Positions 1 through 64,000 of a stretch of 64,000 nucleotides of DNA are shown in pieces (positions within the stretch are counted from its first letter, which is position 1; each line of letters starts with the position of its first letter). Location of the stretch: positions 1,922,001 through 1,986,000 of the forward strand of contig NZ_CP084528.1 in the NCBI RefSeq assembly GCF_020410745.1, in the 5' to 3' direction. The translations under genes were made by a program, and so were the position numbers. Origin of the DNA: Kaistella polysaccharea. GTDB taxonomy: Bacteria; Bacteroidota; Bacteroidia; Flavobacteriales; Weeksellaceae. The notes under the pieces are model-generated. The model saw only the letters and a list, made by a program, of their open reading frames with translations. It was not told where the DNA came from and ran no database searches.

Positions 1-3
1 ATA

Positions 4-732
4 ATGGGAGAAATCATTGGTTATATCTTAATATTTTTTGCAATTCTACTCATTCGTTATTTTGCGACTGCAGGAATGTTTTATGCCTATTATCTACGAG
101 TGAAGAATAACAAAACTTCAAAGAAAATATTAAGTCAACGCCCACTTAAAAAAGAGCAGGTAAAAAAAGAAATTTATTGGAGCATTATTTCTTCAGCTAT
201 TTTTGCTTTTTTTGGCGCCATAACATATTGGCTTTGGCTAAACGATATGACGGCTGTTTATTTAGATCCCTCAAAATATGGCTATTGGTATTTACCATTC
301 AGTTTGGTAATCGTTTTATTAATTCACGAAACCTACTATTATTGGCTTCATCGCGCCATGCACATCCCGAAAATTTACAAAGTTGTGCACAAAATTCATC
401 ATAACAGTCTGAGCAGCACGCCCTGGACTGCTTTTTCTTTTCATCCGTGGGAAAGTGTTATTGAAGCACTAATTCTTCCTCTAATCTTATTGGTTTTGCC
501 GGTAAATATTTATGTTCTACTTTTCTATCTATTGTTTATGACGTTTAGCAGTTTAGTCAATCACCTAGATATTGAAATTTATCCTGCGTATTTTAGAAAA
601 AGTAGTTTTGGGAAATTATGGATTGACGCTACCCACCACCATTATCATCACAAAGAATTCAATACCAATTACGGCCTGTATTTTACATTTTGGGATAAAT
701 TAATGGGTACGGAAAGTCGCAAAATGGAATGA
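4..732 (+). CDS. Sterol desaturase / fatty acid hydroxylase family membrane protein
   Basis: 242-residue integral membrane protein with the histidine clusters of the fatty-acid-hydroxylase superfamily: H108, H116 and H120 (HETYYYWLHRAMH), H129/H132/H133 (HKIHH), H147, H187 and a final HHHYHH block at 211-216. These histidines would hold a di-iron centre that hydroxylates or desaturates a lipid C-H bond at the membrane. Hydrophobic segments lie near residues 5-28, 58-80, 95-110 and 152-185. The ATG at base 4 is followed directly by a hydrophobic stretch, so it is probably the true start, but sequence upstream of the window is not visible. Family assignment is firm; the substrate (carotenoid, fatty acid or sphingolipid-like lipid) cannot be read from sequence. 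A hairpin terminator follows. Confidence 0.85.
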   Translation: MGEIIGYILIFFAILLIRYFATAGMFYAYYLRVKNNKTSKKILSQRPLKKEQVKKEIYWSIISSAIFAFFGAITYWLWLNDMTAVYLDPSKYGYWYLPFSLVIVLLIHETYYYWLHRAMHIPKIYKVVHKIHHNSLSSTPWTAFSFHPWESVIEALILPLILLVLPVNIYVLLFYLLFMTFSSLVNHLDIEIYPAYFRKSSFGKLWIDATHHHYHHKEFNTNYGLYFTFWDKLMGTESRKME

Positions 733-744
733 TAAGATTATAAA

Positions 745-780
745 AAAGATCGTGAGCTAAATAATAGCTCACCGTCTTTT
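745..780. terminator. Bidirectional hairpin terminator between convergent genes
   Basis: Inverted repeat of 14 bp with one mismatch (arms 745-758 and 766-779), flanked by A-run/T-run on both sides. It lies between the plus-strand desaturase gene and the minus-strand M13 peptidase gene and could serve both. Confidence 0.7.
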
Positions 781-821
781 ATACTGTAACTTGTTTGTTT
801 TAAGTGCACTAACAATTTCTT

Positions 822-2840
822 TTACCAGATCGTTATTCGCTTCTCTTTTGGCAAATACATTTTGTCCTCAGCTTTTACATCAAACGCTTTATAAAAAGGA
901 GTGGTGTTCATGAGTGGGCCATTCACCCGCCAGATCGGTGGAGAATGCGGATTATTATTGATCCACAACCGAAGAAATTCATCTTTCATCTTCACTTTCC
1001 AAATTCTGGCAATAGAAAGGAAAAAGCGTTGATCTGGCGTAAAATTGCCCACTTTCGTAGAATCCTGTCCTTCCTTTGTCATTTTAAAAGCGTCGTAAGC
1101 AACAGCAATTCCTGCGATATCTGCTGTATTTTCGCCCACCGTCATATCACCTTTAACATGTAAACCATCCAGCACGGTAAATGTGCTGTATTGATCTATT
1201 ACTTGCTGAATTCTTGATTTAAACTGGGCATAATCGTCTTTTGTCCACCAGTTTTTAACATTGCCATCTTTATCATATTGGGCACCTTGGTCATCAAATG
1301 TATGGGTTATTTCATGTCCGATTACCATTCCGATTCCGCCATAATTTAGGGCGTCATCTGCATCGTTATCAAAATAGGGCGATTGCAGTATTCCGGCTGG
1401 AAATACAATCTCATTTGCCGACGGATTGTTGTAGGCAGTAACGGTTGAGGGGGTTGTGAACCACTCGGAATGGTCGACCGGTTTACCCAATTTTGCAAGT
1501 TCACGTTGGTAACCAGCTGCAGACGCTGAAACTAAATTTTCAAAATAAGAATCTCTGCCGATACGCACATTACTGTAATCTTTCCATTTATCGGGATAAC
1601 CAATTTTTTTAGTCATCGCGAAGAGTTTTTCTTTTGCCTTCTGTTTGGTGCTGGCGCTCATCCAGTCCAGATTATCAATTCTTACCGCATAAGCCTTTTG
1701 AACATTATTAACAAGATCTAACATTCTTTTTTTGGCAGATTCCGGAAAATATTTCTTCACATACAATTGTCCTAAAGCTTCGCCCAGGTAATTATCAACA
1801 GCGCTTGCCATGATTTCGCCACGAGATTTTTGAACCGCCTGACCAGATAATACTTTACTAAAGTCAAAAGCCGCATCTACAAAAGGTTGACTTAAATTAG
1901 CAGAATATCCTGCAATGGCATTTGCCCGTAAATATAATTTCCAGTGGTTGATAGGAATAGACTTTAAGAGGTCGTTTAATTTTACATAATAGGCCGGTTG
2001 ACCAATATCAATAGAATCGGTTTCAGCGCCTAAATTTTCAAGAAAACGCGCCCAGCCGATGTTGGGTTGTGTTTTATCAAGATCTTTTACAGCCATCATA
2101 TTGTAATTTGCAATCACATCACGGCGCTCTACTCTTGTGCGGTGAGAAGCTGCAAGTTGTTTATCAATATCGTACACAATATCCGCATCTTTTTTAGCTT
2201 CTACCTGATTGCTACCAGTAAGCTGAAACAAGGTGGAAAGATATTTTTTATAGGCATTCTGAATAGCAACCGTTGATTCATCTGTTTTAAAATAATAATC
2301 GCGGTCGGGTAAACCGAGACCTGTTTGAGAAGCATGTGCAATATTCATATTGCTGTTTTTATCGTCGGGACCGACTCCAAATGCCATTATAAAACCATTA
2401 TCAACTTTCATTTGATTGGCCACAAAATCCATCAAAGATGGTACATCACGAATGGCTTCAATAGTTGAAAGCGTAGGTTTAATAGGTTCGAAACCGCGCT
2501 TATTAATGGTTGCAGTATCCATTCCGGCAGCGTAAAAGTCTCCTACTTTTTGTTCGATGCTTCCTTCCTGATGTTGCCCGCGTGAAACGCTGTCTAATAT
2601 TCCTTGTAACCGCATGCGTTGTGGATAATTCATAAACATATAGGCGCCAACTCCTGCCTGAGAAGCCGGTATCGTTACGGAATCGTACCATTTGCCATTT
2701 GCATATTTATAAAAATTATCACCGGGCTTTAAGGAAAAGTCGACTCCCGTGATTTCCACAAATTTTTTGTCGGGAGTCGCAGGTCTTGTACAGGAGACCA
2801 TGGTAAAAAGCGTTACAAAAAGGAGAACTGCGTGTTTCAT
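822..2840 (-). CDS. M13 family metallopeptidase (neprilysin/PepO-like), lipoprotein
   Basis: 672 residues from the chosen start. Zinc protease of the M13 (gluzincin) family, expected outside the cytoplasm and cleaving peptides. The zinc motif HEITH sits near residue 510 in the sequence VIGHEITHTFDD, with the downstream ExxxD element (GENTADIAG) carrying the third ligand and the conserved NPHSPP..WRVNG substrate-binding region near the C-terminus. An in-frame ATG lies 12 codons further upstream, but starting at 2840 gives a clean lipoprotein signal (MKHAVLLFVTLFTMVSC), so that start is preferred. It stands alone, convergent with the gene before it and separated by about 270 bp from the gene upstream. 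Family certain; physiological substrate unknown. Confidence 0.92.
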   Translation of the reverse strand: MKHAVLLFVTLFTMVSCTRPATPDKKFVEITGVDFSLKPGDNFYKYANGKWYDSVTIPASQAGVGAYMFMNYPQRMRLQGILDSVSRGQHQEGSIEQKVGDFYAAGMDTATINKRGFEPIKPTLSTIEAIRDVPSLMDFVANQMKVDNGFIMAFGVGPDDKNSNMNIAHASQTGLGLPDRDYYFKTDESTVAIQNAYKKYLSTLFQLTGSNQVEAKKDADIVYDIDKQLAASHRTRVERRDVIANYNMMAVKDLDKTQPNIGWARFLENLGAETDSIDIGQPAYYVKLNDLLKSIPINHWKLYLRANAIAGYSANLSQPFVDAAFDFSKVLSGQAVQKSRGEIMASAVDNYLGEALGQLYVKKYFPESAKKRMLDLVNNVQKAYAVRIDNLDWMSASTKQKAKEKLFAMTKKIGYPDKWKDYSNVRIGRDSYFENLVSASAAGYQRELAKLGKPVDHSEWFTTPSTVTAYNNPSANEIVFPAGILQSPYFDNDADDALNYGGIGMVIGHEITHTFDDQGAQYDKDGNVKNWWTKDDYAQFKSRIQQVIDQYSTFTVLDGLHVKGDMTVGENTADIAGIAVAYDAFKMTKEGQDSTKVGNFTPDQRFFLSIARIWKVKMKDEFLRLWINNNPHSPPIWRVNGPLMNTTPFYKAFDVKAEDKMYLPKEKRITIW

Positions 2841-3109
2841 TGTTTTAATTTCTATTAAAATTAAACATTTTGGCAATATAAAGGCAGTTTAATTGGATTA
2901 TTACCAGATTAATCATCGATTCTGGTTTTAAACCATACTATTTACACTAAAATATAGATGCAGCTTTAAAACGGAAAGGTCGTAAGCAAAAAATAACCTT
3001 AAATGCCGCTAATACTCAAAATAGGCAGATGTATTCTAGTAGTTAAGATCTTAATTTCGAAAATATTTGTATAACTAAAGGAGTCGTCGACCGAGTTTCT
3101 CACATGATG

Positions 3110-3802
3110 TTAAACTGTCAGTACAGCCTGCCAATATTCAAAAGTCTTTTTTTCTCCTGTATCTAACGTAAAATCAAATGAAGTTTTAGTCGTTTCCGAA
3201 ATTGAAAACTTAACTTCCTTCTTAAATAAGCCGCCGGCATAAGATAATGTGTGATACTCCCCATTTTCTCCGCAAACATCGATATTCTTCGGAAATGAGT
3301 TGATTAAATTTTGGTCTAAATCTTTTCCAATAAATGTTTCATCTAATAGATCGGCTTGAGTAACAATGATTTTTGATTGAATTCCGGATCCTAAAAAATC
3401 GTCGATTACTTCCTGCGATGTTTTTTCCCAAAGTGGTTCTACAACTTCAATTCTTAAAGGCTGAAGTTTGCTTTCCCGATATGCTTTGACGTCTGATAAA
3501 AAGATATCACCAAAAATAAAATGCTTCACGCCTTGTTCTTTAAAATGAGTGACTGCTTCTGCCATTTTCTCCTCGTAATTTTTCAACATTGTAGAAGATG
3601 TGACCGCGTACAAAGGGATGCCAATACTTTCGGCCTGTCTTTCTAATATTTCCAAAGGAATAGAATGCATCGAAGATTTTTGAGTTTCTTCATTCATAGT
3701 TGTCAGTAATGCAATGACTTCAAATTCTTTTTCTTCCAGAACTTTCTGAAGTGCTAAAGCAGAATCTTTTCCGCCACTCCAGTTGAAAACTGCTCTTTTC
3801 AT
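3110..3802 (-). CDS. Dph6-related PP-loop ATP pyrophosphatase
   Basis: 230 residues. The N-terminal SGGKDSA motif (residues 9-15) is the PP-loop that binds ATP and forms an adenylated intermediate. Overall layout matches the diphthine-ammonia ligase (Dph6/MJ0570) family, including the conserved FGDIFL and GENGEYHT elements. Bacteria do not make diphthamide, so bacterial members are of uncertain substrate; an amidation or thiolation reaction on a small molecule or protein is plausible. It lies 74 bp downstream of the HEPN gene on the same strand, but its base composition resembles the core genome, so a functional link to that module is doubtful. Confidence 0.8.
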   Translation of the reverse strand: MKRAVFNWSGGKDSALALQKVLEEKEFEVIALLTTMNEETQKSSMHSIPLEILERQAESIGIPLYAVTSSTMLKNYEEKMAEAVTHFKEQGVKHFIFGDIFLSDVKAYRESKLQPLRIEVVEPLWEKTSQEVIDDFLGSGIQSKIIVTQADLLDETFIGKDLDQNLINSFPKNIDVCGENGEYHTLSYAGGLFKKEVKFSISETTKTSFDFTLDTGEKKTFEYWQAVLTV

Positions 3803-3876
3803 TGAGTACGTGAATTTAAATATTTTCCTTTCCGCTGGCTACGATTAATGTTTTCTTATGCATGTGTTTTATAATA

Positions 3877-4893
3877 TTAGCATACTTTGAACTTCATTGT
3901 ATCTTTAATTTTTTTGTCTACTTTAATACCAATATCAACATTTTCATTTTCGATTGTATTTAATATGCTGGTTTTGTTATGTTGAATATTCAAAATATTA
4001 GTGTAAAATATGCTTGGAAAGTGATTGTCAGATTTAACTAATATTTTAGTTTTTTTGTCTATTATTCTTCCTTTTGTATTAAAACATAAGATCTCTTTAT
4101 TAAAAATACTAATAACCTCAATATCGTTATTGTTAAGCTCGTAAATTTTAGACAAATAACTACAATTTATTAATTCAAATAACGATTTAGAAAAGATTTT
4201 CATAAAATCAATATAGTCAAATAGTATAGTCTTATTTATCAGCTGAACATTAATTACGCCATGTGCTATATCATTTCTTAAATCACAAATATGTTCAACA
4301 ATTTGAAATACAATGGTATTCTTTTTTGATGAAAAATCTGAAACATTATTTTCTAAATAAGATTTTAAGGGTTCATATTGTCTGACTAAACTTGAAAAGT
4401 TTTTAATTCCAATTTCTGTAAAATAGTTGTCAATTACTGATATCCTAAAATTAGCACTATGATTTAGAAAGGCTTCAATATTAAGGACAGGAGAGTTTTC
4501 GTTTATGTTATTGTGTAAGATTTCAACTAATTTCTCTGGTCTTAAATTTTTATTCTTTCTATAATCTAGTTGTTTTAATATTTCTAATGTTTTATTTAAA
4601 TTGTTTTTCTGTATTTCTTCAGGCAAAGAATTATAGGTTGTTGTTATTGCGCAAATGTTTTCTAAATATTTAGATATTAATTGCTCAATAAAATGTTCAT
4701 ATGCTCCATATATAGAAATAATATGAGAGCTAAAATCAAACTGCTTAATTTTTGAAATTGTCAAAGTTTTCAGAACAGTGTCTGGGTTATGTTTTTCAAT
4801 TTTTGATTGATTTTTATAACTTCTATTTTGAAAATCTATGTAATACTTAAGCAAATCCATTTCTATTTGAAATTCACTTAATATTTTATTCAT
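3877..4893 (-). CDS. HEPN-type protein (MAE_28990/MAE_18760, RiboL-PSP-like), putative RNase effector
   Basis: 338 residues, AT-rich and very rich in Asn, Ile and Lys. Two hallmarks of a HEPN fold are visible: a helix with AYEHFIEQLISKYLE at 64-78 and the catalytic-type motif RNDIAH at 206-211, which fits the R-x4-H signature of HEPN ribonucleases. This arrangement resembles the MAE_28990/MAE_18760 family of HEPN-like nucleases. The C-terminal ~110 residues look beta-rich and are unrecognised. The start codon overlaps the end of the DUF262 gene by 8 bp, implying translational coupling. Inferred role: RNA-cleaving toxin or abortive-infection effector. No membrane segment or signal peptide. The family call is by motif and context only. 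Confidence 0.65.
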   Translation of the reverse strand: MNKILSEFQIEMDLLKYYIDFQNRSYKNQSKIEKHNPDTVLKTLTISKIKQFDFSSHIISIYGAYEHFIEQLISKYLENICAITTTYNSLPEEIQKNNLNKTLEILKQLDYRKNKNLRPEKLVEILHNNINENSPVLNIEAFLNHSANFRISVIDNYFTEIGIKNFSSLVRQYEPLKSYLENNVSDFSSKKNTIVFQIVEHICDLRNDIAHGVINVQLINKTILFDYIDFMKIFSKSLFELINCSYLSKIYELNNNDIEVISIFNKEILCFNTKGRIIDKKTKILVKSDNHFPSIFYTNILNIQHNKTSILNTIENENVDIGIKVDKKIKDTMKFKVC

Positions 4894-6094
4894 TGATGAA
4901 GGAGTTTATATATTCATTGAGTATTTCAATTCTATCTATGACTTTTGTTTTATTAGTATCACGTCCTTTGAATGCATCGTATTCCGTTTTGTGAAAATTT
5001 TCTAAACCAGATATAATTTCTTGCTTTTTAGTCAATATTTTTTCCTTACTATCAAGGTTGTTTGCTAAAACTTGCATAAGTGGGTCGTACAAAATTTTTG
5101 TAGGTCTTTCATAGTGAAACCATTTTTCTTCTCTATTTCTATGAAGCCAAAAAGCTTTCTCTTCAAATAAATTGTAGGCAAATTCTACAGTTTCATTAAA
5201 TGTTTTTTTCAAGTTATCTAAAACGTCATCATTAAATTGTTCATTACCCTTTTTAAGAAATTCATCTAAAAAGAACTCCATTGTATTTCCTTGCCATTGA
5301 TCAATTTGTCTATAGGCAAAAAATCTCAGTACAAGTTCTGCATCAGACATATCTTTAAAATACTTATCTTCAATTACTTGTTGGCGAGGTTGACCTGTTG
5401 TTAATTCTGTTTCATCAGGTTCTGGAATATCCCATAGTCTGCAAAAATATTTGTTTCGTGATAGAACTATTGTTAAATTGTTAAGACCACCAGGAAATAA
5501 AGCATTTCTAATTTCTTGAGCTTTTAATTTTTCACCACCACTATTTATTCTTTCAAAAACCAATTGCTTTAATCTATTAGCTTCTGTTTCCGATTTAGCG
5601 GTTTCTTGTAATAAAATTATTGAAGAAATATATCTTCTATCAATACCTTTTCTTATTTGATCTGGTAATTCAGAGTATTTTAAACCATTTAATTCCTTCC
5701 ATTCTGCTAAATCTTGTAAAGCAAATCTATCTTCATAGAATTGCGAAATTGCAGTTAATCTTTGAAGTCCGTCCATTACTTCATAAACTGAATATTCACT
5801 TTCATATAGAAAAATTGGGGGAATAGGAACATTCATAATAAATGATTCAATTAATTTTGATTTTCTTGTAGCATCCCATCTATGTCGTCTTTGAAATTCT
5901 GGATTAAGAATATAATCATCGCTATTTACCATAGTGACAATTGTATTTAGTGGATAACGAGCTTGTTCAGTAATAATCCTTACTTCGCCTTTTTTATACT
6001 TTTCGTTGATTTCGTCGTTCGTCAACTTAATTTCATTTTCATTATCTTGTTGAAATAATTCAACTTTTTCATTTTCGTATAATTGGTTATTCAT
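4886..6094 (-). CDS. DUF262 (GmrSD N-domain/ParB-like) protein
   Basis: 402 residues. The DUF262 domain occupies about residues 40-210: PEFQRRHRW at 65-73, a DGLQR motif at 108-112 in the place of the DGQQR NTPase/nuclease motif of GmrSD-type enzymes, and FERINSGGEKL..QEIRN at 180-197. The C-terminal half is helical, and no DUF1524 HNH nuclease motif is visible, so this is a stand-alone DUF262 protein rather than a full GmrSD enzyme. It is the first gene of a two-gene unit with the HEPN protein. DUF262 domains are known from modification-dependent restriction and other phage-defence systems; here a sensor or regulator for the HEPN partner is inferred. The AT-rich composition contrasts with flanking genes. 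Confidence 0.85.
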   Translation of the reverse strand: MNNQLYENEKVELFQQDNENEIKLTNDEINEKYKKGEVRIITEQARYPLNTIVTMVNSDDYILNPEFQRRHRWDATRKSKLIESFIMNVPIPPIFLYESEYSVYEVMDGLQRLTAISQFYEDRFALQDLAEWKELNGLKYSELPDQIRKGIDRRYISSIILLQETAKSETEANRLKQLVFERINSGGEKLKAQEIRNALFPGGLNNLTIVLSRNKYFCRLWDIPEPDETELTTGQPRQQVIEDKYFKDMSDAELVLRFFAYRQIDQWQGNTMEFFLDEFLKKGNEQFNDDVLDNLKKTFNETVEFAYNLFEEKAFWLHRNREEKWFHYERPTKILYDPLMQVLANNLDSKEKILTKKQEIISGLENFHKTEYDAFKGRDTNKTKVIDRIEILNEYINSFINE

Positions 6095-6225
6095 TTTATT
6101 TTTATTTGTTAATGGGAAATATCATACAACTCCTTTTCATTTATTACAAAATATTACAAAGCCACCTAATATAGGTCTACATATTTGACAACAATATTAT
6201 ATTATCTAATTGCTAAAATACCAAA

Positions 6226-6253
6226 AATTCCTCTTGAAAAATCAAAAGGAATT
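6226..6253 (-). terminator. Hairpin terminator downstream of mnmA
   Basis: Arms 6226-6232 and 6247-6253 (7 bp, with extra TGA/TCA pairing inside the loop), followed on the minus strand by a T-rich tract. It separates mnmA from the DUF262/HEPN unit. Confidence 0.55.
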
Positions 6254-6278
6254 ATATTATTAATTAAAAATCAGGATT

Positions 6279-7466
6279 TTACGAAATCACGCCACTTCCC
6301 ACCAACTCATCCTCCAGATACCAGGCAGCAAACTGTCCTTCTGCAATCGCAGATTGTGGGTTTTCAAACTCGATAAAGAAACCTTCTTCAAATTGGTAAA
6401 GCGTCGCTTCTTCCAAAGTTTGTCGGTATCGGATTCTGGCTTTTACTTTCATCGATTCGCCATTTTGCAAACGCAAATCTTCACGAATCCAGTGAACTTC
6501 TGAGTTTTCTATTTTTAAAGCGCTTCTGAAAAGTCCCGGGAAATTTCTTCCTTCGCCTACAAAAACAATGTTTTTTTCAATATCTCTGGAAATCAAAAAG
6601 CAGGATTCTTTATGTCCGCCAATTCCCAAACCTTTACTTTGACCCACCGTAAAATAATGTGCACCCTGATGTTTGCCAATTACTTTTCCGTCCGATTTTT
6701 CGTAGTTGAGTTTCTGAGACAGGAATTCCAATTCTTCTAATTTTGAAGAAAACTCAGGCGTTTCTTGATGAAAACCAGTGAAATCATTAAAAATTTCTAC
6801 AATTTCGCCTTCTTTCGGTTCCAGTTGTTGTTGCAGAAAAGTCGGTAAACTCACTTTCCCGATGAAACATAAACCCTGCGAATCTTTTTTATCTGCCGTC
6901 ACCAAACCCATTTCCCGGGCGATTTCCCGAACTTCAGGTTTCGTCAATTCCCCAATCGGAAACAACGATTTCGACAACTGATCCTGATTCAACTGACAAA
7001 GGAAATACGACTGATCTTTATTGTTATCTGCTCCCGCTAAAAGGTGAAAAATCTCTTTTCCATTTTCATCAAAAGTAGAGTTCACCTGTGCGTAATGTCC
7101 TGTTGCAACTTTCTCAGCACCAAGCGATAAGGCTGTTTTCATGAACACGTCAAACTTCACTTCACGGTTACACAAAACATCAGGATTCGGCGTTCGGCCT
7201 TTTTTATATTCCTCGAACATATAATCTACGATTTTCTCCTTATACAGTTCACTCATATCAATGACCTGATAAGGGATTCCCAGTTTTTGCGCCACCATCA
7301 AAGCATCATTACTGTCCTCAATCCAGGGACATTCATCCTCCAAAGTTACCGACGCATCATTCCAGTTTCGCATAAAAAGCGCCACCACTTCATGACCTTG
7401 TTTTTGCAGCAAATAGGCTGCAACACTGGAATCTACACCTCCAGAAAGTCCAACTACAATTTTCAT
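6279..7466 (-). CDS. mnmA: tRNA 2-thiouridine(34) synthase MnmA
   Basis: 395 residues, the usual length for the bacterial family plus a modest insertion. MnmA adenylates U34 of tRNA-Lys, -Glu and -Gln and transfers sulfur from a persulfide. The PP-loop SGGVDSS is at residues 8-14. The two catalytic cysteines are C99 (VLCNREVKF) and C200 (DSQGLCFIG). The C-terminal beta-barrel (ARIRYRQ and following) is complete. The start codon gives [10 protein letters not shown] directly, as expected. It appears monocistronic, with a terminator after it and a 313-bp region containing a dispersed repeat before it. Confidence 0.97.
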
Positions 7467-7779
7467 ATGTTCATTTTATAAAGTCTTTCAAGGAGACTCT
7501 TTATTGAGGCTGCAAATTTACGACTTAATTAATGATTATGAGGAGCTTCACAATTGATTCCCTGTTCGAATGCCCGTCCCGCTGTCCGCTAAATCTTTCT
7601 CTTTTCTGAGGAAAAGAGAAAGGATACCGCTACCATCGGGGCTAGAAGAAAGTTCATCTCTTCTTTCCTCAATTTTAATTGCATAGAATTGAGCCTCCAG
7701 GTAATTATTGATAATTTCAATTTCAAAAAAAGGTTTAATTTTAAACTTTAAACACTTCACTAATTTAATAGTTATCAAG
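7467..7779. other. 313-bp gene-free region containing dispersed repeat
   Basis: Intergenic stretch between the divergent mnmA and the outer-membrane-barrel gene. It holds one copy of the dispersed hairpin repeat (7578-7660). The remainder is AT-rich, presumably containing the two divergent promoters, but no convincing -7 box was identified. A 76-codon minus-strand reading frame through the repeat has no coding character. Confidence 0.7.
7578..7660 (-). repeat. Dispersed intergenic repeat, copy 1 (minus orientation)
   Basis: Read on the minus strand: GAGATGAA, then the left arm TAGCCCCGATGG-AGCGG-ATCCT (7621-7644), a perfect 11-bp hairpin (arms 7596-7606 and 7611-7621, loop TGAG), then the right arm AGCGGACAGCGGG (7578-7590). 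The two flanking arms are also found at 18441-18521 in opposite orientation with a different centre. Similar AGCCCCGAT...GCGGACAGCGGG elements are, from memory, common between genes in flavobacterial genomes. Confidence 0.8.
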
Positions 7780-8319
7780 ATGAAAAAAATAATATTGCTA
7801 GCACTCCTTGTTTTCGCCTTCGCGCTAAATGCACAGATCGGGACTTCTAAAACTTTTGGGAATCCAGAATCAAAATGGACTTTTGGCGGTTACGCTGGTT
7901 TAGGTGGGTCTTTCGGAAGTGGCGGTGGCGGAACTTCCGTTTATATTTCGCCGCGCGTTGGTTATCTGCTGTCCGATAATATAGAAACCGGTCTTGCGAC
8001 GAATTTTACATGGTCGAACTCCCGATATTATTCTTCGACTACAGTTGGCGTTGGTCCATTTATCAATTATTATATTGCGCGTAATTTCTTTTTAAGCGGT
8101 ATGTTCCAGGAATACTTTTTCACGCGAAAAAATAAGGTGGATCATCTGAAATATTCCGGCGATGAAGCTGCGTTGTATCTTGGGGGTGGATATATGCAGA
8201 GAATTGGAAACAGTGCATATATGCAAATCGGCGGAATGTATAATGTTTTGTATGACAAAGAAAAATCGGTTTTTGGGAGCGGATTTATTCCCAGTGTGGG
8301 AGTTGTCTTCGGACTGTAA
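7780..8319 (+). CDS. Small outer-membrane beta-barrel protein, secreted
   Basis: 179 residues from the preferred start, where MKKIILLALLVFAFALNAQ forms a classic flavobacterial signal peptide ending in AQ; an upstream in-frame start would add 24 non-signal residues. The mature part alternates aromatic and polar residues, is rich in Gly and Tyr, and ends in VVFGL, consistent with an eight-stranded OmpX/OmpW-like barrel. Phrases such as YISPRVGYLLSDNIETGLATNF and GVGPFINYYIARNFFLSGMFQEYFF are typical of porin-family outer-membrane proteins. No neighbour suggests a specific role. Confidence 0.75.
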   Translation: MKKIILLALLVFAFALNAQIGTSKTFGNPESKWTFGGYAGLGGSFGSGGGGTSVYISPRVGYLLSDNIETGLATNFTWSNSRYYSSTTVGVGPFINYYIARNFFLSGMFQEYFFTRKNKVDHLKYSGDEAALYLGGGYMQRIGNSAYMQIGGMYNVLYDKEKSVFGSGFIPSVGVVFGL

Positions 8320-8379
8320 TTTTAATATCTCCTAAATATTCCTTTCAAAAAATTAAATATCCAATATAAATAAGTCAAT

Positions 8380-9219
8380 ATGATTTTGAAAAAATTGATC
8401 GTATCATTCCTTGTCATTCAATCAATAATAAACTGGGCTCAAATCAAAGATCCAGCCTCATTTTTTCCCGAAAAAAAAACGAAGGTTTTGGTGGTCGGTA
8501 CTTTTCACTTTGATTATCCGAATTTAGATGTAACTAAGGTTTTAGATGCGGATAAAATTCACGTTTTGACCGAACCAAAAAAATCGGAAGTCACAGCATT
8601 GATCAACTATATTAAAAAGTTTAAACCCACGAAAATCGGCATTGAAGCTTACCCGAGTTGGAATGCAAAACAAAAATTAGATCAATATAAAGCGGGTAAA
8701 CTAAGAAATGTACGAGATGAACGATACCAAATAGGTTTTCGATTGGCTGCAGAACTAAAATTAGATACCATTTACAGTATAGATGCGGCATCGATGGATG
8801 AAGATTTGACCAATATTGATTCAGTTTACACCAAAAAGTTATTCGAAGATTTTGATTTTAAAAGTGAGGATCCCTTATCAAAAAACGTGTCAGATTGGTT
8901 TGCTTATGAAAACAGTTTGGTCTCTAAAATGACGATTTTAGATAATTTTAAAAGAACCAACTCCCGCAAATATCATCAGTTAGGTTATGGAGCATACTTA
9001 GTTGGGGATTTTAAATTAGACAATAATCGGGGTGCAGATATACTGGCAATTTGGTGGTATAATAGAAATCTTCGGATTTTTAGAAAAATTCAGGAGATGA
9101 AATCGTCTCCGGATGACCGATTATTAATTTTGATCGGCAATGGTCATGCTTCAGTGTTACGCCAACTTTTAGAAAGTTCACCAGAATTTGAGTTTATTGA
9201 GTTTGAGAATTTAAAGTAA
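8380..9219 (+). CDS. DUF5694 family protein (TraB/ChaN-like fold), secreted
   Basis: 279 residues with an N-terminal signal peptide (MILKKLIVSFLVIQSIINWAQ). The mature protein begins KVLVVGTFHFDYPNLD and ends with IGNGHASVLRQLLE. The paired GTFHF and GNGHA elements, with a glutamate-containing KIGIEAYPS between them, are the signature of the DUF5694 group, which resembles the TraB/ChaN-type fold. Biochemical function is not established; a peptidase-like or haem/metal-binding activity in the periplasm is conceivable. Separated by 60 bp from the barrel gene on the same strand, so the two may be co-transcribed. Confidence 0.7.
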   Translation: MILKKLIVSFLVIQSIINWAQIKDPASFFPEKKTKVLVVGTFHFDYPNLDVTKVLDADKIHVLTEPKKSEVTALINYIKKFKPTKIGIEAYPSWNAKQKLDQYKAGKLRNVRDERYQIGFRLAAELKLDTIYSIDAASMDEDLTNIDSVYTKKLFEDFDFKSEDPLSKNVSDWFAYENSLVSKMTILDNFKRTNSRKYHQLGYGAYLVGDFKLDNNRGADILAIWWYNRNLRIFRKIQEMKSSPDDRLLILIGNGHASVLRQLLESSPEFEFIEFENLK

Positions 9220-9254
9220 TCCTATCAATTTTCAATATCCTTTTCGCACAAAAA

Positions 9255-9277
9255 AATCGCCATATAAAATGGCGATT
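9255..9277 (-). terminator. Hairpin terminator of the 213-residue protein gene
   Basis: 9-bp perfect stem (9255-9263 / 9269-9277) followed by a T-run on the minus strand. It lies between convergent genes; the plus-strand side lacks a T-run. Confidence 0.7.
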
Positions 9278-9295
9278 AAGTATCATTGGTATTTC

Positions 9296-9937
9296 TTACG
9301 GTTTATTTGATAAAAAATATTCTGCTTCACCTTGTCCCCAATTGGGATCTAAATCCGATTTAGGCGGGTAAACTTTAAACTGATCCAATGATTTTTGAAA
9401 CAGCTCCAGGCCTTTTGCTTTACTACCGCCAAACTGTTCAGGCGTGTAATAAGTATCTTCAGCTCGTAGTAAGGTAATTCGGGGATTTTCCGGATCTAAT
9501 TTTTCCGCTTTACCCATCGCCTCTGCGCCAAGCATTGATTCGCTCATAAATCGGGATTGTGGATCAACCATCATTTTCAAATTATGAATCATTTTTTGTA
9601 AAATCAACAATTCAGCATTGTCTTTGCTTAGCTCCGCAGCTTTATCCAAACTTTTTTGTGCTTCTGCCGCAATGGCATCCAGTTGATCAACTTTTCCGGT
9701 ATGCATGAGGTTTCGTCCTTTTTCAATCGTCGCGTGCGAAGCATAATAGTACGGCAGCCACTGCGTTTTTTCTTTATCGCCAATCCTTGTGAAATCATTT
9801 GAAAGTGCGGTGAATTCTTCTGGAGTTTTTGCCTGTACCAGGTTGCCTACTTTTTCGGTCATTGCTTTTTCAAAAGCAGTTTGGGCGAATATGCTTACTG
9901 TAGAAAATAAAAGCAGTGTAAATAGTAATTTTTTCAT
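9296..9937 (-). CDS. Periplasmic helical (TPR-like) protein of unknown function
   Basis: 213 residues. MKKLLFTLLLFSTVSIFAQ is a signal peptide. The mature part is alpha-helical with Ala/Leu/Asp-Pro patterns resembling tetratricopeptide repeats (LDAIAAEAQKSLDKAAELSKDNAELLIL; AEKLDPENPRITLLRAEDTYYTPEQFGG). Likely a soluble periplasmic protein; homologues are, as far as I recall, mostly annotated as hypothetical in flavobacteria. It lies about 100 bp upstream, on the same strand, of the end region of the convergent DUF5694 gene and downstream of nothing obvious. Function not recognised. Confidence 0.7.
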   Translation of the reverse strand: MKKLLFTLLLFSTVSIFAQTAFEKAMTEKVGNLVQAKTPEEFTALSNDFTRIGDKEKTQWLPYYYASHATIEKGRNLMHTGKVDQLDAIAAEAQKSLDKAAELSKDNAELLILQKMIHNLKMMVDPQSRFMSESMLGAEAMGKAEKLDPENPRITLLRAEDTYYTPEQFGGSKAKGLELFQKSLDQFKVYPPKSDLDPNWGQGEAEYFLSNKP

Positions 9938-10044
9938 GATCTTAAATTTTATTTGTTGGTGTTTTGATAGATCAAAGGTATTTGACCAAACGTGTTTTTA
10001 AAAATTTTCTTTTCCGAAAGGTTGAATTGATGTTCTGAACCGTT

Positions 10045-12249
10045 CTACAAATTATTATTAATGGCATCATTCGTTTTATCAACGCCAAAACTGATGAATG
10101 CACCGATAAAAACAAAAGTATTTACGGGTGGTAAAACCGCCGAGCGTCTCTGACCATCCGCTGAGAAATTATATCCGAACACATTTTTTCTGCCTAAAAT
10201 ATTAGAAATACTCAGCACCAAAACGGTGAACGTTTTCGCATCTTTATTACCGAGATTCGGTAAATAATTTAAACTGAAATTTAATCCGCTATAATCTTTC
10301 AGTGTTCCTTCATGGCGGATAATATTGGTTTTATTTTCAGAAATAATATCATAATACGGCCGTCCAGAAGCATAAGTGTAAGACATATTAAATCCCGTTT
10401 TCCAACTGGTCACAAATTTTTTCGCCACTACAGAAAGGGTGTGTTTTGCCGCAAATCCCGGCGGTAAACTTACCGGATAATTCAGAAAATCTCTTTTGGT
10501 ATCCAGAAACGAATAGGAAATCCAGTAATCTATATTTTTTAAAGTCTTACGATCGCGCCAGAAAACTTCTACACCTTTTGCATAACCGCTTCCATTATTA
10601 TTATCCGCCATCTGATAATAGTCTTCACCGAAAGTTTTGGTGAGCTGCGTATAATTTTTGTAAAAAGTTTCTAATCGCAAACTACGTCCTTCAGATGACC
10701 GTTGAAGCTGGAAAATATAGTGATCAGCTTTCTGAAAGGTTAGTGGTTGGTCGGAATTTAAATATTTACTTTCCGGATTTTGATAGAAAATTCCATAGGC
10801 AACTGAAGTCGTCCATTCTTTTGAAAGACGATAGGCCACCGCAAATCGAGGTGCATAATTTTCAGTATTTAAATATGAGGAATGTTCTGCTCTAATTCCC
10901 AGTTTAAAAGATAAATTATTACTTAATCCCAAATCAGTTTCTGCAAAAGCTGCAGAAATTATATCATCATATTTCGTGGTTGCATTATTTTCTTCCTGAG
11001 CTGTATTCAATTCAAATCCAGCCCGAATTGCAGAGATTTTATTGATTTTTCGAACTAGAACCGTTTTAAAATTCAGGTAATTATTTTTGGTGCTGAAAAA
11101 ATTCTGCGGAGATTCAATATTTTTACTCAGTGTCGAAATTTGTAAGTCAGAGTCATTATAAGAATAAGAAGTTCCTACATTTAAAAGATACTTGCCAAAT
11201 TTTTGGCGAAAAGAAAGGTTTTGATAAAGATTGTTAGCACGCAAACCGGTTTGTATTTCCTCATATTCAGGATTTAAGCTGGGAGATTTGACAATCAATT
11301 TGTTGAAATCGAAATTTCCATAATATTTAAACATACCGCCTGATTTTGTTTTGAACCTGAAATTGAGATCGCCACCCAGGCCTTGCGGACTTTGTATGAA
11401 GTTTGTATTGTAAGAGGCAATTTTTTGTATCAAACCGAGATTGAAATAGCTAAGACTCGCGCCATAAGAATAGGTTTTATCAGTAGAGAGTTTCTGTAAA
11501 CTGGCATTCACGAAAAGAGGAGAAATACCAAAATCATAGGAACTGGTTTCGGGTAAATCAACACTTTCTAATATCAGAACTCCGGATAATGCCTGACCAT
11601 AAAGCGCGGAATAACCACCACTCGAAAATATATTGCCTTTGAATAACGAGGTATTGAAACGATCACGACCCGGAATTCCCGGTACCGAAGTACTGAAGTA
11701 GTTGTTGATCAAACTTCCATCCATAAAAATTTTAGTTTCAACCCCGCTTCCACCCCGAACAAAAAGACCTTCATTTTCTCCAACTTTCTGCACGCCAGGC
11801 AGGTAATTTAGTGCAGAAGAAATTTGTCCGTCTGCACCCGCGGTCGTATAAATATCAATTGGAGTCAGGAGTACGGTCGCTCTTTTCTTATCACTGGCCT
11901 CGATGGAACCTGCAGAAATTACTACCGCATCGATCTCTGAAATTTGTTCCTTTAAGTCAGAATTTATAATGACGTTTTCGCTTCCAAGTGAAATAGGTTT
12001 TTCAATATCCACAAATTTTGAATTTGAAAATACCAAAATTTGAGTCCCTTTTACTGAAGTTTGAAATGAATAGTTACCATCGGAATCTGTAGTGGCACCG
12101 TCATAAGTATCTTTCAAGGTGACTGAAATATCTTTCACTCCTTTGTTCTTAAAACTAACTTTCCCCGAAATCGAAATTTGGGCAGTAGCACCAATTGAGG
12201 AGCAGAAAATTAGGAGGCAAAGAATCTTAGATAAAATTGAAGTCAGCAT
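10045..12249 (-). CDS. TonB-dependent outer-membrane receptor with CarboxypepD_reg-like domain
   Basis: 734 residues from the preferred ATG, which starts a signal peptide (MLTSILSKILCLLIFCSSIGATAQ); the longer frame adds 27 non-signal residues. Residues ~25-105 form the carboxypeptidase-regulatory-like beta-sandwich (ISGKVSFKNKGVKDISVTLKDTYDG..TDSDGNYSF), then a plug domain (SALNYLPGVQKVGENEGLFVRGG) and a 22-strand barrel. It would import a substrate across the outer membrane using TonB/ExbBD energy. There is no adjacent SusD partner, so it is not a typical glycan SusCD pair; the substrate may be a metal chelate, vitamin or peptide. At about 730 residues it is shorter than SusC-type receptors. 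Confidence 0.9.
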   Translation of the reverse strand: MLTSILSKILCLLIFCSSIGATAQISISGKVSFKNKGVKDISVTLKDTYDGATTDSDGNYSFQTSVKGTQILVFSNSKFVDIEKPISLGSENVIINSDLKEQISEIDAVVISAGSIEASDKKRATVLLTPIDIYTTAGADGQISSALNYLPGVQKVGENEGLFVRGGSGVETKIFMDGSLINNYFSTSVPGIPGRDRFNTSLFKGNIFSSGGYSALYGQALSGVLILESVDLPETSSYDFGISPLFVNASLQKLSTDKTYSYGASLSYFNLGLIQKIASYNTNFIQSPQGLGGDLNFRFKTKSGGMFKYYGNFDFNKLIVKSPSLNPEYEEIQTGLRANNLYQNLSFRQKFGKYLLNVGTSYSYNDSDLQISTLSKNIESPQNFFSTKNNYLNFKTVLVRKINKISAIRAGFELNTAQEENNATTKYDDIISAAFAETDLGLSNNLSFKLGIRAEHSSYLNTENYAPRFAVAYRLSKEWTTSVAYGIFYQNPESKYLNSDQPLTFQKADHYIFQLQRSSEGRSLRLETFYKNYTQLTKTFGEDYYQMADNNNGSGYAKGVEVFWRDRKTLKNIDYWISYSFLDTKRDFLNYPVSLPPGFAAKHTLSVVAKKFVTSWKTGFNMSYTYASGRPYYDIISENKTNIIRHEGTLKDYSGLNFSLNYLPNLGNKDAKTFTVLVLSISNILGRKNVFGYNFSADGQRRSAVLPPVNTFVFIGAFISFGVDKTNDAINNNL

Positions 12250-12391
12250 GGTGATGAGTTTTATGCTGTAAAAGTATTGCGGAATAAAATTTGCTGAAAA
12301 TTTATTGTGCCCAACCGTAAAATTTCGCACCTGAACGGTAGTTATATTCTATTTCGTATTTTTACTCTATTATTAACATAAAATATTTACT

Positions 12392-12895
12392 ATGAAAATC
12401 GCAACACTGTCAACACTCTTTTGCAGCGCGTTACTTGCTGTATCGTGTACAACAACGAAATCTTACGTTGTAAATTCCAAAAGTGGAACGCAAACACAAG
12501 GAACTGCTAATTTCAAACAGATGGGGAAGAAAGTTACCATGGATTTGAATGTCTATAAACTCACGCCTGGGATTCACGCTGTACACATTCATGAAAAAGG
12601 AGATTGCTCCGCAACCGATGCAAGTTCCGCAGGAGGACACTGGAACCCAACAACTGAGATGCACGGAAAATGGGGGAAAGACCAATATCACATGGGAGAT
12701 ATCGGTAATTTAGTGGCTGATAAAGACGGAACTGCGAGATTGAATTTCAATACCGATAAATGGTGTTTGGGATGTGCTGATCCGGCGAAAAATATCATGG
12801 GAAAAGCAATAGTAATTCATGCTGATAAAGATGATTTTATGACACAACCGACGGGTAATGCTGGTGGTAGAGTAGGATGTGTTGAAATAAAATAA
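12392..12895 (+). CDS. sodC: Superoxide dismutase [Cu-Zn], lipoprotein
   Basis: 167 residues. Converts superoxide to oxygen and hydrogen peroxide in the periplasm. The N-terminus MKIATLSTLFCSALLAVSC is a lipoprotein signal with a lipobox cysteine. Metal ligands are recognisable in HAVHIHEKGDC, GGHWNP, HGKWGKDQYHMGDIGNL and the late IVIHADKDD; the active-site arginine is in TGNAGGRVGC. Two extra cysteines occur in WCLGCADPAKN. The gene stands alone and diverges from the TonB receptor. A strong terminator follows. Confidence 0.95.
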   Translation: MKIATLSTLFCSALLAVSCTTTKSYVVNSKSGTQTQGTANFKQMGKKVTMDLNVYKLTPGIHAVHIHEKGDCSATDASSAGGHWNPTTEMHGKWGKDQYHMGDIGNLVADKDGTARLNFNTDKWCLGCADPAKNIMGKAIVIHADKDDFMTQPTGNAGGRVGCVEIK

Positions 12896-12916
12896 TTCGA
12901 TAAAACTCCTTAAAAT

Positions 12917-12951
12917 AAAATCCGTCGTAGAAAATATCTACGACGGATTTT
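12917..12951. terminator. Bidirectional terminator between sodC and clpC
   Basis: Perfect 15-bp stem (12917-12931 / 12937-12951) with a 5-base loop, T-rich on both strands. It serves the convergent sodC and clpC genes. Confidence 0.85.
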
Positions 12952-12971
12952 TAATTATAATTTGAAAAAAA

Positions 12972-15491
12972 TTACTTCGCTGAAGTCTTCTTTTTTAAAG
13001 GTTCACCTTCTAAACCATCTTTCGCTTCATTAAGCTTTAAGACAACGGTTCCACCTTCAGTTAATTGCTTATTTACCAGCATTTCTGCTAACAAATCTTC
13101 TATGTATTTTTGGATCGCACGTTTTAAAGGTCTCGCTCCAAAATCTTTGTCCCAGCCTTTCTCTGCAATAAAATCTTTTGCCTCATCGGTAAGATCTACT
13201 TTATAATTGAGCTTTTCTAAACGTTTGTAGAGTTTACTCAATTCCAGATCGATAATTTTAGAAATATCTTCTTTTTCTAAATTGTTAAAGATTACAATAT
13301 CATCTATCCTGTTTAAAAATTCAGGAGCAAAGGCTTTTTTCAACGCGTTTTCGATAGTACTTCGAGCTCTTGCATCAGTATTGGTTTTCTTTGCATTTGT
13401 GCCGAATCCTACACCGTCACCGAAATCTTTCAGATCCCGCGTTCCGATATTTGAAGTTAAAATGATGATCGTATTTCTAAAATCAATCTTACGGCCTAAT
13501 GAATCGGTTACAAAACCTTCATCTAAAATCTGCAGTAAAATATTGAACACATCTGGATGTGCTTTTTCAATTTCATCTAAAAGTACTACTGCATAAGGTT
13601 TACGTCTCACCGCTTCGGTAAGCTGACCACCTTCTTCATAACCAACATATCCCGGAGGCGCTCCCACCAAACGAGAAACTGCGAATTTCTCCATGTACTC
13701 ACTCATGTCAATACGGATAAGGGCTTCATCAGAATCGAAGAGTTCACGCGCCATTACTTTTGCAAGCTCTGTTTTCCCTACACCTGTTGTTCCGAGGAAA
13801 ATAAATGTTCCAATCGGACGGTTTGGATCTTTCAAACCTGCTCTATTTCTTTGGATGGCTTTCACCACTTTTTTCACTGCCTCTGGTTGTCCGATCACTT
13901 TACCGTTCAACATTTCATCCATGAGTGCAAGTTTGTCCAGCTCATTTTTCCCTACTTTCGTTACTGGAATACCGCTCATCATAGAAACTACTTCAGCAAC
14001 ATTTTCTTCTGTTACCGTTTCTTTCTTTTCTTTAACATCTTTATCCCAAGCTTCTTGTGCGATATTAAGCTCGATCTGTAAACGCTCTTCTTCGTCTTTC
14101 AGCTTTCTTGCTTCCAGATAATCTTGCTTTTTTACAGCCTGTTGTTTCTGTTCTTTTATCTTTTCAATGGTCGTCTCAAATTCAATGATTTGGGTAGGAA
14201 CTTTCATGTTTTTAATATATACACGAGAGCCTGCTTCATCCATCGCATCGATCGCCTTATCTGGTAAAAATCGGTCGGTGATATATCTTGCAGTTAAGTT
14301 CACACACGCTAAAATCGCTTCGTCGGTATAAGTTACGTTGTGGTGATCTTCGTATTTATCTTTAATTTGATTAAGGATTTGAATTGTTTCTTCTAAAGTG
14401 GTTGGTTCTACCATCACTTTTTGGAAACGTCGCTCCAAAGCACCATCTTTCTCAATATACTGGCGGTATTCATCTAAAGTTGTTGCACCAATACATTGAA
14501 TCTCTCCTCTTGCCAAAGCTGGCTTAAACATATTTGAAGCATCGAGACTACCGGTAGAACTACCAGCACCTACAATGGTATGTAATTCATCGATGAATAA
14601 AATGACGTCTCTGTTTTTTTCAAGTTCCGTCATGATGGCTTTCATTCTTTCTTCGAACTGGCCACGGTACTTTGTTCCGGCAACTAAACTTGCTAAATCA
14701 AGGGTGATTACCCGTTTTCCGTAAAGAACGCGCGATACTTTTTTCTGCTGTATTCTTAAAGCTAAACCTTCCGCAATTGCCGATTTACCAACACCTGGCT
14801 CTCCGATCAAAAGTGGATTGTTCTTTTTTCTTCTTGATAGAATTTGAGAAACTCTTTCGATTTCTTTTTCGCGCCCGATAACCGGATCAAGTTTCCCCTC
14901 TCGTGCTAAAGTCGTTAAATCTCTACCGAAATTATCAAGGGTTGGCGTCTTACTTTTACCAGTCCCGATATTTCCGGTTGGTTTTCTCATTTGTCCAAAT
15001 TCTTCACGCTCATCATCGTCGTCGTATGCACTCATCTTCGGATCCTGACCAGAACTTTTAAGCAATTTTTGATATTCTTTAGAAATCATTTCATAATCAA
15101 TATCGTAAGAGCTTAAAATACTGGTGGTCGGATCTTCTGGTTTATACAGAATTCCCAACAACAAGTGAACGGTATTTATTTCAGAACTTTGATATTGTCT
15201 GCATTCTAATTCTGATCGTTTTACCGCCTGATCCGCCATTTTCGTGAAAGATATTTTATCACTTTCTACTGCAAAGGGATTAAGACTGGCGACAGACATT
15301 GTTTCGATTTTTCTTTTTATTTGGGTTAAATCGGCTCCCAAATTTTGCATAATCTCTTTCGCAGAATTCTCCGTGGAGATGATTCCGAGAAGGAAATGTT
15401 CTGTATTCAGAAACTCGCTGTGCAAGCGTCTGGCTTCGTTTTTACTGAGTTTGAAAACTTGATCCAACCCAGCTGAAAATTGATGATCCAT
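12972..15491 (-). CDS. clpC: ATP-dependent Clp protease ATP-binding subunit ClpC
   Basis: 839 residues. AAA+ unfoldase that feeds substrates into ClpP. Domain order: double Clp_N repeat (~5-140), acidic linker (DDDDERE), first AAA+ module with Walker A GEPGVGKS at 230-237, a UVR-type coiled middle region (KKQDYLEARKLKDEEERLQ), second AAA+ module with Walker A GTTGVGKT near 566-573, and a ClpB-type D2-small domain. The short UVR middle region identifies ClpC rather than ClpB. No clpP or mcsAB neighbour is present. A possible -7 element (TAACTTTG) lies about 55 bp upstream. Confidence 0.95.
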   Translation of the reverse strand: MDHQFSAGLDQVFKLSKNEARRLHSEFLNTEHFLLGIISTENSAKEIMQNLGADLTQIKRKIETMSVASLNPFAVESDKISFTKMADQAVKRSELECRQYQSSEINTVHLLLGILYKPEDPTTSILSSYDIDYEMISKEYQKLLKSSGQDPKMSAYDDDDEREEFGQMRKPTGNIGTGKSKTPTLDNFGRDLTTLAREGKLDPVIGREKEIERVSQILSRRKKNNPLLIGEPGVGKSAIAEGLALRIQQKKVSRVLYGKRVITLDLASLVAGTKYRGQFEERMKAIMTELEKNRDVILFIDELHTIVGAGSSTGSLDASNMFKPALARGEIQCIGATTLDEYRQYIEKDGALERRFQKVMVEPTTLEETIQILNQIKDKYEDHHNVTYTDEAILACVNLTARYITDRFLPDKAIDAMDEAGSRVYIKNMKVPTQIIEFETTIEKIKEQKQQAVKKQDYLEARKLKDEEERLQIELNIAQEAWDKDVKEKKETVTEENVAEVVSMMSGIPVTKVGKNELDKLALMDEMLNGKVIGQPEAVKKVVKAIQRNRAGLKDPNRPIGTFIFLGTTGVGKTELAKVMARELFDSDEALIRIDMSEYMEKFAVSRLVGAPPGYVGYEEGGQLTEAVRRKPYAVVLLDEIEKAHPDVFNILLQILDEGFVTDSLGRKIDFRNTIIILTSNIGTRDLKDFGDGVGFGTNAKKTNTDARARSTIENALKKAFAPEFLNRIDDIVIFNNLEKEDISKIIDLELSKLYKRLEKLNYKVDLTDEAKDFIAEKGWDKDFGARPLKRAIQKYIEDLLAEMLVNKQLTEGGTVVLKLNEAKDGLEGEPLKKKTSAK

Positions 15492-15546
15492 ATATTGTTT
15501 CTCGTCTTGTTAATTTAAAAATAACTTACTTCCATAAGTCTTTAAC

Positions 15547-15554
15547 CAAAGTTA
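15547..15554 (-). promoter_or_regulatory. Candidate -7 promoter element for clpC
   Basis: Minus-strand TAACTTTG matches the Bacteroidota TAnnTTTG element. A TTTG lies further upstream but at only ~12 bp spacing, shorter than the usual ~19-21, so support is partial. Confidence 0.35.
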
Positions 15555-15649
15555 CAAATACTTTACCAAAAAGTAATTCAGACTATATGGCAGTAAAAGT
15601 TTCCTCAATTCGTTGAAAATGATTAGGTTTGTCTCCCCAAAAAAAAAAT

Positions 15650-15868
15650 ATGAGTCCAGAAATTACGAATTTTATCGGTTACGCAGCATCCTTTTTCATC
15701 GTCCTAAGTTTTGTACTGAAAGATATTAAAAGGATTAGAATTGTAAACCTCATTGGGTGTATTTGTTTCGTTATTTATGGAATTTACAGTGATTATCTTT
15801 GGCCAATCATTATACCAAATGCTATTCTTTGTTTCGTGCAGGTCTATCATTTGATCAAAAAAGCGTAA
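15650..15868 (+). CDS. Small integral membrane protein, YgjV-like
   Basis: 72 residues. The ATG at 15650 is chosen over an in-frame TTG 21 bp upstream inside an A-rich tract. About three hydrophobic segments: IGYAASFFIVLSFVL, IVNLIGCICFVIYGIY and WPIIIPNAILCFVQVYHLI, with a conserved charged turn KDIKRIR between the first two. This resembles half of a PQ-loop/YgjV-type membrane protein. Function unknown. It ends 9 bp before the following glycosyltransferase, so the two are likely co-transcribed. Confidence 0.6.
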   Translation: MSPEITNFIGYAASFFIVLSFVLKDIKRIRIVNLIGCICFVIYGIYSDYLWPIIIPNAILCFVQVYHLIKKA

Positions 15869-15877
15869 ATTGATGCG

Positions 15878-16972
15878 GTGCGAGTTATAGTAAGTGTTTT
15901 CAATAATTTATATACGGACCAACGCGTAGAAAAGGTTTGTAGAACATTGTCGGAAAACGGATATACTATAGAACTCATCGGCAATAACTGGGGCGGATTG
16001 CCTCCCATCAACCGGAATTATACGGTAACCCGATTAAAACTTCGGTCTAAAATTCTCCGCTTTGCGTATTTGGAATTTCAATGGAAACTATACAAACATC
16101 TTCTCCAAAAAGCAGATGAAAAGTGTATTTTACTTTCCAATGATTTAGATACGCTTTTGCCCAACTATCTGATTGCTAATAAACTTCAGATTCCGCTCGT
16201 TTTCGACAGCCATGAAATCTTCACCGAAATGCCTTCTGTAAAAGGAAGATTTACCCAAAAAATTTGGCGCGTTTTAGAAAAACAAATTTTGCCAAAAATT
16301 CGCTTTATGATGACCGCAAGCGAAAGTTATGCAGACTGGTTTGTAAAAACCTATCAAATTGAAAGACCTGTCGTGCTTCAGAATTTTCCATTATATATTC
16401 CGTCGTTTCAAAATTCGGAAGTAAATCATCCTCAAATTATTCTATATCAAGGTGTTATTAATCCTTCGCGGGGTTTAGATAAAATGATTCCCGCTATGAA
16501 ACATATTTCAGCGGCAGAATTATGGATTGCTGGTGATGGTCCAAAGAAAATCGAGTATGAAGGTCTAGCAAACGGCTTAGGACTTCAAAACAAAATACGG
16601 TTTTTAGGAAAATTATTGCCTGAAGATTTACGAAAAATAACCCACAAAGCCGATGTTGGTCTTAGCATTGAAGAAAATAACGGTCTCAGCTATTACTATT
16701 CCCTTCCGAACAAAATTTCAGATTATATTCAGGCGCGGGTTCCAATTGTCGTCTCAGATTTCCCTGAAATGAGTAAAGTGGTCGATACTTGGCAAGTTGG
16801 AGTAAAAATTGGAGATCACAATGAGCTGGCAGAAAAAATAAACAAAGTACTTCAAAACGGTAAACATTTTTACAGCTATAATCTTGAAAAAGCAGCAGTA
16901 GTAATGTGCTGGGAAAAAGAGGAGCCTAAACTATTGCACCTATTTCAGAAAGTGACAGAGGAAAACTTTTAG
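15878..16972 (+). CDS. Family 4-type glycosyltransferase (GT-B)
   Basis: 364 residues, GTG start (the nearby ATG at 15872 is out of frame and soon closed). N-terminal Rossmann half (RVIVSVFNNLYTDQRVEKVCRTLSENGYTIELIG) and C-terminal donor-binding half with IILYQGVINPSRGLDKMIPAM, ELWIAGDGP and the usual glutamate-containing GLSIEENNGLSYYYSLPNKISDYIQARVPIV. Cytoplasmic enzyme building a cell-surface glycan from an NDP-sugar; donor and acceptor not predictable. It clusters with a GT9-family enzyme and a convergent manC, pointing to surface polysaccharide or lipopolysaccharide synthesis. Confidence 0.85.
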   Translation: MRVIVSVFNNLYTDQRVEKVCRTLSENGYTIELIGNNWGGLPPINRNYTVTRLKLRSKILRFAYLEFQWKLYKHLLQKADEKCILLSNDLDTLLPNYLIANKLQIPLVFDSHEIFTEMPSVKGRFTQKIWRVLEKQILPKIRFMMTASESYADWFVKTYQIERPVVLQNFPLYIPSFQNSEVNHPQIILYQGVINPSRGLDKMIPAMKHISAAELWIAGDGPKKIEYEGLANGLGLQNKIRFLGKLLPEDLRKITHKADVGLSIEENNGLSYYYSLPNKISDYIQARVPIVVSDFPEMSKVVDTWQVGVKIGDHNELAEKINKVLQNGKHFYSYNLEKAAVVMCWEKEEPKLLHLFQKVTEENF

Positions 16973-17002
16973 GATTTCATATCTTTGCTAAAATTCGATT
17001 GA

Positions 17003-17425
17003 ATGATGACAATTAAAGAAAAACAGCAGGAAACTGTAGAATCTTTTGCCTTTTTAGAAGATTGGGAGCAGAAGTATGAATATATTATAGATTTAGGAAA
17101 AGAGCTGAAGGGAATGCCGGAAGATCGAAAAACGGAGGATAATTTAATTAAAGGTTGCCAATCGAAAGTGTGGATTGATGTTGATTTTAAAGACGGTAAA
17201 CTCAATTTCAACGCGGATTCTGATGGTATTTTGCCTAAAGGAATTGTCTCGCTTTTGGTTTCGATTTATAGTGGCCATTCCACACAGGAGATTTTAGATT
17301 CTGATTTCAAATTCATAGAGGAAATTGGGTTACAGGAATTTCTGTCGCCTTCCCGCGCCAATGGGCTAATGGCAATGACAAAACAAATTAAGTTTTACGC
17401 CGTCGCCTACCAGTTAAAATCGTGA
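17003..17425 (+). CDS. sufE: SufE-type sulfur acceptor protein
   Basis: 140 residues. SufE accepts sulfur from the SufS cysteine desulfurase and passes it to the SufBCD scaffold. The active cysteine is C52 in NLIKGCQSKVW; flanking FAFLEDWEQKYEYIIDLGKELKGMP and the C-terminal LSPSRANGLMAMTKQIK are diagnostic. The initiator may be either of two adjacent ATGs. It is not beside other suf genes: it sits between two glycosyltransferase genes and its stop codon overlaps the GTG start of the next gene by 4 bp (GTGA), so translation is probably coupled. Confidence 0.92.
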   Translation: MMTIKEKQQETVESFAFLEDWEQKYEYIIDLGKELKGMPEDRKTEDNLIKGCQSKVWIDVDFKDGKLNFNADSDGILPKGIVSLLVSIYSGHSTQEILDSDFKFIEEIGLQEFLSPSRANGLMAMTKQIKFYAVAYQLKS

Positions 17426-18384
17426 AGCGAATTTTAGCATATCGATTTTCCGCTTTCGGTGATGTTGCAATGACCGTTCCTGTTTTCATTGAATTTTTGG
17501 AGCAAAATCCTAATGTTGAGGTTATAATGGTTTCCCGGACACAGTTCAGTGCACTTTTCGAAGGAATTCCAAATTTGACTTTTAAAGGAATTAACCTCGA
17601 TGATTATAAAGGAATTTTCGGTTTAAGAAAGTTGGGTGAAATTTTGATTCAAGAGTTTAAACCTGATTATATTGCCGATTTACACGACGTAATCCGCACA
17701 AAAGCGCTTAATCTTTTCTTTGTAAAAAAAGGGTTTAAAATTTATAAAATAAATAAAGGGAAAGACGAAAAAGATGAACTTACCGATATTTGGAATTTAG
17801 AGAAACACCAACTTAAATCCACGAGCGAAAGGTATGCAGATGTTTTCCGTGCGATGAATTTTAAGCTAGAACTTTCCCACACTTATAGGCCGAGAGGCGA
17901 GAAGTCCGGAATTGGCGTTGCGCCTTTCGCACAACATAAGGGGAAAATGTTGCCGCTCGAAAAAACATTTGAAGTCGTACGCATTCTGGCAAAAAAAAAT
18001 GAAATATATTTTTTTGGTGGCGGTCCGGAAGAAACTACAATTTTGAATTCCTGGCAAGAGCAAATTCCGAATACTACGAATTTAGCGGCGTCGCACACTT
18101 TAAAGGAAGAGTTGCAAAAAATAGCAAGCTTGGAAGTGATGATATCCATGGATTCTGCGAATATGCATTTGGCAAGTTTAATGGGTACAAGATGTATTTC
18201 CGTTTGGGGTTCTACGCATCATTATGCGGGATTCCTCGGCTACGGACAAAGCACAAAAGATGTCGTTCAGGTGAAAGATTTAACCTGCCGGCCGTGTTCT
18301 GTTTTTGGTGATAAAAAATGTTACCGCGGTGATTGGGCCTGTCTTGAAGAATTAAATATTCAGAAGATTATTGATTTGGTTTAA
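17422..18384 (+). CDS. Glycosyltransferase family 9 (heptosyltransferase-like)
   Basis: 320 residues with a GTG start overlapping the sufE stop by 4 bp. N-terminal KRILAYRFSAFGDVAMTVPV and C-terminal HTLKEELQKIASLEVMISMDSANMHLASLMGTRCISVWGSTHHYAGFLGYG match the ADP-heptose:LPS heptosyltransferase family, including the D-SANMHLA donor-site signature. It ends with a cysteine-containing CRPCSVFGDKKCYRGDWAC segment also seen in LPS heptosyltransferases. Likely role: adding heptose or a similar sugar to the lipooligosaccharide core at the inner membrane. A terminator follows at once. Confidence 0.87.
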   Translation: MKRILAYRFSAFGDVAMTVPVFIEFLEQNPNVEVIMVSRTQFSALFEGIPNLTFKGINLDDYKGIFGLRKLGEILIQEFKPDYIADLHDVIRTKALNLFFVKKGFKIYKINKGKDEKDELTDIWNLEKHQLKSTSERYADVFRAMNFKLELSHTYRPRGEKSGIGVAPFAQHKGKMLPLEKTFEVVRILAKKNEIYFFGGGPEETTILNSWQEQIPNTTNLAASHTLKEELQKIASLEVMISMDSANMHLASLMGTRCISVWGSTHHYAGFLGYGQSTKDVVQVKDLTCRPCSVFGDKKCYRGDWACLEELNIQKIIDLV

Positions 18385-18390
18385 ATTAAT

Positions 18391-18425
18391 AATCCTTCCC
18401 AATTTTGGAAGGGATTTATTTTTGT
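18391..18425 (+). terminator. Hairpin terminator after the GT9 gene
   Basis: Stem AATCCTTCC / GGAAGGGATT with one bulge, then a T-rich stretch ending in TTTTTG. It ends the plus-strand glycosyltransferase unit. Confidence 0.6.
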
Positions 18426-18440
18426 CTCCTGGCGAAAAAG

Positions 18441-18521
18441 GAGATGAAATAAATTTTAGCCCCGATGGGAGCGGCATCCTGCGCGCCACGATAGTGGGAA
18501 GCAGATAAAGCGGACAGCGGG
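18441..18521 (+). repeat. Dispersed intergenic repeat, copy 2 (plus orientation)
   Basis: GAGATGAA at 18441-18448, left arm TAGCCCCGATGG-AGCGG-ATCCT at 18457-18480 and right arm AAAGCGGACAGCGGG at 18507-18521. The 26-base centre differs from copy 1 and does not form the same hairpin. Copy 1 lies at 7578-7660 in inverted orientation. Both copies lie in intergenic DNA, here between the convergent GT9 and manC genes. Confidence 0.8.
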
Positions 18522-18567
18522 TATGATTTATAAAAGAAGCGGAGTTTGCGCGCTCCCTGTTTTAATT

Positions 18568-19650
18568 TTACAGAAATTTATCACCCTTTTTCAGGTTTTT
18601 CAAATCCTGAACGTACTCTTTGATCAGTTGGTCGTTTTCGCGTGGACAAATCAGCAATGCTTTGTCGGTATCAATTATAATGTAGTTTTTAAGACCATCA
18701 ATAACGGCAGCTTTATTTTTATTCTTAAGGTTGATGATGTTTCCTTTTGAGTTATAAGTCAAGATATGGCGGGACTTTAAGGCATTTTTGTTGTTATCCT
18801 TGGCGGCATTTTCATAAATGGATGTCCAGGTACCAAGATCGCTCCACCCAATATCTGCGGGAATTACAAATACATTTTTGGCTTTTTCCAGAATACCATT
18901 GTCGATGGATATTTTGGCCACCTTTGGGTAAATAACGTCGATGCATCTTTCTTCTTCCGCAGTGTTATATTCGCAGCTTTCGAAATGTTGGGACATTTCG
19001 CTGAGGTATTCATCGAAAGCTGCTAAAATCGTTTGAACATTCCAGACAAAAATGCCGGCATTCCACAAGAAATCGCCACTTTCCAGAAAAGTACGGGCTA
19101 TTTCTAAATCGGGTTTTTCAGTGAAAGTTTTAACTTTAAAATAATCCCATTCCTGATTTTCTACAAACTGAATATAGCCGTAGCCCGTCTCTGGTCGAGT
19201 TGGTTTGATGCCTAAGGTAATGAGATAATCTTTGGTCGCTGCAAGGTTTAAAGCCAGTTCAATTTTCTGAAGAAAAACAGTTTCGTTTAATATTAGGTGA
19301 TCCGCGGGAAGTACAATAATATTGGCCTGCGGATTTTTATCGGCAATTTTTCGGGCCATATACATATTGCAGGCTGCCGTATTTTTCATCATCGGTTCCC
19401 CAACGATATTTGCAGGATTTAAATCGGGCAACTGTTGCTCGGTTAAGGTGATATATTCTTTGCTGGTAATTACATAAATATTTTCCGGCGCTACAATCTT
19501 GCTGATTCTGTCATAAGTTTGCTGGATCATCGTACTACCGGTTCCCAAAATATCCTGAAATTGCTTTGGATATTTCTGGGTGCTCATCGGCCAAAATCTA
19601 CTCCCGACGCCTCCTGCCATTATAACGCAGTAATTATTTGATTCTGACAT
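18568..19650 (-). CDS. manC: Mannose-1-phosphate guanylyltransferase
   Basis: 360 residues. Makes GDP-mannose from GTP and mannose-1-phosphate. The nucleotidyltransferase signature MAGGVGSRFWPMSTQKYPKQF is at 10-30, with VLPADHLI and FTEKPDLEIA further on. The length corresponds to the guanylyltransferase domain plus its left-handed beta-helix end; the phosphomannose isomerase domain of the bifunctional form is absent. Only 2 bp separate it from the SprT-like gene upstream, so it is likely the last gene of a tolC-sprT-manC transcript. GDP-mannose would feed surface glycan synthesis by enzymes such as the neighbouring glycosyltransferases. Confidence 0.93.
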   Translation of the reverse strand: MSESNNYCVIMAGGVGSRFWPMSTQKYPKQFQDILGTGSTMIQQTYDRISKIVAPENIYVITSKEYITLTEQQLPDLNPANIVGEPMMKNTAACNMYMARKIADKNPQANIIVLPADHLILNETVFLQKIELALNLAATKDYLITLGIKPTRPETGYGYIQFVENQEWDYFKVKTFTEKPDLEIARTFLESGDFLWNAGIFVWNVQTILAAFDEYLSEMSQHFESCEYNTAEEERCIDVIYPKVAKISIDNGILEKAKNVFVIPADIGWSDLGTWTSIYENAAKDNNKNALKSRHILTYNSKGNIINLKNKNKAAVIDGLKNYIIIDTDKALLICPRENDQLIKEYVQDLKNLKKGDKFL

Positions 19651-19652
19651 AT

Positions 19653-20243
19653 TTAACTAATTTTTTCTACCCGAGCTAAGGGTTTAAAGATGTATTTTTT
19701 TCCGTTCTCGGTATTCAAACAAAGATAGTTTTTTTTCCGCTTCTCTTCAATGATATAAGTCTGTTTGCGGTAGGTAAAACGGTCATTTACCGTAAGGTCT
19801 TCAATATAAGAGCTTTCGTCTTCGTAATTTTCGATATGAAAGTAGCGGACGAGTTCTGGACTCGACATAAAATTGGCTTTAGGAGCCTTTGCGAACCTCC
19901 GAATGATGGGTTTTAAATCATCTGTATAAATATCGATGCTTTCTAATAACATCAAACTGAAAGTCTGTTTCCATTCCGCACCGTGCGCCGAAATGCGATT
20001 GTTAAATTTCTCAAAAGCGATAAGATGCGCCAATTCATGAGTGAGTACAAAAAAGAAAAGTGGTGGCTGTAAAGTAGAATTGATGGTAATTTGATGAGAT
20101 CGATCGGGCATTTTTCGATAGTCGCCTAATTTTGAATTTCTGCCGCGCGTGACTTTAATGTGAATGGTATAATCTGCGAACCACTTTTTTAAATAAATTA
20201 AACTGTGCTCCGGTAAATATTTATCTAACAGCGTTATTGACAT
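19653..20243 (-). CDS. SprT-like metalloprotease-domain protein
   Basis: 196 residues. The zinc motif H69-E-L-A-H73 with the following H87 (SAHGAEW) is the SprT/Spartan arrangement. The N-terminal sequence LLDKYLPEHSLIYLKKWF and the C-terminal small beta region (IFKPLARVEKI) match the flavobacterial SprT-like family. Whether it cleaves DNA-protein crosslinks, as eukaryotic Spartan does, is unknown. It lies 30 bp after tolC and 2 bp before manC on the same strand. Confidence 0.85.
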   Translation of the reverse strand: MSITLLDKYLPEHSLIYLKKWFADYTIHIKVTRGRNSKLGDYRKMPDRSHQITINSTLQPPLFFFVLTHELAHLIAFEKFNNRISAHGAEWKQTFSLMLLESIDIYTDDLKPIIRRFAKAPKANFMSSPELVRYFHIENYEDESSYIEDLTVNDRFTYRKQTYIIEEKRKKNYLCLNTENGKKYIFKPLARVEKIS

Positions 20244-20273
20244 TTAGAAAGAAATAAATTTGAGATTTAACTC

Positions 20274-21614
20274 CTATAAAGTTAAAGGAATTCCCGCGTA
20301 GAAATTTAATAATTTCAAACTGAAAAGATAATTATACTTTGCTTGGGCAACGCTTCCCTGCGCATTCGCGTAATTATTTCGGGCGCTGTTAAGGTCATAA
20401 ATCGTGGCACGACCCGCATTATAACTTTTTTCAGTAAAGTCAAGCGCCAATTTTGCACTTTTTTCAGCTTCGCGGGAAGCAACGAAGGATTCATAATTAC
20501 TTTCCGCATCGAACTGCGCTTTCTGTACGTTTTGTAAAACTTCCTGTTTCTGAAGAAGTAAAGCGTTTTTTGCAATCTCTTCGCTAATTTTAGACTGTTC
20601 TACATTTAACCGTGTAATTCCTTTATTAAAAATAGGAATGCTGGCAGACACACCAACTTGTTGCCCGAAGTTATCTTTGTATTGTTTAAAAAATCCGCTT
20701 TGGTTAATTTTACTTCCTGTAAGATCTGTTCCCGCATTAAAAAGATAAAAATAAGAAGTTCCTAATCCAGCATTTGCTGAAATCGTGGGCCAGAAAGCTG
20801 TTTCCGTTATTTCTGTCTGCGCTTCCGCGGATTTTATGCGACTTTCTGCGGCTTTTATTTGGGGTTGATTTTCAAACGCTTTATCCAGGATTTGAGCTGC
20901 CGTATATAAAGGAGCTTCGATATCGTCCTGAACACTAACATTTTGGATGTCGAAATTCTTATAATCTGGAAGTTGCAGAAGCATTGCTAAAGAAAATAAA
21001 CTTCGATCGGTATTAATTTCTGCAGTTTTAACATTAAGTTTTTCCCGTGCTAAAGCCGATTCCGCTTCCGCTAAGATCGTTTGAGCCGTTGTACCCACTT
21101 GTGTTGTAATCTTAGCTCGTTGATACAGTTTCTCCGCATTTTCTAAAGCACTTTTTGAAATGGTGGTCACTTCGCGATTGAGTAAAACAGATAAGTACTG
21201 CTGTGCAATCTGGAGCGAAATATCATTTTTCACCCTTTCAACATCATATTGAAAAGCCTCTACTTTAAATTGATTTAGTCGAATATTTTTTTCGATTTTA
21301 CCGTGATTAAAGAGCAACATATCTGCACCTACATTCGCACTGTTGCTGAAATTATCGTTACTGCCGGTACGGCCGAAGGTATCACGACCTTGACCAAAAC
21401 TCGCAGTATTATTAACATTCCCGGATACTGAAGGAAGATATTGGCGTTTCGCGATCGAAAGATTATAATCCTGAATTTTTTGATTGAATTGTGTTTCAAT
21501 AACCTGCAAATTATTTTCAACGGCATAATTCACACATTCCTGAAGCGTCCATTTTTTTTGAGAAAAGAGAATGGCAGACATAAAAGTCAGGATAAAAAAG
21601 GCAGATTTTCTCAT
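20274..21614 (-). CDS. TolC family outer-membrane efflux protein
   Basis: 446 residues. A signal peptide (MRKSAFFILTFMSAILFSQ) is followed by the two-fold repeated helical-hairpin/beta architecture of TolC; LQECVNYAVENNLQVIETQFNQKIQDYNL opens the first repeat and SYNAGRATIYDLNSARNNYANAQGSVAQAKYNYLFSLKLLNFYAG closes the second. Three copies would form the channel through the outer membrane. The usual partners (periplasmic adaptor and inner-membrane pump) are not adjacent, so its pump is encoded elsewhere or it is shared by several systems. Confidence 0.93.
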   Translation of the reverse strand: MRKSAFFILTFMSAILFSQKKWTLQECVNYAVENNLQVIETQFNQKIQDYNLSIAKRQYLPSVSGNVNNTASFGQGRDTFGRTGSNDNFSNSANVGADMLLFNHGKIEKNIRLNQFKVEAFQYDVERVKNDISLQIAQQYLSVLLNREVTTISKSALENAEKLYQRAKITTQVGTTAQTILAEAESALAREKLNVKTAEINTDRSLFSLAMLLQLPDYKNFDIQNVSVQDDIEAPLYTAAQILDKAFENQPQIKAAESRIKSAEAQTEITETAFWPTISANAGLGTSYFYLFNAGTDLTGSKINQSGFFKQYKDNFGQQVGVSASIPIFNKGITRLNVEQSKISEEIAKNALLLQKQEVLQNVQKAQFDAESNYESFVASREAEKSAKLALDFTEKSYNAGRATIYDLNSARNNYANAQGSVAQAKYNYLFSLKLLNFYAGIPLTL

Positions 21615-21712
21615 GGATTATTTTAATGAATAAGACGAGAGTTTTGGCGAATTGTTACAAGTGAATTCTTGATGGATCTGTTTACTTCGTATCGTATTTT
21701 GAACAAATGGCA

Positions 21713-21898
21713 TTATAAGCCATCTTTATAAGCCGTTTCTCCCACGAAATATCCAAATTGATAAAGCAAAAAGAGCACGACTAAAATTGCAATAACCGTA
21801 AAAGCAATTTTTCTTGAGTTCCATTTTAGATTTTTATTACTCGAATTATAAAAAATATCGGTTCGCTCTCTCGAGGTCTTTCTGTTCTCTTGTTTCAT
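21713..21898 (-). CDS. Small single-pass membrane protein, unknown function
   Basis: 61 residues. A basic N-terminus (KQENRKTSRERTD) is followed by one clear transmembrane helix (IAFTVIAILVVLFLLYQFGYFVG) and a short charged tail. It lies 75 bp downstream of the MutS-family gene on the same strand. Coding status rests on the well-formed membrane helix and position; no family is recognised. Confidence 0.5.
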   Translation of the reverse strand: MKQENRKTSRERTDIFYNSSNKNLKWNSRKIAFTVIAILVVLFLLYQFGYFVGETAYKDGL

Positions 21899-21973
21899 AA
21901 AATAGTTTTTGCAAATTACATCAATTTTTTATTCAATTAAGATTGTTCAAAATATTGCTAAATTATCTTCCTG

Positions 21974-23767
21974 CTAAAGGTCGATGATCCCAAATTTCCT
22001 CATCAGATAAATGGCATTCATACTTTTTGTTACTCCATTTTGAAGTTTGTAATCAGTCTCTAGTTCGCCCTCGATATTTTGAAGTTCGAAGCAGTAATTT
22101 TTTATTTTTAAAGGAAATTTATTTTCAATTTTTGTTAAATCCAAATCATGAGTTGCAATGAGACAAGAGAAGTTGACGTTGCTTTTCATTAATTTTTCTA
22201 AAAATAATTCAGAACCGGTAAGTTTATCCTGCGAATTGGTTCCTTTTAAAATTTCATCTAAAATAATAAATTGAGGTTCGCCTTCACCCAAATTTTCAAT
22301 TAAATTCCGAAGACGAAGGATCTCAGCATTAAAATAAGAAGTTCCGTCACTTAGAGAATCGCTCGTTCGCATAGAAGTAAAAAGCTTCATCGGAATAAAA
22401 CTGAATTTTTTTGCCGCAACAGGACAACCTGCCATTGCTAAAACCAAATTTGTTCCTACGGCTCGCAGAAAGGTGCTTTTACCCGTCATATTTGCACCGG
22501 TAATAATTGAAATTTCAGTTTTCTGACCGATGGTGAAATTATTAGTAACTACTTCCTTTTGAAACAACAAAGGATGTATAAGTTCTTCAGTTTGAAGTTT
22601 GACTCCTTCTTCATTGATTTGGGGAAAAATGTAAGTTGGGTTTTTGAACTTAAAAATCCCCAGCGAAATTATGGCTTCAAATTCTGCAAAAGCTTCAAAC
22701 CACTGCGGTAAATCGTCATTAATATGGTGAAATTGCTTTTCAATTTTAAGTGCAAAATTAAGATTCCACAAGAAAAAATTATTGAGAATTACGCCAATAT
22801 TTCCTTGTCCGCTTTCGTAATTTCTGAGCAAACGAGCCAATTTTTCGATTTCTTTTCGCGAAGATTTGCTCTTTCCGGATTTGAGTTTATTTTGAAGCGA
22901 CTGATTTAACTCTTCCTTGAAACTTTCATTTTCTATATGGGAAAAAACATTCAGAAACTGCTCATATTGGTTCGAATTAAAGGAAAGTTTTTTTTCTAAT
23001 TCCTGAAATTTTCTTCGATAAATATAAAGAACTATCCTCGAAATGATTAAAATACATAGGAATAGCACCCAAATGAAAGTTGCTGATATCGAGCTGAATA
23101 TCGCTAAAAGTAAAGTAACAATACTTAAAATAGGAACGACCACTGTGGCAATCTTTCCTAGAGCAGCCTTATTAAAAACTGAATTTATTTCGGTTGGATG
23201 TAAAATTTTTCCTTTAATTTCCATCGACTTCCCCAAAGTCAAAAAATAGATGTTCCACGCGATTTTCTTGGACAATTCTGTTACCGATTTTTGACGTAAA
23301 ATTATTTCCGTTTTTTCAGTACTTAAATCTAGAAGGAGATCTTTGAGTTTGCTTTTGCCTAAAGTCGTTTCACCGTAATTTAGATAACTGAAAAGCGAAT
23401 TTTTGCCCAGAATATCCAGATCTTTTGCGAACGGATGTTGATCAATGTCTTCCTCAAAATCTAGCCCCGTTTTGAATTCTGTTTTGTGAATGATTTCATT
23501 TCCAATATGAAGATAATTCTTATAAAACTGTAATTTCTCCTTTACATCGACAAGGAAATATCCTAGAATAAAAAAGAGAACAATGAAGAAAATCGCCAAA
23601 TATAAATGGATTTTCAACCCGCTTTCAAAAACGAAATATTTCAATAAAAAGTAAGTAATAGAGAGGAAGACGGCAACTCGGACCCAGCCTAAAATCGTTA
23701 GCTTTTTTTGCAGTTTTTGAAGAGTTTCTTTTTTTTCAGCTAATAATAAATTTAATTCGCCCATCAA
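21974..23767 (-). CDS. Membrane-anchored MutS-family ATPase
   Basis: 597 residues. The C-terminal ~190 residues are a MutS ATPase domain: Walker A GANMTGKST at 424-432, then SMRTSDSLSDGTSYFNAEILRL (signal-like element), Walker B FIILDEILKGTNS at 500-512 and the ATHD switch at 538-541. A MutS-like lever/core piece (HPFAKDLDILGKNSLFSYLNYGETTLGK) is at 111-138. The mismatch-recognition and connector domains are absent. There are four strongly hydrophobic segments, at about 27-48, 54-74, 205-226 and 230-250, so the protein is probably embedded in the inner membrane. No Smr nuclease domain, so it is not MutS2. Function unknown; classical mismatch repair is unlikely. Confidence 0.85.
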   Translation of the reverse strand: MMGELNLLLAEKKETLQKLQKKLTILGWVRVAVFLSITYFLLKYFVFESGLKIHLYLAIFFIVLFFILGYFLVDVKEKLQFYKNYLHIGNEIIHKTEFKTGLDFEEDIDQHPFAKDLDILGKNSLFSYLNYGETTLGKSKLKDLLLDLSTEKTEIILRQKSVTELSKKIAWNIYFLTLGKSMEIKGKILHPTEINSVFNKAALGKIATVVVPILSIVTLLLAIFSSISATFIWVLFLCILIISRIVLYIYRRKFQELEKKLSFNSNQYEQFLNVFSHIENESFKEELNQSLQNKLKSGKSKSSRKEIEKLARLLRNYESGQGNIGVILNNFFLWNLNFALKIEKQFHHINDDLPQWFEAFAEFEAIISLGIFKFKNPTYIFPQINEEGVKLQTEELIHPLLFQKEVVTNNFTIGQKTEISIITGANMTGKSTFLRAVGTNLVLAMAGCPVAAKKFSFIPMKLFTSMRTSDSLSDGTSYFNAEILRLRNLIENLGEGEPQFIILDEILKGTNSQDKLTGSELFLEKLMKSNVNFSCLIATHDLDLTKIENKFPLKIKNYCFELQNIEGELETDYKLQNGVTKSMNAIYLMRKFGIIDL

Positions 23768-23770
23768 ATA

Positions 23771-24160
23771 TTAATCTTTTTTCAACTCGCCTATCCTACT
23801 CACAATCGGCAAAGAGAAAATACCGCTCGTCTGTAAATAATGTTCGTAAAAAACATTGGCTTTTTCAGCAAAATCAGGATTTGGATTTTGTTTGTTTTTA
23901 AAGTAAAAAAGATGTCCCAGCAACTCAAAGTAGGGAATATGATGGCTTTTATCTTTTTCGGTAATTAACTGAACAATTTCATCAGTAGATTTCGTCGACA
24001 AAGTTTCGAAATCCATTTTGAAAGTATCATTCATATTCGTATCAAATACTCTTTGAAGTTCTACTAAATCGCCTTCATTTTTGCCACCTAAAATCATTTT
24101 AGATAGAAATTCCGAAAACTGCTTTACAATTCTGATGATGTAGTCTTTATCGTGGATCAT
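23771..24160 (-). CDS. Small cytosolic helical protein, DUF6483-like
   Basis: 129 residues, no signal peptide or membrane segment, predicted helical. The N-terminus MIHDKDYIIRIVKQFSEFLSKMILGG resembles the DUF6483 group, but the match is from memory and not firm. It sits between the nucleoside-recognition protein gene (28 bp) and the MutS-family gene (3 bp) on the same strand, so it is almost certainly co-transcribed with them. Confidence 0.6.
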   Translation of the reverse strand: MIHDKDYIIRIVKQFSEFLSKMILGGKNEGDLVELQRVFDTNMNDTFKMDFETLSTKSTDEIVQLITEKDKSHHIPYFELLGHLFYFKNKQNPNPDFAEKANVFYEHYLQTSGIFSLPIVSRIGELKKD

Positions 24161-24188
24161 TTTTATTTATTTTTTAAGAGCTATTATT

Positions 24189-25592
24189 TTAGGCAAAAAA
24201 GATATAGGCCAAAATTACCGACGTAATAATTCCCACCAAGTCTGCCATTAACATTGCGGTTACGGTATAGCGGGTATTTTTAATGCCAACCGCTCCAAAA
24301 TAGATTGCGATGACGTAAAAAGTAGTGTCTGAACTCCCCTGTAAAACCGCTGCAAGTCTCCCTTGAAAACTGTCTGCACCGAAAGTCTGCATCGTATCAA
24401 CCATCATTCCTCGTGCGCCGGACCCAGAAAGTGGTTTGATCAAGGCGGTTGGCAAGCCATCTACAAATCGGGTATCAAAACCTACGACTTGTGCCACCCA
24501 TTTCATACCATCAATTAAAACATCAAAAACGCCTGAAGTACGAAGCAGGGAGATTGCAATAAGCATTCCGACCAAATATGGAATAATTTTCACACACGTC
24601 CAAAATCCTTCTTTTGCGCCGTCGATAAATGCATCGAACACATTAATCTTTTTATAAAGTGCTCCCATCACAATGGCGAAGAAAATTAGGAGAATAATTC
24701 CATTGCTCAAGAGCATGCTGAAATTATCCAGACCTTCTTTGCTTAAATTCACCAAATAGACAACGAGCAGAGCGATGATGGCAGAAATACCTCCAACATA
24801 AGCAATAACAACGGGTTGAAGTAAATTTATTTTTTGATAAAGGGAAACAAAGATCATGGCCGCCAGAGTTGCCGCAAACGTGGCAATCATGCAGGGAAGG
24901 AAAATATCTGTGGGAGTTACGGAGCCCATTGAAGCCCTGATCGCGATAATAGAAACAGGAATAAGAGTCAGCCCGCCGGCGTGCAAGCATAGAAACATAA
25001 TTTGTGAATTACTGGCACGTTCCTTATCAGGATTTAATGTTTGTAAGCTTTCCATGGCCTTTAAACCAAAAGGCGTAGCAGCATTATCCAAACCGAGTAA
25101 ATTAGCGGAAAAATTCAGCAACATATGTCCGAACGAAGGATGATTTTTTGGAATTTCCGGAAATAATTTGGAGAAAAAAGGTTGAATCATTCGCGAGAGT
25201 AGATTGATACCGCCGGCTTTTTCGGCAATGCTCATAAAACCCATAAAAAGGGTCATAATTCCAATTAAACCCAGACAGATTTTTACTGCAGTTTCAGAGG
25301 TTCCAATCACACCGTCTGTTTGCTGAACGCGGTAAACTGCGACTTGAGATTTTGCAGAATCTGTTTTGTAATGAATCCTGTTTTGATCGAAAGTAGGTTT
25401 TAAGATCAATGCATTTTGAATGTCGGGATTTAAATCACCGATATTTTGTGTGGCAATTCGTACCGTATCACCGCTTTTACCAACCACCATATCGTTATAT
25501 ATGGCTTTGTAATGGTCAGAAAAAACATACTTAATGCTGGCTACGATAATTGCGACAATAATAAATGCACTCCAGATTCTGCTTAAAACCAT
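24189..25592 (-). CDS. Nucleoside-recognition (Gate) domain membrane protein, SpmA-SpmB-like
   Basis: 467 residues with about 9-11 transmembrane helices. The two halves resemble spore maturation proteins A and B fused: the N-terminal half carries LLNFSANLLGLDNAATPFGLKAMESLQTLNP (SpmA signature) and the C-terminal half GLPTALIKPLSGSGARGMMVDTMQTFG and LQGSSDTTFYVIAIYFGAVGI (SpmB signature). An extracytoplasmic insert follows the first helix. In spore formers these proteins affect core dehydration; in this non-sporulating lineage a transport role is likely but the substrate is unknown. First gene of a probable operon with the small helical protein and the membrane MutS-family ATPase. Confidence 0.88.
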   Translation of the reverse strand: MVLSRIWSAFIIVAIIVASIKYVFSDHYKAIYNDMVVGKSGDTVRIATQNIGDLNPDIQNALILKPTFDQNRIHYKTDSAKSQVAVYRVQQTDGVIGTSETAVKICLGLIGIMTLFMGFMSIAEKAGGINLLSRMIQPFFSKLFPEIPKNHPSFGHMLLNFSANLLGLDNAATPFGLKAMESLQTLNPDKERASNSQIMFLCLHAGGLTLIPVSIIAIRASMGSVTPTDIFLPCMIATFAATLAAMIFVSLYQKINLLQPVVIAYVGGISAIIALLVVYLVNLSKEGLDNFSMLLSNGIILLIFFAIVMGALYKKINVFDAFIDGAKEGFWTCVKIIPYLVGMLIAISLLRTSGVFDVLIDGMKWVAQVVGFDTRFVDGLPTALIKPLSGSGARGMMVDTMQTFGADSFQGRLAAVLQGSSDTTFYVIAIYFGAVGIKNTRYTVTAMLMADLVGIITSVILAYIFFA

Positions 25593-25745
25593 TTTAGAAA
25601 ATTTTGTTAAAAATAACTAAAAACTTTATTTAATGGTGGAATGAGTGAAACTATTGTCATTTATTATCCGAAAAAGCTTAGAAATAAAGCATAGATGGCT
25701 TTAATGATTAAAGTAAACTTTTAATATTAGCAAGACGCATAAAAA

Positions 25746-25770
25746 AATCTGCTTTCTAAGAAAGCAGATT
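25746..25770 (-). terminator. Hairpin terminator of the small membrane protein gene
   Basis: Perfect 11-bp stem (25746-25756 / 25760-25770), 3-base loop, T-run on the minus strand immediately after. Confidence 0.8.
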
Positions 25771-25778
25771 GTGTTATT

Positions 25779-25973
25779 TTACTGAACGGCAAGAAATTCG
25801 ATTCCGTCATTGCCGTCATCTTTCGCTTGCTTCACAAAATGACGGTGAAAATCTGCATAGTAATCGTCGTAATCCTGACTTTTCTTTTTCAAGAATTTTC
25901 GCAATCCAAATAAGCCAATTCCTAAGATTATACCAAGACTACCAGCCAATATTATGTTTACTTCTTTTTTCAT
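25779..25973 (-). CDS. Small single-pass membrane protein
   Basis: 64 residues from the preferred ATG (MKKEVNIILAGSLGIILGIGLFGLRKFLKKK); an in-frame start 33 bp upstream adds a non-hydrophobic extension. One transmembrane helix, then a basic stop-transfer stretch, then an acidic/aromatic tail (QDYDDYYADFHRHF). It is followed by its own terminator. No family recognised; may be an envelope-stress or structural peptide. Confidence 0.6.
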   Translation of the reverse strand: MKKEVNIILAGSLGIILGIGLFGLRKFLKKKSQDYDDYYADFHRHFVKQAKDDGNDGIEFLAVQ

Positions 25974-26143
25974 ATTTTTAAAATTTCTCAATGGTGTGGG
26001 ATGCAAAATGTATTCCTTTCCTCAATATGCCCACACTTAAAATATGTTAAATTTAATATGTATACCCCTTACAAACTCTACAATCATAAGTTTTAATAAG
26101 GCAATATCGTTTTTTCTGAACCTTACAATTCATTTAAAAATGG

Positions 26144-26151
26144 TATTTTTG
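26144..26151 (+). promoter_or_regulatory. Candidate -7 promoter element for the prolyl oligopeptidase gene
   Basis: TATTTTTG fits TAnnTTTG and lies 16 bp before the ATG, which would give a short leader. No clear -33 TTTG at the expected spacing. Confidence 0.4.
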
Positions 26152-26167
26152 AAGAAATCCTGAAAGT

Positions 26168-28282
26168 ATGAATTTAAAAACTTTTGCTCTAGGCGCGGCC
26201 GGATTTTTGGCTGCAGCATGTACACCACAAAAAATGATTAGCAATCTAAATTATCCTGAAACCAAAAAGGTAGCACACGCCGATACTTATTTCGGAACTG
26301 TGGTTTCAGATCCGTATCGCTGGCTTGAAGATGACCGCGCGGAAGATACCAAAGATTGGGTGCAACGTGAAGTGGCTTTTACCAATGACTATTTGGCGAA
26401 AATTCCTTTCCGTGAAGAAATTCGGGCACAGTTAAAAAACATCTGGAATTACGAAAAAATTGGAGCGCCGTTTAAGGAAGGTGATTATACTTATTTCTAT
26501 AAAAACGATGGTCTTCAAGCGCAGTCTGTTTTATACCGCACCGACCATTGGGGCAAAACAGAAGTTTTCTTAGATCCCAATAAGTTTTCTGAAAAAGGAA
26601 CTACATCTTTAGCAGGAGTTTCTTTTAACAAAAAAGGCAATCTCGTTGCATATTCCATCTCGGAAGGCGGAAGTGACTGGAATAAAATAATTATTCTAGA
26701 TGCGTTGACCAAAAATAAAATCGATGAATCCATCAACGATGTAAAATTTTCCGGAGCGTCGTGGTTGGGAGATGATGGGTTTTTCTATTCGAGCTACGAT
26801 AAGCCCACGGGCAGTGAACTTTCTGCAAAAACAGATACGCATAAAGTCTATTTTCACAAATTAGGAACGAAACAAAGTGCCGACCAACTCGTCATAGGCG
26901 GCGATCAGTTCAAAAGAAGATATATGGGAATGGGCATTTCTGATGATGAACGTTTTCAGATCCTTAGCGCCTCAGAAGCTACAAATGGCAACGAATTGTA
27001 TATTAAAGACTTAAAGAATAAAACCGATTTAATTCCCATTCAAAATGGCTACGATGTCAATACGAATATTGTAGATTCTAAGGGAGATTTTATCTATGCG
27101 CTGACCGATAAAAATGCGCCTAATATGCGGTTGGTTAAATTTAATATCAACACACCAACTGTTTGGACCGATGTTATTCCTGAGACGGAAAATGTACTAA
27201 GTGTTTCTACAGGTGGCGGATATTTATTTGCAAAATATATGAAAGATGCCGTGACTTCTGTAAAGCAGTTTGATTATGACGGCAAGCTTATCCGTACAAT
27301 TGATCTTCCGGGAATTGGAACAGCAAGTGGTTTCGGCGGCAAAGAACAAGAAAAAGATTTATACTATTCCTTCAGCAACTATATTACGCCGGGAACAACT
27401 TATAAATTTAATGTTGACTCCGGGAAATCTGAGATTTATCAAAAACCAAACGTAAAATTCAACCCAGAAAATTATGTTTCTGAACAGGTTTTTTATACGT
27501 CAAAAGATGGAACCAGAATTCCGATGATGATTAATTATAAGAAAGGGATTAAGATGGATGGTAAAAATCCTACGATCCTTTATTCTTACGGTGGATTTAA
27601 CATCAGTTTGCAACCAGGTTTCTCTGTAGTGAACGCGATTTGGATGGAAAACGGCGGAATCTATGCCGTTCCAAATATCCGTGGCGGTGGCGAGTATGGG
27701 AAAAAATGGCATGACGCGGGAACAAAAATGCAAAAGAAAAATGTATTTGATGATTTTATTGCAGCAGGCGAATACCTTCAAAATAAAGGATATACTTCCA
27801 AAGAATATATGGCACTTTCTGGCCGTTCAAATGGTGGACTTTTAGTAGGAGCGACCATGACGATGCGACCGGATTTAGCGAAAGTAGCTTTCCCAGGTGT
27901 AGGCGTTCTCGATATGTTGCGTTATAATAAATTTACCGCCGGTGCAGGATGGAGCTACGATTACGGCACTGCTGAAGACAGCAAAGAAATGTTCGAATAC
28001 CTGAAATCGTACTCACCAATTCATCAGGTGAAAAAAGGAGTTTGTTATCCATCAACCATGATTATCACGAGCGATCATGATGATCGAGTTGTACCAGCGC
28101 ACTCTTTTAAATTTGGGGCTGAGCTTCAGGAAAAACAGTCTTGTAATAATCCGGTTTTGGTTCGCATAGAAACTAATGCGGGTCATGGTGCGGGTAGAAG
28201 TACGGAACAAGTTATTGGAGAAAATGCTGATATTTTAAGTTTTGCGCTTTATGAAATGGGCTTTAAAACATTAAATAAGTAA
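26168..28282 (+). CDS. Prolyl oligopeptidase (S9A), lipoprotein
   Basis: 704 residues. Serine peptidase cleaving short peptides after proline. A lipoprotein-type signal (MNLKTFALGAAGFLAAAC) is followed by the typical opening YPETKKV..DTYFGTVVSDPYRWLEDD, a seven-bladed propeller (~80-430) and an alpha/beta-hydrolase domain. The catalytic serine is Ser554 in GRSNGGLL, the acid lies in DHDDRVVPAHS (about 638) and the histidine is about 673 in NAGHGAGR. Export as a lipoprotein suggests peptide scavenging in the periplasm or on the outer membrane. Single-gene unit with a terminator. Confidence 0.95.
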   Translation: MNLKTFALGAAGFLAAACTPQKMISNLNYPETKKVAHADTYFGTVVSDPYRWLEDDRAEDTKDWVQREVAFTNDYLAKIPFREEIRAQLKNIWNYEKIGAPFKEGDYTYFYKNDGLQAQSVLYRTDHWGKTEVFLDPNKFSEKGTTSLAGVSFNKKGNLVAYSISEGGSDWNKIIILDALTKNKIDESINDVKFSGASWLGDDGFFYSSYDKPTGSELSAKTDTHKVYFHKLGTKQSADQLVIGGDQFKRRYMGMGISDDERFQILSASEATNGNELYIKDLKNKTDLIPIQNGYDVNTNIVDSKGDFIYALTDKNAPNMRLVKFNINTPTVWTDVIPETENVLSVSTGGGYLFAKYMKDAVTSVKQFDYDGKLIRTIDLPGIGTASGFGGKEQEKDLYYSFSNYITPGTTYKFNVDSGKSEIYQKPNVKFNPENYVSEQVFYTSKDGTRIPMMINYKKGIKMDGKNPTILYSYGGFNISLQPGFSVVNAIWMENGGIYAVPNIRGGGEYGKKWHDAGTKMQKKNVFDDFIAAGEYLQNKGYTSKEYMALSGRSNGGLLVGATMTMRPDLAKVAFPGVGVLDMLRYNKFTAGAGWSYDYGTAEDSKEMFEYLKSYSPIHQVKKGVCYPSTMIITSDHDDRVVPAHSFKFGAELQEKQSCNNPVLVRIETNAGHGAGRSTEQVIGENADILSFALYEMGFKTLNK

Positions 28283-28305
28283 TTGAAATATATTTTTAAA
28301 CAAAG

Positions 28306-28336
28306 ACTTTCCGCAAATTCGCGGGAAGTTTTTTTA
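28306..28336 (+). terminator. Hairpin terminator after the prolyl oligopeptidase gene
   Basis: 9-bp stem with one G-T pair (28306-28314 / 28321-28329), followed by seven T. Confidence 0.8.
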
Positions 28337-28371
28337 TTTCAGTCCATCGATAATTTCACTAATTTTGCGGC

Positions 28372-29091
28372 ATGAATAATGAGGATATCGCCGATTTTTA
28401 TGACGATTTTTCAGCCAAGCAAGTGAAAACTGGGGCGAATGAACGTTTGATTTCCCTTTATAAAAGGCTTTTGAAGATGGGTTTAAAATCTACTTCTACA
28501 GTTTTAGAATTGGGCTGCGGTGTAGGAAACTTTACTCATCTTTTAGCCCAGAAAGTTAATTCTGGTAATATTGAAGCTGTAGATTTAAGTGAAAAAAGCA
28601 TTTCAATTGCTAAATCAAAATTTAAAAGTCAAAAAACTATCTTGTTTGAGGTAGCTGATATTGTAACGCAGAAACCCAAATTTTCGAATTTCGATTTTAT
28701 TACTTTAATGGATGTTATTGAGCATATTCCTCTGGACCAGCATGATCATCTCTTTAACAATATTGCGGGAATCTGTACCGAAAAAACCTTAATAACAATC
28801 AATATTCCTAATCCTGAGTATATTCGATACACGCGCGAAAATAATCCAGAAACTTTACAGGTCATCGATCAGGAAATCCATTTATTACCTTTGCTAATAA
28901 TTATCGAAAAAAATGATTTGGAACTGGTGTTATTTGAAAAGTATGGAATTTGGGAAGTAGAAGATTACCATTTTTTAGTAATTCGTAAGAAACGGAATTT
29001 CGAACTTAAACATCTTGCAAATCAACGCAAAATTTCCGAGAAGATTTTGAAAAAAGTTTCCCGAAAAATTGATACGGTGAAGTACCGATAA
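28372..29091 (+). CDS. Class I SAM-dependent methyltransferase
   Basis: 239 residues. Motif I VLELGCGVGNF at 44-54, an acidic residue ending the second strand (IEAVDLSEKSI) and a post-motif FDFITLMDVIEHIP identify a methyltransferase-11/UbiG-like fold. The substrate is unknown. The sequence LITINIPNPEYIRYTRENNPETLQVIDQEIHL is typical of family members acting in glycan or lipid pathways, but this is weak evidence. It lies 38 bp upstream of mutL on the same strand. Confidence 0.8.
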   Translation: MNNEDIADFYDDFSAKQVKTGANERLISLYKRLLKMGLKSTSTVLELGCGVGNFTHLLAQKVNSGNIEAVDLSEKSISIAKSKFKSQKTILFEVADIVTQKPKFSNFDFITLMDVIEHIPLDQHDHLFNNIAGICTEKTLITINIPNPEYIRYTRENNPETLQVIDQEIHLLPLLIIIEKNDLELVLFEKYGIWEVEDYHFLVIRKKRNFELKHLANQRKISEKILKKVSRKIDTVKYR

Positions 29092-29128
29092 TTGCTGAAA
29101 AAAACCTTTATTTGATTATAATATTTAA

Positions 29129-30892
29129 ATGTCTGACATTATAAAACTTTTACCAGATCATGTTGCCAACCAAATTGCTGCGGGCGAAGTGGTGCAGCGG
29201 CCTGCGTCGATTGTAAAAGAACTTATCGAAAATTCCATTGATGCTGGAGCATCTAAAATTGAACTCATCGTTCGCGATTCTGGAAAAAATTTAATTCAGG
29301 TCGTAGATAACGGAAGTGGCATGAGCGAAACAGATGCACGTTTAGCATTTGAGCGCCATGCAACCTCTAAAATAAGCACGACCGAAGATATTTTCCGCAT
29401 CTCTACAAAGGGCTTTCGGGGCGAAGCATTAGCTTCAATCGCTGCCGTGGCTCAGGTTGAACTTCGTACAAAAACACACGATGCGGTAACCGGCACTAAT
29501 ATTTATATAGAAGGCGGTGGATTTCAGTTTCAGGAACCTATTCAAACTGCAGAAGGTTCTAATTTTTCGGTGAAGAATCTTTTTTATAATGTTCCGGCAC
29601 GCCGAAAATTCCTTAAAAATAACAATATTGAATTCCGTCATATTATTGATGAATTCCAGCGTATTGCCCTCGCACACGATAATCTCGACTTTGAACTTTT
29701 CCATAATGATGATATTATTTTCAGGCTTCGGAAATCAAGCCTTTTGCAGCGGATTGTTGATGTTTTCGGACGTAAACTACAACCACTGCTCATACCGATA
29801 AAGGAAGATTTGGGTTGGGTTCAGTTGAATGGTTTTGTAGCTAAACCCGAAGGTGCGAAAAAAACACGAGGCGAACAATTTTTCTTTGTTAATGGACGAT
29901 TTTTCAGAAGTGCTTACTTTAATAAAGCAGTTCAGGAAGCTTTTGACGGTTTACTTTTACCGGGTTATATTCCCACTTTCTTTCTTTTCCTAACGTTGGA
30001 TGTGGAGAAAGTAGATGTTAATATTCATCCGCAGAAGACAGAAGTTAAATTCGAAGATGAAAATTTAATTTTTGCCTTGGTTCGATCAACTATTAAAAGA
30101 TCTTTGGGAATATATAATATTTCACCCAGCTTAGATTTTGACCGTGGCGAAGGTGTTGAAGCTTTTATTGCGCAGTCTTCTAAGAGAAATATGGTATTTA
30201 AAACACCGGAAATCACTGTTGATCGAAATTATAATCCGTTTTTGGAAGAGCAGGTTTCCCCAGGCGAAAAGATTGCGATGACTGATCTGTATCAGCAGAA
30301 TACACCGGCAGAACCCTCGAAAATTAATCTTTTTGATGAGGAGGATTTCGATGAGGATTTAATGCGTTTGCCTAATGGATACTGGCTTTTCAATAAAAAT
30401 GGGAAAACGCTGATGCTTGATCTCGGCAGAATGCACCGTCTCATCATAGGCGAAAGAAATGCGAAAAAGAAACGCAATACAGAAAAGCATACGCTGCTTT
30501 TTTCTCTGGAATATCATATGAATGAAACCGAAAAAAATAAATTTCGGTCCATTAAAAAGTTTCTGCCAGAATTGGGATTCGAAATGATTCTAGCCAATGA
30601 TAATGTTCTAAGAATTGATGCGGTTCCCGAAGGTTTAAAGGAAACGCAGGTAATGAAATTTCTGGAAAATCTTTTTGAAATCCTAGAGTATCGCACAGAA
30701 GATGAATTCATGGATTTTTACAACAGTCAGTGGAATAAAATACAGAGCAAGTCGCGCTTTGATTTTCTATATAAAACAGATGCCGAGCAAGTGATCAAAG
30801 ATTTCACCGAACTTGGTTTCCCAGAATTTTTACCCTCGGGTAAGAGGTGTTTTACGCACCTTCCCCTGGATGAACTTAAAAATAAATTTTAA
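29129..30892 (+). CDS. mutL: DNA mismatch repair protein MutL
   Basis: 587 residues. The N-terminal GHKL ATPase (residues ~1-330) shows IAAGEVVQRPASIVKELIENSIDAGAS, DNGSGM, RHATSKI and TKGFRGEAL motifs and the VNGRFF/VDVNIHPQKTEVKF transducer region. The C-terminal dimerisation domain (~390-587) is present but without an obvious DQHAAHER-type endonuclease motif (DMHRLIIGERN occupies the equivalent position). Couples MutS mismatch recognition to strand excision. Ends 3 bp before the rhomboid gene, so the genes are co-transcribed. Confidence 0.96.
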   Translation: MSDIIKLLPDHVANQIAAGEVVQRPASIVKELIENSIDAGASKIELIVRDSGKNLIQVVDNGSGMSETDARLAFERHATSKISTTEDIFRISTKGFRGEALASIAAVAQVELRTKTHDAVTGTNIYIEGGGFQFQEPIQTAEGSNFSVKNLFYNVPARRKFLKNNNIEFRHIIDEFQRIALAHDNLDFELFHNDDIIFRLRKSSLLQRIVDVFGRKLQPLLIPIKEDLGWVQLNGFVAKPEGAKKTRGEQFFFVNGRFFRSAYFNKAVQEAFDGLLLPGYIPTFFLFLTLDVEKVDVNIHPQKTEVKFEDENLIFALVRSTIKRSLGIYNISPSLDFDRGEGVEAFIAQSSKRNMVFKTPEITVDRNYNPFLEEQVSPGEKIAMTDLYQQNTPAEPSKINLFDEEDFDEDLMRLPNGYWLFNKNGKTLMLDLGRMHRLIIGERNAKKKRNTEKHTLLFSLEYHMNETEKNKFRSIKKFLPELGFEMILANDNVLRIDAVPEGLKETQVMKFLENLFEILEYRTEDEFMDFYNSQWNKIQSKSRFDFLYKTDAEQVIKDFTELGFPEFLPSGKRCFTHLPLDELKNKF

Positions 30893-30895
30893 CTT

Positions 30896-31537
30896 ATGTT
30901 TCCAAAACTTACGCCGATTACGAGAAATATTATCATGCTGAATGTTATATTTTATTTGGCCTCTAATTTCATTGCTTTTCCTAAACTTTATGAAATGTTT
31001 TCGGTGTATTATTTTGCATCACCTTATTTTAAAGTTTGGCAGATAATTACCCACATGTTTATGCATGCACCATTGGGACAGGGAATTGGCTTGACGCATA
31101 TTCTTTTTAACATGTTGACCTTATTAAGTTTCGGACCGGTTTTAGAGCAGGTTTTAGGAGACCGAAAATATATTATTCTCTATTTCGCGAGTGGAATTGG
31201 TGCTTACCTTCTCAATTGCGGCTGGAATTATTTTGAAATTACACAAGGCGCAAATCCAATGGAAATTTATTCAATTCCGATGATGGGCGCTTCCGGTGCG
31301 ATTTTCGGTGTTGTTGCGGCATTTTCAACTATGTTTCCAGATTCAAAACTCTACTTCATGTTTATTCCATTTGGGATTAAAGCCAAATATCTATTGCCTG
31401 GAATTATTTTAATTTCACTCTATTTAGGATTCAGTGGATCGATGGGTGGAATTGCCCATTTTGCCCACATCGGCGGTGCATTGGTAGGATACTTTCTGGC
31501 AAAGAATTGGAAGAACAACCATTTTAGAGTTAATTAA
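30896..31537 (+). CDS. Rhomboid family intramembrane serine protease
   Basis: 213 residues with six or so transmembrane helices. The catalytic serine lies in GASGAIFGVVAAF (about residue 132) and the histidine in HFAHIGGALVGYFLA (about 190). The HILFNMLTLLSFGPVLEQVLG segment in the second helix is the rhomboid oxyanion-side motif. It cleaves membrane-anchored substrates within the bilayer; substrate unknown. Located between mutL (3 bp) and the EEP-family gene (12 bp) on one transcript, an order I recall as common in flavobacteria. Confidence 0.92.
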   Translation: MFPKLTPITRNIIMLNVIFYLASNFIAFPKLYEMFSVYYFASPYFKVWQIITHMFMHAPLGQGIGLTHILFNMLTLLSFGPVLEQVLGDRKYIILYFASGIGAYLLNCGWNYFEITQGANPMEIYSIPMMGASGAIFGVVAAFSTMFPDSKLYFMFIPFGIKAKYLLPGIILISLYLGFSGSMGGIAHFAHIGGALVGYFLAKNWKNNHFRVN

Positions 31538-31549
31538 GAAAGGACTCCT

Positions 31550-32527
31550 GTGAAATTATTCCGATCTTTTTTTACCTTAGGTCACGCCACTATTTTGATT
31601 TTGCTCTTGGCGACTTCACTCAATGCGGTGGTCCGACCTCAGAGTTTTCCTTATTTCAACCTGTTGTCGCTGGCATTTCCGGTATTGATGATTTTGAATG
31701 TAATCTTGTGTTTTTGGTGGATCATCAGAGGAAAAAAAAGAGCATTATTCTTTATCGCAGTTTCTTTACTCCTCATCGTACCCACAGGCAGATGGATCAA
31801 CTGGCACAGTAAAAGTACAGAATCAGCCAATCTTAAAGTGGTTTCATTAAACATAAAATCTGGCGATTGGGGACGAAAAAATGTCTATGAATATTTGGGC
31901 GGTCAAAATGCAGACGTCGTCTTCGTTCAGGAATACGGGAAAGAATTTAATATTCCGGGATACCAATATAAAGTTGACGATTATCAAATAGTCGCATTAA
32001 ACTCCAAACTCAAAATCATTAATACCAAAAAAATTGCGACCATAGGAAATGGAAACTCTTTTTTTGCAGATATTGAAGTTAATGGGCGAATTATTCGAGT
32101 GATTAATTTATATCTTACCCCTTTTGCGTTTGACAAAAAAAAGGTAAAACCCAGCGAAGATTTAGAAATGAATAAGACAAAGTTAAAATATGTTTTAAAA
32201 CGTTTAGTTCCCACTTTCAAAACACATCAAGATGAAGTGAAAGATATTCGACAGGCTGTTGAAGATTCACCTTATCCCGTACTTTTAGCGGGTGATTTTA
32301 ATGCGGTTCCCAATTCCTACGAATATTACCAAATAGGTCACGGTTTAACAGATGCGTTCGTGAAAGTGGGGAGAGGCAGCGCAACCAGTTTTCATGATTA
32401 TAAGTTCCCGATTAGAATTGATTATCTTTTTAGCTCAAAAGAAATTGAGCCTGTAAGTTATCGCGTCGACCGCAGCGTAAAGCTTTCTGATCATTTTCCC
32501 GTTATTGCTACATTTAAAGTTAACTAA
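31550..32527 (+). CDS. Endonuclease/exonuclease/phosphatase (EEP) family membrane protein
   Basis: 325 residues, GTG start 12 bp after the rhomboid gene. Three hydrophobic N-terminal segments (about 10-25, 37-57, 64-80) anchor it, and the catalytic domain is predicted to face the periplasm. EEP motifs: VVSLNIKSGDWG, QEYG, LAGDFNAVPNSYEY and the terminal LSDHFPVIATF. Such proteins are metal-dependent phosphodiesterases; the membrane-anchored form may act on lipids or nucleotides. The substrate is not predictable. Confidence 0.85.
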   Translation: MKLFRSFFTLGHATILILLLATSLNAVVRPQSFPYFNLLSLAFPVLMILNVILCFWWIIRGKKRALFFIAVSLLLIVPTGRWINWHSKSTESANLKVVSLNIKSGDWGRKNVYEYLGGQNADVVFVQEYGKEFNIPGYQYKVDDYQIVALNSKLKIINTKKIATIGNGNSFFADIEVNGRIIRVINLYLTPFAFDKKKVKPSEDLEMNKTKLKYVLKRLVPTFKTHQDEVKDIRQAVEDSPYPVLLAGDFNAVPNSYEYYQIGHGLTDAFVKVGRGSATSFHDYKFPIRIDYLFSSKEIEPVSYRVDRSVKLSDHFPVIATFKVN

Positions 32528-32528
32528 A

Positions 32529-32906
32529 ATGCCTAAAATTTCTTATTTAATAATTATTTTGATGTTTGTATCCTGTACGAAGAATACGACGGAAAAAAAT
32601 GCAATTGTTGCTGAAAATACTGCAGTTCCACCTTACGATACGATCGCTGTCGATTCATTTTCAGCAGGCGCCACTACGGTTGATATTGCGCGGAGAATCA
32701 GAATGTCTACTCGGAGATTTCAGGATTCGTTAAAAGAAGAAAAACTAAAAACAGATGATTTAAAACTTCTGAAAAAAGCAAAAGAAGAAAAGGAAAAACT
32801 GGAAAAAGCTAAAGACGAAAAGAAAGCGATTGAAGCCAAAAAGAAATCTGCCACAGAAGAGCAGAAATCGGTAAAATCTGAAGAAAACGGTAATAAACCT
32901 GAGTGA
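32529..32906 (+). CDS. Lipoprotein with charged coiled-coil tail, unknown function
   Basis: 125 residues from the ATG just after the previous stop codon. MPKISYLIIILMFVSC is a lipoprotein signal. A Thr/Ala/Asp-rich spacer is followed by a long Lys/Glu helix (about 75-120) with heptad character (EEKEKLEKAKDEKKAIEAKKK). It is likely a short rod anchored to a membrane. Last gene of the methyltransferase-mutL-rhomboid-EEP run, and it abuts the convergent GH3-family gene with no gap. No family recognised. Confidence 0.65.
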   Translation: MPKISYLIIILMFVSCTKNTTEKNAIVAENTAVPPYDTIAVDSFSAGATTVDIARRIRMSTRRFQDSLKEEKLKTDDLKLLKKAKEEKEKLEKAKDEKKAIEAKKKSATEEQKSVKSEENGNKPE

Positions 32907-34424
32907 TTAGGACTCATTCATCTGAAGAAGTGGTTCAATATATTCGCGGTCATTGCTTAAACGGGGAACTTTATTTTGTCCACCCAATTTGCCACGCTGC
33001 GACATCCAATCGTAGAACAATTTTGGTTTGGCCACATGAATAATCGGTTTTTTTAAGGTCATATCGTTATATCGTTTCGCCTCGTAATCTGAATTTACCG
33101 ATTTTAAATGATTATCAAAGATTTCACTAAAGCGTTCCATATTTTCGGGGTGACGATGAAATTCAAAAACCCATTCATGTGCGCCACTCTCGCCATTCTG
33201 CATAAAAACGGGCGCGCCTGTAAAATCCAAGATGCACGCATTTGTAGCCTCGCAGGCCTTGGTAAGTGCTGTTTCTACATTATCAATCATTAACTCTTCA
33301 CCAAAAGCATTGATGTAATGTTTTGTACGCCCGGAAACTTTAATTCTAAAAGGCTGAAGTGATGTAAATCGTACAGTGTCACCGATTAAATATCTCCACA
33401 ATCCGCTATTGGTTGTGATCACCATCGCGTAATTTTTACCAATTTCAACTTCTTCTAAGGGAATTGCGTTGAGGTTTTTTTCATTAAAGGTTTCCATGGG
33501 AATGAATTCATAGAAAATCCCATAATCGAGCATCAATAGCATTTCTTCGCTACCATATTGATCTTGAATTGCAAAAAAACCTTCCGATGCATTATAAATC
33601 TCGTAATAATTGATGTCTTTACCAATGATTTGGCGGTATTGATCGCGGTATGGTTTAAAGCTGATTCCACCGTGAAAAAACACTTCCAGATTGGGCCATA
33701 AATCAGATATGGTTTTATCACCCGTTTCTGACAAAATCCTTTGTAATAGCACCAACATCCAACTTGGGACGCCGGTTAAACTGCCAACTTCTTCATTCTT
33801 GACTTCAGAGACAATCGCTTTTAATTTACTTTCCCACTCTGACATGAGGGAAACTTTCTTGCTCGGAGTCGTAGTAATTTCAACCCAGAACGGCAGGTTG
33901 TCGATCAGTATTGCCGAAAGGTCCCCAAATTTTGTATTGAAGCTTTCATAGAAATCAGCGCTGCCGCCCAGACGTAAGTTTTTATTGGTAAATAATTGAT
34001 TTTCAGGATGATTGTTCGCGTAGATAGAAATTAAATCTTTGCCCGCTTTCATGTGACAAAGTTCCAGGCTTTCATCCGTAATAGGAATGAATTTACTTTT
34101 AGCGTTTGTGGTGCCAGACGATTTTGCAAAATTTTTGACCACACCCGGCCAGAAAATATCACGTTGTCCCTGACGTGCCTTTTCAATATACGGTTCAAAA
34201 TCCTCATAGGTGACAATAGGAATATTTCGGCGGAAATCTTCATAGCTTGAGATCGAACTGAAACCATGAATTTTGCCGTATTCTGTATTTTCGGCGTGAT
34301 AAAGTTGGGAGAAGAGCACACCTTGTTGAGTTTCAATTGGATGATCCACAAAATTTTGGATCTGATCAATACGCTGGCGGATAAACCAATTGACTACCGT
34401 ATTAAAAAGTGCTTTCGTTGCCAT
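32907..34424 (-). CDS. GH3 family (acyl-adenylate/amide synthetase-like) protein
   Basis: 505 residues. Bacterial member of the GH3 auxin-responsive family, part of the ANL adenylating superfamily: NFAKSSGTTNAKSKFIPIT is the ATP-binding P-loop-like motif, YNASEGFFAIQ the second and GLWRYLIGDTVRF the third. Plant GH3 enzymes couple amino acids to hormones; bacterial substrates are unknown. The full length matches flavobacterial homologues of about 500 residues. No biosynthetic neighbours. Confidence 0.88.
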   Translation of the reverse strand: MATKALFNTVVNWFIRQRIDQIQNFVDHPIETQQGVLFSQLYHAENTEYGKIHGFSSISSYEDFRRNIPIVTYEDFEPYIEKARQGQRDIFWPGVVKNFAKSSGTTNAKSKFIPITDESLELCHMKAGKDLISIYANNHPENQLFTNKNLRLGGSADFYESFNTKFGDLSAILIDNLPFWVEITTTPSKKVSLMSEWESKLKAIVSEVKNEEVGSLTGVPSWMLVLLQRILSETGDKTISDLWPNLEVFFHGGISFKPYRDQYRQIIGKDINYYEIYNASEGFFAIQDQYGSEEMLLMLDYGIFYEFIPMETFNEKNLNAIPLEEVEIGKNYAMVITTNSGLWRYLIGDTVRFTSLQPFRIKVSGRTKHYINAFGEELMIDNVETALTKACEATNACILDFTGAPVFMQNGESGAHEWVFEFHRHPENMERFSEIFDNHLKSVNSDYEAKRYNDMTLKKPIIHVAKPKLFYDWMSQRGKLGGQNKVPRLSNDREYIEPLLQMNES

Positions 34425-34477
34425 ATTTACAAATATAATATTTTTTGCGTAAAGGAGGTTACGCTACTGGCCAACAA

Positions 34478-34509
34478 AAAAATTCCGCTCTAAAAAGAAC
34501 GGAATTTTT
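34478..34509 (-). terminator. Hairpin terminator downstream of the bacilliredoxin gene
   Basis: AAAATTCCG / CGGAATTTT stem with a short loop and a T-run on the minus strand. Confidence 0.7.
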
Positions 34510-34530
34510 ATTTCAACTAAAGAAATAGTT

Positions 34531-34941
34531 TTAGCAGTATTCGGCAAATGCACCTTGAAGATTTGCCGCAATAGCGCCGGCAGGATTTCCTTCAATATGG
34601 TGTCTTTCCAACATATGAACCAATTCGCCATCTTTGAAAAGAGCGATACATGGTGAACTTGGTGGGAAAGGGGCTAAGTGTTTACGTGCTTCATCTACGG
34701 CCTCTTTATCATAACCTGCAAATACAGTTACTAAATGGTCTGGTTTTTTATCTCCTGTGAGAGAAAATACAGCTCCTGGTCTTGCTGCTCCTGCTGCACA
34801 ACCACATACTGAATTGATCATCAAAAGGGTAGTGCCTTCTTGTTTAAGAGCGTCAGTCACTTGTTCAGGGGTAGTTAAATCCTGGAAACCTTTATCTGTT
34901 AGTTCGTCCTTCATGGGCATTACTAAATCATCTGGATACAT
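34531..34941 (-). CDS. BrxA/BrxB family bacilliredoxin
   Basis: 136 residues, thioredoxin-like fold with the C46-G-C48 active site in MINSVCGCAAGAARPG, the signature of the YphP/YqiW (BrxA/BrxB) family. It removes bacillithiol from S-bacillithiolated proteins. FPPSSPCIALFKDGELVHMLERHHIEG is the conserved cis-Pro-like C-terminal region. The gene stands alone with its own terminator. It implies that this organism makes bacillithiol or a similar low-molecular-weight thiol, which is an inference from one gene. Confidence 0.92.
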   Translation of the reverse strand: MYPDDLVMPMKDELTDKGFQDLTTPEQVTDALKQEGTTLLMINSVCGCAAGAARPGAVFSLTGDKKPDHLVTVFAGYDKEAVDEARKHLAPFPPSSPCIALFKDGELVHMLERHHIEGNPAGAIAANLQGAFAEYC

Positions 34942-35037
34942 ATCTTTATAATTTATAAGTTAGAATATTAGGTGTAAAATTAATCCTTTTTAATTAATTT
35001 TTCCTCTTTCAAAAGCTATCAAAACAATACCAATTAT

Positions 35038-36294
35038 CTATTGAGACTTTTTGTCTGAATTTACTGTCAGTTTTTTTGCAAGGCTGCCAATGGTTAAACC
35101 TTGAAAAATAATAGAAAAGAGAACGATAATGTAGGTGATTGCAACGAACATGTCGCCCGAACTGTGCCGTGGTAAGGCTAAGGCAAGTGCCACGGAAATT
35201 CCTCCCCGAATTCCACCCCAAACTAAAATGGGAAAAGAGTTCTGTTCAAATTTTACGCGTTTCTTTAAGAGGAAAAATGGAATTCCGACCGAAATAAAAC
35301 GGGCGAAAAGAACGACAAAAATAGCGATGATTCCAATTAGGATATAAATATTTTCAAAATTGATCACCAAGAGTTCCAAACCAATTAATAAGAATAAAAC
35401 AGCATTCAGAATTTCATCCAGCATCTCCCAGAATTTATCGATATATTCTTCCGTTATGCTGCTCATTCCAACTTCCCGACCGCGGTTCCCGATAAATATT
35501 CCAGCTACAACCATGGCTAATGGTCCACTGATATGAATCGCAGATGCCATCCAGTAACCGCCCATTACCATTGCTAATGTCACCATTACTTCTACTGAAT
35601 AATCATCGATGGTTTTCAGAACGTAAGTTCCTAAACTTCCTAAAGCGGTTCCCAGTAAAATGCCGCCGCCGGCTTCCTTTAAAAATAAAAGACCAATTTC
35701 AGAAAGTCCCATATTGGCAAATCCAACCTGCGAAATTTCGTAAATCGCTACGAAAAGTACCACGGCAACGCCATCATTAAATAAACTTTCGCCTGAAATT
35801 TTTGTTTCTAAAGATTTCGGAATATTTGCAGATTTCAAAATTCCCAGAACCGCAATCGGATCTGTAGGAGAGATTAACGCACCGAAGAGAAGACAGTTGA
35901 TAAAAGGAATATTGAGATCAAAAGCTTGTAGTAACCAATACATTAAACCGCCCACAATTACTGTAGAAATAAGCACGCCGATGGTCGAAAACGCGATAAT
36001 AGGCGCTCTTTCAGACTTAATATCGTTCAGTTTAATGTGTATTGATCCTGCAAAAAGCAGGAAACTGAGCATCACTTCCATTAAAACCGTATAGAAATCG
36101 ATCGATAAGATCATCTCTTTCGTCTGCACGAATAAATTCGGAAAATAGGAAGCTGCCAAAACAATTCCGAGGGAAGTAAGCAGGGCAATAATCATCACGC
36201 CGATCGTTCGGGGCAGCTTTAGAAATCTCTTGTTAAAATAGCCGAAAGCTGCGGCAAGGATGATGATGGTTGTAAAATAGTGGTAAACCTGCAT
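35038..36294 (-). CDS. Na+/H+ antiporter (CPA1 family)
   Basis: 418 residues, about 12 transmembrane helices. The ion-binding ISPTDPIAVLGILKSANIPKSLETKISGESLFNDGVAVVLF region with the ND pair is diagnostic of NhaP/NHE-type exchangers, and the late WGGIRGGISVALALALP is the conserved C-terminal helix. It exchanges protons for sodium or potassium across the inner membrane. There is no regulatory cytosolic tail. Single gene between two terminators. Confidence 0.93.
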   Translation of the reverse strand: MQVYHYFTTIIILAAAFGYFNKRFLKLPRTIGVMIIALLTSLGIVLAASYFPNLFVQTKEMILSIDFYTVLMEVMLSFLLFAGSIHIKLNDIKSERAPIIAFSTIGVLISTVIVGGLMYWLLQAFDLNIPFINCLLFGALISPTDPIAVLGILKSANIPKSLETKISGESLFNDGVAVVLFVAIYEISQVGFANMGLSEIGLLFLKEAGGGILLGTALGSLGTYVLKTIDDYSVEVMVTLAMVMGGYWMASAIHISGPLAMVVAGIFIGNRGREVGMSSITEEYIDKFWEMLDEILNAVLFLLIGLELLVINFENIYILIGIIAIFVVLFARFISVGIPFFLLKKRVKFEQNSFPILVWGGIRGGISVALALALPRHSSGDMFVAITYIIVLFSIIFQGLTIGSLAKKLTVNSDKKSQ

Positions 36295-36327
36295 TGAAAA
36301 ATTTCTTCAAATGTAAGAAAATAAAAA

Positions 36328-36352
36328 ACCCGGAACATCAAATGCTCCGGGT
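36328..36352 (-). terminator. Terminator at the end of the dcw/yqeY operon
   Basis: 7-bp GC-rich stem (36328-36334 / 36346-36352) followed on the minus strand by a T-run. It lies downstream of the yqeY-like gene and upstream of the antiporter. Confidence 0.75.
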
Positions 36353-36396
36353 CTCAATCAAATCGATATGCAAAGGTTGAATATCCGTACTACTAT

Positions 36397-36843
36397 TTAG
36401 GAGAGTAATTTTTTAGCCATGTCGGAAATACTTTTTCCATCACTTTTTCCGGCGAGAGATTTACTCGCCAGGCCCATAACTTTTCCTAAATCTTTTGCGC
36501 TCGTGGCGCCAGTTTCTGCGATGATATTTTTCATCGCGGTTTCCAACTCGTCGCTGGATAATTGTTGAGGTAAAAATTTCTCGATAACTTTTGACTGTGC
36601 TTCCTCAACTTCGGCAAGGTCATTTCTATTCTGAGCGGCAAACTGATCATAAGAATCTTTTCGCTGCTTGATCATTCGTTGTAAAATCGCAGTTTCCTGC
36701 TCTTCCGATACTTCAGCACCTTTTGCTTCGGTTTTCAGCAATAAAATCTGTGATTTTACAGCTCGTAAAGCATCTAAGGCCACCTTATCTTTTGCGCGCA
36801 TTGCGTCTTTAATCGCGTCGCTGATGATAATTTCTAAACTCAT
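36397..36843 (-). CDS. GatB/YqeY domain-containing protein
   Basis: 148 residues. The whole protein is the YqeY domain (MSLEIIISDAIKDAMRAKDKVALDALRAVKSQILLL ... GKVMGLASKSLAGKSDGKSISDMAKKLL), the same fold as the tail of GatB, where it binds tRNA. The stand-alone protein's role is unknown, but tRNA-related is likely. It follows ftsZ by 72 bp on the same strand, an order I recall from other flavobacteria. Confidence 0.92.
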   Translation of the reverse strand: MSLEIIISDAIKDAMRAKDKVALDALRAVKSQILLLKTEAKGAEVSEEQETAILQRMIKQRKDSYDQFAAQNRNDLAEVEEAQSKVIEKFLPQQLSSDELETAMKNIIAETGATSAKDLGKVMGLASKSLAGKSDGKSISDMAKKLLS

Positions 36844-36868
36844 AATGATGATTTGATGATTAATTGAT

Positions 36869-36901
36869 TTGATGATGGGTTAATAATTAGTCCATCATCA
36901 A
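36869..36901 (-). promoter_or_regulatory. Perfect hairpin without T-run in the ftsZ-yqeY gap
   Basis: 10-bp perfect inverted repeat TTGATGATGG / CCATCATCAA (36869-36878 / 36892-36901). No T tract follows on the minus strand, so it is unlikely to be an efficient terminator; it may protect or process the ftsZ message. The surrounding bases are a TGATGAT-type simple repeat. Confidence 0.4.
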
Positions 36902-36915
36902 GCAACACATTATTA

Positions 36916-38736
36916 TTAATCTACGTCTTTATTTAAAAAACGGTTTTCACGAACTTGCATTTTACCGTCATTTTCTTCTAAAAAATTGTTGATTTTCTGA
37001 TCTGAGGCATTTTCATGTCCGATAGAAATATTTTTTCTACGGAATGCAGGTATTGTTTCGAAATCATTTTCAACTTCCATATTCTGGTAACGGGAATTAA
37101 ATTCTTTTAATTTATTTCTTCTTTCCTGAACTTTGTCGCTGGACGTTGTTTTTGTAATAAAAGTGAAATCATTTTCTACCTCGAACATATTTGCTTGAGG
37201 AGTTTCCGGTTCTACGGGAATTACAGTTTGTTTCACGATTTCTTCTTTAACAACTGCTTTCGGCTGCGCGATTATTTCAGCTTTTGGTTCTTTAATGGGC
37301 TCATTTACTACAAAGCTGAAATCTTCCGTTACTTTTGGAGTGAAATGATGAATTGGAGTGGAAACTTCCGGTTTTTTATCTTCCGTTTCGAAACTGAAAG
37401 ATTGAGAAATAGGCTCATCATTGTGCTCTTCAGTGTAGGTAAAGAGATCAAATTCATTTTTTACCTCATTTGGAAAGGTATTGGTTTCGTCTTTAAATTC
37501 TGAAAATCGGTTCATTTCCGTCGGTGATTCTCTTTCAATAACCATTTTTTTTTCGGCGGTATTGACTTTAAAATCTGACGATGGATAATCATCCTCGTCA
37601 TCAAGAATGAAAAGATTACCAGAATCTACATGGTCTTTTCTTACATCGGCGATTTCATTATCTGCCTGAAAAGCGGTCTCTTTTTTCGTGGAAGAATCTC
37701 TGGAATCAGAAAGTGTAAATTTTACTTTTTCAGTAATGCCTGAATGTTTTTTATGATCTTTAGCAAAACCTGTCGCAATAACCAAAACGCTTACAGAATC
37801 GCCCAATTCTTCATCGGTACCCACCCCAAAAATAATGTCTGCTGTATTTCCTGCTTCTTCCTGAATATGGTCCATGATTACACCAATTTCATCCATGGTT
37901 ACCTCTTCTGTACCACTTCTGATTAAGAGCAAAACATTTTTAGCACCCGTAATTTTATTGTCATTTAATAGTGGAGAATCGAGTGCTTTTTTCACCGCTT
38001 CTTCTGCTTTATTTTCACCTGAAGCTACGCCATTAGACATCAATGCTGTTCCGGAATTCGCCAACACAGATTTTGCATCACGGAAGTCAATATTCACATC
38101 GAAATAACCGGTAATAACTTCTGCCATTCCTTTAGCGGCGTTGGTCAACACTTCATCCGCTTTGGAAAAACCAGATTTAAACCCAAGGTTTCCAAATTGC
38201 TGACGTAATTTATCATTATTAATGACAATTAGAGAATCAACATTATTTCTTAATTTATCTAAACCAAGTTCGGCTTGTTCCAATCTTCTTTTACCTTCAA
38301 AACTAAAAGGAACGGTAACAATCCCAACGGTTAGAATGCCCATATCTTTAGCTACTTTCGCAATGACTGGCGCTGCTCCGGTTCCGGTTCCACCACCCAT
38401 TCCTGCGGTAATAAAGACCATCTTTGTATTTTGGCCCATTGCCGCTTTAATTTCTTCAATGCTTTCGATAGCTGCTTTTTCACCCACTTCAGGGTCGGCG
38501 CCTGCACCCAGACCTTCTGTAATAGTCATTCCCAACTGCACTTTATTGGCAACTGGATTATTATCTAAAGTTTGAGAATCGGTATTGCAAATTACGAAAT
38601 CAACGCCGTGAATGCCGCGTTCGTACATGTGTTTCAGCGCGTTGTTTCCGCCGCCGCCGACACCTATTACTTTAATTATCGAGGAATTTCCTTTTGGTAA
38701 ATCAAATGAAAATCCGGTTGTGCTTATGTTTTCCAT
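36916..38736 (-). CDS. ftsZ: Cell division GTPase FtsZ, long form
   Basis: 606 residues, against ~380-400 in most bacteria. The tubulin-like GTPase is residues ~15-330, with the signature GGGTGTGAAP at 114-123 and T7-loop NVDIDFRDAKSVL. An acidic, disordered linker of about 220 residues follows. An IPAFRRKNI element at 562-570 resembles the conserved C-terminal peptide that binds FtsA in other bacteria, but 36 more residues follow it, ending NRFLNKDVD. Forms the cytokinetic ring. Preceded by ftsA with a 19-bp gap. The long form is, to my knowledge, normal in Bacteroidota. Confidence 0.97.
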   Translation of the reverse strand: MENISTTGFSFDLPKGNSSIIKVIGVGGGGNNALKHMYERGIHGVDFVICNTDSQTLDNNPVANKVQLGMTITEGLGAGADPEVGEKAAIESIEEIKAAMGQNTKMVFITAGMGGGTGTGAAPVIAKVAKDMGILTVGIVTVPFSFEGKRRLEQAELGLDKLRNNVDSLIVINNDKLRQQFGNLGFKSGFSKADEVLTNAAKGMAEVITGYFDVNIDFRDAKSVLANSGTALMSNGVASGENKAEEAVKKALDSPLLNDNKITGAKNVLLLIRSGTEEVTMDEIGVIMDHIQEEAGNTADIIFGVGTDEELGDSVSVLVIATGFAKDHKKHSGITEKVKFTLSDSRDSSTKKETAFQADNEIADVRKDHVDSGNLFILDDEDDYPSSDFKVNTAEKKMVIERESPTEMNRFSEFKDETNTFPNEVKNEFDLFTYTEEHNDEPISQSFSFETEDKKPEVSTPIHHFTPKVTEDFSFVVNEPIKEPKAEIIAQPKAVVKEEIVKQTVIPVEPETPQANMFEVENDFTFITKTTSSDKVQERRNKLKEFNSRYQNMEVENDFETIPAFRRKNISIGHENASDQKINNFLEENDGKMQVRENRFLNKDVD

Positions 38737-38755
38737 AGTATTTGGTTTTTTTTAA

Positions 38756-40129
38756 TTATTCAACTTCTTCAAAGAATTTTTTTACACTTTCCATGATTTT
38801 TTGACCGATGGTAAGTTTGTTCCGTCTTTTTTCTGCACTCTTGGCGATGTGTTCTTCACGCGTCATTATGGCAGGCTGTTCGATATGTTCGGAGGACGGA
38901 ATTTCTTCATTTCGTGGGGCAGCTTCCATAATATCTTCTTCGATTCTTTCTGGCGCACTTTTTTTGTCACGAATTTTCAGACTTTCCATCAATAAACCAA
39001 TGGATGTCGCGAACTCAGGACCTTTTAAATGTTGGCTTTTGTCATTGGTTACGTATTCATTAGCAAAACCAATTCTGCTGTCGAAACCTGTGGTATAATT
39101 TGCCAACTGACGAAGATGACGAAGATTTGAGCCGCCACCCGTCAAAACAATTCCAGCTATTAATTTTTTCTTCTGCTCAAAAGCGCCATAGGCTTTCAAT
39201 TCTGTATTTACCATTTCCAGAATTTCTTCTACTCTCGCATTTACAATTTGAGCTAAAGTTTTTAAAGAAATTTCTTTGTCCGGACGACCATGCAATCCTG
39301 GGATAGTAACGAAAGTACTGTCTTTCTCCAGCTCTGGAACCGCGGATCCGAAATTGACTTTCAGCTTTTCTGCATGTTTTTCGATAATGGAACAGCCTTC
39401 TTTAATATCATCGGTAATAATTCCGCCACCGTAAGGAATTACGCAGGTGTGACGAATGATGTTGTCTTTGAATATGGCGATGTCCGTTGTTCCGCCGCCA
39501 ATATCAACGATCGCAACTCCGGCTTCTTTTTCTTCTTTTGTTAGAACTGCTTCGGAAGATGCTAATGGCTCAAGAGTTAAAGCTTCCATTTCTAAACCAG
39601 CTTCACGAACGCATCTTGCAATGTTTCTAATGCTTCCCATTTGCCCTACAACAACGTGAAAATTAGCTTCCAAACGGGTTCCGTGCATTCCAACAGGTTC
39701 TTGAATTTCGCCTTGAGAATCAACCTTATATTCTTGCGGCAGTACGTGAATGATTTCTTCACCCGGCAGCATAACCAGTTGCTTTACCTGATCTTTTAAT
39801 TTTTCGATATCATCATCCGTAATATATTGATCCGGATTTTCGCGCATGATATAATCTGAATGCTGGAGCGATCTGATATGTTTGCCTGCGATTCCCACCG
39901 TTACTTTGTGAATGGCAACTCCGGCGCTTGACTGTGCCTGTGCGACCGCCGATTTAATAGATTGAATGGTTTGTGAAATATTATTCACAATACCTTTGTG
40001 TACGCCTAAACTTTTTGCGGTGCCCACGCCGAGGACTTCAATTTTTCCGTGGGCGTTTCGTCGGCCGACAATGGCCACAATTTTGGTGGTACCGATGTCG
40101 AGGCCTACTGAATACTCGTGATTTTCCAT
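38756..40129 (-). CDS. ftsA: Cell division protein FtsA
   Basis: 457 residues. Actin-like ATPase that tethers FtsZ to the membrane. VGLDIGTTKIVAIVG is the phosphate-1 motif, VAIVDIGGGTTDIAIF the phosphate-2 motif and IVLTGGGSNLRHL the adenosine motif. The C-terminus ends in an amphipathic helix (IGQKIMESVKKFFEE), the membrane anchor. Lies between ftsQ (46-bp gap) and ftsZ. Confidence 0.97.
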   Translation of the reverse strand: MENHEYSVGLDIGTTKIVAIVGRRNAHGKIEVLGVGTAKSLGVHKGIVNNISQTIQSIKSAVAQAQSSAGVAIHKVTVGIAGKHIRSLQHSDYIMRENPDQYITDDDIEKLKDQVKQLVMLPGEEIIHVLPQEYKVDSQGEIQEPVGMHGTRLEANFHVVVGQMGSIRNIARCVREAGLEMEALTLEPLASSEAVLTKEEKEAGVAIVDIGGGTTDIAIFKDNIIRHTCVIPYGGGIITDDIKEGCSIIEKHAEKLKVNFGSAVPELEKDSTFVTIPGLHGRPDKEISLKTLAQIVNARVEEILEMVNTELKAYGAFEQKKKLIAGIVLTGGGSNLRHLRQLANYTTGFDSRIGFANEYVTNDKSQHLKGPEFATSIGLLMESLKIRDKKSAPERIEEDIMEAAPRNEEIPSSEHIEQPAIMTREEHIAKSAEKRRNKLTIGQKIMESVKKFFEEVE

Positions 40130-40175
40130 TTTATGTCGATTTGATTTTTTAATTTTTTCTAAGGTTTTCCTTACT

Positions 40176-41198
40176 TTATTCTACTTTAACTCTTGCTTTT
40201 GGTTTCACTTCGGCTTTTTTCGTCGTTGTGGTTTCCTTTTTCGCAGTTGGTTTTGGTTTCGGTACTTCTTTCTTAACAGCGGGTTTTGAAGGTTCTTTTT
40301 TCGTCACAGCTTTCTTGGGTTGTACGGTAGATGGTGGTTTTTTCACTACTTTTTTTGCGGCCGTAGCAGAAGAAGGTTTCCCTGCCTTTTTTTCTGCTTT
40401 TTCTTTTTTCTCTGCGATTATCGGCAATTTTGCAAGCTCTTTTTTCCCGACCGAAATAATACTATCGTTTTCCTCAAAATTGGGATTCAGCGTCGTAACA
40501 ATTTGGTTATCATACTTTACCGATACTTTGGTGTATTTCTCTGGCGATTGATAAATGAGGTATTTTTCTACAAAAGCTTTGAAACCCTTTACCTTCAGAT
40601 CAATATTATCTAAATCACCGATTTCTACTTTAAAATTGCCGGCGCTTGTCAACAGATTGTAATCATCTTTCGATTTAGAAATTCCGATAAAATACTTTTT
40701 GCTAAAATCATCATTGTTTATTTTTTCAATAAGCTCTGCCAACTTTAAATATTCAGCTTTTTTCACATTTCCCGTTACGAGCATGCAAGGAAAAGAGTAA
40801 TTGTTTGAAATAGGAAATTCAGTTCCTTTATCATCTACATAGAAATCACGGTCATTTTTATTCAAGCGAAAAGCAGGAACACGCTGTTTAATATCTAAAT
40901 TCAGATTTCCGTTTAAATTTAAATAAACGTTCGCGCTGTCTACCGCCGGCAGCTGATTTAATTTTTTCTCTAATTCAGGAATATTAATATCGCCGACTTT
41001 CTTTGTAGTATTTGATTTCTTGACGAGTTCTTTTACCACTTTTTCATCGATGAAATAAACTGGTTGTTTCGTTTTGGTCATTTTCACCGAAACTTTTTCC
41101 ATCGGTTTACCATTAAATCTTTTCAATGAAAAACTCAGCAGAAAACCAAAGATGATTACTGTAACTAAAATTTTTAATATTCTGAATTTGTTTTTCAT
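40176..41198 (-). CDS. ftsQ: Cell division protein FtsQ with a Lys-rich periplasmic tail
   Basis: 340 residues. A short cytosolic end and one transmembrane helix (about 7-25) are followed by a POTRA-like region (about 45-110) and a beta domain to about 255. This matches the FtsQ/DivIB layout; sequence conservation is low and position in the dcw cluster helps the call. Residues 264-340 are an extra low-complexity tail with 26 lysines in 77 residues, plus Pro, Ala and Thr. The start codon overlaps the murC stop by one base (TAATG), implying coupled translation. FtsQ links early and late division proteins. Confidence 0.88.
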   Translation of the reverse strand: MKNKFRILKILVTVIIFGFLLSFSLKRFNGKPMEKVSVKMTKTKQPVYFIDEKVVKELVKKSNTTKKVGDINIPELEKKLNQLPAVDSANVYLNLNGNLNLDIKQRVPAFRLNKNDRDFYVDDKGTEFPISNNYSFPCMLVTGNVKKAEYLKLAELIEKINNDDFSKKYFIGISKSKDDYNLLTSAGNFKVEIGDLDNIDLKVKGFKAFVEKYLIYQSPEKYTKVSVKYDNQIVTTLNPNFEENDSIISVGKKELAKLPIIAEKKEKAEKKAGKPSSATAAKKVVKKPPSTVQPKKAVTKKEPSKPAVKKEVPKPKPTAKKETTTTKKAEVKPKARVKVE

Positions 41199-42556
41199 TA
41201 CTTATTTGAAAGCCATTCTACAATTCCGTCATATAAAGTATCAATATTTCCCGCACCCACAGTGAGCAAAACGTCGAAGTCTTTTTCTTTTATCTTGTCA
41301 AAAGATTCTTCCAAAGTGGAAACTTCCTTTTGATCTAATCTCACTTTTTCTAATAACCATTCTGAAGTAATTCCCTCGAAATTTTCCTGTAATTCGCGCG
41401 CTGGATAAATATCAAGAAGAATTAATTCATCTGCTTTATCTAAACTTTCTGCAAATCCATCTGCAAAATCTTTAGTTCTGCTGAAAAGATGTGGCTGAAA
41501 AACCACGAGCAATTTCTTGTTTGGGTAAAAAGTTTCTATAGACCCAATTACCGCGTTCAGTTCTGTGGGATGATGCGCATAATCATCGATATAAATTTTG
41601 CCAGTTTCGAAATTATGTTTCGTGTAACGTCTTTTAATTCCTTTAAAATTGGCAAGTCCTTTTTTTAATGTTTCGAAATCGACACCAAAGTTATTTAGCA
41701 AAGCAATCGCGGCTGTTGCATTTTCAACATTGTGAATTCCCGGAATTTCCCAGACAAAATCATCAATTTCTGTTTCCGCTGAATGAAAATTAAAATATAT
41801 TTGATCACCAATTTCTCTGATGTTATCTGAGTAATAATCGGCTTCTTCGTTCACAGCGTAGGTTTTCGTTTCGCGTCCAATGTCTATTCCTTTTCTCACA
41901 AATAGTTGTTGACCTTCTGGAACCAAATCCGCAAAATCCTGAAATCCTTTTTGAATTGTGGCATTGTCACCGTAAATGTCTAAATGGTCGGCATCCGTTG
42001 ATGTAATCACGGCCCAATCGGGAGAAAGTGTGAGGAAACTTCTGTCGTATTCATCAGCTTCGACTACGGAAATGTCATTTCCATTAAAGTGGAAATTTGA
42101 TTTAAAGTTTTCTGCAATACCGCCTAAAAAACAAGAGAACGGGAGATTTGCTTCTTTGCATAAATGCGCCACCAATGAAGACGTAGTTGTTTTGCCGTGT
42201 GTTCCTGCAATGGCGATACTTTCTGTATTTTCGGTAATCATGCCGAGAACCTTTGCTCGCTTTAAAACATCAAAGTGATGTTCATTAAAATAATTAAGAA
42301 TTTCCAGTTTTTTAATCGCTGGTGTATAAATCACCAAAGTATTTTCCGGTGTTAAAATTTTAATTTTATCAGTAATGGTATCTTCAAATTCAATATCAAT
42401 TCCTTCGTCAGCCAAGGCTTTTGTAAGCTTTGTGTGCATTTTGTCATAACCTAAAACCGTTTTTCCCGACGCATTGAAATATCTCGCCAAGGCACTCATG
42501 CCAATGCCGCCGATGCCTACGAAGTAAAAGTTTTGATATGTTGTTAAAGCTTTCAT
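41198..42556 (-). CDS. murC: UDP-N-acetylmuramate-L-alanine ligase MurC
   Basis: 452 residues. Adds L-alanine to UDP-MurNAc. FVGIGGIGMSALARYF opens the N-terminal nucleotide-sugar domain, IAGTHGKTTTSSLV is the ATP P-loop, and YAHHPTELNAVI the C-terminal Mur ligase domain. Start lies one base after the murG stop region. Confidence 0.97.
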   Translation of the reverse strand: MKALTTYQNFYFVGIGGIGMSALARYFNASGKTVLGYDKMHTKLTKALADEGIDIEFEDTITDKIKILTPENTLVIYTPAIKKLEILNYFNEHHFDVLKRAKVLGMITENTESIAIAGTHGKTTTSSLVAHLCKEANLPFSCFLGGIAENFKSNFHFNGNDISVVEADEYDRSFLTLSPDWAVITSTDADHLDIYGDNATIQKGFQDFADLVPEGQQLFVRKGIDIGRETKTYAVNEEADYYSDNIREIGDQIYFNFHSAETEIDDFVWEIPGIHNVENATAAIALLNNFGVDFETLKKGLANFKGIKRRYTKHNFETGKIYIDDYAHHPTELNAVIGSIETFYPNKKLLVVFQPHLFSRTKDFADGFAESLDKADELILLDIYPARELQENFEGITSEWLLEKVRLDQKEVSTLEESFDKIKEKDFDVLLTVGAGNIDTLYDGIVEWLSNK

Positions 42557-42557
42557 C

Positions 42558-43673
42558 TTATGCTTTGAGGTTTAATGATGATATGATTTCATCGACAATT
42601 TCTTCTGTTGCCGACGGTTTTGCGAAGAATTTTAAATTTTCGCTCATTTCAATTCGTAGATTTTCATTTTCGCAGATTTCCATTAAAGTTTTCCAGAATT
42701 TTTCAGGCATTTCCGAATCTTTTACCATTTTAGCCGCGTTTTTATCGACCAGAGTCATCGCATTTTTAGTTTGATGATCTTCTGCGGCAAAAGGAAATGG
42801 AACCAAAAGCACGGGTTTCTGCGCCATCGCCAGTTCTGAAATTGCAATTGCGCCCGCACGGGACACAATTACATCTGCCGCCGAATAAGCCAAAGCCATA
42901 TCTGCGATAAATTCTTTCACCTGAATTTGAGTAGAATTTTTTGTGATATTTGAATCTTCGCTCAAACTCTTATAATCCAACTTTCCGGTTTGCCAAATCA
43001 ACTGGAAGTCTTTTGCTACTAATTTTTCTATATTTTCTTTCCAGCCATTATTTAAAGTTCTGGAACCTAAAGAACCACCAACGGAGAGAATGGTTAATTT
43101 ACTTTGATCTAAACCCAATTTTTCTTTTGCCAAATCCTTTTCCATCAAATCAGTAATGATATTTTTTCGAATTGGATTTCCTAAGAAAAATGTTTTAGTT
43201 TTCGGAAAGAAATGACTCATATTCGGATAGGCAGTGAATACAGCTTTCGCTTTTCGAGACAAAAAAGTGTTGGTTTTCCCGGGCAGGGAATTTTGTTCTT
43301 GAACGAAAATAGGCACACCTAAAGTTGCCGCCATATAAAGCGCCGGACCACTTGCAAAACCTCCAGTTCCTATGGCGAAATCAGGTTTAAATTCCTTAAT
43401 GGTTGTTCGGGCTTTGGCTAGACTTGAAATTAATTTTAAAGGCAACGTGAGATTTTTCAATAGGTTTCCACGGTCAAACCCTGCGATATTTAAACCGATA
43501 ATTTTGAAGCCGGCTTGTGGAACTTTTTCCATTTCCATTTTGCCTTCTGCACCGATGAACAAAAATTCTGAAGCTGGAAATCTTTTCTGGATTTCCTGCG
43601 CAATGGCAATCGCCGGGAAGATGTGTCCTCCGGTTCCGCCGCCGCTCATTAGAATTTTTAATGTTTTACTCAT
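42558..43673 (-). CDS. murG: UDP-GlcNAc:undecaprenyl-PP-MurNAc-pentapeptide transferase MurG
   Basis: 371 residues, GT-B glycosyltransferase on the inner face of the cytoplasmic membrane that converts lipid I to lipid II. The glycine-rich MSGGGTGGHIFPAIAIA loop (residues ~9-25) and VGGSLGSRTLN, and the C-terminal VSRAGAIAISELAMAQKPVLLVPFPFAAEDHQTKNA donor-binding signature, are all present. 3-bp gap from ftsW. Confidence 0.97.
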   Translation of the reverse strand: MSKTLKILMSGGGTGGHIFPAIAIAQEIQKRFPASEFLFIGAEGKMEMEKVPQAGFKIIGLNIAGFDRGNLLKNLTLPLKLISSLAKARTTIKEFKPDFAIGTGGFASGPALYMAATLGVPIFVQEQNSLPGKTNTFLSRKAKAVFTAYPNMSHFFPKTKTFFLGNPIRKNIITDLMEKDLAKEKLGLDQSKLTILSVGGSLGSRTLNNGWKENIEKLVAKDFQLIWQTGKLDYKSLSEDSNITKNSTQIQVKEFIADMALAYSAADVIVSRAGAIAISELAMAQKPVLLVPFPFAAEDHQTKNAMTLVDKNAAKMVKDSEMPEKFWKTLMEICENENLRIEMSENLKFFAKPSATEEIVDEIISSLNLKA

Positions 43674-43676
43674 CTT

Positions 43677-44900
43677 CTATGCGATATCATTTATTTCTTC
43701 AATACTTTGTTTTTTGCCCATTCCTTCTTCATCATAAACCTGAATTCTGGAACTTACATTTAAGATAATTCCTAACTGGATATAAGTCACCAACATTGAG
43801 GTTCCTCCGTAACTTATTAAGGGTAATGGTTGTCCGGTAACTGGAATCAGATTGATGGCGACGGCAATATTCACGGCGAGCTGCACAAAAATCATGGTCC
43901 CGAGACTCAGCACGAGAAGACTGCCAAAGAAGGCCGGCATTTTACTCGCAATCATGACGATTCTAATGATCATAATTAAATACAATGCAATTAAAATTGT
44001 TGCACCGATAAATCCGTATTCTTCGACGATAATGGCAAAAATAAAATCTGAAGCAGATTGCGGAAGCATTTGTTTCAAGGCGCTTTTTCCCGGACCCATT
44101 CCAGCAATTCCACCATGAACAATTGCTGCTTTTGCCTGCATAATCTGATAGTTTTTCGCTTTATCAGCTTCGTCGTCAATTTGACTTTCTTTTTTGGTGA
44201 ATGTTTCTACACGGCTCATCCAAGTATGAACACGGTTGCTTCCTATTAAATCGGTTTTTAAAGCAAGAAACATAAAGATTCCGATCATCACAGAAGACAG
44301 ACCTACAAATCCGAATATGTACTTTTTATCAAGTTGGCCCACAACCATTACGATTAAGGAAACCATTAAAATCATTAAAGCGGTAGATCCATTGTCTTTC
44401 GCCACCAAACCGAAAACCAGGAGTACAGGTCCGAAAATGTAAAATATATTTTCAATGGGAAGCCGTTGCCTTTTTATTCTCTTGGTTAAGTACCGACAGA
44501 GATAAATAATCAGCATTAAGTAAGCAAAAGAAGACGGTTGGAATGAAATAGGCGTGCCCGGAATCTTTAGCCACCGCGATGCAGATGCGCCGTCAATTGT
44601 TTGTCCGGAAACCATTGTTAACAGAAGCAAAACAACCATAAATGCCAGAAGAATGCTGCTGAGTTTTCCAATATGTTCGTATTTGAAAAACCCGACAGCA
44701 CGCATGATCGCCAAGCCAAGCACTACGAAAAAGGTGTGCTTGATAAGATGGGAAGTGGTGGTTCCGCTGTTTACAATATATTCCAAATTTGAACTCGCCG
44801 AATAGACTGGGAATACCGAAAAGAACGAAATCAGTAAGATGACGCTCCACAGCACTTTGTCGCCTTTCAGCAGTTCGAATTTGTTATCGTTGTCCTGCAT
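43677..44900 (-). CDS. ftsW: SEDS peptidoglycan glycosyltransferase FtsW
   Basis: 407 residues, about ten transmembrane helices. Septal SEDS polymerase working with FtsI. The catalytic-loop region AIVHGGIAGMGPGKSALKQMLPQSASDFIFAIIVEEYGFIG and the C-terminal NLIPVTGQPLPLISYGGTSM are the SEDS signatures. Its position between murD and murG marks it as ftsW rather than rodA. Confidence 0.96.
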   Translation of the reverse strand: MQDNDNKFELLKGDKVLWSVILLISFFSVFPVYSASSNLEYIVNSGTTTSHLIKHTFFVVLGLAIMRAVGFFKYEHIGKLSSILLAFMVVLLLLTMVSGQTIDGASASRWLKIPGTPISFQPSSFAYLMLIIYLCRYLTKRIKRQRLPIENIFYIFGPVLLVFGLVAKDNGSTALMILMVSLIVMVVGQLDKKYIFGFVGLSSVMIGIFMFLALKTDLIGSNRVHTWMSRVETFTKKESQIDDEADKAKNYQIMQAKAAIVHGGIAGMGPGKSALKQMLPQSASDFIFAIIVEEYGFIGATILIALYLIMIIRIVMIASKMPAFFGSLLVLSLGTMIFVQLAVNIAVAINLIPVTGQPLPLISYGGTSMLVTYIQLGIILNVSSRIQVYDEEGMGKKQSIEEINDIA

Positions 44901-44902
44901 TT

Positions 44903-46249
44903 TTAATTGAGGATTTTTTCATTATTTTTTAACACTTCAGTTTTAAACTGGTTTCCGCGATCTTCATAATTTTCGAAAAGATCGAAGCTTGCGCAACATG
45001 GTGAAAGTAAAACTGTGTTTCCGCTTTCTGCTATTGATTTCGAAATCGTAATCGCTTCCTGCATACTCGAAGTACTGTAAATCAAATCTTTTTTGTCTTT
45101 AAAAAAGTCGATAATTTTCTGATTATCAAGGCCCAAGCAGACAATTGCTTTTACCTTTCTTTTAACCAAATCTTCTATTTCTGTATAATCATTTCCTTTG
45201 TCAACACCACCCACAATCCATACTGTTGGTTGATTCATGCTTTCTAGTGCGAAATAAGAAGCGTTCACATTGGTCGCTTTACTGTCATTAATAAAAGTAA
45301 CACCGTTGATTTGCGCTACTTGCTCTAAACGGTGTTCTACCGCCTGAAAAGTCATCAGTGAATTCCGGATGCTTTCATTACTGATATGCAATATTTTACT
45401 GGCGATGGACGCTGCTAAACTATTGGCGATATTATGATTTCCAACTAAAGAGAGTTCCGCGATTTTCATGGAAAATTCTTCTTCGACTTTTACGATAATT
45501 TTATCGTTGTTTATAAATCCACCTTCCTGTAATTTTTCTGACGTTGAAAAAGGAATTTTTTTAGCATTAATTGCTAATTTCTCCAAAAGATTCATACTCA
45601 TTTCATCATCTTTATTGTAGATGAAAAAATTGTCGTTTTCTTGATTTTCTACAATTCTGAACTTCGCCATAGCGTACTCTTCATAATTATAATTGTACTG
45701 ATCGAGGTGATCTTTACTTAAATTCAACAAGAGAGAAATAAACGGTCGAAAATTCTGAATATCATCGAGTTGGAAAGAACTGACCTCTAAAACGTAATAA
45801 TCGAAATTTTCATCCGCAACCTGGCGCGCGAAACTTTTTCCAATGTTTCCTGCCAAACCAACTTTCAAATCGTCATTTTTCAGAATATGATAAATAAGTG
45901 AAGTCGTGGTTGTTTTTCCATTGCTTCCTGTAATTGCTATAATTTTAGCAGAAGTAAATTCTGCAGCAAATTCAATCTCGGAGGATAAACGAATACCTTT
46001 TTGATTGATTTTGAAGATAATATCAGCTTTTTTCGGAATTCCCGGAGATTTTATAACCCAATCTGCGCTTAAAATTCTTTCCTCGTCATGTTTTCCCTCT
46101 TCGAACTCAATATCAGCATCGATCAACTGTTTTCTATAGTCGTCTTTAATCACAGATTTGTCTGAAAGAAAAACATTCAAGCCTTTCTTCTTCGCCAAAT
46201 ATGCTGCACCTACGCCGCTTTCGCCGCCACCTAAAACAACTATTTTCAT
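44903..46249 (-). CDS. murD: UDP-N-acetylmuramoylalanine-D-glutamate ligase MurD
   Basis: 448 residues from the preferred ATG (MKIVVLGGGESG), 5 bp after mraY; an in-frame start 33 bp upstream would overlap mraY and place non-conserved residues before the Rossmann loop. IAITGSNGKTTTTSLIYHIL is the ATP site, VEHRLEQVAQINGVTFINDSKATN the central signature. Adds D-glutamate to UDP-MurNAc-L-Ala. Confidence 0.96.
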   Translation of the reverse strand: MKIVVLGGGESGVGAAYLAKKKGLNVFLSDKSVIKDDYRKQLIDADIEFEEGKHDEERILSADWVIKSPGIPKKADIIFKINQKGIRLSSEIEFAAEFTSAKIIAITGSNGKTTTTSLIYHILKNDDLKVGLAGNIGKSFARQVADENFDYYVLEVSSFQLDDIQNFRPFISLLLNLSKDHLDQYNYNYEEYAMAKFRIVENQENDNFFIYNKDDEMSMNLLEKLAINAKKIPFSTSEKLQEGGFINNDKIIVKVEEEFSMKIAELSLVGNHNIANSLAASIASKILHISNESIRNSLMTFQAVEHRLEQVAQINGVTFINDSKATNVNASYFALESMNQPTVWIVGGVDKGNDYTEIEDLVKRKVKAIVCLGLDNQKIIDFFKDKKDLIYSTSSMQEAITISKSIAESGNTVLLSPCCASFDLFENYEDRGNQFKTEVLKNNEKILN

Positions 46250-46254
46250 ATTTT

Positions 46255-47496
46255 TTATCTGACTTTTAGCGTAATTAAACAAATAATGGCAAACATCACC
46301 CCGATGATGACCATGCGGTTTACGATTTTACTTTCGTGATAGCCTTCTTTCTGATAATGGTGATGAAGAGGCGACATTTTAAACAACCTGTTGTTCTGCG
46401 CGTATTCTAAACCGTACTTTCTTTTTCTGTATTTAAAGGTTCCTACCTGAAGCATTACGGAAAGGTTTTCTATGAGGAAGATTCCACATAATACCGGGAT
46501 CAAGAGTTCTTTTCTTAAAATGATAGCGAGTACTGCAATCACACCACCCAACATTAAACTTCCCGTATCACCCATGAAAACCTGTGCTGGATAAGTATTG
46601 TACCAAAAAAAACCAATCACTGCACCGACCAGTGCAAGCGTAAAGATTGTAGTTTCCCCCATGTCGGGCAGGAACATAATATTCAGATAATCCGCAAAAA
46701 TAATGTTACCCGATAAATAGGCAAAAAACGCCAGTGTAAGTAAAATGACGACGCTCGTTCCTGCGGCGAGACCATCAATTCCATCGGTGATGTTGGCGCC
46801 ATTAGAAACTGCAGTCACAATAAAAATTACGATCGGGATAAAAACGATCCACGCCCATTCATGAGCGTCTTCCGGAGACATCCAGAATAAAATACCACTG
46901 TAATCGAATTCATTATTTTTAACAAAAGGAACCGTAGAAACTGTGGATTTTTCCGTTTTCATAAAATTCGCTTCTACGTTATTTCTGTTGATCTCCTTTG
47001 CATCGGCGTATTTTCTTTTAACTGTAATATCGGGATGAAAATACATGGTCACGCCTACGATTAATCCCAATCCAACTTGGCCGATAACTTTAAATTTACC
47101 GCTTAAACCGTCTTTATTTTTCTTGATCTTTTTTAAATAATCATCAATAAAACCGATGGCTCCCATCCATAATACGGAAACAATAAGAAGGATGATGTAA
47201 ATATTTAAAATTTTTGTGAAAAGTAAAACAGGAATCAGCGTGGCAAAAATAATGATCAAACCGCCCATTGTTGGCGTTCCTTCTTTTTGCTTTTGACCAT
47301 CTAAACCTAAATCACGTACCAGTTCACCCATCTGTTTATTTCGCAGATAGTTGATGATTTTTTTACCAAAGACCAAGGCGATAATCAGCGATAATAAAAC
47401 TGACATACCGGCGCGGAAAGAGATAAATTTAAACATACCCATTCCCGGAACGTGAATCCCGTGACTGGTAAAATATTCGAATAGGTAATATAGCAT
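46255..47496 (-). CDS. mraY: Phospho-N-acetylmuramoyl-pentapeptide transferase MraY
   Basis: 413 residues, about ten transmembrane helices. Makes lipid I. Conserved [13 protein letters not shown], the aspartate pair [24 protein letters not shown] and [12 protein letters not shown], and the late [22 protein letters not shown] are all present. A ~60-residue insertion between helices (around 165-230: [21 protein letters not shown] onward), facing the periplasm or cytosol, makes it longer than the ~360-residue E. coli enzyme, as I recall for Bacteroidota. Confidence 0.97.
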
Positions 47497-47521
47497 GCTT
47501 GGTTATTTAATCTTCATTTAG

Positions 47522-48982
47522 TTATTTCGACATCAGTCTGGCCAACTCTAAAATTGTTTCCTGATCATCAAAGTGATGTTTTACCCCATTTATTTCTTGG
47601 TAGGTTTCGTGTCCTTTGCCCGCGACAACGATAATATCGTTCGGTTCGGCAAATTTTATGGCCATTTTTATGGCTTCTCTCCGGTCGGGGATTGCGGTGT
47701 ATTTGCTGAAATATTGCGGTTCTACACCGTTCTCGATCTCCTTAATAATTTCACCCTGGTTTTCTGTTCTGGGATTATCTGAAGTAATGATGGCTAATGT
47801 AGATTTACGCGTTGCAATTTTCCCCATTTCAGGTCTTTTTGCGGAATCCCGATCGCCTCCGCAGCCAAATACGGTGATTAATCTTTCATTTTTTGTACGG
47901 ATCTCATTGATTGAATCCAAAATATTTTCTAAAGCATCAGGAGTATGCGCATAATCTACCACGAAGAAAATTCCGCCCTCGGACCTGAACGTTTCGAAAC
48001 GTCCTTTTACTCTTTTGAGCTGTGAAATAGCCGGTAAAATATCATCTTCATGAAAACCACATTCAATTGCTACCGCGTATGCGAGGAGTAAATTATAAGC
48101 GTTAAATTTTCCTGTTAAAGTGGTCCAGAATTCTTTCCCATTAAAATTGAGAAGCATTCCATTAAAATCAACTTCCGTAATTCTACCGTGGAAATCTGCC
48201 ATGGTTTTCAAGGCATACGTTTTCTTCGCTGCTTTGGTATTCTGCAACATCACATTACCATTTTTATCATCAGCATTAGTAATGGCGACAGCATCTGAAC
48301 TCAGTTCATCAAAAAACCTTTTTTTAGTTTTTAGGTATTCCTCAAATGTTTTATGATAATCTAAATGGTCATGTGAAATATTTGTAAAACCGGCAATTTT
48401 AAATTCTAAACCTTCAGTTCTGTGCTGGTGAATTCCGTGGGAAGAAACTTCCATAAAAGCATATTCACATCCGGTATTTACAGCTTTTGCCAACATTTGG
48501 TTCAAACGAATAACATCTGGAGTGGTATGTGTGGAAGGAATTATTTCATCATCAATTCTATATTCAACGGTAGAAATAAGGGCAGATTTAAAACCTAAAA
48601 TTTTAAAAATATCAAACAAAAGGGTAGTTGTTGATGTTTTCCCATTTGTTCCCGTAATACCGATGAGGTTTAGTTTGGCGGAAGGATTGCCGTAAAAATT
48701 AGATGCTAAATGACCCAGCGTTTTTGCAGAATCTTTAACTTTAATAAAAGTAATTCCCTCGTTTTGCTCTTCTGGAATTTGCTCGCAAACGATTATTTTC
48801 GCTCCTTTTTCGATAGAAGAATTAATAAAATCATGTCCGTTCGAAACAGTTCCTTTTACTGCGACATAGAGTACGCCGTCGACTGCTTTGCGGCTGTCGA
48901 AGATGATTTCCGAAACTTCTTGGTTTTTATTTCCAATGATTTCGCGAACGGGAATTCTGTTTAAAAGTTCTTCTAATTTCAT
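47522..48982 (-). CDS. murE: UDP-MurNAc-L-Ala-D-Glu:meso-diaminopimelate ligase MurE
   Basis: 486 residues. Adds the third stem residue. GITGTNGKTSTTTLLFDI is the ATP site; HDHLDYHKTFEEYLKTKKRFF carries the carbamylated-lysine region. The C-terminal SDNPRTE motif identifies meso-diaminopimelate as the substrate (DNPR signature) rather than L-lysine. Located between ftsI and mraY. Confidence 0.96.
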   Translation of the reverse strand: MKLEELLNRIPVREIIGNKNQEVSEIIFDSRKAVDGVLYVAVKGTVSNGHDFINSSIEKGAKIIVCEQIPEEQNEGITFIKVKDSAKTLGHLASNFYGNPSAKLNLIGITGTNGKTSTTTLLFDIFKILGFKSALISTVEYRIDDEIIPSTHTTPDVIRLNQMLAKAVNTGCEYAFMEVSSHGIHQHRTEGLEFKIAGFTNISHDHLDYHKTFEEYLKTKKRFFDELSSDAVAITNADDKNGNVMLQNTKAAKKTYALKTMADFHGRITEVDFNGMLLNFNGKEFWTTLTGKFNAYNLLLAYAVAIECGFHEDDILPAISQLKRVKGRFETFRSEGGIFFVVDYAHTPDALENILDSINEIRTKNERLITVFGCGGDRDSAKRPEMGKIATRKSTLAIITSDNPRTENQGEIIKEIENGVEPQYFSKYTAIPDRREAIKMAIKFAEPNDIIVVAGKGHETYQEINGVKHHFDDQETILELARLMSK

Positions 48983-48994
48983 ATACAGTAAGAA

Positions 48995-50986
48995 TTAATT
49001 CTGCAACTGCAGGTAAATTCTTTGGTTTTTATTAATAATGGTTCCTTCCAGTGGAAATTGCTCTTCTATTTTTCCAACGCCTTTATAATCAACACGATAT
49101 CCTTGGTTTTCCAGTTGTGGAATAATGTTCTTACCAATTAAGCCCGTTACATTTGGCATTGTGTTGCTTTTGCCTGCCAATTTGACTGCTGGTTTAAACA
49201 TTTTATTGAGATTTACTTTTTTATCGACCAACATTTCCTGCTCAATATTTTGTGGAGTTTTAAGGAAAGTTTTCCCCGCAATTTCTTTAAATACCGGTGC
49301 AGAAACGGTAGAACCATAAAACCCTTTCGAAGTATCAGGCTCACTTATCATAACATAGCACGTATATTTTGGGTTGTCTGAAGGATAAAATCCAGCGAAC
49401 GATGCTCTGTATTTCATTTTGCCAGGTAACCAATATTCAAACCTTGCGGTTCCGGTTTTTCCCGCCATTTTTAAATTGGGGGTGAAAATACTTTTTGCAG
49501 TTCCTTTTTCTACCGCTTTAGTCAAGGCGCTTGTCATCATATCAATGGCGTTTTTTGAAGCCATTTTATTAACCATTACTTTGGGCTTTGCTTCGTAAAG
49601 TGTGCGCCCGTCTTTTAAAATTTTCTCAATAAAAAGGGGTTCCACCATTTTTCCTTTATTTGCAATTCCATTATAAAAAGTGGTGAGTTGCAACAGGTTA
49701 ATATTGGTTGCGTAACCGAAAGAAATAGAAGCCAAAGCGCCGGGACTCCATGTTTTACTTTTTGGTGTTATAATTCTTGGCTTCGTAATACCAGGAAGTT
49801 CAATATCCATTTTATCGAATAATTTCCATTTTCTAAGGTGGTCTAAAAACACCTCGGGTTTACTACCATAATACTGAGTAATAAGTTTTGCGGTGCCGAC
49901 GTTGCTGGATTTTGCCAGTACATCTGAAATCTCATAAGTTCCGCCTCCGTGACCATCAGATATTCTTTGTTTCGCATAAGTCCAAACTCCATTTCCTACA
50001 TTTACGGTCGTATTTTCATTAATGAAACCATCGTCCATAGCCGCTAATAGTGATATTGTTTTAAAAGTCGATCCTGGTTCAATATTGTCTTTTATAGCAT
50101 AGTTATACGCATCAACATAAATTTCGGGTTCAGTTCGGCGTAGGTTAACCATTGCTTTTACTTTTCCGGTAGAAACTTCCATCACGATTACAGAACCGTG
50201 TTCAGCATCAAATTTTATAAGTTGTTTTTCTAAAGCAGAATGGGCAATATCCTGAATTCGGATATCAATCGTGGTGTAAACATCCTGACCGTCAATAGGT
50301 TCTTTAACTTTCCAATAGTCAATAGGTTTCCACTGGCTGGAATTTACGCGCTGTTCCAAACGTGTTCCATCTGTACCGGTGAGGTATTTAGAGAATGCTC
50401 CTTCTAATCCCGATTTTGCGATGCCATTATCCATACCGATTGTGCCGGCACCAATTTGCGTGGTCGCCAACTCTCTTTTGTATTTCCGGTCGACGATAAA
50501 ACCTCCTCTATTCTTTCCTTTTTTAAAGATTGGAAACTTTCGGATCCGGTCATAATCATCGAAATCTAAACCTTTTACCAATGCATAATATTGATTTTGT
50601 GCTTTCTTTTGCTGATCAAATCGGTCCCGGAAGTAACTTCGCGGCTTGCCGAACATGGTGGAAAGTGAATCTGTTAAAGCGCCAATATTGTTGGAGTAAA
50701 CGGTGTCTTTCAATATTTTAAAATCGAGATATACATCGTAACGCATCACTGTGGTTGCTAGAATCGACCCGTCGGAAGCAAATAAATTACCACGCGCTGC
50801 CTGAAGCGTAGCTTCTCGGTAATTTTTGTTGATGTAATCATCCTTGATTTCCTGAACATTAGTATTCTGTAAAACTAGAATCCTGGCGAGAAAAACCATA
50901 AACAAAACGAAGGCAAACCCTGTAAAAAGGTAGCCCCACCGTAACGTTTTTGAACGTTTTTTTTCAAATTCATTTTGCACCGCCAT
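48995..50986 (-). CDS. ftsI: Septal transpeptidase FtsI (PBP3) with C-terminal PASTA domain
   Basis: 663 residues. One N-terminal transmembrane helix (about 16-38), a pedestal domain, then a transpeptidase with the catalytic serine in EPGSTFKTIS (about residue 303), SSNVGTA as the SxN box and KTGTARFEY as the KTG box. The last ~65 residues form a PASTA domain (MPNVTGLIGKNIIPQLENQGYRV). Crosslinks septal peptidoglycan. The start overlaps the ftsL end by 17 bp. Confidence 0.96.
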   Translation of the reverse strand: MAVQNEFEKKRSKTLRWGYLFTGFAFVLFMVFLARILVLQNTNVQEIKDDYINKNYREATLQAARGNLFASDGSILATTVMRYDVYLDFKILKDTVYSNNIGALTDSLSTMFGKPRSYFRDRFDQQKKAQNQYYALVKGLDFDDYDRIRKFPIFKKGKNRGGFIVDRKYKRELATTQIGAGTIGMDNGIAKSGLEGAFSKYLTGTDGTRLEQRVNSSQWKPIDYWKVKEPIDGQDVYTTIDIRIQDIAHSALEKQLIKFDAEHGSVIVMEVSTGKVKAMVNLRRTEPEIYVDAYNYAIKDNIEPGSTFKTISLLAAMDDGFINENTTVNVGNGVWTYAKQRISDGHGGGTYEISDVLAKSSNVGTAKLITQYYGSKPEVFLDHLRKWKLFDKMDIELPGITKPRIITPKSKTWSPGALASISFGYATNINLLQLTTFYNGIANKGKMVEPLFIEKILKDGRTLYEAKPKVMVNKMASKNAIDMMTSALTKAVEKGTAKSIFTPNLKMAGKTGTARFEYWLPGKMKYRASFAGFYPSDNPKYTCYVMISEPDTSKGFYGSTVSAPVFKEIAGKTFLKTPQNIEQEMLVDKKVNLNKMFKPAVKLAGKSNTMPNVTGLIGKNIIPQLENQGYRVDYKGVGKIEEQFPLEGTIINKNQRIYLQLQN

Positions 50987-51335
50987 CTATGCTGTCTAGT
51001 TTTATCAATATTTTGTGTGGGTGATTTTCTAAGGACAAAAGCGAGTCCTGCACCATTTCTTTGCCTAATTCTGATTCCAGTTTTACTTTGATAAGTCTGC
51101 TTTGCGCATACGCATTTCTGGATTTATATTCTTCTGTTTGTTCCTTTAAAATATTTACATGTTCAATTTTCTGACTCACAAGGTGATTGCTGTAAATCAT
51201 AATCATCAGTAAAAAAAATACGAGCAGAAAGTAGCGGTAATGAATCTTAACCTCGTCACGGTTCAGAAAATTCCCCTTCACGATATCGATGAAAGTGAGT
51301 CTTTTCTGGGGACGATATGTCGGTTTTTTTGCCAT
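50970..51335 (-). CDS. ftsL: FtsL-like cell division protein
   Basis: 121 residues. Short cytosolic part, one transmembrane helix (YFLLVFFLLMIMIYSNHLV, about 37-55) and a periplasmic coiled coil (EHVNILKEQTEEYKSRNAYAQSRLIKVKLESELGKEM). Topology, size and location between rsmH and ftsI identify it as FtsL; sequence identity in this family is too low to rely on alone. It would activate FtsW/FtsI together with FtsQ and FtsB. Confidence 0.85.
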   Translation of the reverse strand: MAKKPTYRPQKRLTFIDIVKGNFLNRDEVKIHYRYFLLVFFLLMIMIYSNHLVSQKIEHVNILKEQTEEYKSRNAYAQSRLIKVKLESELGKEMVQDSLLSLENHPHKILIKLDSIDGGAK

Positions 51336-51359
51336 TTTAAATTCTGCCGCTCTTTCTTT

Positions 51360-52253
51360 TTAAAGTTTAATACCTGTTCGTAATTTTGCACTTCTTGCCC
51401 GCGAGTTCTCGCTTATTTCTTCCTCGCTGGGAATGGTGGCTTTCGTTTGCAAAAGATCAAATGTTTTGCTGAAGTTTCCATAAATATCTCGGGCTGGTTC
51501 GCCTTCGAACATGCCGTTTTTTAAAAATCTCTTAACCAATCGGTCTTCAAGTGAATGGTAGGAAAGCGCTACAAGTCTTCCCCCTGGCTTCAACATTCTG
51601 TGTGCTTGCACCAGCAGTTCTTTTATGACTTCTAATTCTTGATTAACTTCAATTCTTATCGCCTGAAAAATCTGAGCATACACTTTATTCTGCTTGAATT
51701 GCGGGATATAACTGAAGAGTTTTTTTAGATCTTCTGTGGTTTCAATCGGTTTTAGTTTCCGGTGGTTAACAATTTCTTTTGCTAACTTTCTTGACTCCCG
51801 AATTTCTCCGTATTGGTAGAAAATATCTGCAAGATGATCTTCTTCATATTCATTAACTACTTTTTTAGCATCCAGAAGTTGCATCACGTTCATTCTCATA
51901 TCCAGTGGCGCATTACTTCTCGTGGAAAAACCTCTTTCCGCTGCATCGAACTGATGAGAAGAAACACCAAAATCGGCCAAAACTCCATCAACTTTTGAAA
52001 CGCCGTACATCATCAAGGCATTTTCTAAAAACCGAAAATTTTGATTAATAAGTGTAAATCGTGGATCTTCAATATTATTTTTAAGCGCATCTAAATCCTG
52101 GTCAAACCCATATAGTTTTCCTTTTTCGGAAAGTCTACTCAGGATTTCGCGTGAATGACCGCCGCCGCCGAAAGTGCAGTCCACGTAAATGCCGTCAGGA
52201 TTTGTGATCAAATCATCGACACTTTTTTTCAGCAAAACAGGATTGTGATACAT
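51360..52253 (-). CDS. rsmH: 16S rRNA (cytosine(1402)-N(4))-methyltransferase RsmH
   Basis: 297 residues. N4-methylates C1402 of 16S rRNA. MYHNPVLLKKSVDDL, GIYVDCTFGGGGHSREIL (SAM motif), GVLADFGVSSHQFD and LVALSYHSLEDRLVKRF are the family signatures. Second gene of the dcw operon, 38 bp after mraZ. Confidence 0.97.
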   Translation of the reverse strand: MYHNPVLLKKSVDDLITNPDGIYVDCTFGGGGHSREILSRLSEKGKLYGFDQDLDALKNNIEDPRFTLINQNFRFLENALMMYGVSKVDGVLADFGVSSHQFDAAERGFSTRSNAPLDMRMNVMQLLDAKKVVNEYEEDHLADIFYQYGEIRESRKLAKEIVNHRKLKPIETTEDLKKLFSYIPQFKQNKVYAQIFQAIRIEVNQELEVIKELLVQAHRMLKPGGRLVALSYHSLEDRLVKRFLKNGMFEGEPARDIYGNFSKTFDLLQTKATIPSEEEISENSRARSAKLRTGIKL

Positions 52254-52291
52254 TGTATTCAGGTTAAATTTTCTTGATTACTTCGGAATTT

Positions 52292-52762
52292 CTACAGTTC
52301 TTTTTCTTCAAAACTGATGTTTCCCATCACTTCTTCAGCGAGTTTCGCAAAATTTTCTTCAGATGTTGCGATTACATTTTCGTAGGCTTCTTTGTCCCAG
52401 ATTTCAAACAGTTCTCCGGCGCTCGTTATCACGATTTCTTTTTTCAAATTCGCGAACTGCGTCAAATCTTTAGAAATTTGAAGACGACCTGCGTTGTCCA
52501 GCTCAACGACTTTCACACCTGCCGTAAACATGCGGATGAAATCTGCATTTTTCTTGATAAAGCGGTTCAGGCTGTTGAGTTTTTGCATCAGCTGCTCCCA
52601 TCCTGTCATCGGGTATACCTCGAGACATGGCTGAAACACAGCGCGTTTAATTACAAAAGAACCATCGTCGAAGTCTCCCATTTGCTTTACCAGCGCGGAT
52701 GGGAGTTTTAGGCGACCTTTGTCGTCTATTCTACATTCATATGTCCCGATGAAATTCTTCAT
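52292..52762 (-). CDS. mraZ: Transcriptional regulator MraZ
   Basis: 156 residues from the ATG that begins MKNFIGTYECRIDDKGRLKLPSAL; a longer frame adds 13 residues upstream. Two SpoVT/AbrB-type domains, the first with DDKGRLKLPSALVKQ and the second with LDNAGRLQISKDL. MraZ forms a ring-shaped oligomer that binds repeated TGGG-type boxes in front of its own operon and represses it. Such boxes are present 24-48 bp upstream of this start. Confidence 0.95.
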   Translation of the reverse strand: MKNFIGTYECRIDDKGRLKLPSALVKQMGDFDDGSFVIKRAVFQPCLEVYPMTGWEQLMQKLNSLNRFIKKNADFIRMFTAGVKVVELDNAGRLQISKDLTQFANLKKEIVITSAGELFEIWDKEAYENVIATSEENFAKLAEEVMGNISFEEKEL

Positions 52763-52768
52763 TTGGGA

Positions 52769-52776
52769 CAAATTTA
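52769..52776 (-). promoter_or_regulatory. Candidate -7 promoter element of the dcw operon
   Basis: Minus-strand TAAATTTG fits TAnnTTTG and ends only 6 bp before the chosen mraZ ATG, which would make the mRNA nearly leaderless. No -33 box at standard spacing. Confidence 0.3.
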
Positions 52777-52785
52777 TATAAAAAT

Positions 52786-52810
52786 TTCCAAAGGCTCCCA
52801 CTTTTACCCA
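52786..52810 (-). promoter_or_regulatory. Predicted MraZ operator: three boxes at 10-bp period
   Basis: Minus-strand TGGGT (52806-52810), TGGGA (52796-52800) and TGGAA (52786-52790), each followed by 5 bp, so repeats start every 10 bp on the same helix face. MraZ from other bacteria binds TGGGN boxes with this 5-bp spacer. The third box is degenerate. Confidence 0.65.
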
Positions 52811-52977
52811 CTTTTTGACTTAATGTTAATAAGTTTTGAATTATTAATTAACTTCCTGATTAAAAAGCAGTTAATTAAACCATGAAATTTATCAATGCTG
52901 GCGCTATTAATTTGATTAAAAAAATGTTACTTTTATTATTAATTAAAAAGGGAAATAATAATTTGGTGTTTAATTTG

Positions 52978-52985
52978 TATTTTTG
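52978..52985 (+). promoter_or_regulatory. Candidate -7 promoter element for the alpha/beta hydrolase-engB unit
   Basis: TATTTTTG fits TAnnTTTG, 23 bp before the ATG at 53009. No -33 TTTG at the expected distance; one lies at 12 bp. Confidence 0.4.
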
Positions 52986-53008
52986 CACACGCTTAATGCG
53001 TAAACTCT

Positions 53009-53773
53009 ATGATATTTAAAACAAAAAAAGAAAAGAAATTCGCTTTTATTGAAGCTGGAGAAGGGGAGCCTATTATTCTGTTGCACGGATTAATGGGTGG
53101 ATTAAGCAATTTTGAGAATACAGTTCTGTACTTTTCTGAGAAAGGATATAAGGTGTTTGTGCCCGTACTTCCCATCTATGATTTGCCCGTCCTTAATACA
53201 AATCTTACCACTATTGCGAAATTCGTTGCAAAGTTTATTGAAGAAAAAGTAGGCAGTGCTGCAACAATTGTTGGAAATTCTATGGGTGGACACGTTGGGC
53301 TTATCCTCACTTTAGCGCGACCGGATTTGGTTACGCATTTGGTTTTGACAGGAAGTTCTGGTTTATACGAAAGAGCCTTTGGAGATAGTTTCCCCCGCAA
53401 AAGCGATAAAAATTATATCAAAAAGAAAACACAGGAAGTTTTTTATAATCCAGACGTAGCAACAGATCAATTGGTTGACGAAGTTTTTTCAGTGGTAAAT
53501 GATCGAATGAAAGGTATAAAAACGGTGATGTTGGCCCGTAGCGCCATCAAACACAATATGCTGAACGATCTACCCAAAATTAACACACCGGTTTGCCTTA
53601 TTTGGGGACGACAGGATAATGTTACGCCTCCCGAAGTAGCTGTGGACATGAACAAATTTCTACCCAATTCTGAACTCCATTGGATTGAAGAATGTGGTCA
53701 CGCAGCCATGATGGAAAAACCTGATGAATTCAATGATATTTTGTATTCCTGGTTACAGAGAGAAAAAAAATAG
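53009..53773 (+). CDS. Alpha/beta hydrolase
   Basis: 254 residues, cytosolic. HGLMGG is the oxyanion region, the nucleophile is Ser91 in GNSMGG, the acid lies in WGRQDNVTPP and the histidine in ECGHAAMM near residue 229. It resembles carbon-carbon bond hydrolases and esterases of the MhpC group, but the substrate is unknown. It diverges from mraZ and precedes engB. A short hairpin follows, so engB may have its own promoter. Confidence 0.85.
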   Translation: MIFKTKKEKKFAFIEAGEGEPIILLHGLMGGLSNFENTVLYFSEKGYKVFVPVLPIYDLPVLNTNLTTIAKFVAKFIEEKVGSAATIVGNSMGGHVGLILTLARPDLVTHLVLTGSSGLYERAFGDSFPRKSDKNYIKKKTQEVFYNPDVATDQLVDEVFSVVNDRMKGIKTVMLARSAIKHNMLNDLPKINTPVCLIWGRQDNVTPPEVAVDMNKFLPNSELHWIEECGHAAMMEKPDEFNDILYSWLQREKK

Positions 53774-53777
53774 TTTG

Positions 53778-53802
53778 ATGGAAGTACAGCTTCCATTTTT
53801 TA
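53778..53802 (+). terminator. Hairpin terminator after the alpha/beta hydrolase gene
   Basis: 7-bp stem (53778-53784 / 53790-53796) with a 5-base loop, then a T-run. Confidence 0.75.
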
Positions 53803-53827
53803 TTTCAGTTAAAATAAATTCGAGAAT

Positions 53828-54451
53828 ATGGTAATCAAAACAGCAGAATTCGTAAAAAGTAGTGGCAGATGGCAAGATTGCCCCGAGGCAACTTTACCCG
53901 AATATGCATTTATAGGACGATCAAATGTGGGAAAATCCTCCTTGATCAATGCAATGATGAACCATAAAGATTTAGCAAAAACTTCTGGTACGCCAGGAAA
54001 AACGCAGCTTATCAATCATTTTATCATTAATGAAAAGTGGTATTTAACCGATTTACCCGGATATGGTTATGCCAGAGTTTCTAAAAGTTTGAGAAAAGAT
54101 TTTGAAAATTTAATTATCAATTATATCCTGAACCGAAAAAATTTGGTGAATCTTTTCGTCCTCATCGATTCCCGACATACACCACAAAAAATTGATATTG
54201 AGTTTATTGAATGGTGTGGAGAAAGCGGAATTCCTTTTTCAATTGTATTCACAAAAGTAGATAAACTGAAACCCAATGTGGTAATCGGAAATGTGGAGAA
54301 ATACAAAGAGGAATTGCTAAAAACCTGGGAAGATTTGCCGGAAATTTATGTAACATCGGCGGAAAAGAAAGTTGGAGGTGATGAAATTCTTAAATTTATT
54401 TCGACAACAAACCAATTCTTGTTTGAAAATCAGGTAAAATTTGACAATTAG
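53828..54451 (+). CDS. engB: Ribosome biogenesis GTPase EngB (YihA/YsxC)
   Basis: 207 residues. Assists large-subunit assembly. G1 GRSNVGKSS at 30-38, G3 DLPGYGYA, G4 TKVDKL and a typical C-terminal TSAEKK G5 element. The start MVIKTAEFVKSSGRW is conserved in the family. The following acetyltransferase starts 13 bp after its stop. Confidence 0.96.
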   Translation: MVIKTAEFVKSSGRWQDCPEATLPEYAFIGRSNVGKSSLINAMMNHKDLAKTSGTPGKTQLINHFIINEKWYLTDLPGYGYARVSKSLRKDFENLIINYILNRKNLVNLFVLIDSRHTPQKIDIEFIEWCGESGIPFSIVFTKVDKLKPNVVIGNVEKYKEELLKTWEDLPEIYVTSAEKKVGGDEILKFISTTNQFLFENQVKFDN

Positions 54452-54464
54452 AAGGATTAATGTT

Positions 54465-54920
54465 ATGAAATCTGAAACAATTGTCTGGAAGGTAAAATCC
54501 TTTGAGCAACTTTCGACAGAGGAATTGTACCGAATTATACAGGCACGAATCGATGTTTTCGTAGTTGAGCAAAACTGTCCTTATCCAGAAACCGATGGTT
54601 CTGATACGAAAGCTCTTCATATCTGGGCGGAAGGTGATGAGGAAATTTTGGCGTATTGCAGAGTTTTCGGGCCACACATTAAATACGATGTTCCTTCCAT
54701 TGGTCGTGTGTTAACCAATAAAGATTTCCGAAGTAAAAAATTAGGTAAAGCTTTAATGAAAATTGCCCTCGATGTTGTCGAAACGCGATTTAATACTACA
54801 AAAGTGCAAATTTCTGCGCAGGATTATTTATTAAGATTTTATGAAATGTTCGGTTTTAAATCGACAGGAAAAAATTATCTTGAAGATGATATTCCACATA
54901 CTGAAATGGTAAGAGATTGA
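54465..54920 (+). CDS. GNAT family N-acetyltransferase, ElaA-like
   Basis: 151 residues from ATG 54465; an in-frame TTG 24 bp upstream would overlap engB. RIIQARIDVFVVEQNCPYPETDGSD is the ElaA family signature, IGRVLTNKDFRSKKLGKALM the acetyl-CoA loop and SAQDYLLRFYEMFGFKSTGKNYLEDDIPHTEM the C-terminal signature. Transfers acetyl from acetyl-CoA to an unknown amine. Terminator follows. Confidence 0.88.
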   Translation: MKSETIVWKVKSFEQLSTEELYRIIQARIDVFVVEQNCPYPETDGSDTKALHIWAEGDEEILAYCRVFGPHIKYDVPSIGRVLTNKDFRSKKLGKALMKIALDVVETRFNTTKVQISAQDYLLRFYEMFGFKSTGKNYLEDDIPHTEMVRD

Positions 54921-54972
54921 TTCATAGGTTTCTATTTGAAATAATAAAATTCTAACAACATAATAAATGTTT

Positions 54973-55006
54973 AAACCAGATGCGATTTTTGCCTCTGGTT
55001 TTTTTG
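54973..55006 (+). terminator. Hairpin terminator after the GNAT gene
   Basis: 8-bp stem (54973-54980 / 54994-55001), followed by a run of T. Confidence 0.75.
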
Positions 55007-55058
55007 GTGCCAACAAGTAAAAGGAATTTCTTAAATTAGCGAGATAAATAAATATTAA

Positions 55059-57197
55059 ATGAAAAGAATTTTTTTACTGCTCACCTTTATGCTGAGCTTT
55101 ATGCAACTGAAAGCAGATGAAGGAATGTGGCTTTTGACCATGATCAAAAGACTTAATGGTGTAGACCTTAAAAAAGAAGGACTTAAACTTACGGCCGAAG
55201 AAATTTATTCTGTCAACAATTCAAGTTTGAAAGATGCAATCGTGCAGTTTGGCGGAGGATGTACCGCTGAAATGGTTTCTAAAGAAGGACTATTATTTAC
55301 AAATCACCACTGTGGATACGGAAATATCGCAGCACTTTCAACGCCAGAAAAAGATCATTTAACCAATGGTTTCTGGGCAATGAAAAAAAGCGAAGAACTT
55401 CCTGCTCAAGGCTTATCTGTAAGATTTCTTGTTAGAATGGATGACGTTTCTAAACGCATCAATGCTAAATTAAATAATAATATGTCTGCTGATGATAGAA
55501 AAAACATCATCGATGCAGAATATAAAGCCATACAAACAGAGAATTCTGAAAACGGGAAATACACTGTTGTAGTAAGAGATTTCTATAATGGAAATGAATT
55601 TTACTATTTCGTATATCAGGATTTTAAAGATGTAAGATTGGTAGGAACTCCTCCAAATTCATTAGGAAAATTTGGTGGCGATACTGATAACTGGGAATGG
55701 CCGAGACATACCGTAGATTTTTCTGTATTCAGAGTTTATGCGGATGCCAATGGAAATCCTGCAGAATACGCAGCAACCAATGTTCCGATGAAACCGAAAC
55801 ATGCACTTCCTATTTCACTGAGAGGATACAAACCGGGTGATTTTACCATGATTATTGGTTTCCCTGGAAGAACAAACAGGTTTTTACCATCGTTCGGTAT
55901 CGAGCAAATGGTGAACAAAGATTATCCAGCTTGGGTAGAAGCATCTAAAGTTGCTATGGATGTCATGAAAAAATACATGGATAAAGATCAGGCAACGAAA
56001 TTAGATTATGCTTCCCAATATGCAGGCGTTGCTAATTACTGGAAAAACAGACAGGGAACGATCGATGCAGTAGAAAAAAATCAAACGATCGCTGAAAAAC
56101 GAGCTTTGGAAGCTAAATTCCAAACTTGGGCATTATTGCCTGAAAATGAATCTGCTTATGGTTCTGTACTCCAAGATTTGAAAACAAATTATTCTCAGTT
56201 CTCTGACCGTAATGTTGAAAGAAATTATTCTTCACAATTACAGAGAAATGCGAAATATATCAACATCGCTTATCAGTTAGGTTCTCTTTTGAAAACGTAT
56301 GCTGACCAGGATGACGCAGCTAAAGTGGTAATGAAACCAAAAGTTGTTGCGGCTATTGATAGAATATATGAAAAACTAAACGTAAAATTAGAAGGTGAAA
56401 TGCTGAACTCGATGGTGAATCTTTACCAACAGAGAGTAAATAAGAGCGTAGGTTCACCAACACTTTTAGCAGTTGATGCCAAAAACCTTTCCAATGTTGC
56501 ATTTTCTTCCATATTTGCAACCAAAGAATCAGCGATGAACTTTGTGAATAATCCAAACCGTTTGGCAATTGATGCAGATCCGTTGTTAAAATTGGCTAAT
56601 GGATTTGTAGAAGATCAAAAATTAACGACTGAAAAGTATGCTAAAATTGATGAAGCTTTTGCAAAAAACAACAGAGTATTCTTAGATGGTTTAAGAAAAT
56701 CTCAGCCAGAAACTTCTTTTTATCCGGATGCAAACTCAACAATGAGAATAACTACGGGGTCAATTACAACATTGCCAGAAAGATCAGATAGAAATTACGC
56801 TGGAATTAAAGAAAAAGATAATTACTATACGGACATTACTGGAATGGTTGCGAAGTATAAAAAAGGTGACGAAGAATTCGATTTGCCACAAAGATTTTTA
56901 GATTTGGTAAAAAAGAAAGATTTCGGACAGTATAAAGACAAAAAAGGTTTCATGCCTGTAAACTTCTTATCGAATAACGATATTACTGGAGGAAACTCTG
57001 GATCACCTGTTCTTGATGGTGAAGGAAGATTGCTTGGTTTGGCTTTCGACGGTAATAGTGAGGCGCTAAGTGGCGACATTATTTTCGATCCGAAATTACA
57101 GAGAACCATTAGTGTTGATGTAAGAATGGTACTTTGGACCATCGAAAAATACGGAAATGCAGGACACCTAATCAGTGAAATGACTTTGGTTAAATAA
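55059..57197 (+). CDS. S46 family dipeptidyl-peptidase, DPP7-like
   Basis: 712 residues, usual for the family. A signal peptide (MKRIFLLLTFMLSFMQLKA) exports it to the periplasm, where it removes dipeptides from peptide N-termini. Chymotrypsin-like catalytic residues: His84 in TNHHCGYG and Ser647 in GGNSGSPV; the acid lies around DNWEWPRHTVDFS. The residue 18 positions after the catalytic serine is Gly665 (FDGNSEALSGD). In S46 enzymes this position is Gly in DPP7 (hydrophobic P1) and Arg in DPP11 (acidic P1), so DPP7-type specificity is inferred. Single-gene unit; suited to a peptide-using, asaccharolytic lifestyle. Confidence 0.94.
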   Translation: MKRIFLLLTFMLSFMQLKADEGMWLLTMIKRLNGVDLKKEGLKLTAEEIYSVNNSSLKDAIVQFGGGCTAEMVSKEGLLFTNHHCGYGNIAALSTPEKDHLTNGFWAMKKSEELPAQGLSVRFLVRMDDVSKRINAKLNNNMSADDRKNIIDAEYKAIQTENSENGKYTVVVRDFYNGNEFYYFVYQDFKDVRLVGTPPNSLGKFGGDTDNWEWPRHTVDFSVFRVYADANGNPAEYAATNVPMKPKHALPISLRGYKPGDFTMIIGFPGRTNRFLPSFGIEQMVNKDYPAWVEASKVAMDVMKKYMDKDQATKLDYASQYAGVANYWKNRQGTIDAVEKNQTIAEKRALEAKFQTWALLPENESAYGSVLQDLKTNYSQFSDRNVERNYSSQLQRNAKYINIAYQLGSLLKTYADQDDAAKVVMKPKVVAAIDRIYEKLNVKLEGEMLNSMVNLYQQRVNKSVGSPTLLAVDAKNLSNVAFSSIFATKESAMNFVNNPNRLAIDADPLLKLANGFVEDQKLTTEKYAKIDEAFAKNNRVFLDGLRKSQPETSFYPDANSTMRITTGSITTLPERSDRNYAGIKEKDNYYTDITGMVAKYKKGDEEFDLPQRFLDLVKKKDFGQYKDKKGFMPVNFLSNNDITGGNSGSPVLDGEGRLLGLAFDGNSEALSGDIIFDPKLQRTISVDVRMVLWTIEKYGNAGHLISEMTLVK

Positions 57198-57219
57198 TAA
57201 ACCAACATCCTTAATTTTA

Positions 57220-57251
57220 AAGACTGCTGAATTTTTTGGCAGTCTTTTTTT
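57220..57251 (+). terminator. Hairpin terminator after the S46 peptidase gene
   Basis: 8-bp stem (57220-57227 / 57239-57246) with a long T-run. Confidence 0.8.
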
Positions 57252-57332
57252 GCGGTAATTGGTGAAGGTTTTCCTTAAATCTCTGCTGCCAAGGAAGAAT
57301 TATTTTTAAAATTCCTTTTTCATCCAAAAAAT

Positions 57333-57357
57333 AAAGCGGAGAAAATATCTCCGCTTT
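57333..57357 (-). terminator. Hairpin terminator after msrA
   Basis: Perfect 10-bp stem (57333-57342 / 57348-57357), 5-base loop, T-run on the minus strand. It lies immediately beyond the msrA stop codon. Confidence 0.8.
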
Positions 57358-57362
57358 TATCT

Positions 57363-57917
57363 TTATTCTTCATTCAGCATTCCTAATGCGCCAAAATGTT
57401 TTTTAAACTTTGCAATTTTTGGTCCTACGACTGCACTGCAGTAAGGTTGCGTGGGATTCGCCTCATAATATCCTTGATGGTATTGTTCGGCAGGATAGAA
57501 ATTTTCAAGCTTCGTAATTTCTGTTACATATTTGCCTTCGTATCTAGCAGAAGCTTCAGATTTTTTTAGGGCTTCTTCGGCTTTTTGCTTTTCAGCTTCA
57601 TCTTTATAAAAGATGGCAGAGCGATACTGCGTTCCAATATCATTTCCTTGTCGGTTCAATTGCGTTGGATCATGAAGGAAGAAGAAAACGTCCATTAATT
57701 CGTCAAAAGATATTATTTCTGGATTGTAAGCCAGTTGTACGACTTCCGCATGTCCGGTTTCTCCCGTGCAAACTTCTTTATATGTTGGATTTTCCGTATG
57801 TCCGCCTGCATACCCTGATGTGGTAGATTCTACGCCTTTAAGTAAATCCAAGACGCTGTCTACGCACCAAAAGCATCCGCCTCCAAATGTGAGGTATTCT
57901 AAATTTTGTGTATCCAT
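57363..57917 (-). CDS. msrA: Peptide-methionine (S)-S-oxide reductase MsrA
   Basis: 184 residues, no signal peptide. Repairs oxidised methionine. The catalytic cysteine is Cys15 in GGGCFWC; a candidate resolving cysteine is near residue 160 (QPYCSAVV). HDPTQLNRQGNDIGTQYRSAIF is the methionine-sulfoxide binding signature. No MsrB domain is fused. Single-gene unit with terminator. Confidence 0.96.
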   Translation of the reverse strand: MDTQNLEYLTFGGGCFWCVDSVLDLLKGVESTTSGYAGGHTENPTYKEVCTGETGHAEVVQLAYNPEIISFDELMDVFFFLHDPTQLNRQGNDIGTQYRSAIFYKDEAEKQKAEEALKKSEASARYEGKYVTEITKLENFYPAEQYHQGYYEANPTQPYCSAVVGPKIAKFKKHFGALGMLNEE

Positions 57918-58072
57918 TTATTTTATTTTTAAAACTTTTTTTAATTCCTGATTACAAGAGGATATTTAAAGAATATAAGTGATTTTAATTAATATTTAGA
58001 AAATTTTAAAACCAATCTTCACTTAAAATCCTCTCGAAAAATCACGTTTTTAATTGTATGTTATAAAGCAAT

Positions 58073-59041
58073 TTATTTCTCCCAAACAAGTGCGCTTGCG
58101 CCTAAAATGGCAGCATCTGCTTCATCCAATTCACTGAAAACAAGTTGTACCTTATTTCGGAAAATAGGCAAGAGATTTCGCTCCATATGCAATTTTGTAG
58201 GTTTCAATATATAATCTCCGGCTTTGATGACACCGCCAAATAGTAAAATCGCTTCGGGAGAGGAAAACATAACGAAATTAGCCAAAGCTTCACCCAATTT
58301 TTGTCCCGTATACCGAAAAACTTCAACTGCCGTTTCATCTCCTGCGACCGCACATTCATAAACTATTTTTGAATTGACTGCCTCTTCCGGGTAGTTGTTA
58401 AGCATAGAACCTGGAAATTCCACACGCATTTTTTTAGCTGTAATTGCAATTCCTGTTGCCGAAGCGTAGGCTTCCAGTGAACCTTCTGATCCTGTGCTCC
58501 AATGTTTTCTCCCGCCTGGTTTTACAATGGTGTGTCCGAGTTCACCGGCAAAACCATCGTGCCCATAAAGAAGTTGGCCATTTGTAATGATTCCACTTCC
58601 TACACCAGTTCCTAGGGTCATCATGATAAAATCTTTCATTCCACGTGCGGCACCAAACATCATTTCACCAAGAGCTGCAGCATTAGCATCATTGGTCATT
58701 TTACAACGAACACCAAACTTTTTTGTCATCAGTTCTGCAAAAGGAACAATGCCTTTCCAGTTGAGATTAGGTGCCTGTTCAATGGTACCTGTATAATAAT
58801 TTGCATTGGGTGCGCCAACACCTATCCCGTCGAACTTTCGCTCATCACAATGTCTGTCGATAAGTGGAGTTAATTTTTCATACAATGCATCAATAAAATC
58901 TTCAACCAGTGGGAAATCATCGGTTTTTAAACTTCCTTTTTCCAGGATTACTCCGCGGTGATTAACAAGTCCGAATTTGGTATTTGTACCGCCGATATCA
59001 ATACCGAGTGCCACTTGCTTCGAAAGATCTACTAATGCCAT
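58073..59041 (-). CDS. ROK family protein (putative glucokinase)
   Basis: 322 residues. Sugar-kinase fold with ATP motif GIDIGGTNTKFGLV (residues 13-26), catalytic Asp118 in NDANAA, and GTGVGSGII; Glu167 and His170 in GELGH belong to the substrate site. Between 177 and 190 the usual ROK zinc motif CxCGxxGCxE is replaced by a cysteine-free sequence (RKHWSTGSEGSLE). No helix-turn-helix domain, so it is an enzyme-type ROK rather than a repressor. Phosphorylation of glucose or another hexose is inferred. Confidence 0.87.
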   Translation of the reverse strand: MALVDLSKQVALGIDIGGTNTKFGLVNHRGVILEKGSLKTDDFPLVEDFIDALYEKLTPLIDRHCDERKFDGIGVGAPNANYYTGTIEQAPNLNWKGIVPFAELMTKKFGVRCKMTNDANAAALGEMMFGAARGMKDFIMMTLGTGVGSGIITNGQLLYGHDGFAGELGHTIVKPGGRKHWSTGSEGSLEAYASATGIAITAKKMRVEFPGSMLNNYPEEAVNSKIVYECAVAGDETAVEVFRYTGQKLGEALANFVMFSSPEAILLFGGVIKAGDYILKPTKLHMERNLLPIFRNKVQLVFSELDEADAAILGASALVWEK

Positions 59042-59248
59042 TTTTGTAAAATTTAAGCTTTAAAAGTACAAAAATTATTAGAATTGCTGTTAAAAAAGGT
59101 TTCTTTGACGGGATGATTTTAATTCCTTTTATATTGATGGAGGAATAAATTTATTAGATGAAAACACCAATATATATCTGTTTTTATTGTTGATAAAATA
59201 TTCCGAGACAAATTATTATTTTGGTACAAAACTTTCTATAAGTACTTT

Positions 59249-60112
59249 ATGAAAAAAAACATTCTTATATATAATTTTTTAGCAATAGGACTATGTAGTA
59301 TAGTTCTTTCTTCTTGTAGTTCTAGATACCGCGTCAAAGTAGGGGAGCAGAGTGAAAAGAAAATATTTAATTTAAAATATGGTGATTCCCGTCAACAGAC
59401 GATGGATGTTTTTATTCCTGCATCATTTAATAAAGAAACTCCTGCAGTAATTATTGTACATGGTGGCGCCTGGAAGATAGGGCGAAAAGAACACATGAAG
59501 ATGATTCAGAAATTTCTGCATAAAAACAATATTCCGACAGCCAATATTAATTATCGTCTCGTCAATAAAAATACAACCTACAAGCAACAAGTGGAAGATA
59601 TCGGTTTGGCTGTCGAAAAGATTAATGCTTTGGCGAAGGAAGAGGGTTTCCGGGAGGATAACTATGTGTTACTGGGTGAAAGTTCTGGTGGACACATTGC
59701 GATGATTTACGGATATAAGAATCCGCAGCAAATCAAGAAAATTATCTCACTGAGCGGTCCCACTGATTTTTATACTGAAAACTACACGAACTCTTTTTAC
59801 TCCAAATATTCTTCGCGAACCCTACAGGATGTTGTGGGAGAAAAGTTTGACCGTAAAAATCTGTCGGAAGAATTTAAAAAAGCGAGTCCGATTGCGAATG
59901 TTTCTAATATACCAACCTTAATGTTTCAAGGAGATCGGGACATTTTAGTTAATAAAAAACAGGGTTTGGCTTTAGATTCAGTTTTAACAGAGAAGGAAAT
60001 TCCGCACCAATTAATTTTTATGGAAAACACGGGTCACATTCCGCGGTTTTTCAGCAAAAAGAAAAGAGAGAATGTCATATTCCCCAATATTCTTAAATGG
60101 GTTAAAGGGTAA
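59249..60112 (+). CDS. Alpha/beta hydrolase lipoprotein (esterase/lipase, BD-FAE-like)
   Basis: 287 residues. Lipoprotein signal with lipobox cysteine 23 (IVLSSC). HGGAWKIG at 71-78 is the oxyanion motif of HSL/BD-FAE-type esterases, the nucleophile is Ser145 in GESSGG, the acid in FQGDRDILV and the histidine in NTGHIPRFF. Acts on an ester substrate outside the cytoplasm, perhaps a feruloyl or acetyl ester; substrate not known. A shared hairpin separates it from the convergent secA. Confidence 0.85.
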   Translation: MKKNILIYNFLAIGLCSIVLSSCSSRYRVKVGEQSEKKIFNLKYGDSRQQTMDVFIPASFNKETPAVIIVHGGAWKIGRKEHMKMIQKFLHKNNIPTANINYRLVNKNTTYKQQVEDIGLAVEKINALAKEEGFREDNYVLLGESSGGHIAMIYGYKNPQQIKKIISLSGPTDFYTENYTNSFYSKYSSRTLQDVVGEKFDRKNLSEEFKKASPIANVSNIPTLMFQGDRDILVNKKQGLALDSVLTEKEIPHQLIFMENTGHIPRFFSKKKRENVIFPNILKWVKG

Positions 60113-60163
60113 ATTTTTTTACTTTATTTAGTGAAAAAGAGTTAAATTCTCTGAGTAAAAAAG

Positions 60164-60196
60164 AAAACCCAGCATGAAATTATCACGCTGGGTTTT
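60164..60196. terminator. Bidirectional terminator between the esterase gene and secA
   Basis: 10-bp stem AAAACCCAGC / GCTGGGTTTT (60164-60173 / 60187-60196) with T-rich flanks on both strands. Confidence 0.85.
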
Positions 60197-60217
60197 TTAT
60201 TATATGCTATAATGTAC

Positions 60218-63200
60218 TTAAGCCGGGATTTCTCCTTTGTAGAGGAAAGAAACAATCTCTTTGTTGATTTTTTCTACCATTTCCGTAAAGAGATAAAAAG
60301 ATTCCTGCTTGTAAATTACCAGTGGATCTTTCTGCTCATAAACCGCACCTTGTGACGAACGTCTTAAATCATCCATTTCTCTAAGGTGTAATTTCCAGTT
60401 TTCATCGATGATTGCAAGCGAAATATTTTTTTCGAAGTCATTGATCAGGGAATCACATTTAGATTCATACGCTTCTTTTAAATCAGTTACAATCGTCATG
60501 GTTTTAGTGCCATCTGTAAAAGGAACCTGAATCATTTTAAACATTGACCCTTGATTTTTATATACATTTTCAATAATCGGGTAGGACTTCTCTTTTAAAA
60601 GATTTAATTTCATCCGGTAATCTTCAGTTGCAGCTTTAAAAAGTAGGTCTGTAAGTTCTGGAATTTGTTTTGTCTTAAATTCATTTTCACTGAATGGAGC
60701 TTCCATCGTGAAGTTTTTGATGATTTCGTATTCGAATTCTTTGAAGTCACCATCCATTTTACCTCGTGTAACGAGTGATTGGGAAACATCAAAAATCATG
60801 TTTGAAATATCGTATTTCAAGTGATCTCCGAAAAGTGCATTCTTTCTTCTTTTATAGATTACGTCACGCTGTTTATTCATGACATCATCATATTCCAAGA
60901 GTCTTTTACGAATACCGAAGTTATTTTCCTCTACTTTTTTCTGTGCTCTTTCGATGGATTTAGAAATCATACCGTGCTGAATTACTTCACCTTCTTTATG
61001 ACCCATTTTATCCATCATTTTTGCAATTCTTTCTGAACCGAAAAGACGCATCAAGTTGTCTTCCAACGAAACGTAGAACTGAGAACTCCCTGGATCTCCC
61101 TGTCTTCCGGCACGACCACGCAACTGTCTGTCTACACGTCGGGAATCATGTCTTTCTGTACCGACGATTGCCAAACCACCATTTTTCTTCACGTCGCCTT
61201 GCAATTTAATATCGGTACCACGACCTGCCATGTTGGTGGCAATGGTTACAACACCAGGTCCACCAGCCATCGCTACGATTTCTGCTTCACGTGCGTGAAG
61301 TTTCGCGTTCAATACGTTGTGCTGAATTTTTCTTAACTGAAGTGCTCTTGAAAGCAACTGAGAAATCTCCACTGAAGTTGTACCAACCAAAACGGGTCTT
61401 CCGTCTGCGGTTAATCTTTCAATTTCTTCGATTACTGCATTATATTTTTCACGGTTGGTTTTGTAGACCAAATCCTGTCGGTCATCTCTTACAATTGGTC
61501 TGTTGGTAGGAATAACTACAACATCTAATTTATAAATTTCCCAAAGTTCACCAGCTTCCGTTTCTGCAGTACCTGTCATTCCCGCAAGTTTGTTGTACAT
61601 CCGGAAATAATTCTGAAGGGTAATGGTTGCAAAAGTTTGAGTTGCCGCTTCGATTTTTACATTTTCTTTAGCTTCAATCGCCTGGTGAAGACCGTCTGAA
61701 TAACGTCTTCCTTCCATGATACGACCGGTTTGCTCATCTACAATTTTTACTTCGCCATCAATAACTACGTATTCATCATCTTTTTCAAATAATGTATATG
61801 CTTTTAGTAACTGATTCAGGGTATGAACTCTTTCAGATTTTACGGCAAAATCACTGAATAATTTGTCTTTGGCTTCAAACTCTTCCTCTTTGGTTAAATT
61901 TTTAGCTTCAACTTCGGCAATCTCAGTTCCGATGTCCTGTAAAACGAAGAAATCTTTATCCTCATTTCCCGCAGACATATATTCTACGCCTTTATCTGTA
62001 AGATCGATTTGGTTATTTTTTTCGTCAATAACAAAATATAAATCTTTGTCGACAATTGGCATATCACGGTTGTTATCTGCCATATATTGTCCTTCAGTTT
62101 TTTGAAGAAGTGTTTTGTGACCGCTTTCCGAAAGATATTTAATCAACTGACGGTTTTTTGGTAAACCTCTGTATGCTTGTAAAAGTTTAAATCCGCCCTC
62201 TTTTGTATTGCCGTTGTTAATAAGTTTTTTGGCTTCATTAAAAATAGCACTCACTGTTTTTTTCTGAATCTCTACAATTCTATCAACAGATGGTTTTAAA
62301 GTATCAAATTCTTGACGATCCCCTTGTGGAACTGGACCGGAAATAATCAACGGCGTTCTCGCATCATCCACTAAAACTGAATCGACCTCATCTACAATCG
62401 CAAAATTTAATTCACCCTGAACCAATTCAGATGGGGAAGTCACCATGTTATCTCTTAAATAATCAAAACCAAATTCATTATTGGTTCCGTAGGTAATGCT
62501 TGATTGGTATGCTTTTCTTCGTGAATCAGAGTTCGGCTGATGGTTATCAATACAATCGATAGAAAGGCCATGAAATTGATAAAGTGGTCCCATCCAAAGG
62601 GAGTCACGTTTCGCCAAATAATCATTTACCGTTACAACATGAACACCTCTTCCAGGAAGGGCATTTAAATAGATCGGTAAGGTTCCTACCAAGGTTTTAC
62701 CTTCACCAGTCGCCATCTCCGCAATTTTACCATTGTGAAGAACAACTCCACCAATAAATTGCACATCGTAATGCACCATATCCCAATTGATAGGAGTTCC
62801 GGCAGCATCCCAATGGTTTTTCCAAACTGCAGTATCGCCATCTAATTCAACGAAATCTCTGGTTGCAGCAAGTTCACGGTCCATTTCGGTAGCTTGCACC
62901 CGAATTTCTCCGTTTTCTGCCAAACGGCGCGAAGTTTCTTTAATTAGGGCAAAAGCTTCAGGTAAAATATCAGAAAGAACTTTCTCTTCGATCTGATAGG
63001 AATCCTTTTTCAGGGCTTCTATCTGAGTAAAAAGCGCTTCTTTCTCATCGATATTCAGGGAATTCTTGATCTGTTCTTTCAGCTGATCAATCTGCGCTGA
63101 GATTTCTGCAGTGGCAACTTTAAGTTTTTCTTTAAATTCAGCAGTTTTTGATCGTAAGCCATCATCCGATAATTCGCGAATATCTGGTTCTACTGCTTTA

Positions 63201-63289
63201 ATTTTGCTTACAACTTTTCTTACGTCTTTAAGATCGGTTATATTTTTATCACCAAGGAAACCTTTAAGAACTTTGTCTATAAAACCCAT
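60218..63289 (-). CDS. secA: Preprotein translocase ATPase SecA
   Basis: 1023 residues, longer than the ~900 of E. coli. Drives proteins through SecYEG. The Walker A region [19 protein letters not shown] is near 190-205, the DEAD-like box is in [24 protein letters not shown], and [56 protein letters not shown] forms the second motor domain. Insertions in NBD1/NBD2 explain the extra length. The C-terminus ends [11 protein letters not shown] with no CxCxSGx..C zinc-binding tail. Monocistronic between terminator and a 115-bp spacer. Confidence 0.97.
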
Positions 63290-63403
63290 ACTATTTACTT
63301 TAAGCCGATGTAGGAAACACGCAGCTATTTTATAATTTTAAATTTTTAGAATTTTTCTAAAATATAAAAGCCGATTGCCAAAGATGACCATCGACTGTGT
63401 TTT

Positions 63404-63625
63404 TTAATATTCATCTTCATTCCAGAGGAAATCATCGTCGGTTGGATAATCGCTCCAAACTTCTTCGATTGATTCATAAATTTCCCCTTCGTCTTCGATT
63501 GCCTGAAGGTTTTCTACCACCTCCATCGGGGCACCTGTTCTTATTGCATAATCAATAAGTTCTGCCTTTGTCATCGGCCAAGGTGCGTCGCTCAGATAAG
63601 AAGCCAATTCTAATGTCCAATACAT
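63404..63625 (-). CDS. DUF2795 domain-containing protein
   Basis: 73 residues, acidic. MYWTLELASYLSDAPWPMTKAELIDYAIRTGAPMEVVENLQAIEDEGEIYESIEEVW matches the DUF2795 family, a small helical domain of unknown function common in Bacteroidota. It lies upstream of secA on the same strand. Confidence 0.88.
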   Translation of the reverse strand: MYWTLELASYLSDAPWPMTKAELIDYAIRTGAPMEVVENLQAIEDEGEIYESIEEVWSDYPTDDDFLWNEDEY

Positions 63626-63722
63626 ATCATTTTATTTTTTGCAAAAGTATAAAAATAGGTGACATAAAAAATGTTTTTATCACTGATTTTCAACAAACTT
63701 TGGTTATTATTTTTATTTTTTT

Positions 63723-64000
63723 TCAGGAACCATTTCTCAAAAACCATTCCACAAACTTTTTTATGCCATTTTGGAAATGGGTGGCAGGCTGATAACCCAT
63801 TAAAGTCTTGGCTTTGTGGATGTCGGCGTTGGTTTTCAGAACGTCGCCAGGTTGCATCGGGAAGGTTTCTCTTTCTGCTTTTTTTTGCAGCTCATTTTCT
63901 ATAGTTTCTACCATTTCATTTAAAGATATGACTTGGTTTTCGCCGAGGTTTACAATTTCATAAACATCCGTTCGGGTTTCTAAATGAGTAACCGCTTTCT
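63723..64000 (-). CDS. NAD-dependent sugar epimerase/dehydratase, C-terminal part (cut by window edge)
   Basis: The minus-strand frame is open to the right edge of the window, so the N-terminal and central parts lie outside. The visible ~92 residues read VYEIVNLGENQVISLNEMVETIE, then PMQPGDVLKTNADIHKAKTLMGYQPATHFQNGIKKFVEWF, the typical end of UDP-glucuronate/UDP-glucose 4-epimerase-like short-chain dehydrogenases (PGDV..T.AD..KA...LGY). The Rossmann and YxxxK motifs cannot be seen. Likely role: nucleotide-sugar interconversion for surface polysaccharide. Confidence 0.85.
   Translation of the reverse strand, partial: KAVTHLETRTDVYEIVNLGENQVISLNEMVETIENELQKKAERETFPMQPGDVLKTNADIHKAKTLMGYQPATHFQNGIKKFVEWFLRNGS

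Follow-up and report, generated by a model that had tools for sequence, protein, structure and literature searches.

DUF262 proteins that are encoded beside HEPN proteins have been described before. In PD-T4-2 of E. coli ECOR65, a HEPN gene (PF18735 type) comes after the DUF262 gene; experiments support the role of this pair in phage defence, with protection of E. coli that was also seen in the native strain (PMC9519451). Protection against T-even phages counts among the defining features of PD-T4-2. In the review PMC10952713, PD-T4-2 is entered both under DUF262 and under PF18735 HEPN. The 2013 survey of HEPN proteins (Anantharaman 2013, PMC3710099) places the Ribo L-PSP-HEPN and MAE_28990 families in operons with ParB; where the survey treats these families, the pairing with ParB is noted and neither a mechanism or a test of the pair nor a translation-factor-like barrel is given. 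The DUF262 fold also occurs in the type IV restriction systems GmrSD, BrxU, SspE and GrwAB, together with the nucleotide-pocket motifs QR, DGQQR and FxxxN (as named in PMC12137116). In Menshen (NsnA/NsnB/NsnC), the DUF262 sensor has the AAA protein NsnB as its partner.

Here we compare these systems to a gene pair from the window, i.e. the whole analysed stretch of 64,000 nucleotides from Kaistella polysaccharea. A sequence-only reading had singled out this pair as the best candidate for an undescribed system. We reject this claim because PD-T4-2 already consists of DUF262 and HEPN and the 2013 survey lists the association; the combination of DUF262 with a RiboL-PSP-type HEPN has thus been described. 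The window pair looks like a distinct branch within this kind of system, with a putative role in defence and an effector that is longer.

The gene pair

Both genes lie on the minus strand, where DUF262 comes first and HEPN second. The DUF262 gene (GmrSD_N, ParB/Srx-like; 4886..6094) encodes a protein of 402 aa that we propose to be an NTP-gated sensor or regulator, and the HEPN gene (RiboL-PSP / MAE_28990 type; 3877..4893) encodes the proposed RNase effector of 338 aa. The genes overlap by 8 bp (ATGAATAA, 4886..4893, minus strand), which hold the DUF262 stop and the HEPN start. The two overlapping reading frames had been recognized in the sequence-only reading, and their coordinates and overlap were borne out. 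The same applies to the high AT content: the GC content is 0.263 for the module compared to 0.368 for the window, and no other of the 46 non-overlapping ORFs with 150 aa or more is as poor in GC as these two genes. In N+K+I+F, the HEPN protein ranks first among these ORFs (share 0.423).

The DUF262 protein

In Pfam, the DUF262 protein matched only PF03235 (GmrSD_N/DUF262, 1.4e-28). All three motifs of the nucleotide pocket are present on the minus strand and were compared across 49 aligned rows. The QR motif at residues 68-69 (5888..5893) is invariant. The DGLQR motif at residues 108-112 (5759..5773) corresponds to the DGQQR of GmrS-type DUF262 proteins except that L replaces the first Q, and its residues D108, G109, Q111 and R112 are invariant. 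In the FxxxN motif (FERIN, residues 180-184, 5543..5557), F180 and N184 are invariant. The AF2 single-chain model of the protein has a pLDDT of 82.7, and its best PDB alignment is BrxU with an rmsd of 13.1 over 280 residues, so that the domain arrangement either differs or is badly predicted.

Among the PADLOC models, NsnA of Menshen scored best (PDLC03877, 1.8e-64, residues 15-401), followed by PD-T4-2_A (PDLC04027, 5.7e-33). Identity with Menshen was rejected since the window pair has no AAA partner, which is present at another locus of the same genus (L003); the neighbours are mnmA, HEPN and a Dph6-like gene.

The HEPN protein

The HEPN protein matched HEPN_RiboL-PSP (PF18735, 1.5e-18) and HEPN_MAE_28990 (PF18737, 2.4e-8); apart from a match to DUF5063 below the threshold, only HEPN families were found in Pfam. 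Its Rx4H motif RNDIAH at residues 206-211 (4261..4278, minus strand) had been read as that of HEPN ribonucleases, in agreement with the alignment of 26 HEPN proteins (window included), which come from close as well as distant pairs: R206 and H211 do not vary in any of the 26 rows, and M1 is the only other invariant column. The AF2 single-chain model is helical and of high confidence (pLDDT 92.4). In this model, R206 is placed at the end of a helix (residues 197-210), with H211 adjoining. When the whole model was used in a Foldseek search, the matches listed covered only residues about 249-338; one viral HEPN model appeared at rank 13 (E 0.056). As the C-terminal domain took up these lists, the HEPN fold is assigned from the Pfam profiles.

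This C-terminal domain is predicted to be a beta-barrel (residues 254-338; 3880..4134, minus strand), and in the AF2 model and the fold search it resembles the domain II-type barrels of EF-Tu and other translation proteins. Homology with domain II of EF-Tu, EF-G or TypA found no support in a profile comparison: against GTP_EFTU_D2, the hhalign probability was 0.09-0.22%, and 14-34 of 60 column shuffles scored equally high. The comparison used 24 rows from 30 loci, after two loci without a clean translation and four of the remaining 28 rows, which were on the wrong strand, had been dropped. As another candidate relative of the barrel, the U32 peptidase C-terminal family matched in one of 31 genomes, below the cut-off. 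No solved structure proved to be related in sequence: the searches gave one chance match at 0.23 with alignment A4 and none at E <=1 with alignment A5 (the 49 DUF262 rows), and Foldseek found no match in the PDB at E <=0.001 for either the HEPN or the DUF262 model.

A restriction-like reading would make the pair a GmrSD with another nuclease for DUF1524: HEPN would hit phage DNA or transcripts only and leave the host unharmed. In its favour, modified DNA is sensed by the DUF262 proteins of GmrSD, BrxU, SspE and GrwAB (PMC10952713 and PMC12137116). The window pair differs from these systems in that it has no DUF1524 (His-Me nuclease) domain and its effector is a separate HEPN protein. Against a restriction-like action, HEPN proteins with Rx4H are presented as an RNase family (PMC3710099), and no self-marking gene, methyltransferase or other, was found beside the window pair. 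We therefore consider a restriction-like action to be quite improbable.

Partner types in the DUF262 tree

To compare the pair to related loci, we use a tree of 39 DUF262 rows, which were collected by searching with the window DUF262. The near copies L012, L013, L015, L018 and L020 were not included, and L008, L088 and L093 were left out as short, doubtful or fused. To assign partner labels, we used Pfam and BLAST matches together with protein length (315-377 aa for long HEPN, 153-248 aa for short HEPN), and five rows are on long branches. The 12 rows with a long HEPN partner form one group (support 99/96); the window DUF262 belongs to this group, in which all 12 sampled members have long HEPN partners. 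The 11 rows with an AAA partner (Menshen type) form their own group (support 99/96), and three rows beside EcoRI-type methylases form a third group. The remainder are 13 rows with short HEPN partners, and three partner changes suffice to explain the tree. In three other genomes of the genus (L006, L007 and L008), a distant DUF262-like gene adjoins a gene for an EcoRI-type adenine methyltransferase; L009 is a related DUF262 in the genus.

The difference in HEPN length also separates the window pair from PD-T4-2. The order of the genes and the proposed logic are the same, and the window DUF262 matches PD-T4-2_A, although NsnA scored higher. In contrast, the window HEPN has 338 aa compared to 168 positions in the PD-T4-2_B model (PDLC04028) and carries the additional C-terminal barrel. 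It matched no PADLOC family at E <=1, PD-T4-2_B included, and PD-T4-2_B had no match in the window genome at E <=0.001. With PD-T4-2_A matched and PD-T4-2_B unmatched, the window pair is thus not PD-T4-2 in the strict sense. A PD-T4-2-like pair from Bacteroidota (L097) consists of DUF262 (373 aa) followed by HEPN (168 aa, RNRAAH; PD-T4-2_B 8.3e-51) and is found outside the long-HEPN group, on a long branch among the short-HEPN rows.

The insertion site between mnmA and dph6

The neighbours that had been named mnmA and Dph6-like in the sequence-only reading were compared to profiles. mnmA (6279..7466, minus strand; PRK00143 1e-130) is the core flank and is present in 36/36 genomes of the genus. 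On the other side, the Dph6-like gene (3110..3802, minus strand) matched the archaeal Dph6 model with 93.1 of 197.3 bits, i.e. below the cut-off. On the mnmA side, the border (6212..6278) consists of some 67 bp that follow mnmA and contain an inverted repeat; it is 91-98.5% identical over 67-89 bp in three genomes (G007, G029 and G030). Some bases before dph6 are also common to several genomes of the genus.

We compared the mnmA region in 16 of the 35 other genomes of the genus. A dph6 match downstream of mnmA was found in seven of them (G023, G030, G006, G007, G029, G033 and G031), where the ORF of G006 has only 61 aa, that of G023 is in two pieces and G031 was missed by a stricter test; in the other nine, no dph6 was seen near mnmA in the listed part of the region. 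The insert between mnmA and dph6 differs in each of the eight syntenic genomes, window included. According to PADLOC and Pfam, defence-type genes occupy the site in five of the seven other genomes: a DRT-type reverse transcriptase (Drt6 4.6e-162) in a two-gene insert with a 308-aa protein without Pfam match (G030, L061), PDC-M68B (1.5e-31) / DUF2326 (G006), SLATT_5 (8.3e-51; G007), DUF262 with DUF1524 (G033) and DzbA (1.1e-46; G031). Nothing clear was found by PADLOC or Pfam in the inserts of G029 and G023. In G023, a second 3' end of mnmA (L060, G023:C2:747647-747970; residues 288-395, 89% identity) flanks the insert and gives a hint of the way in which inserts arrive. In this genus, the interval between mnmA and dph6 (3110..7466 in the window, flanking genes included) is a hotspot for accessory genes, a site that the window pair has in common with defence genes. 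A literature search gave no report of an mnmA hotspot.

Relatives and lateral transfer

Close relatives of the pair were found in seven genome contigs (L010-L016), with a DUF262 identity of 72-94%. The two genes are inherited together: HEPN is located directly 3' of DUF262 in all seven, and the flanks vary. The overlap is 8 bp in L010-L015 (6/6) and 11 bp in L016. The identities of DUF262 and HEPN in the seven pairs are 94/88, 87/77, 87/77, 86/77, 83/70, 81/70 and 72/36%, so DUF262 is always the more conserved partner (7/7).

Compared to the window, the six genomes of L010-L015 have identities of 81-94% for DUF262 and 70-88% for HEPN, whereas mnmA is only 57-67% identical. At the DNA level, the window is 89.2% identical to L010 (Flavobacterium muglaense) over 2242 bp, and this similarity begins 21 bp ahead of the DUF262 start and ends 2 bp past the HEPN stop. 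Because the identity of the module far exceeds that of mnmA and the similarity stops at the gene ends, we conclude from these comparisons that the pair is laterally acquired. This agrees with the earlier view of a module foreign to its locus. The pair is absent from this locus in relatives and is not vertically inherited: of 36 genomes of the genus, only the window genome carries a close copy. Furthermore, G033 contains a diverged pair (L002; 48% DUF262 and 25% HEPN identity), and two further genomes have weak, stop-ridden HEPN matches.

In a phylum-wide sample, DUF262 matched at E <=1e-20 in 23 of 395 genomes, of which three (the window genome, L076 and L077) have a long-HEPN partner by the assigned labels. 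Two short patterns searched in viral contigs found no relative. Vibrio phage 10N.286.55.A5_PE003 (L021) carries a pair of DUF262 (61.7% over 94%) and RiboL-PSP-HEPN beside a repressor gene.

Links to integrons

Integrons have been reported in Bacteroidota (PMC8618304, PMC9668308), and defence genes in integrons are the subject of two 2025 Science papers cited in PMC13092281. Among the relatives, an integron integrase above the cut-off (TIGR02249, 265 bits) precedes DUF262 by 2-3 kb in the gammaproteobacterial L017 and L018 (394.3 and 397.4 bits) and by 490 bp in L025 (368.6 bits), which is located on the conjugative Shewanella plasmid pS19502. Complementary module ends of 9-11 bp were detected in seven of 14 relatives (L010, L012, L013, L016, L017, L018 and L020); 1-13 of 500 shuffles had ends as long, and the sequence varies from copy to copy. 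Such varying complementary ends are as the R''/R' of attC sites would give. Complementary ends of 9 bp or more were absent from L011, L014, L015, L019, L021, L025 and L076. The bottom-strand folds of the putative attC sites have z-scores of -2.0 (L012), -5.7 and -3.7 (L016), -2.2 (L020) and -1.1 (L018); the fold alone thus separates putative attC sites from shuffles in only some of the cases.

L016 lies within a stretch of about 43 kb that contains 18 attC-like 5' half sites, which resemble one another and share the strand of most genes; the 3' half sites were counted in L016 alone (four). The stretch ends beside a 382-aa Xer-like recombinase with 204 of 265 bits, below the integron-integrase cut-off. 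This integron-like array (L109, L016, L110 and L111) is located at about 540-585 kb of contig CAJYAG010000002.1, from a Flavobacteriaceae MAG.

For the window itself, the longest complementary ends were an A/T-rich match of 8 bp, and neither attC half sites near the module nor an integrase over the cut-off in the genome were detected. A copy without an attC-like border could suggest a non-functional remnant of a transfer. Yet both reading frames are intact, all motifs and the overlap are retained, and the DNA identity of 89% to L010 holds over the whole module, which makes a remnant very improbable.

HEPN toxins are common in toxin-antitoxin systems. The pair could thus consist of a HEPN toxin and a DUF262 antitoxin that binds or modifies it, and it would mainly stabilize mobile DNA, with phage defence as a secondary effect. 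The small size, the overlap and the joint transfer of the two genes are consistent with such a role, as are relatives that form integron cassettes next to IntI or lie on a conjugative plasmid. However, an antitoxin that simply binds its toxin would have no need of the complete nucleotide pocket, the DUF262 family also pairs with AAA proteins (Menshen) and adjoins defence genes, and the hotspot carries defence-like cargo in relatives. We thus regard a toxin-antitoxin function as unlikely.

Proposed mechanism and implications

The defence-type unit with a HEPN effector that the sequence-only reading had proposed remains the best reading of a mobile and intact pair with conserved motifs at a defence-bearing site. 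We consider it reasonably probable that the genes form a laterally moving two-gene defence system, in which a DUF262 NTP sensor restrains a HEPN RNase and frees it on a phage signal. DUF262, which lacks a nuclease domain, would bind NTP as a sensor similar to BrxU and GmrS and would hold HEPN inactive. The signal that it detects would be associated with the phage; by analogy with GmrSD, BrxU, GrwAB and SspE, phage DNA that is unusual or modified is the most likely candidate. Binding or hydrolysis of NTP would then free the HEPN RNase in trans, which would cut cellular or phage RNA and halt the infection, probably at the cell's cost. Here we infer the signal, the RNA target, the step of inhibition and release, and the defence itself. 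Several observations stand against this explanation: the high rmsd of the BrxU alignment, the lack of PDB matches by Foldseek and of solved structures related in sequence, and the failure of HEPN to match PD-T4-2_B. In addition, DUF262 is better conserved than its partner, which would not be expected if the sensor were engaged in an arms race with phage proteins. This rather argues for a fixed ligand, be it phage DNA or another one.

A more specific and doubtful proposal concerns the long-HEPN branch. In these defence systems, the EF-Tu domain II-like barrel might dock on the tRNA acceptor end or the ribosome and steer HEPN, so that the NTP switch of DUF262 would lead to cleavage of tRNA or ribosome-bound RNA; the branch would spread as integron-type cassettes in marine Bacteroidota and Gammaproteobacteria.

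DUF262 proteins precede several effectors (DUF1524, AAA and HEPN), and how they signal to a separate effector is presented as unsettled in the review PMC10952713. The pair analysed here is a compact and well-bounded case of such signalling, with a nuclease-free sensor, an effector in trans and conserved motifs. In the DUF262 tree, the lineage of the sensor predicts the effector. Furthermore, more defence genes could be sought at the mnmA-dph6 site, which is a small hotspot. Lastly, if it is true that the barrel guides HEPN to tRNA or ribosomes, this would provide a concrete targeting rule for a HEPN toxin.
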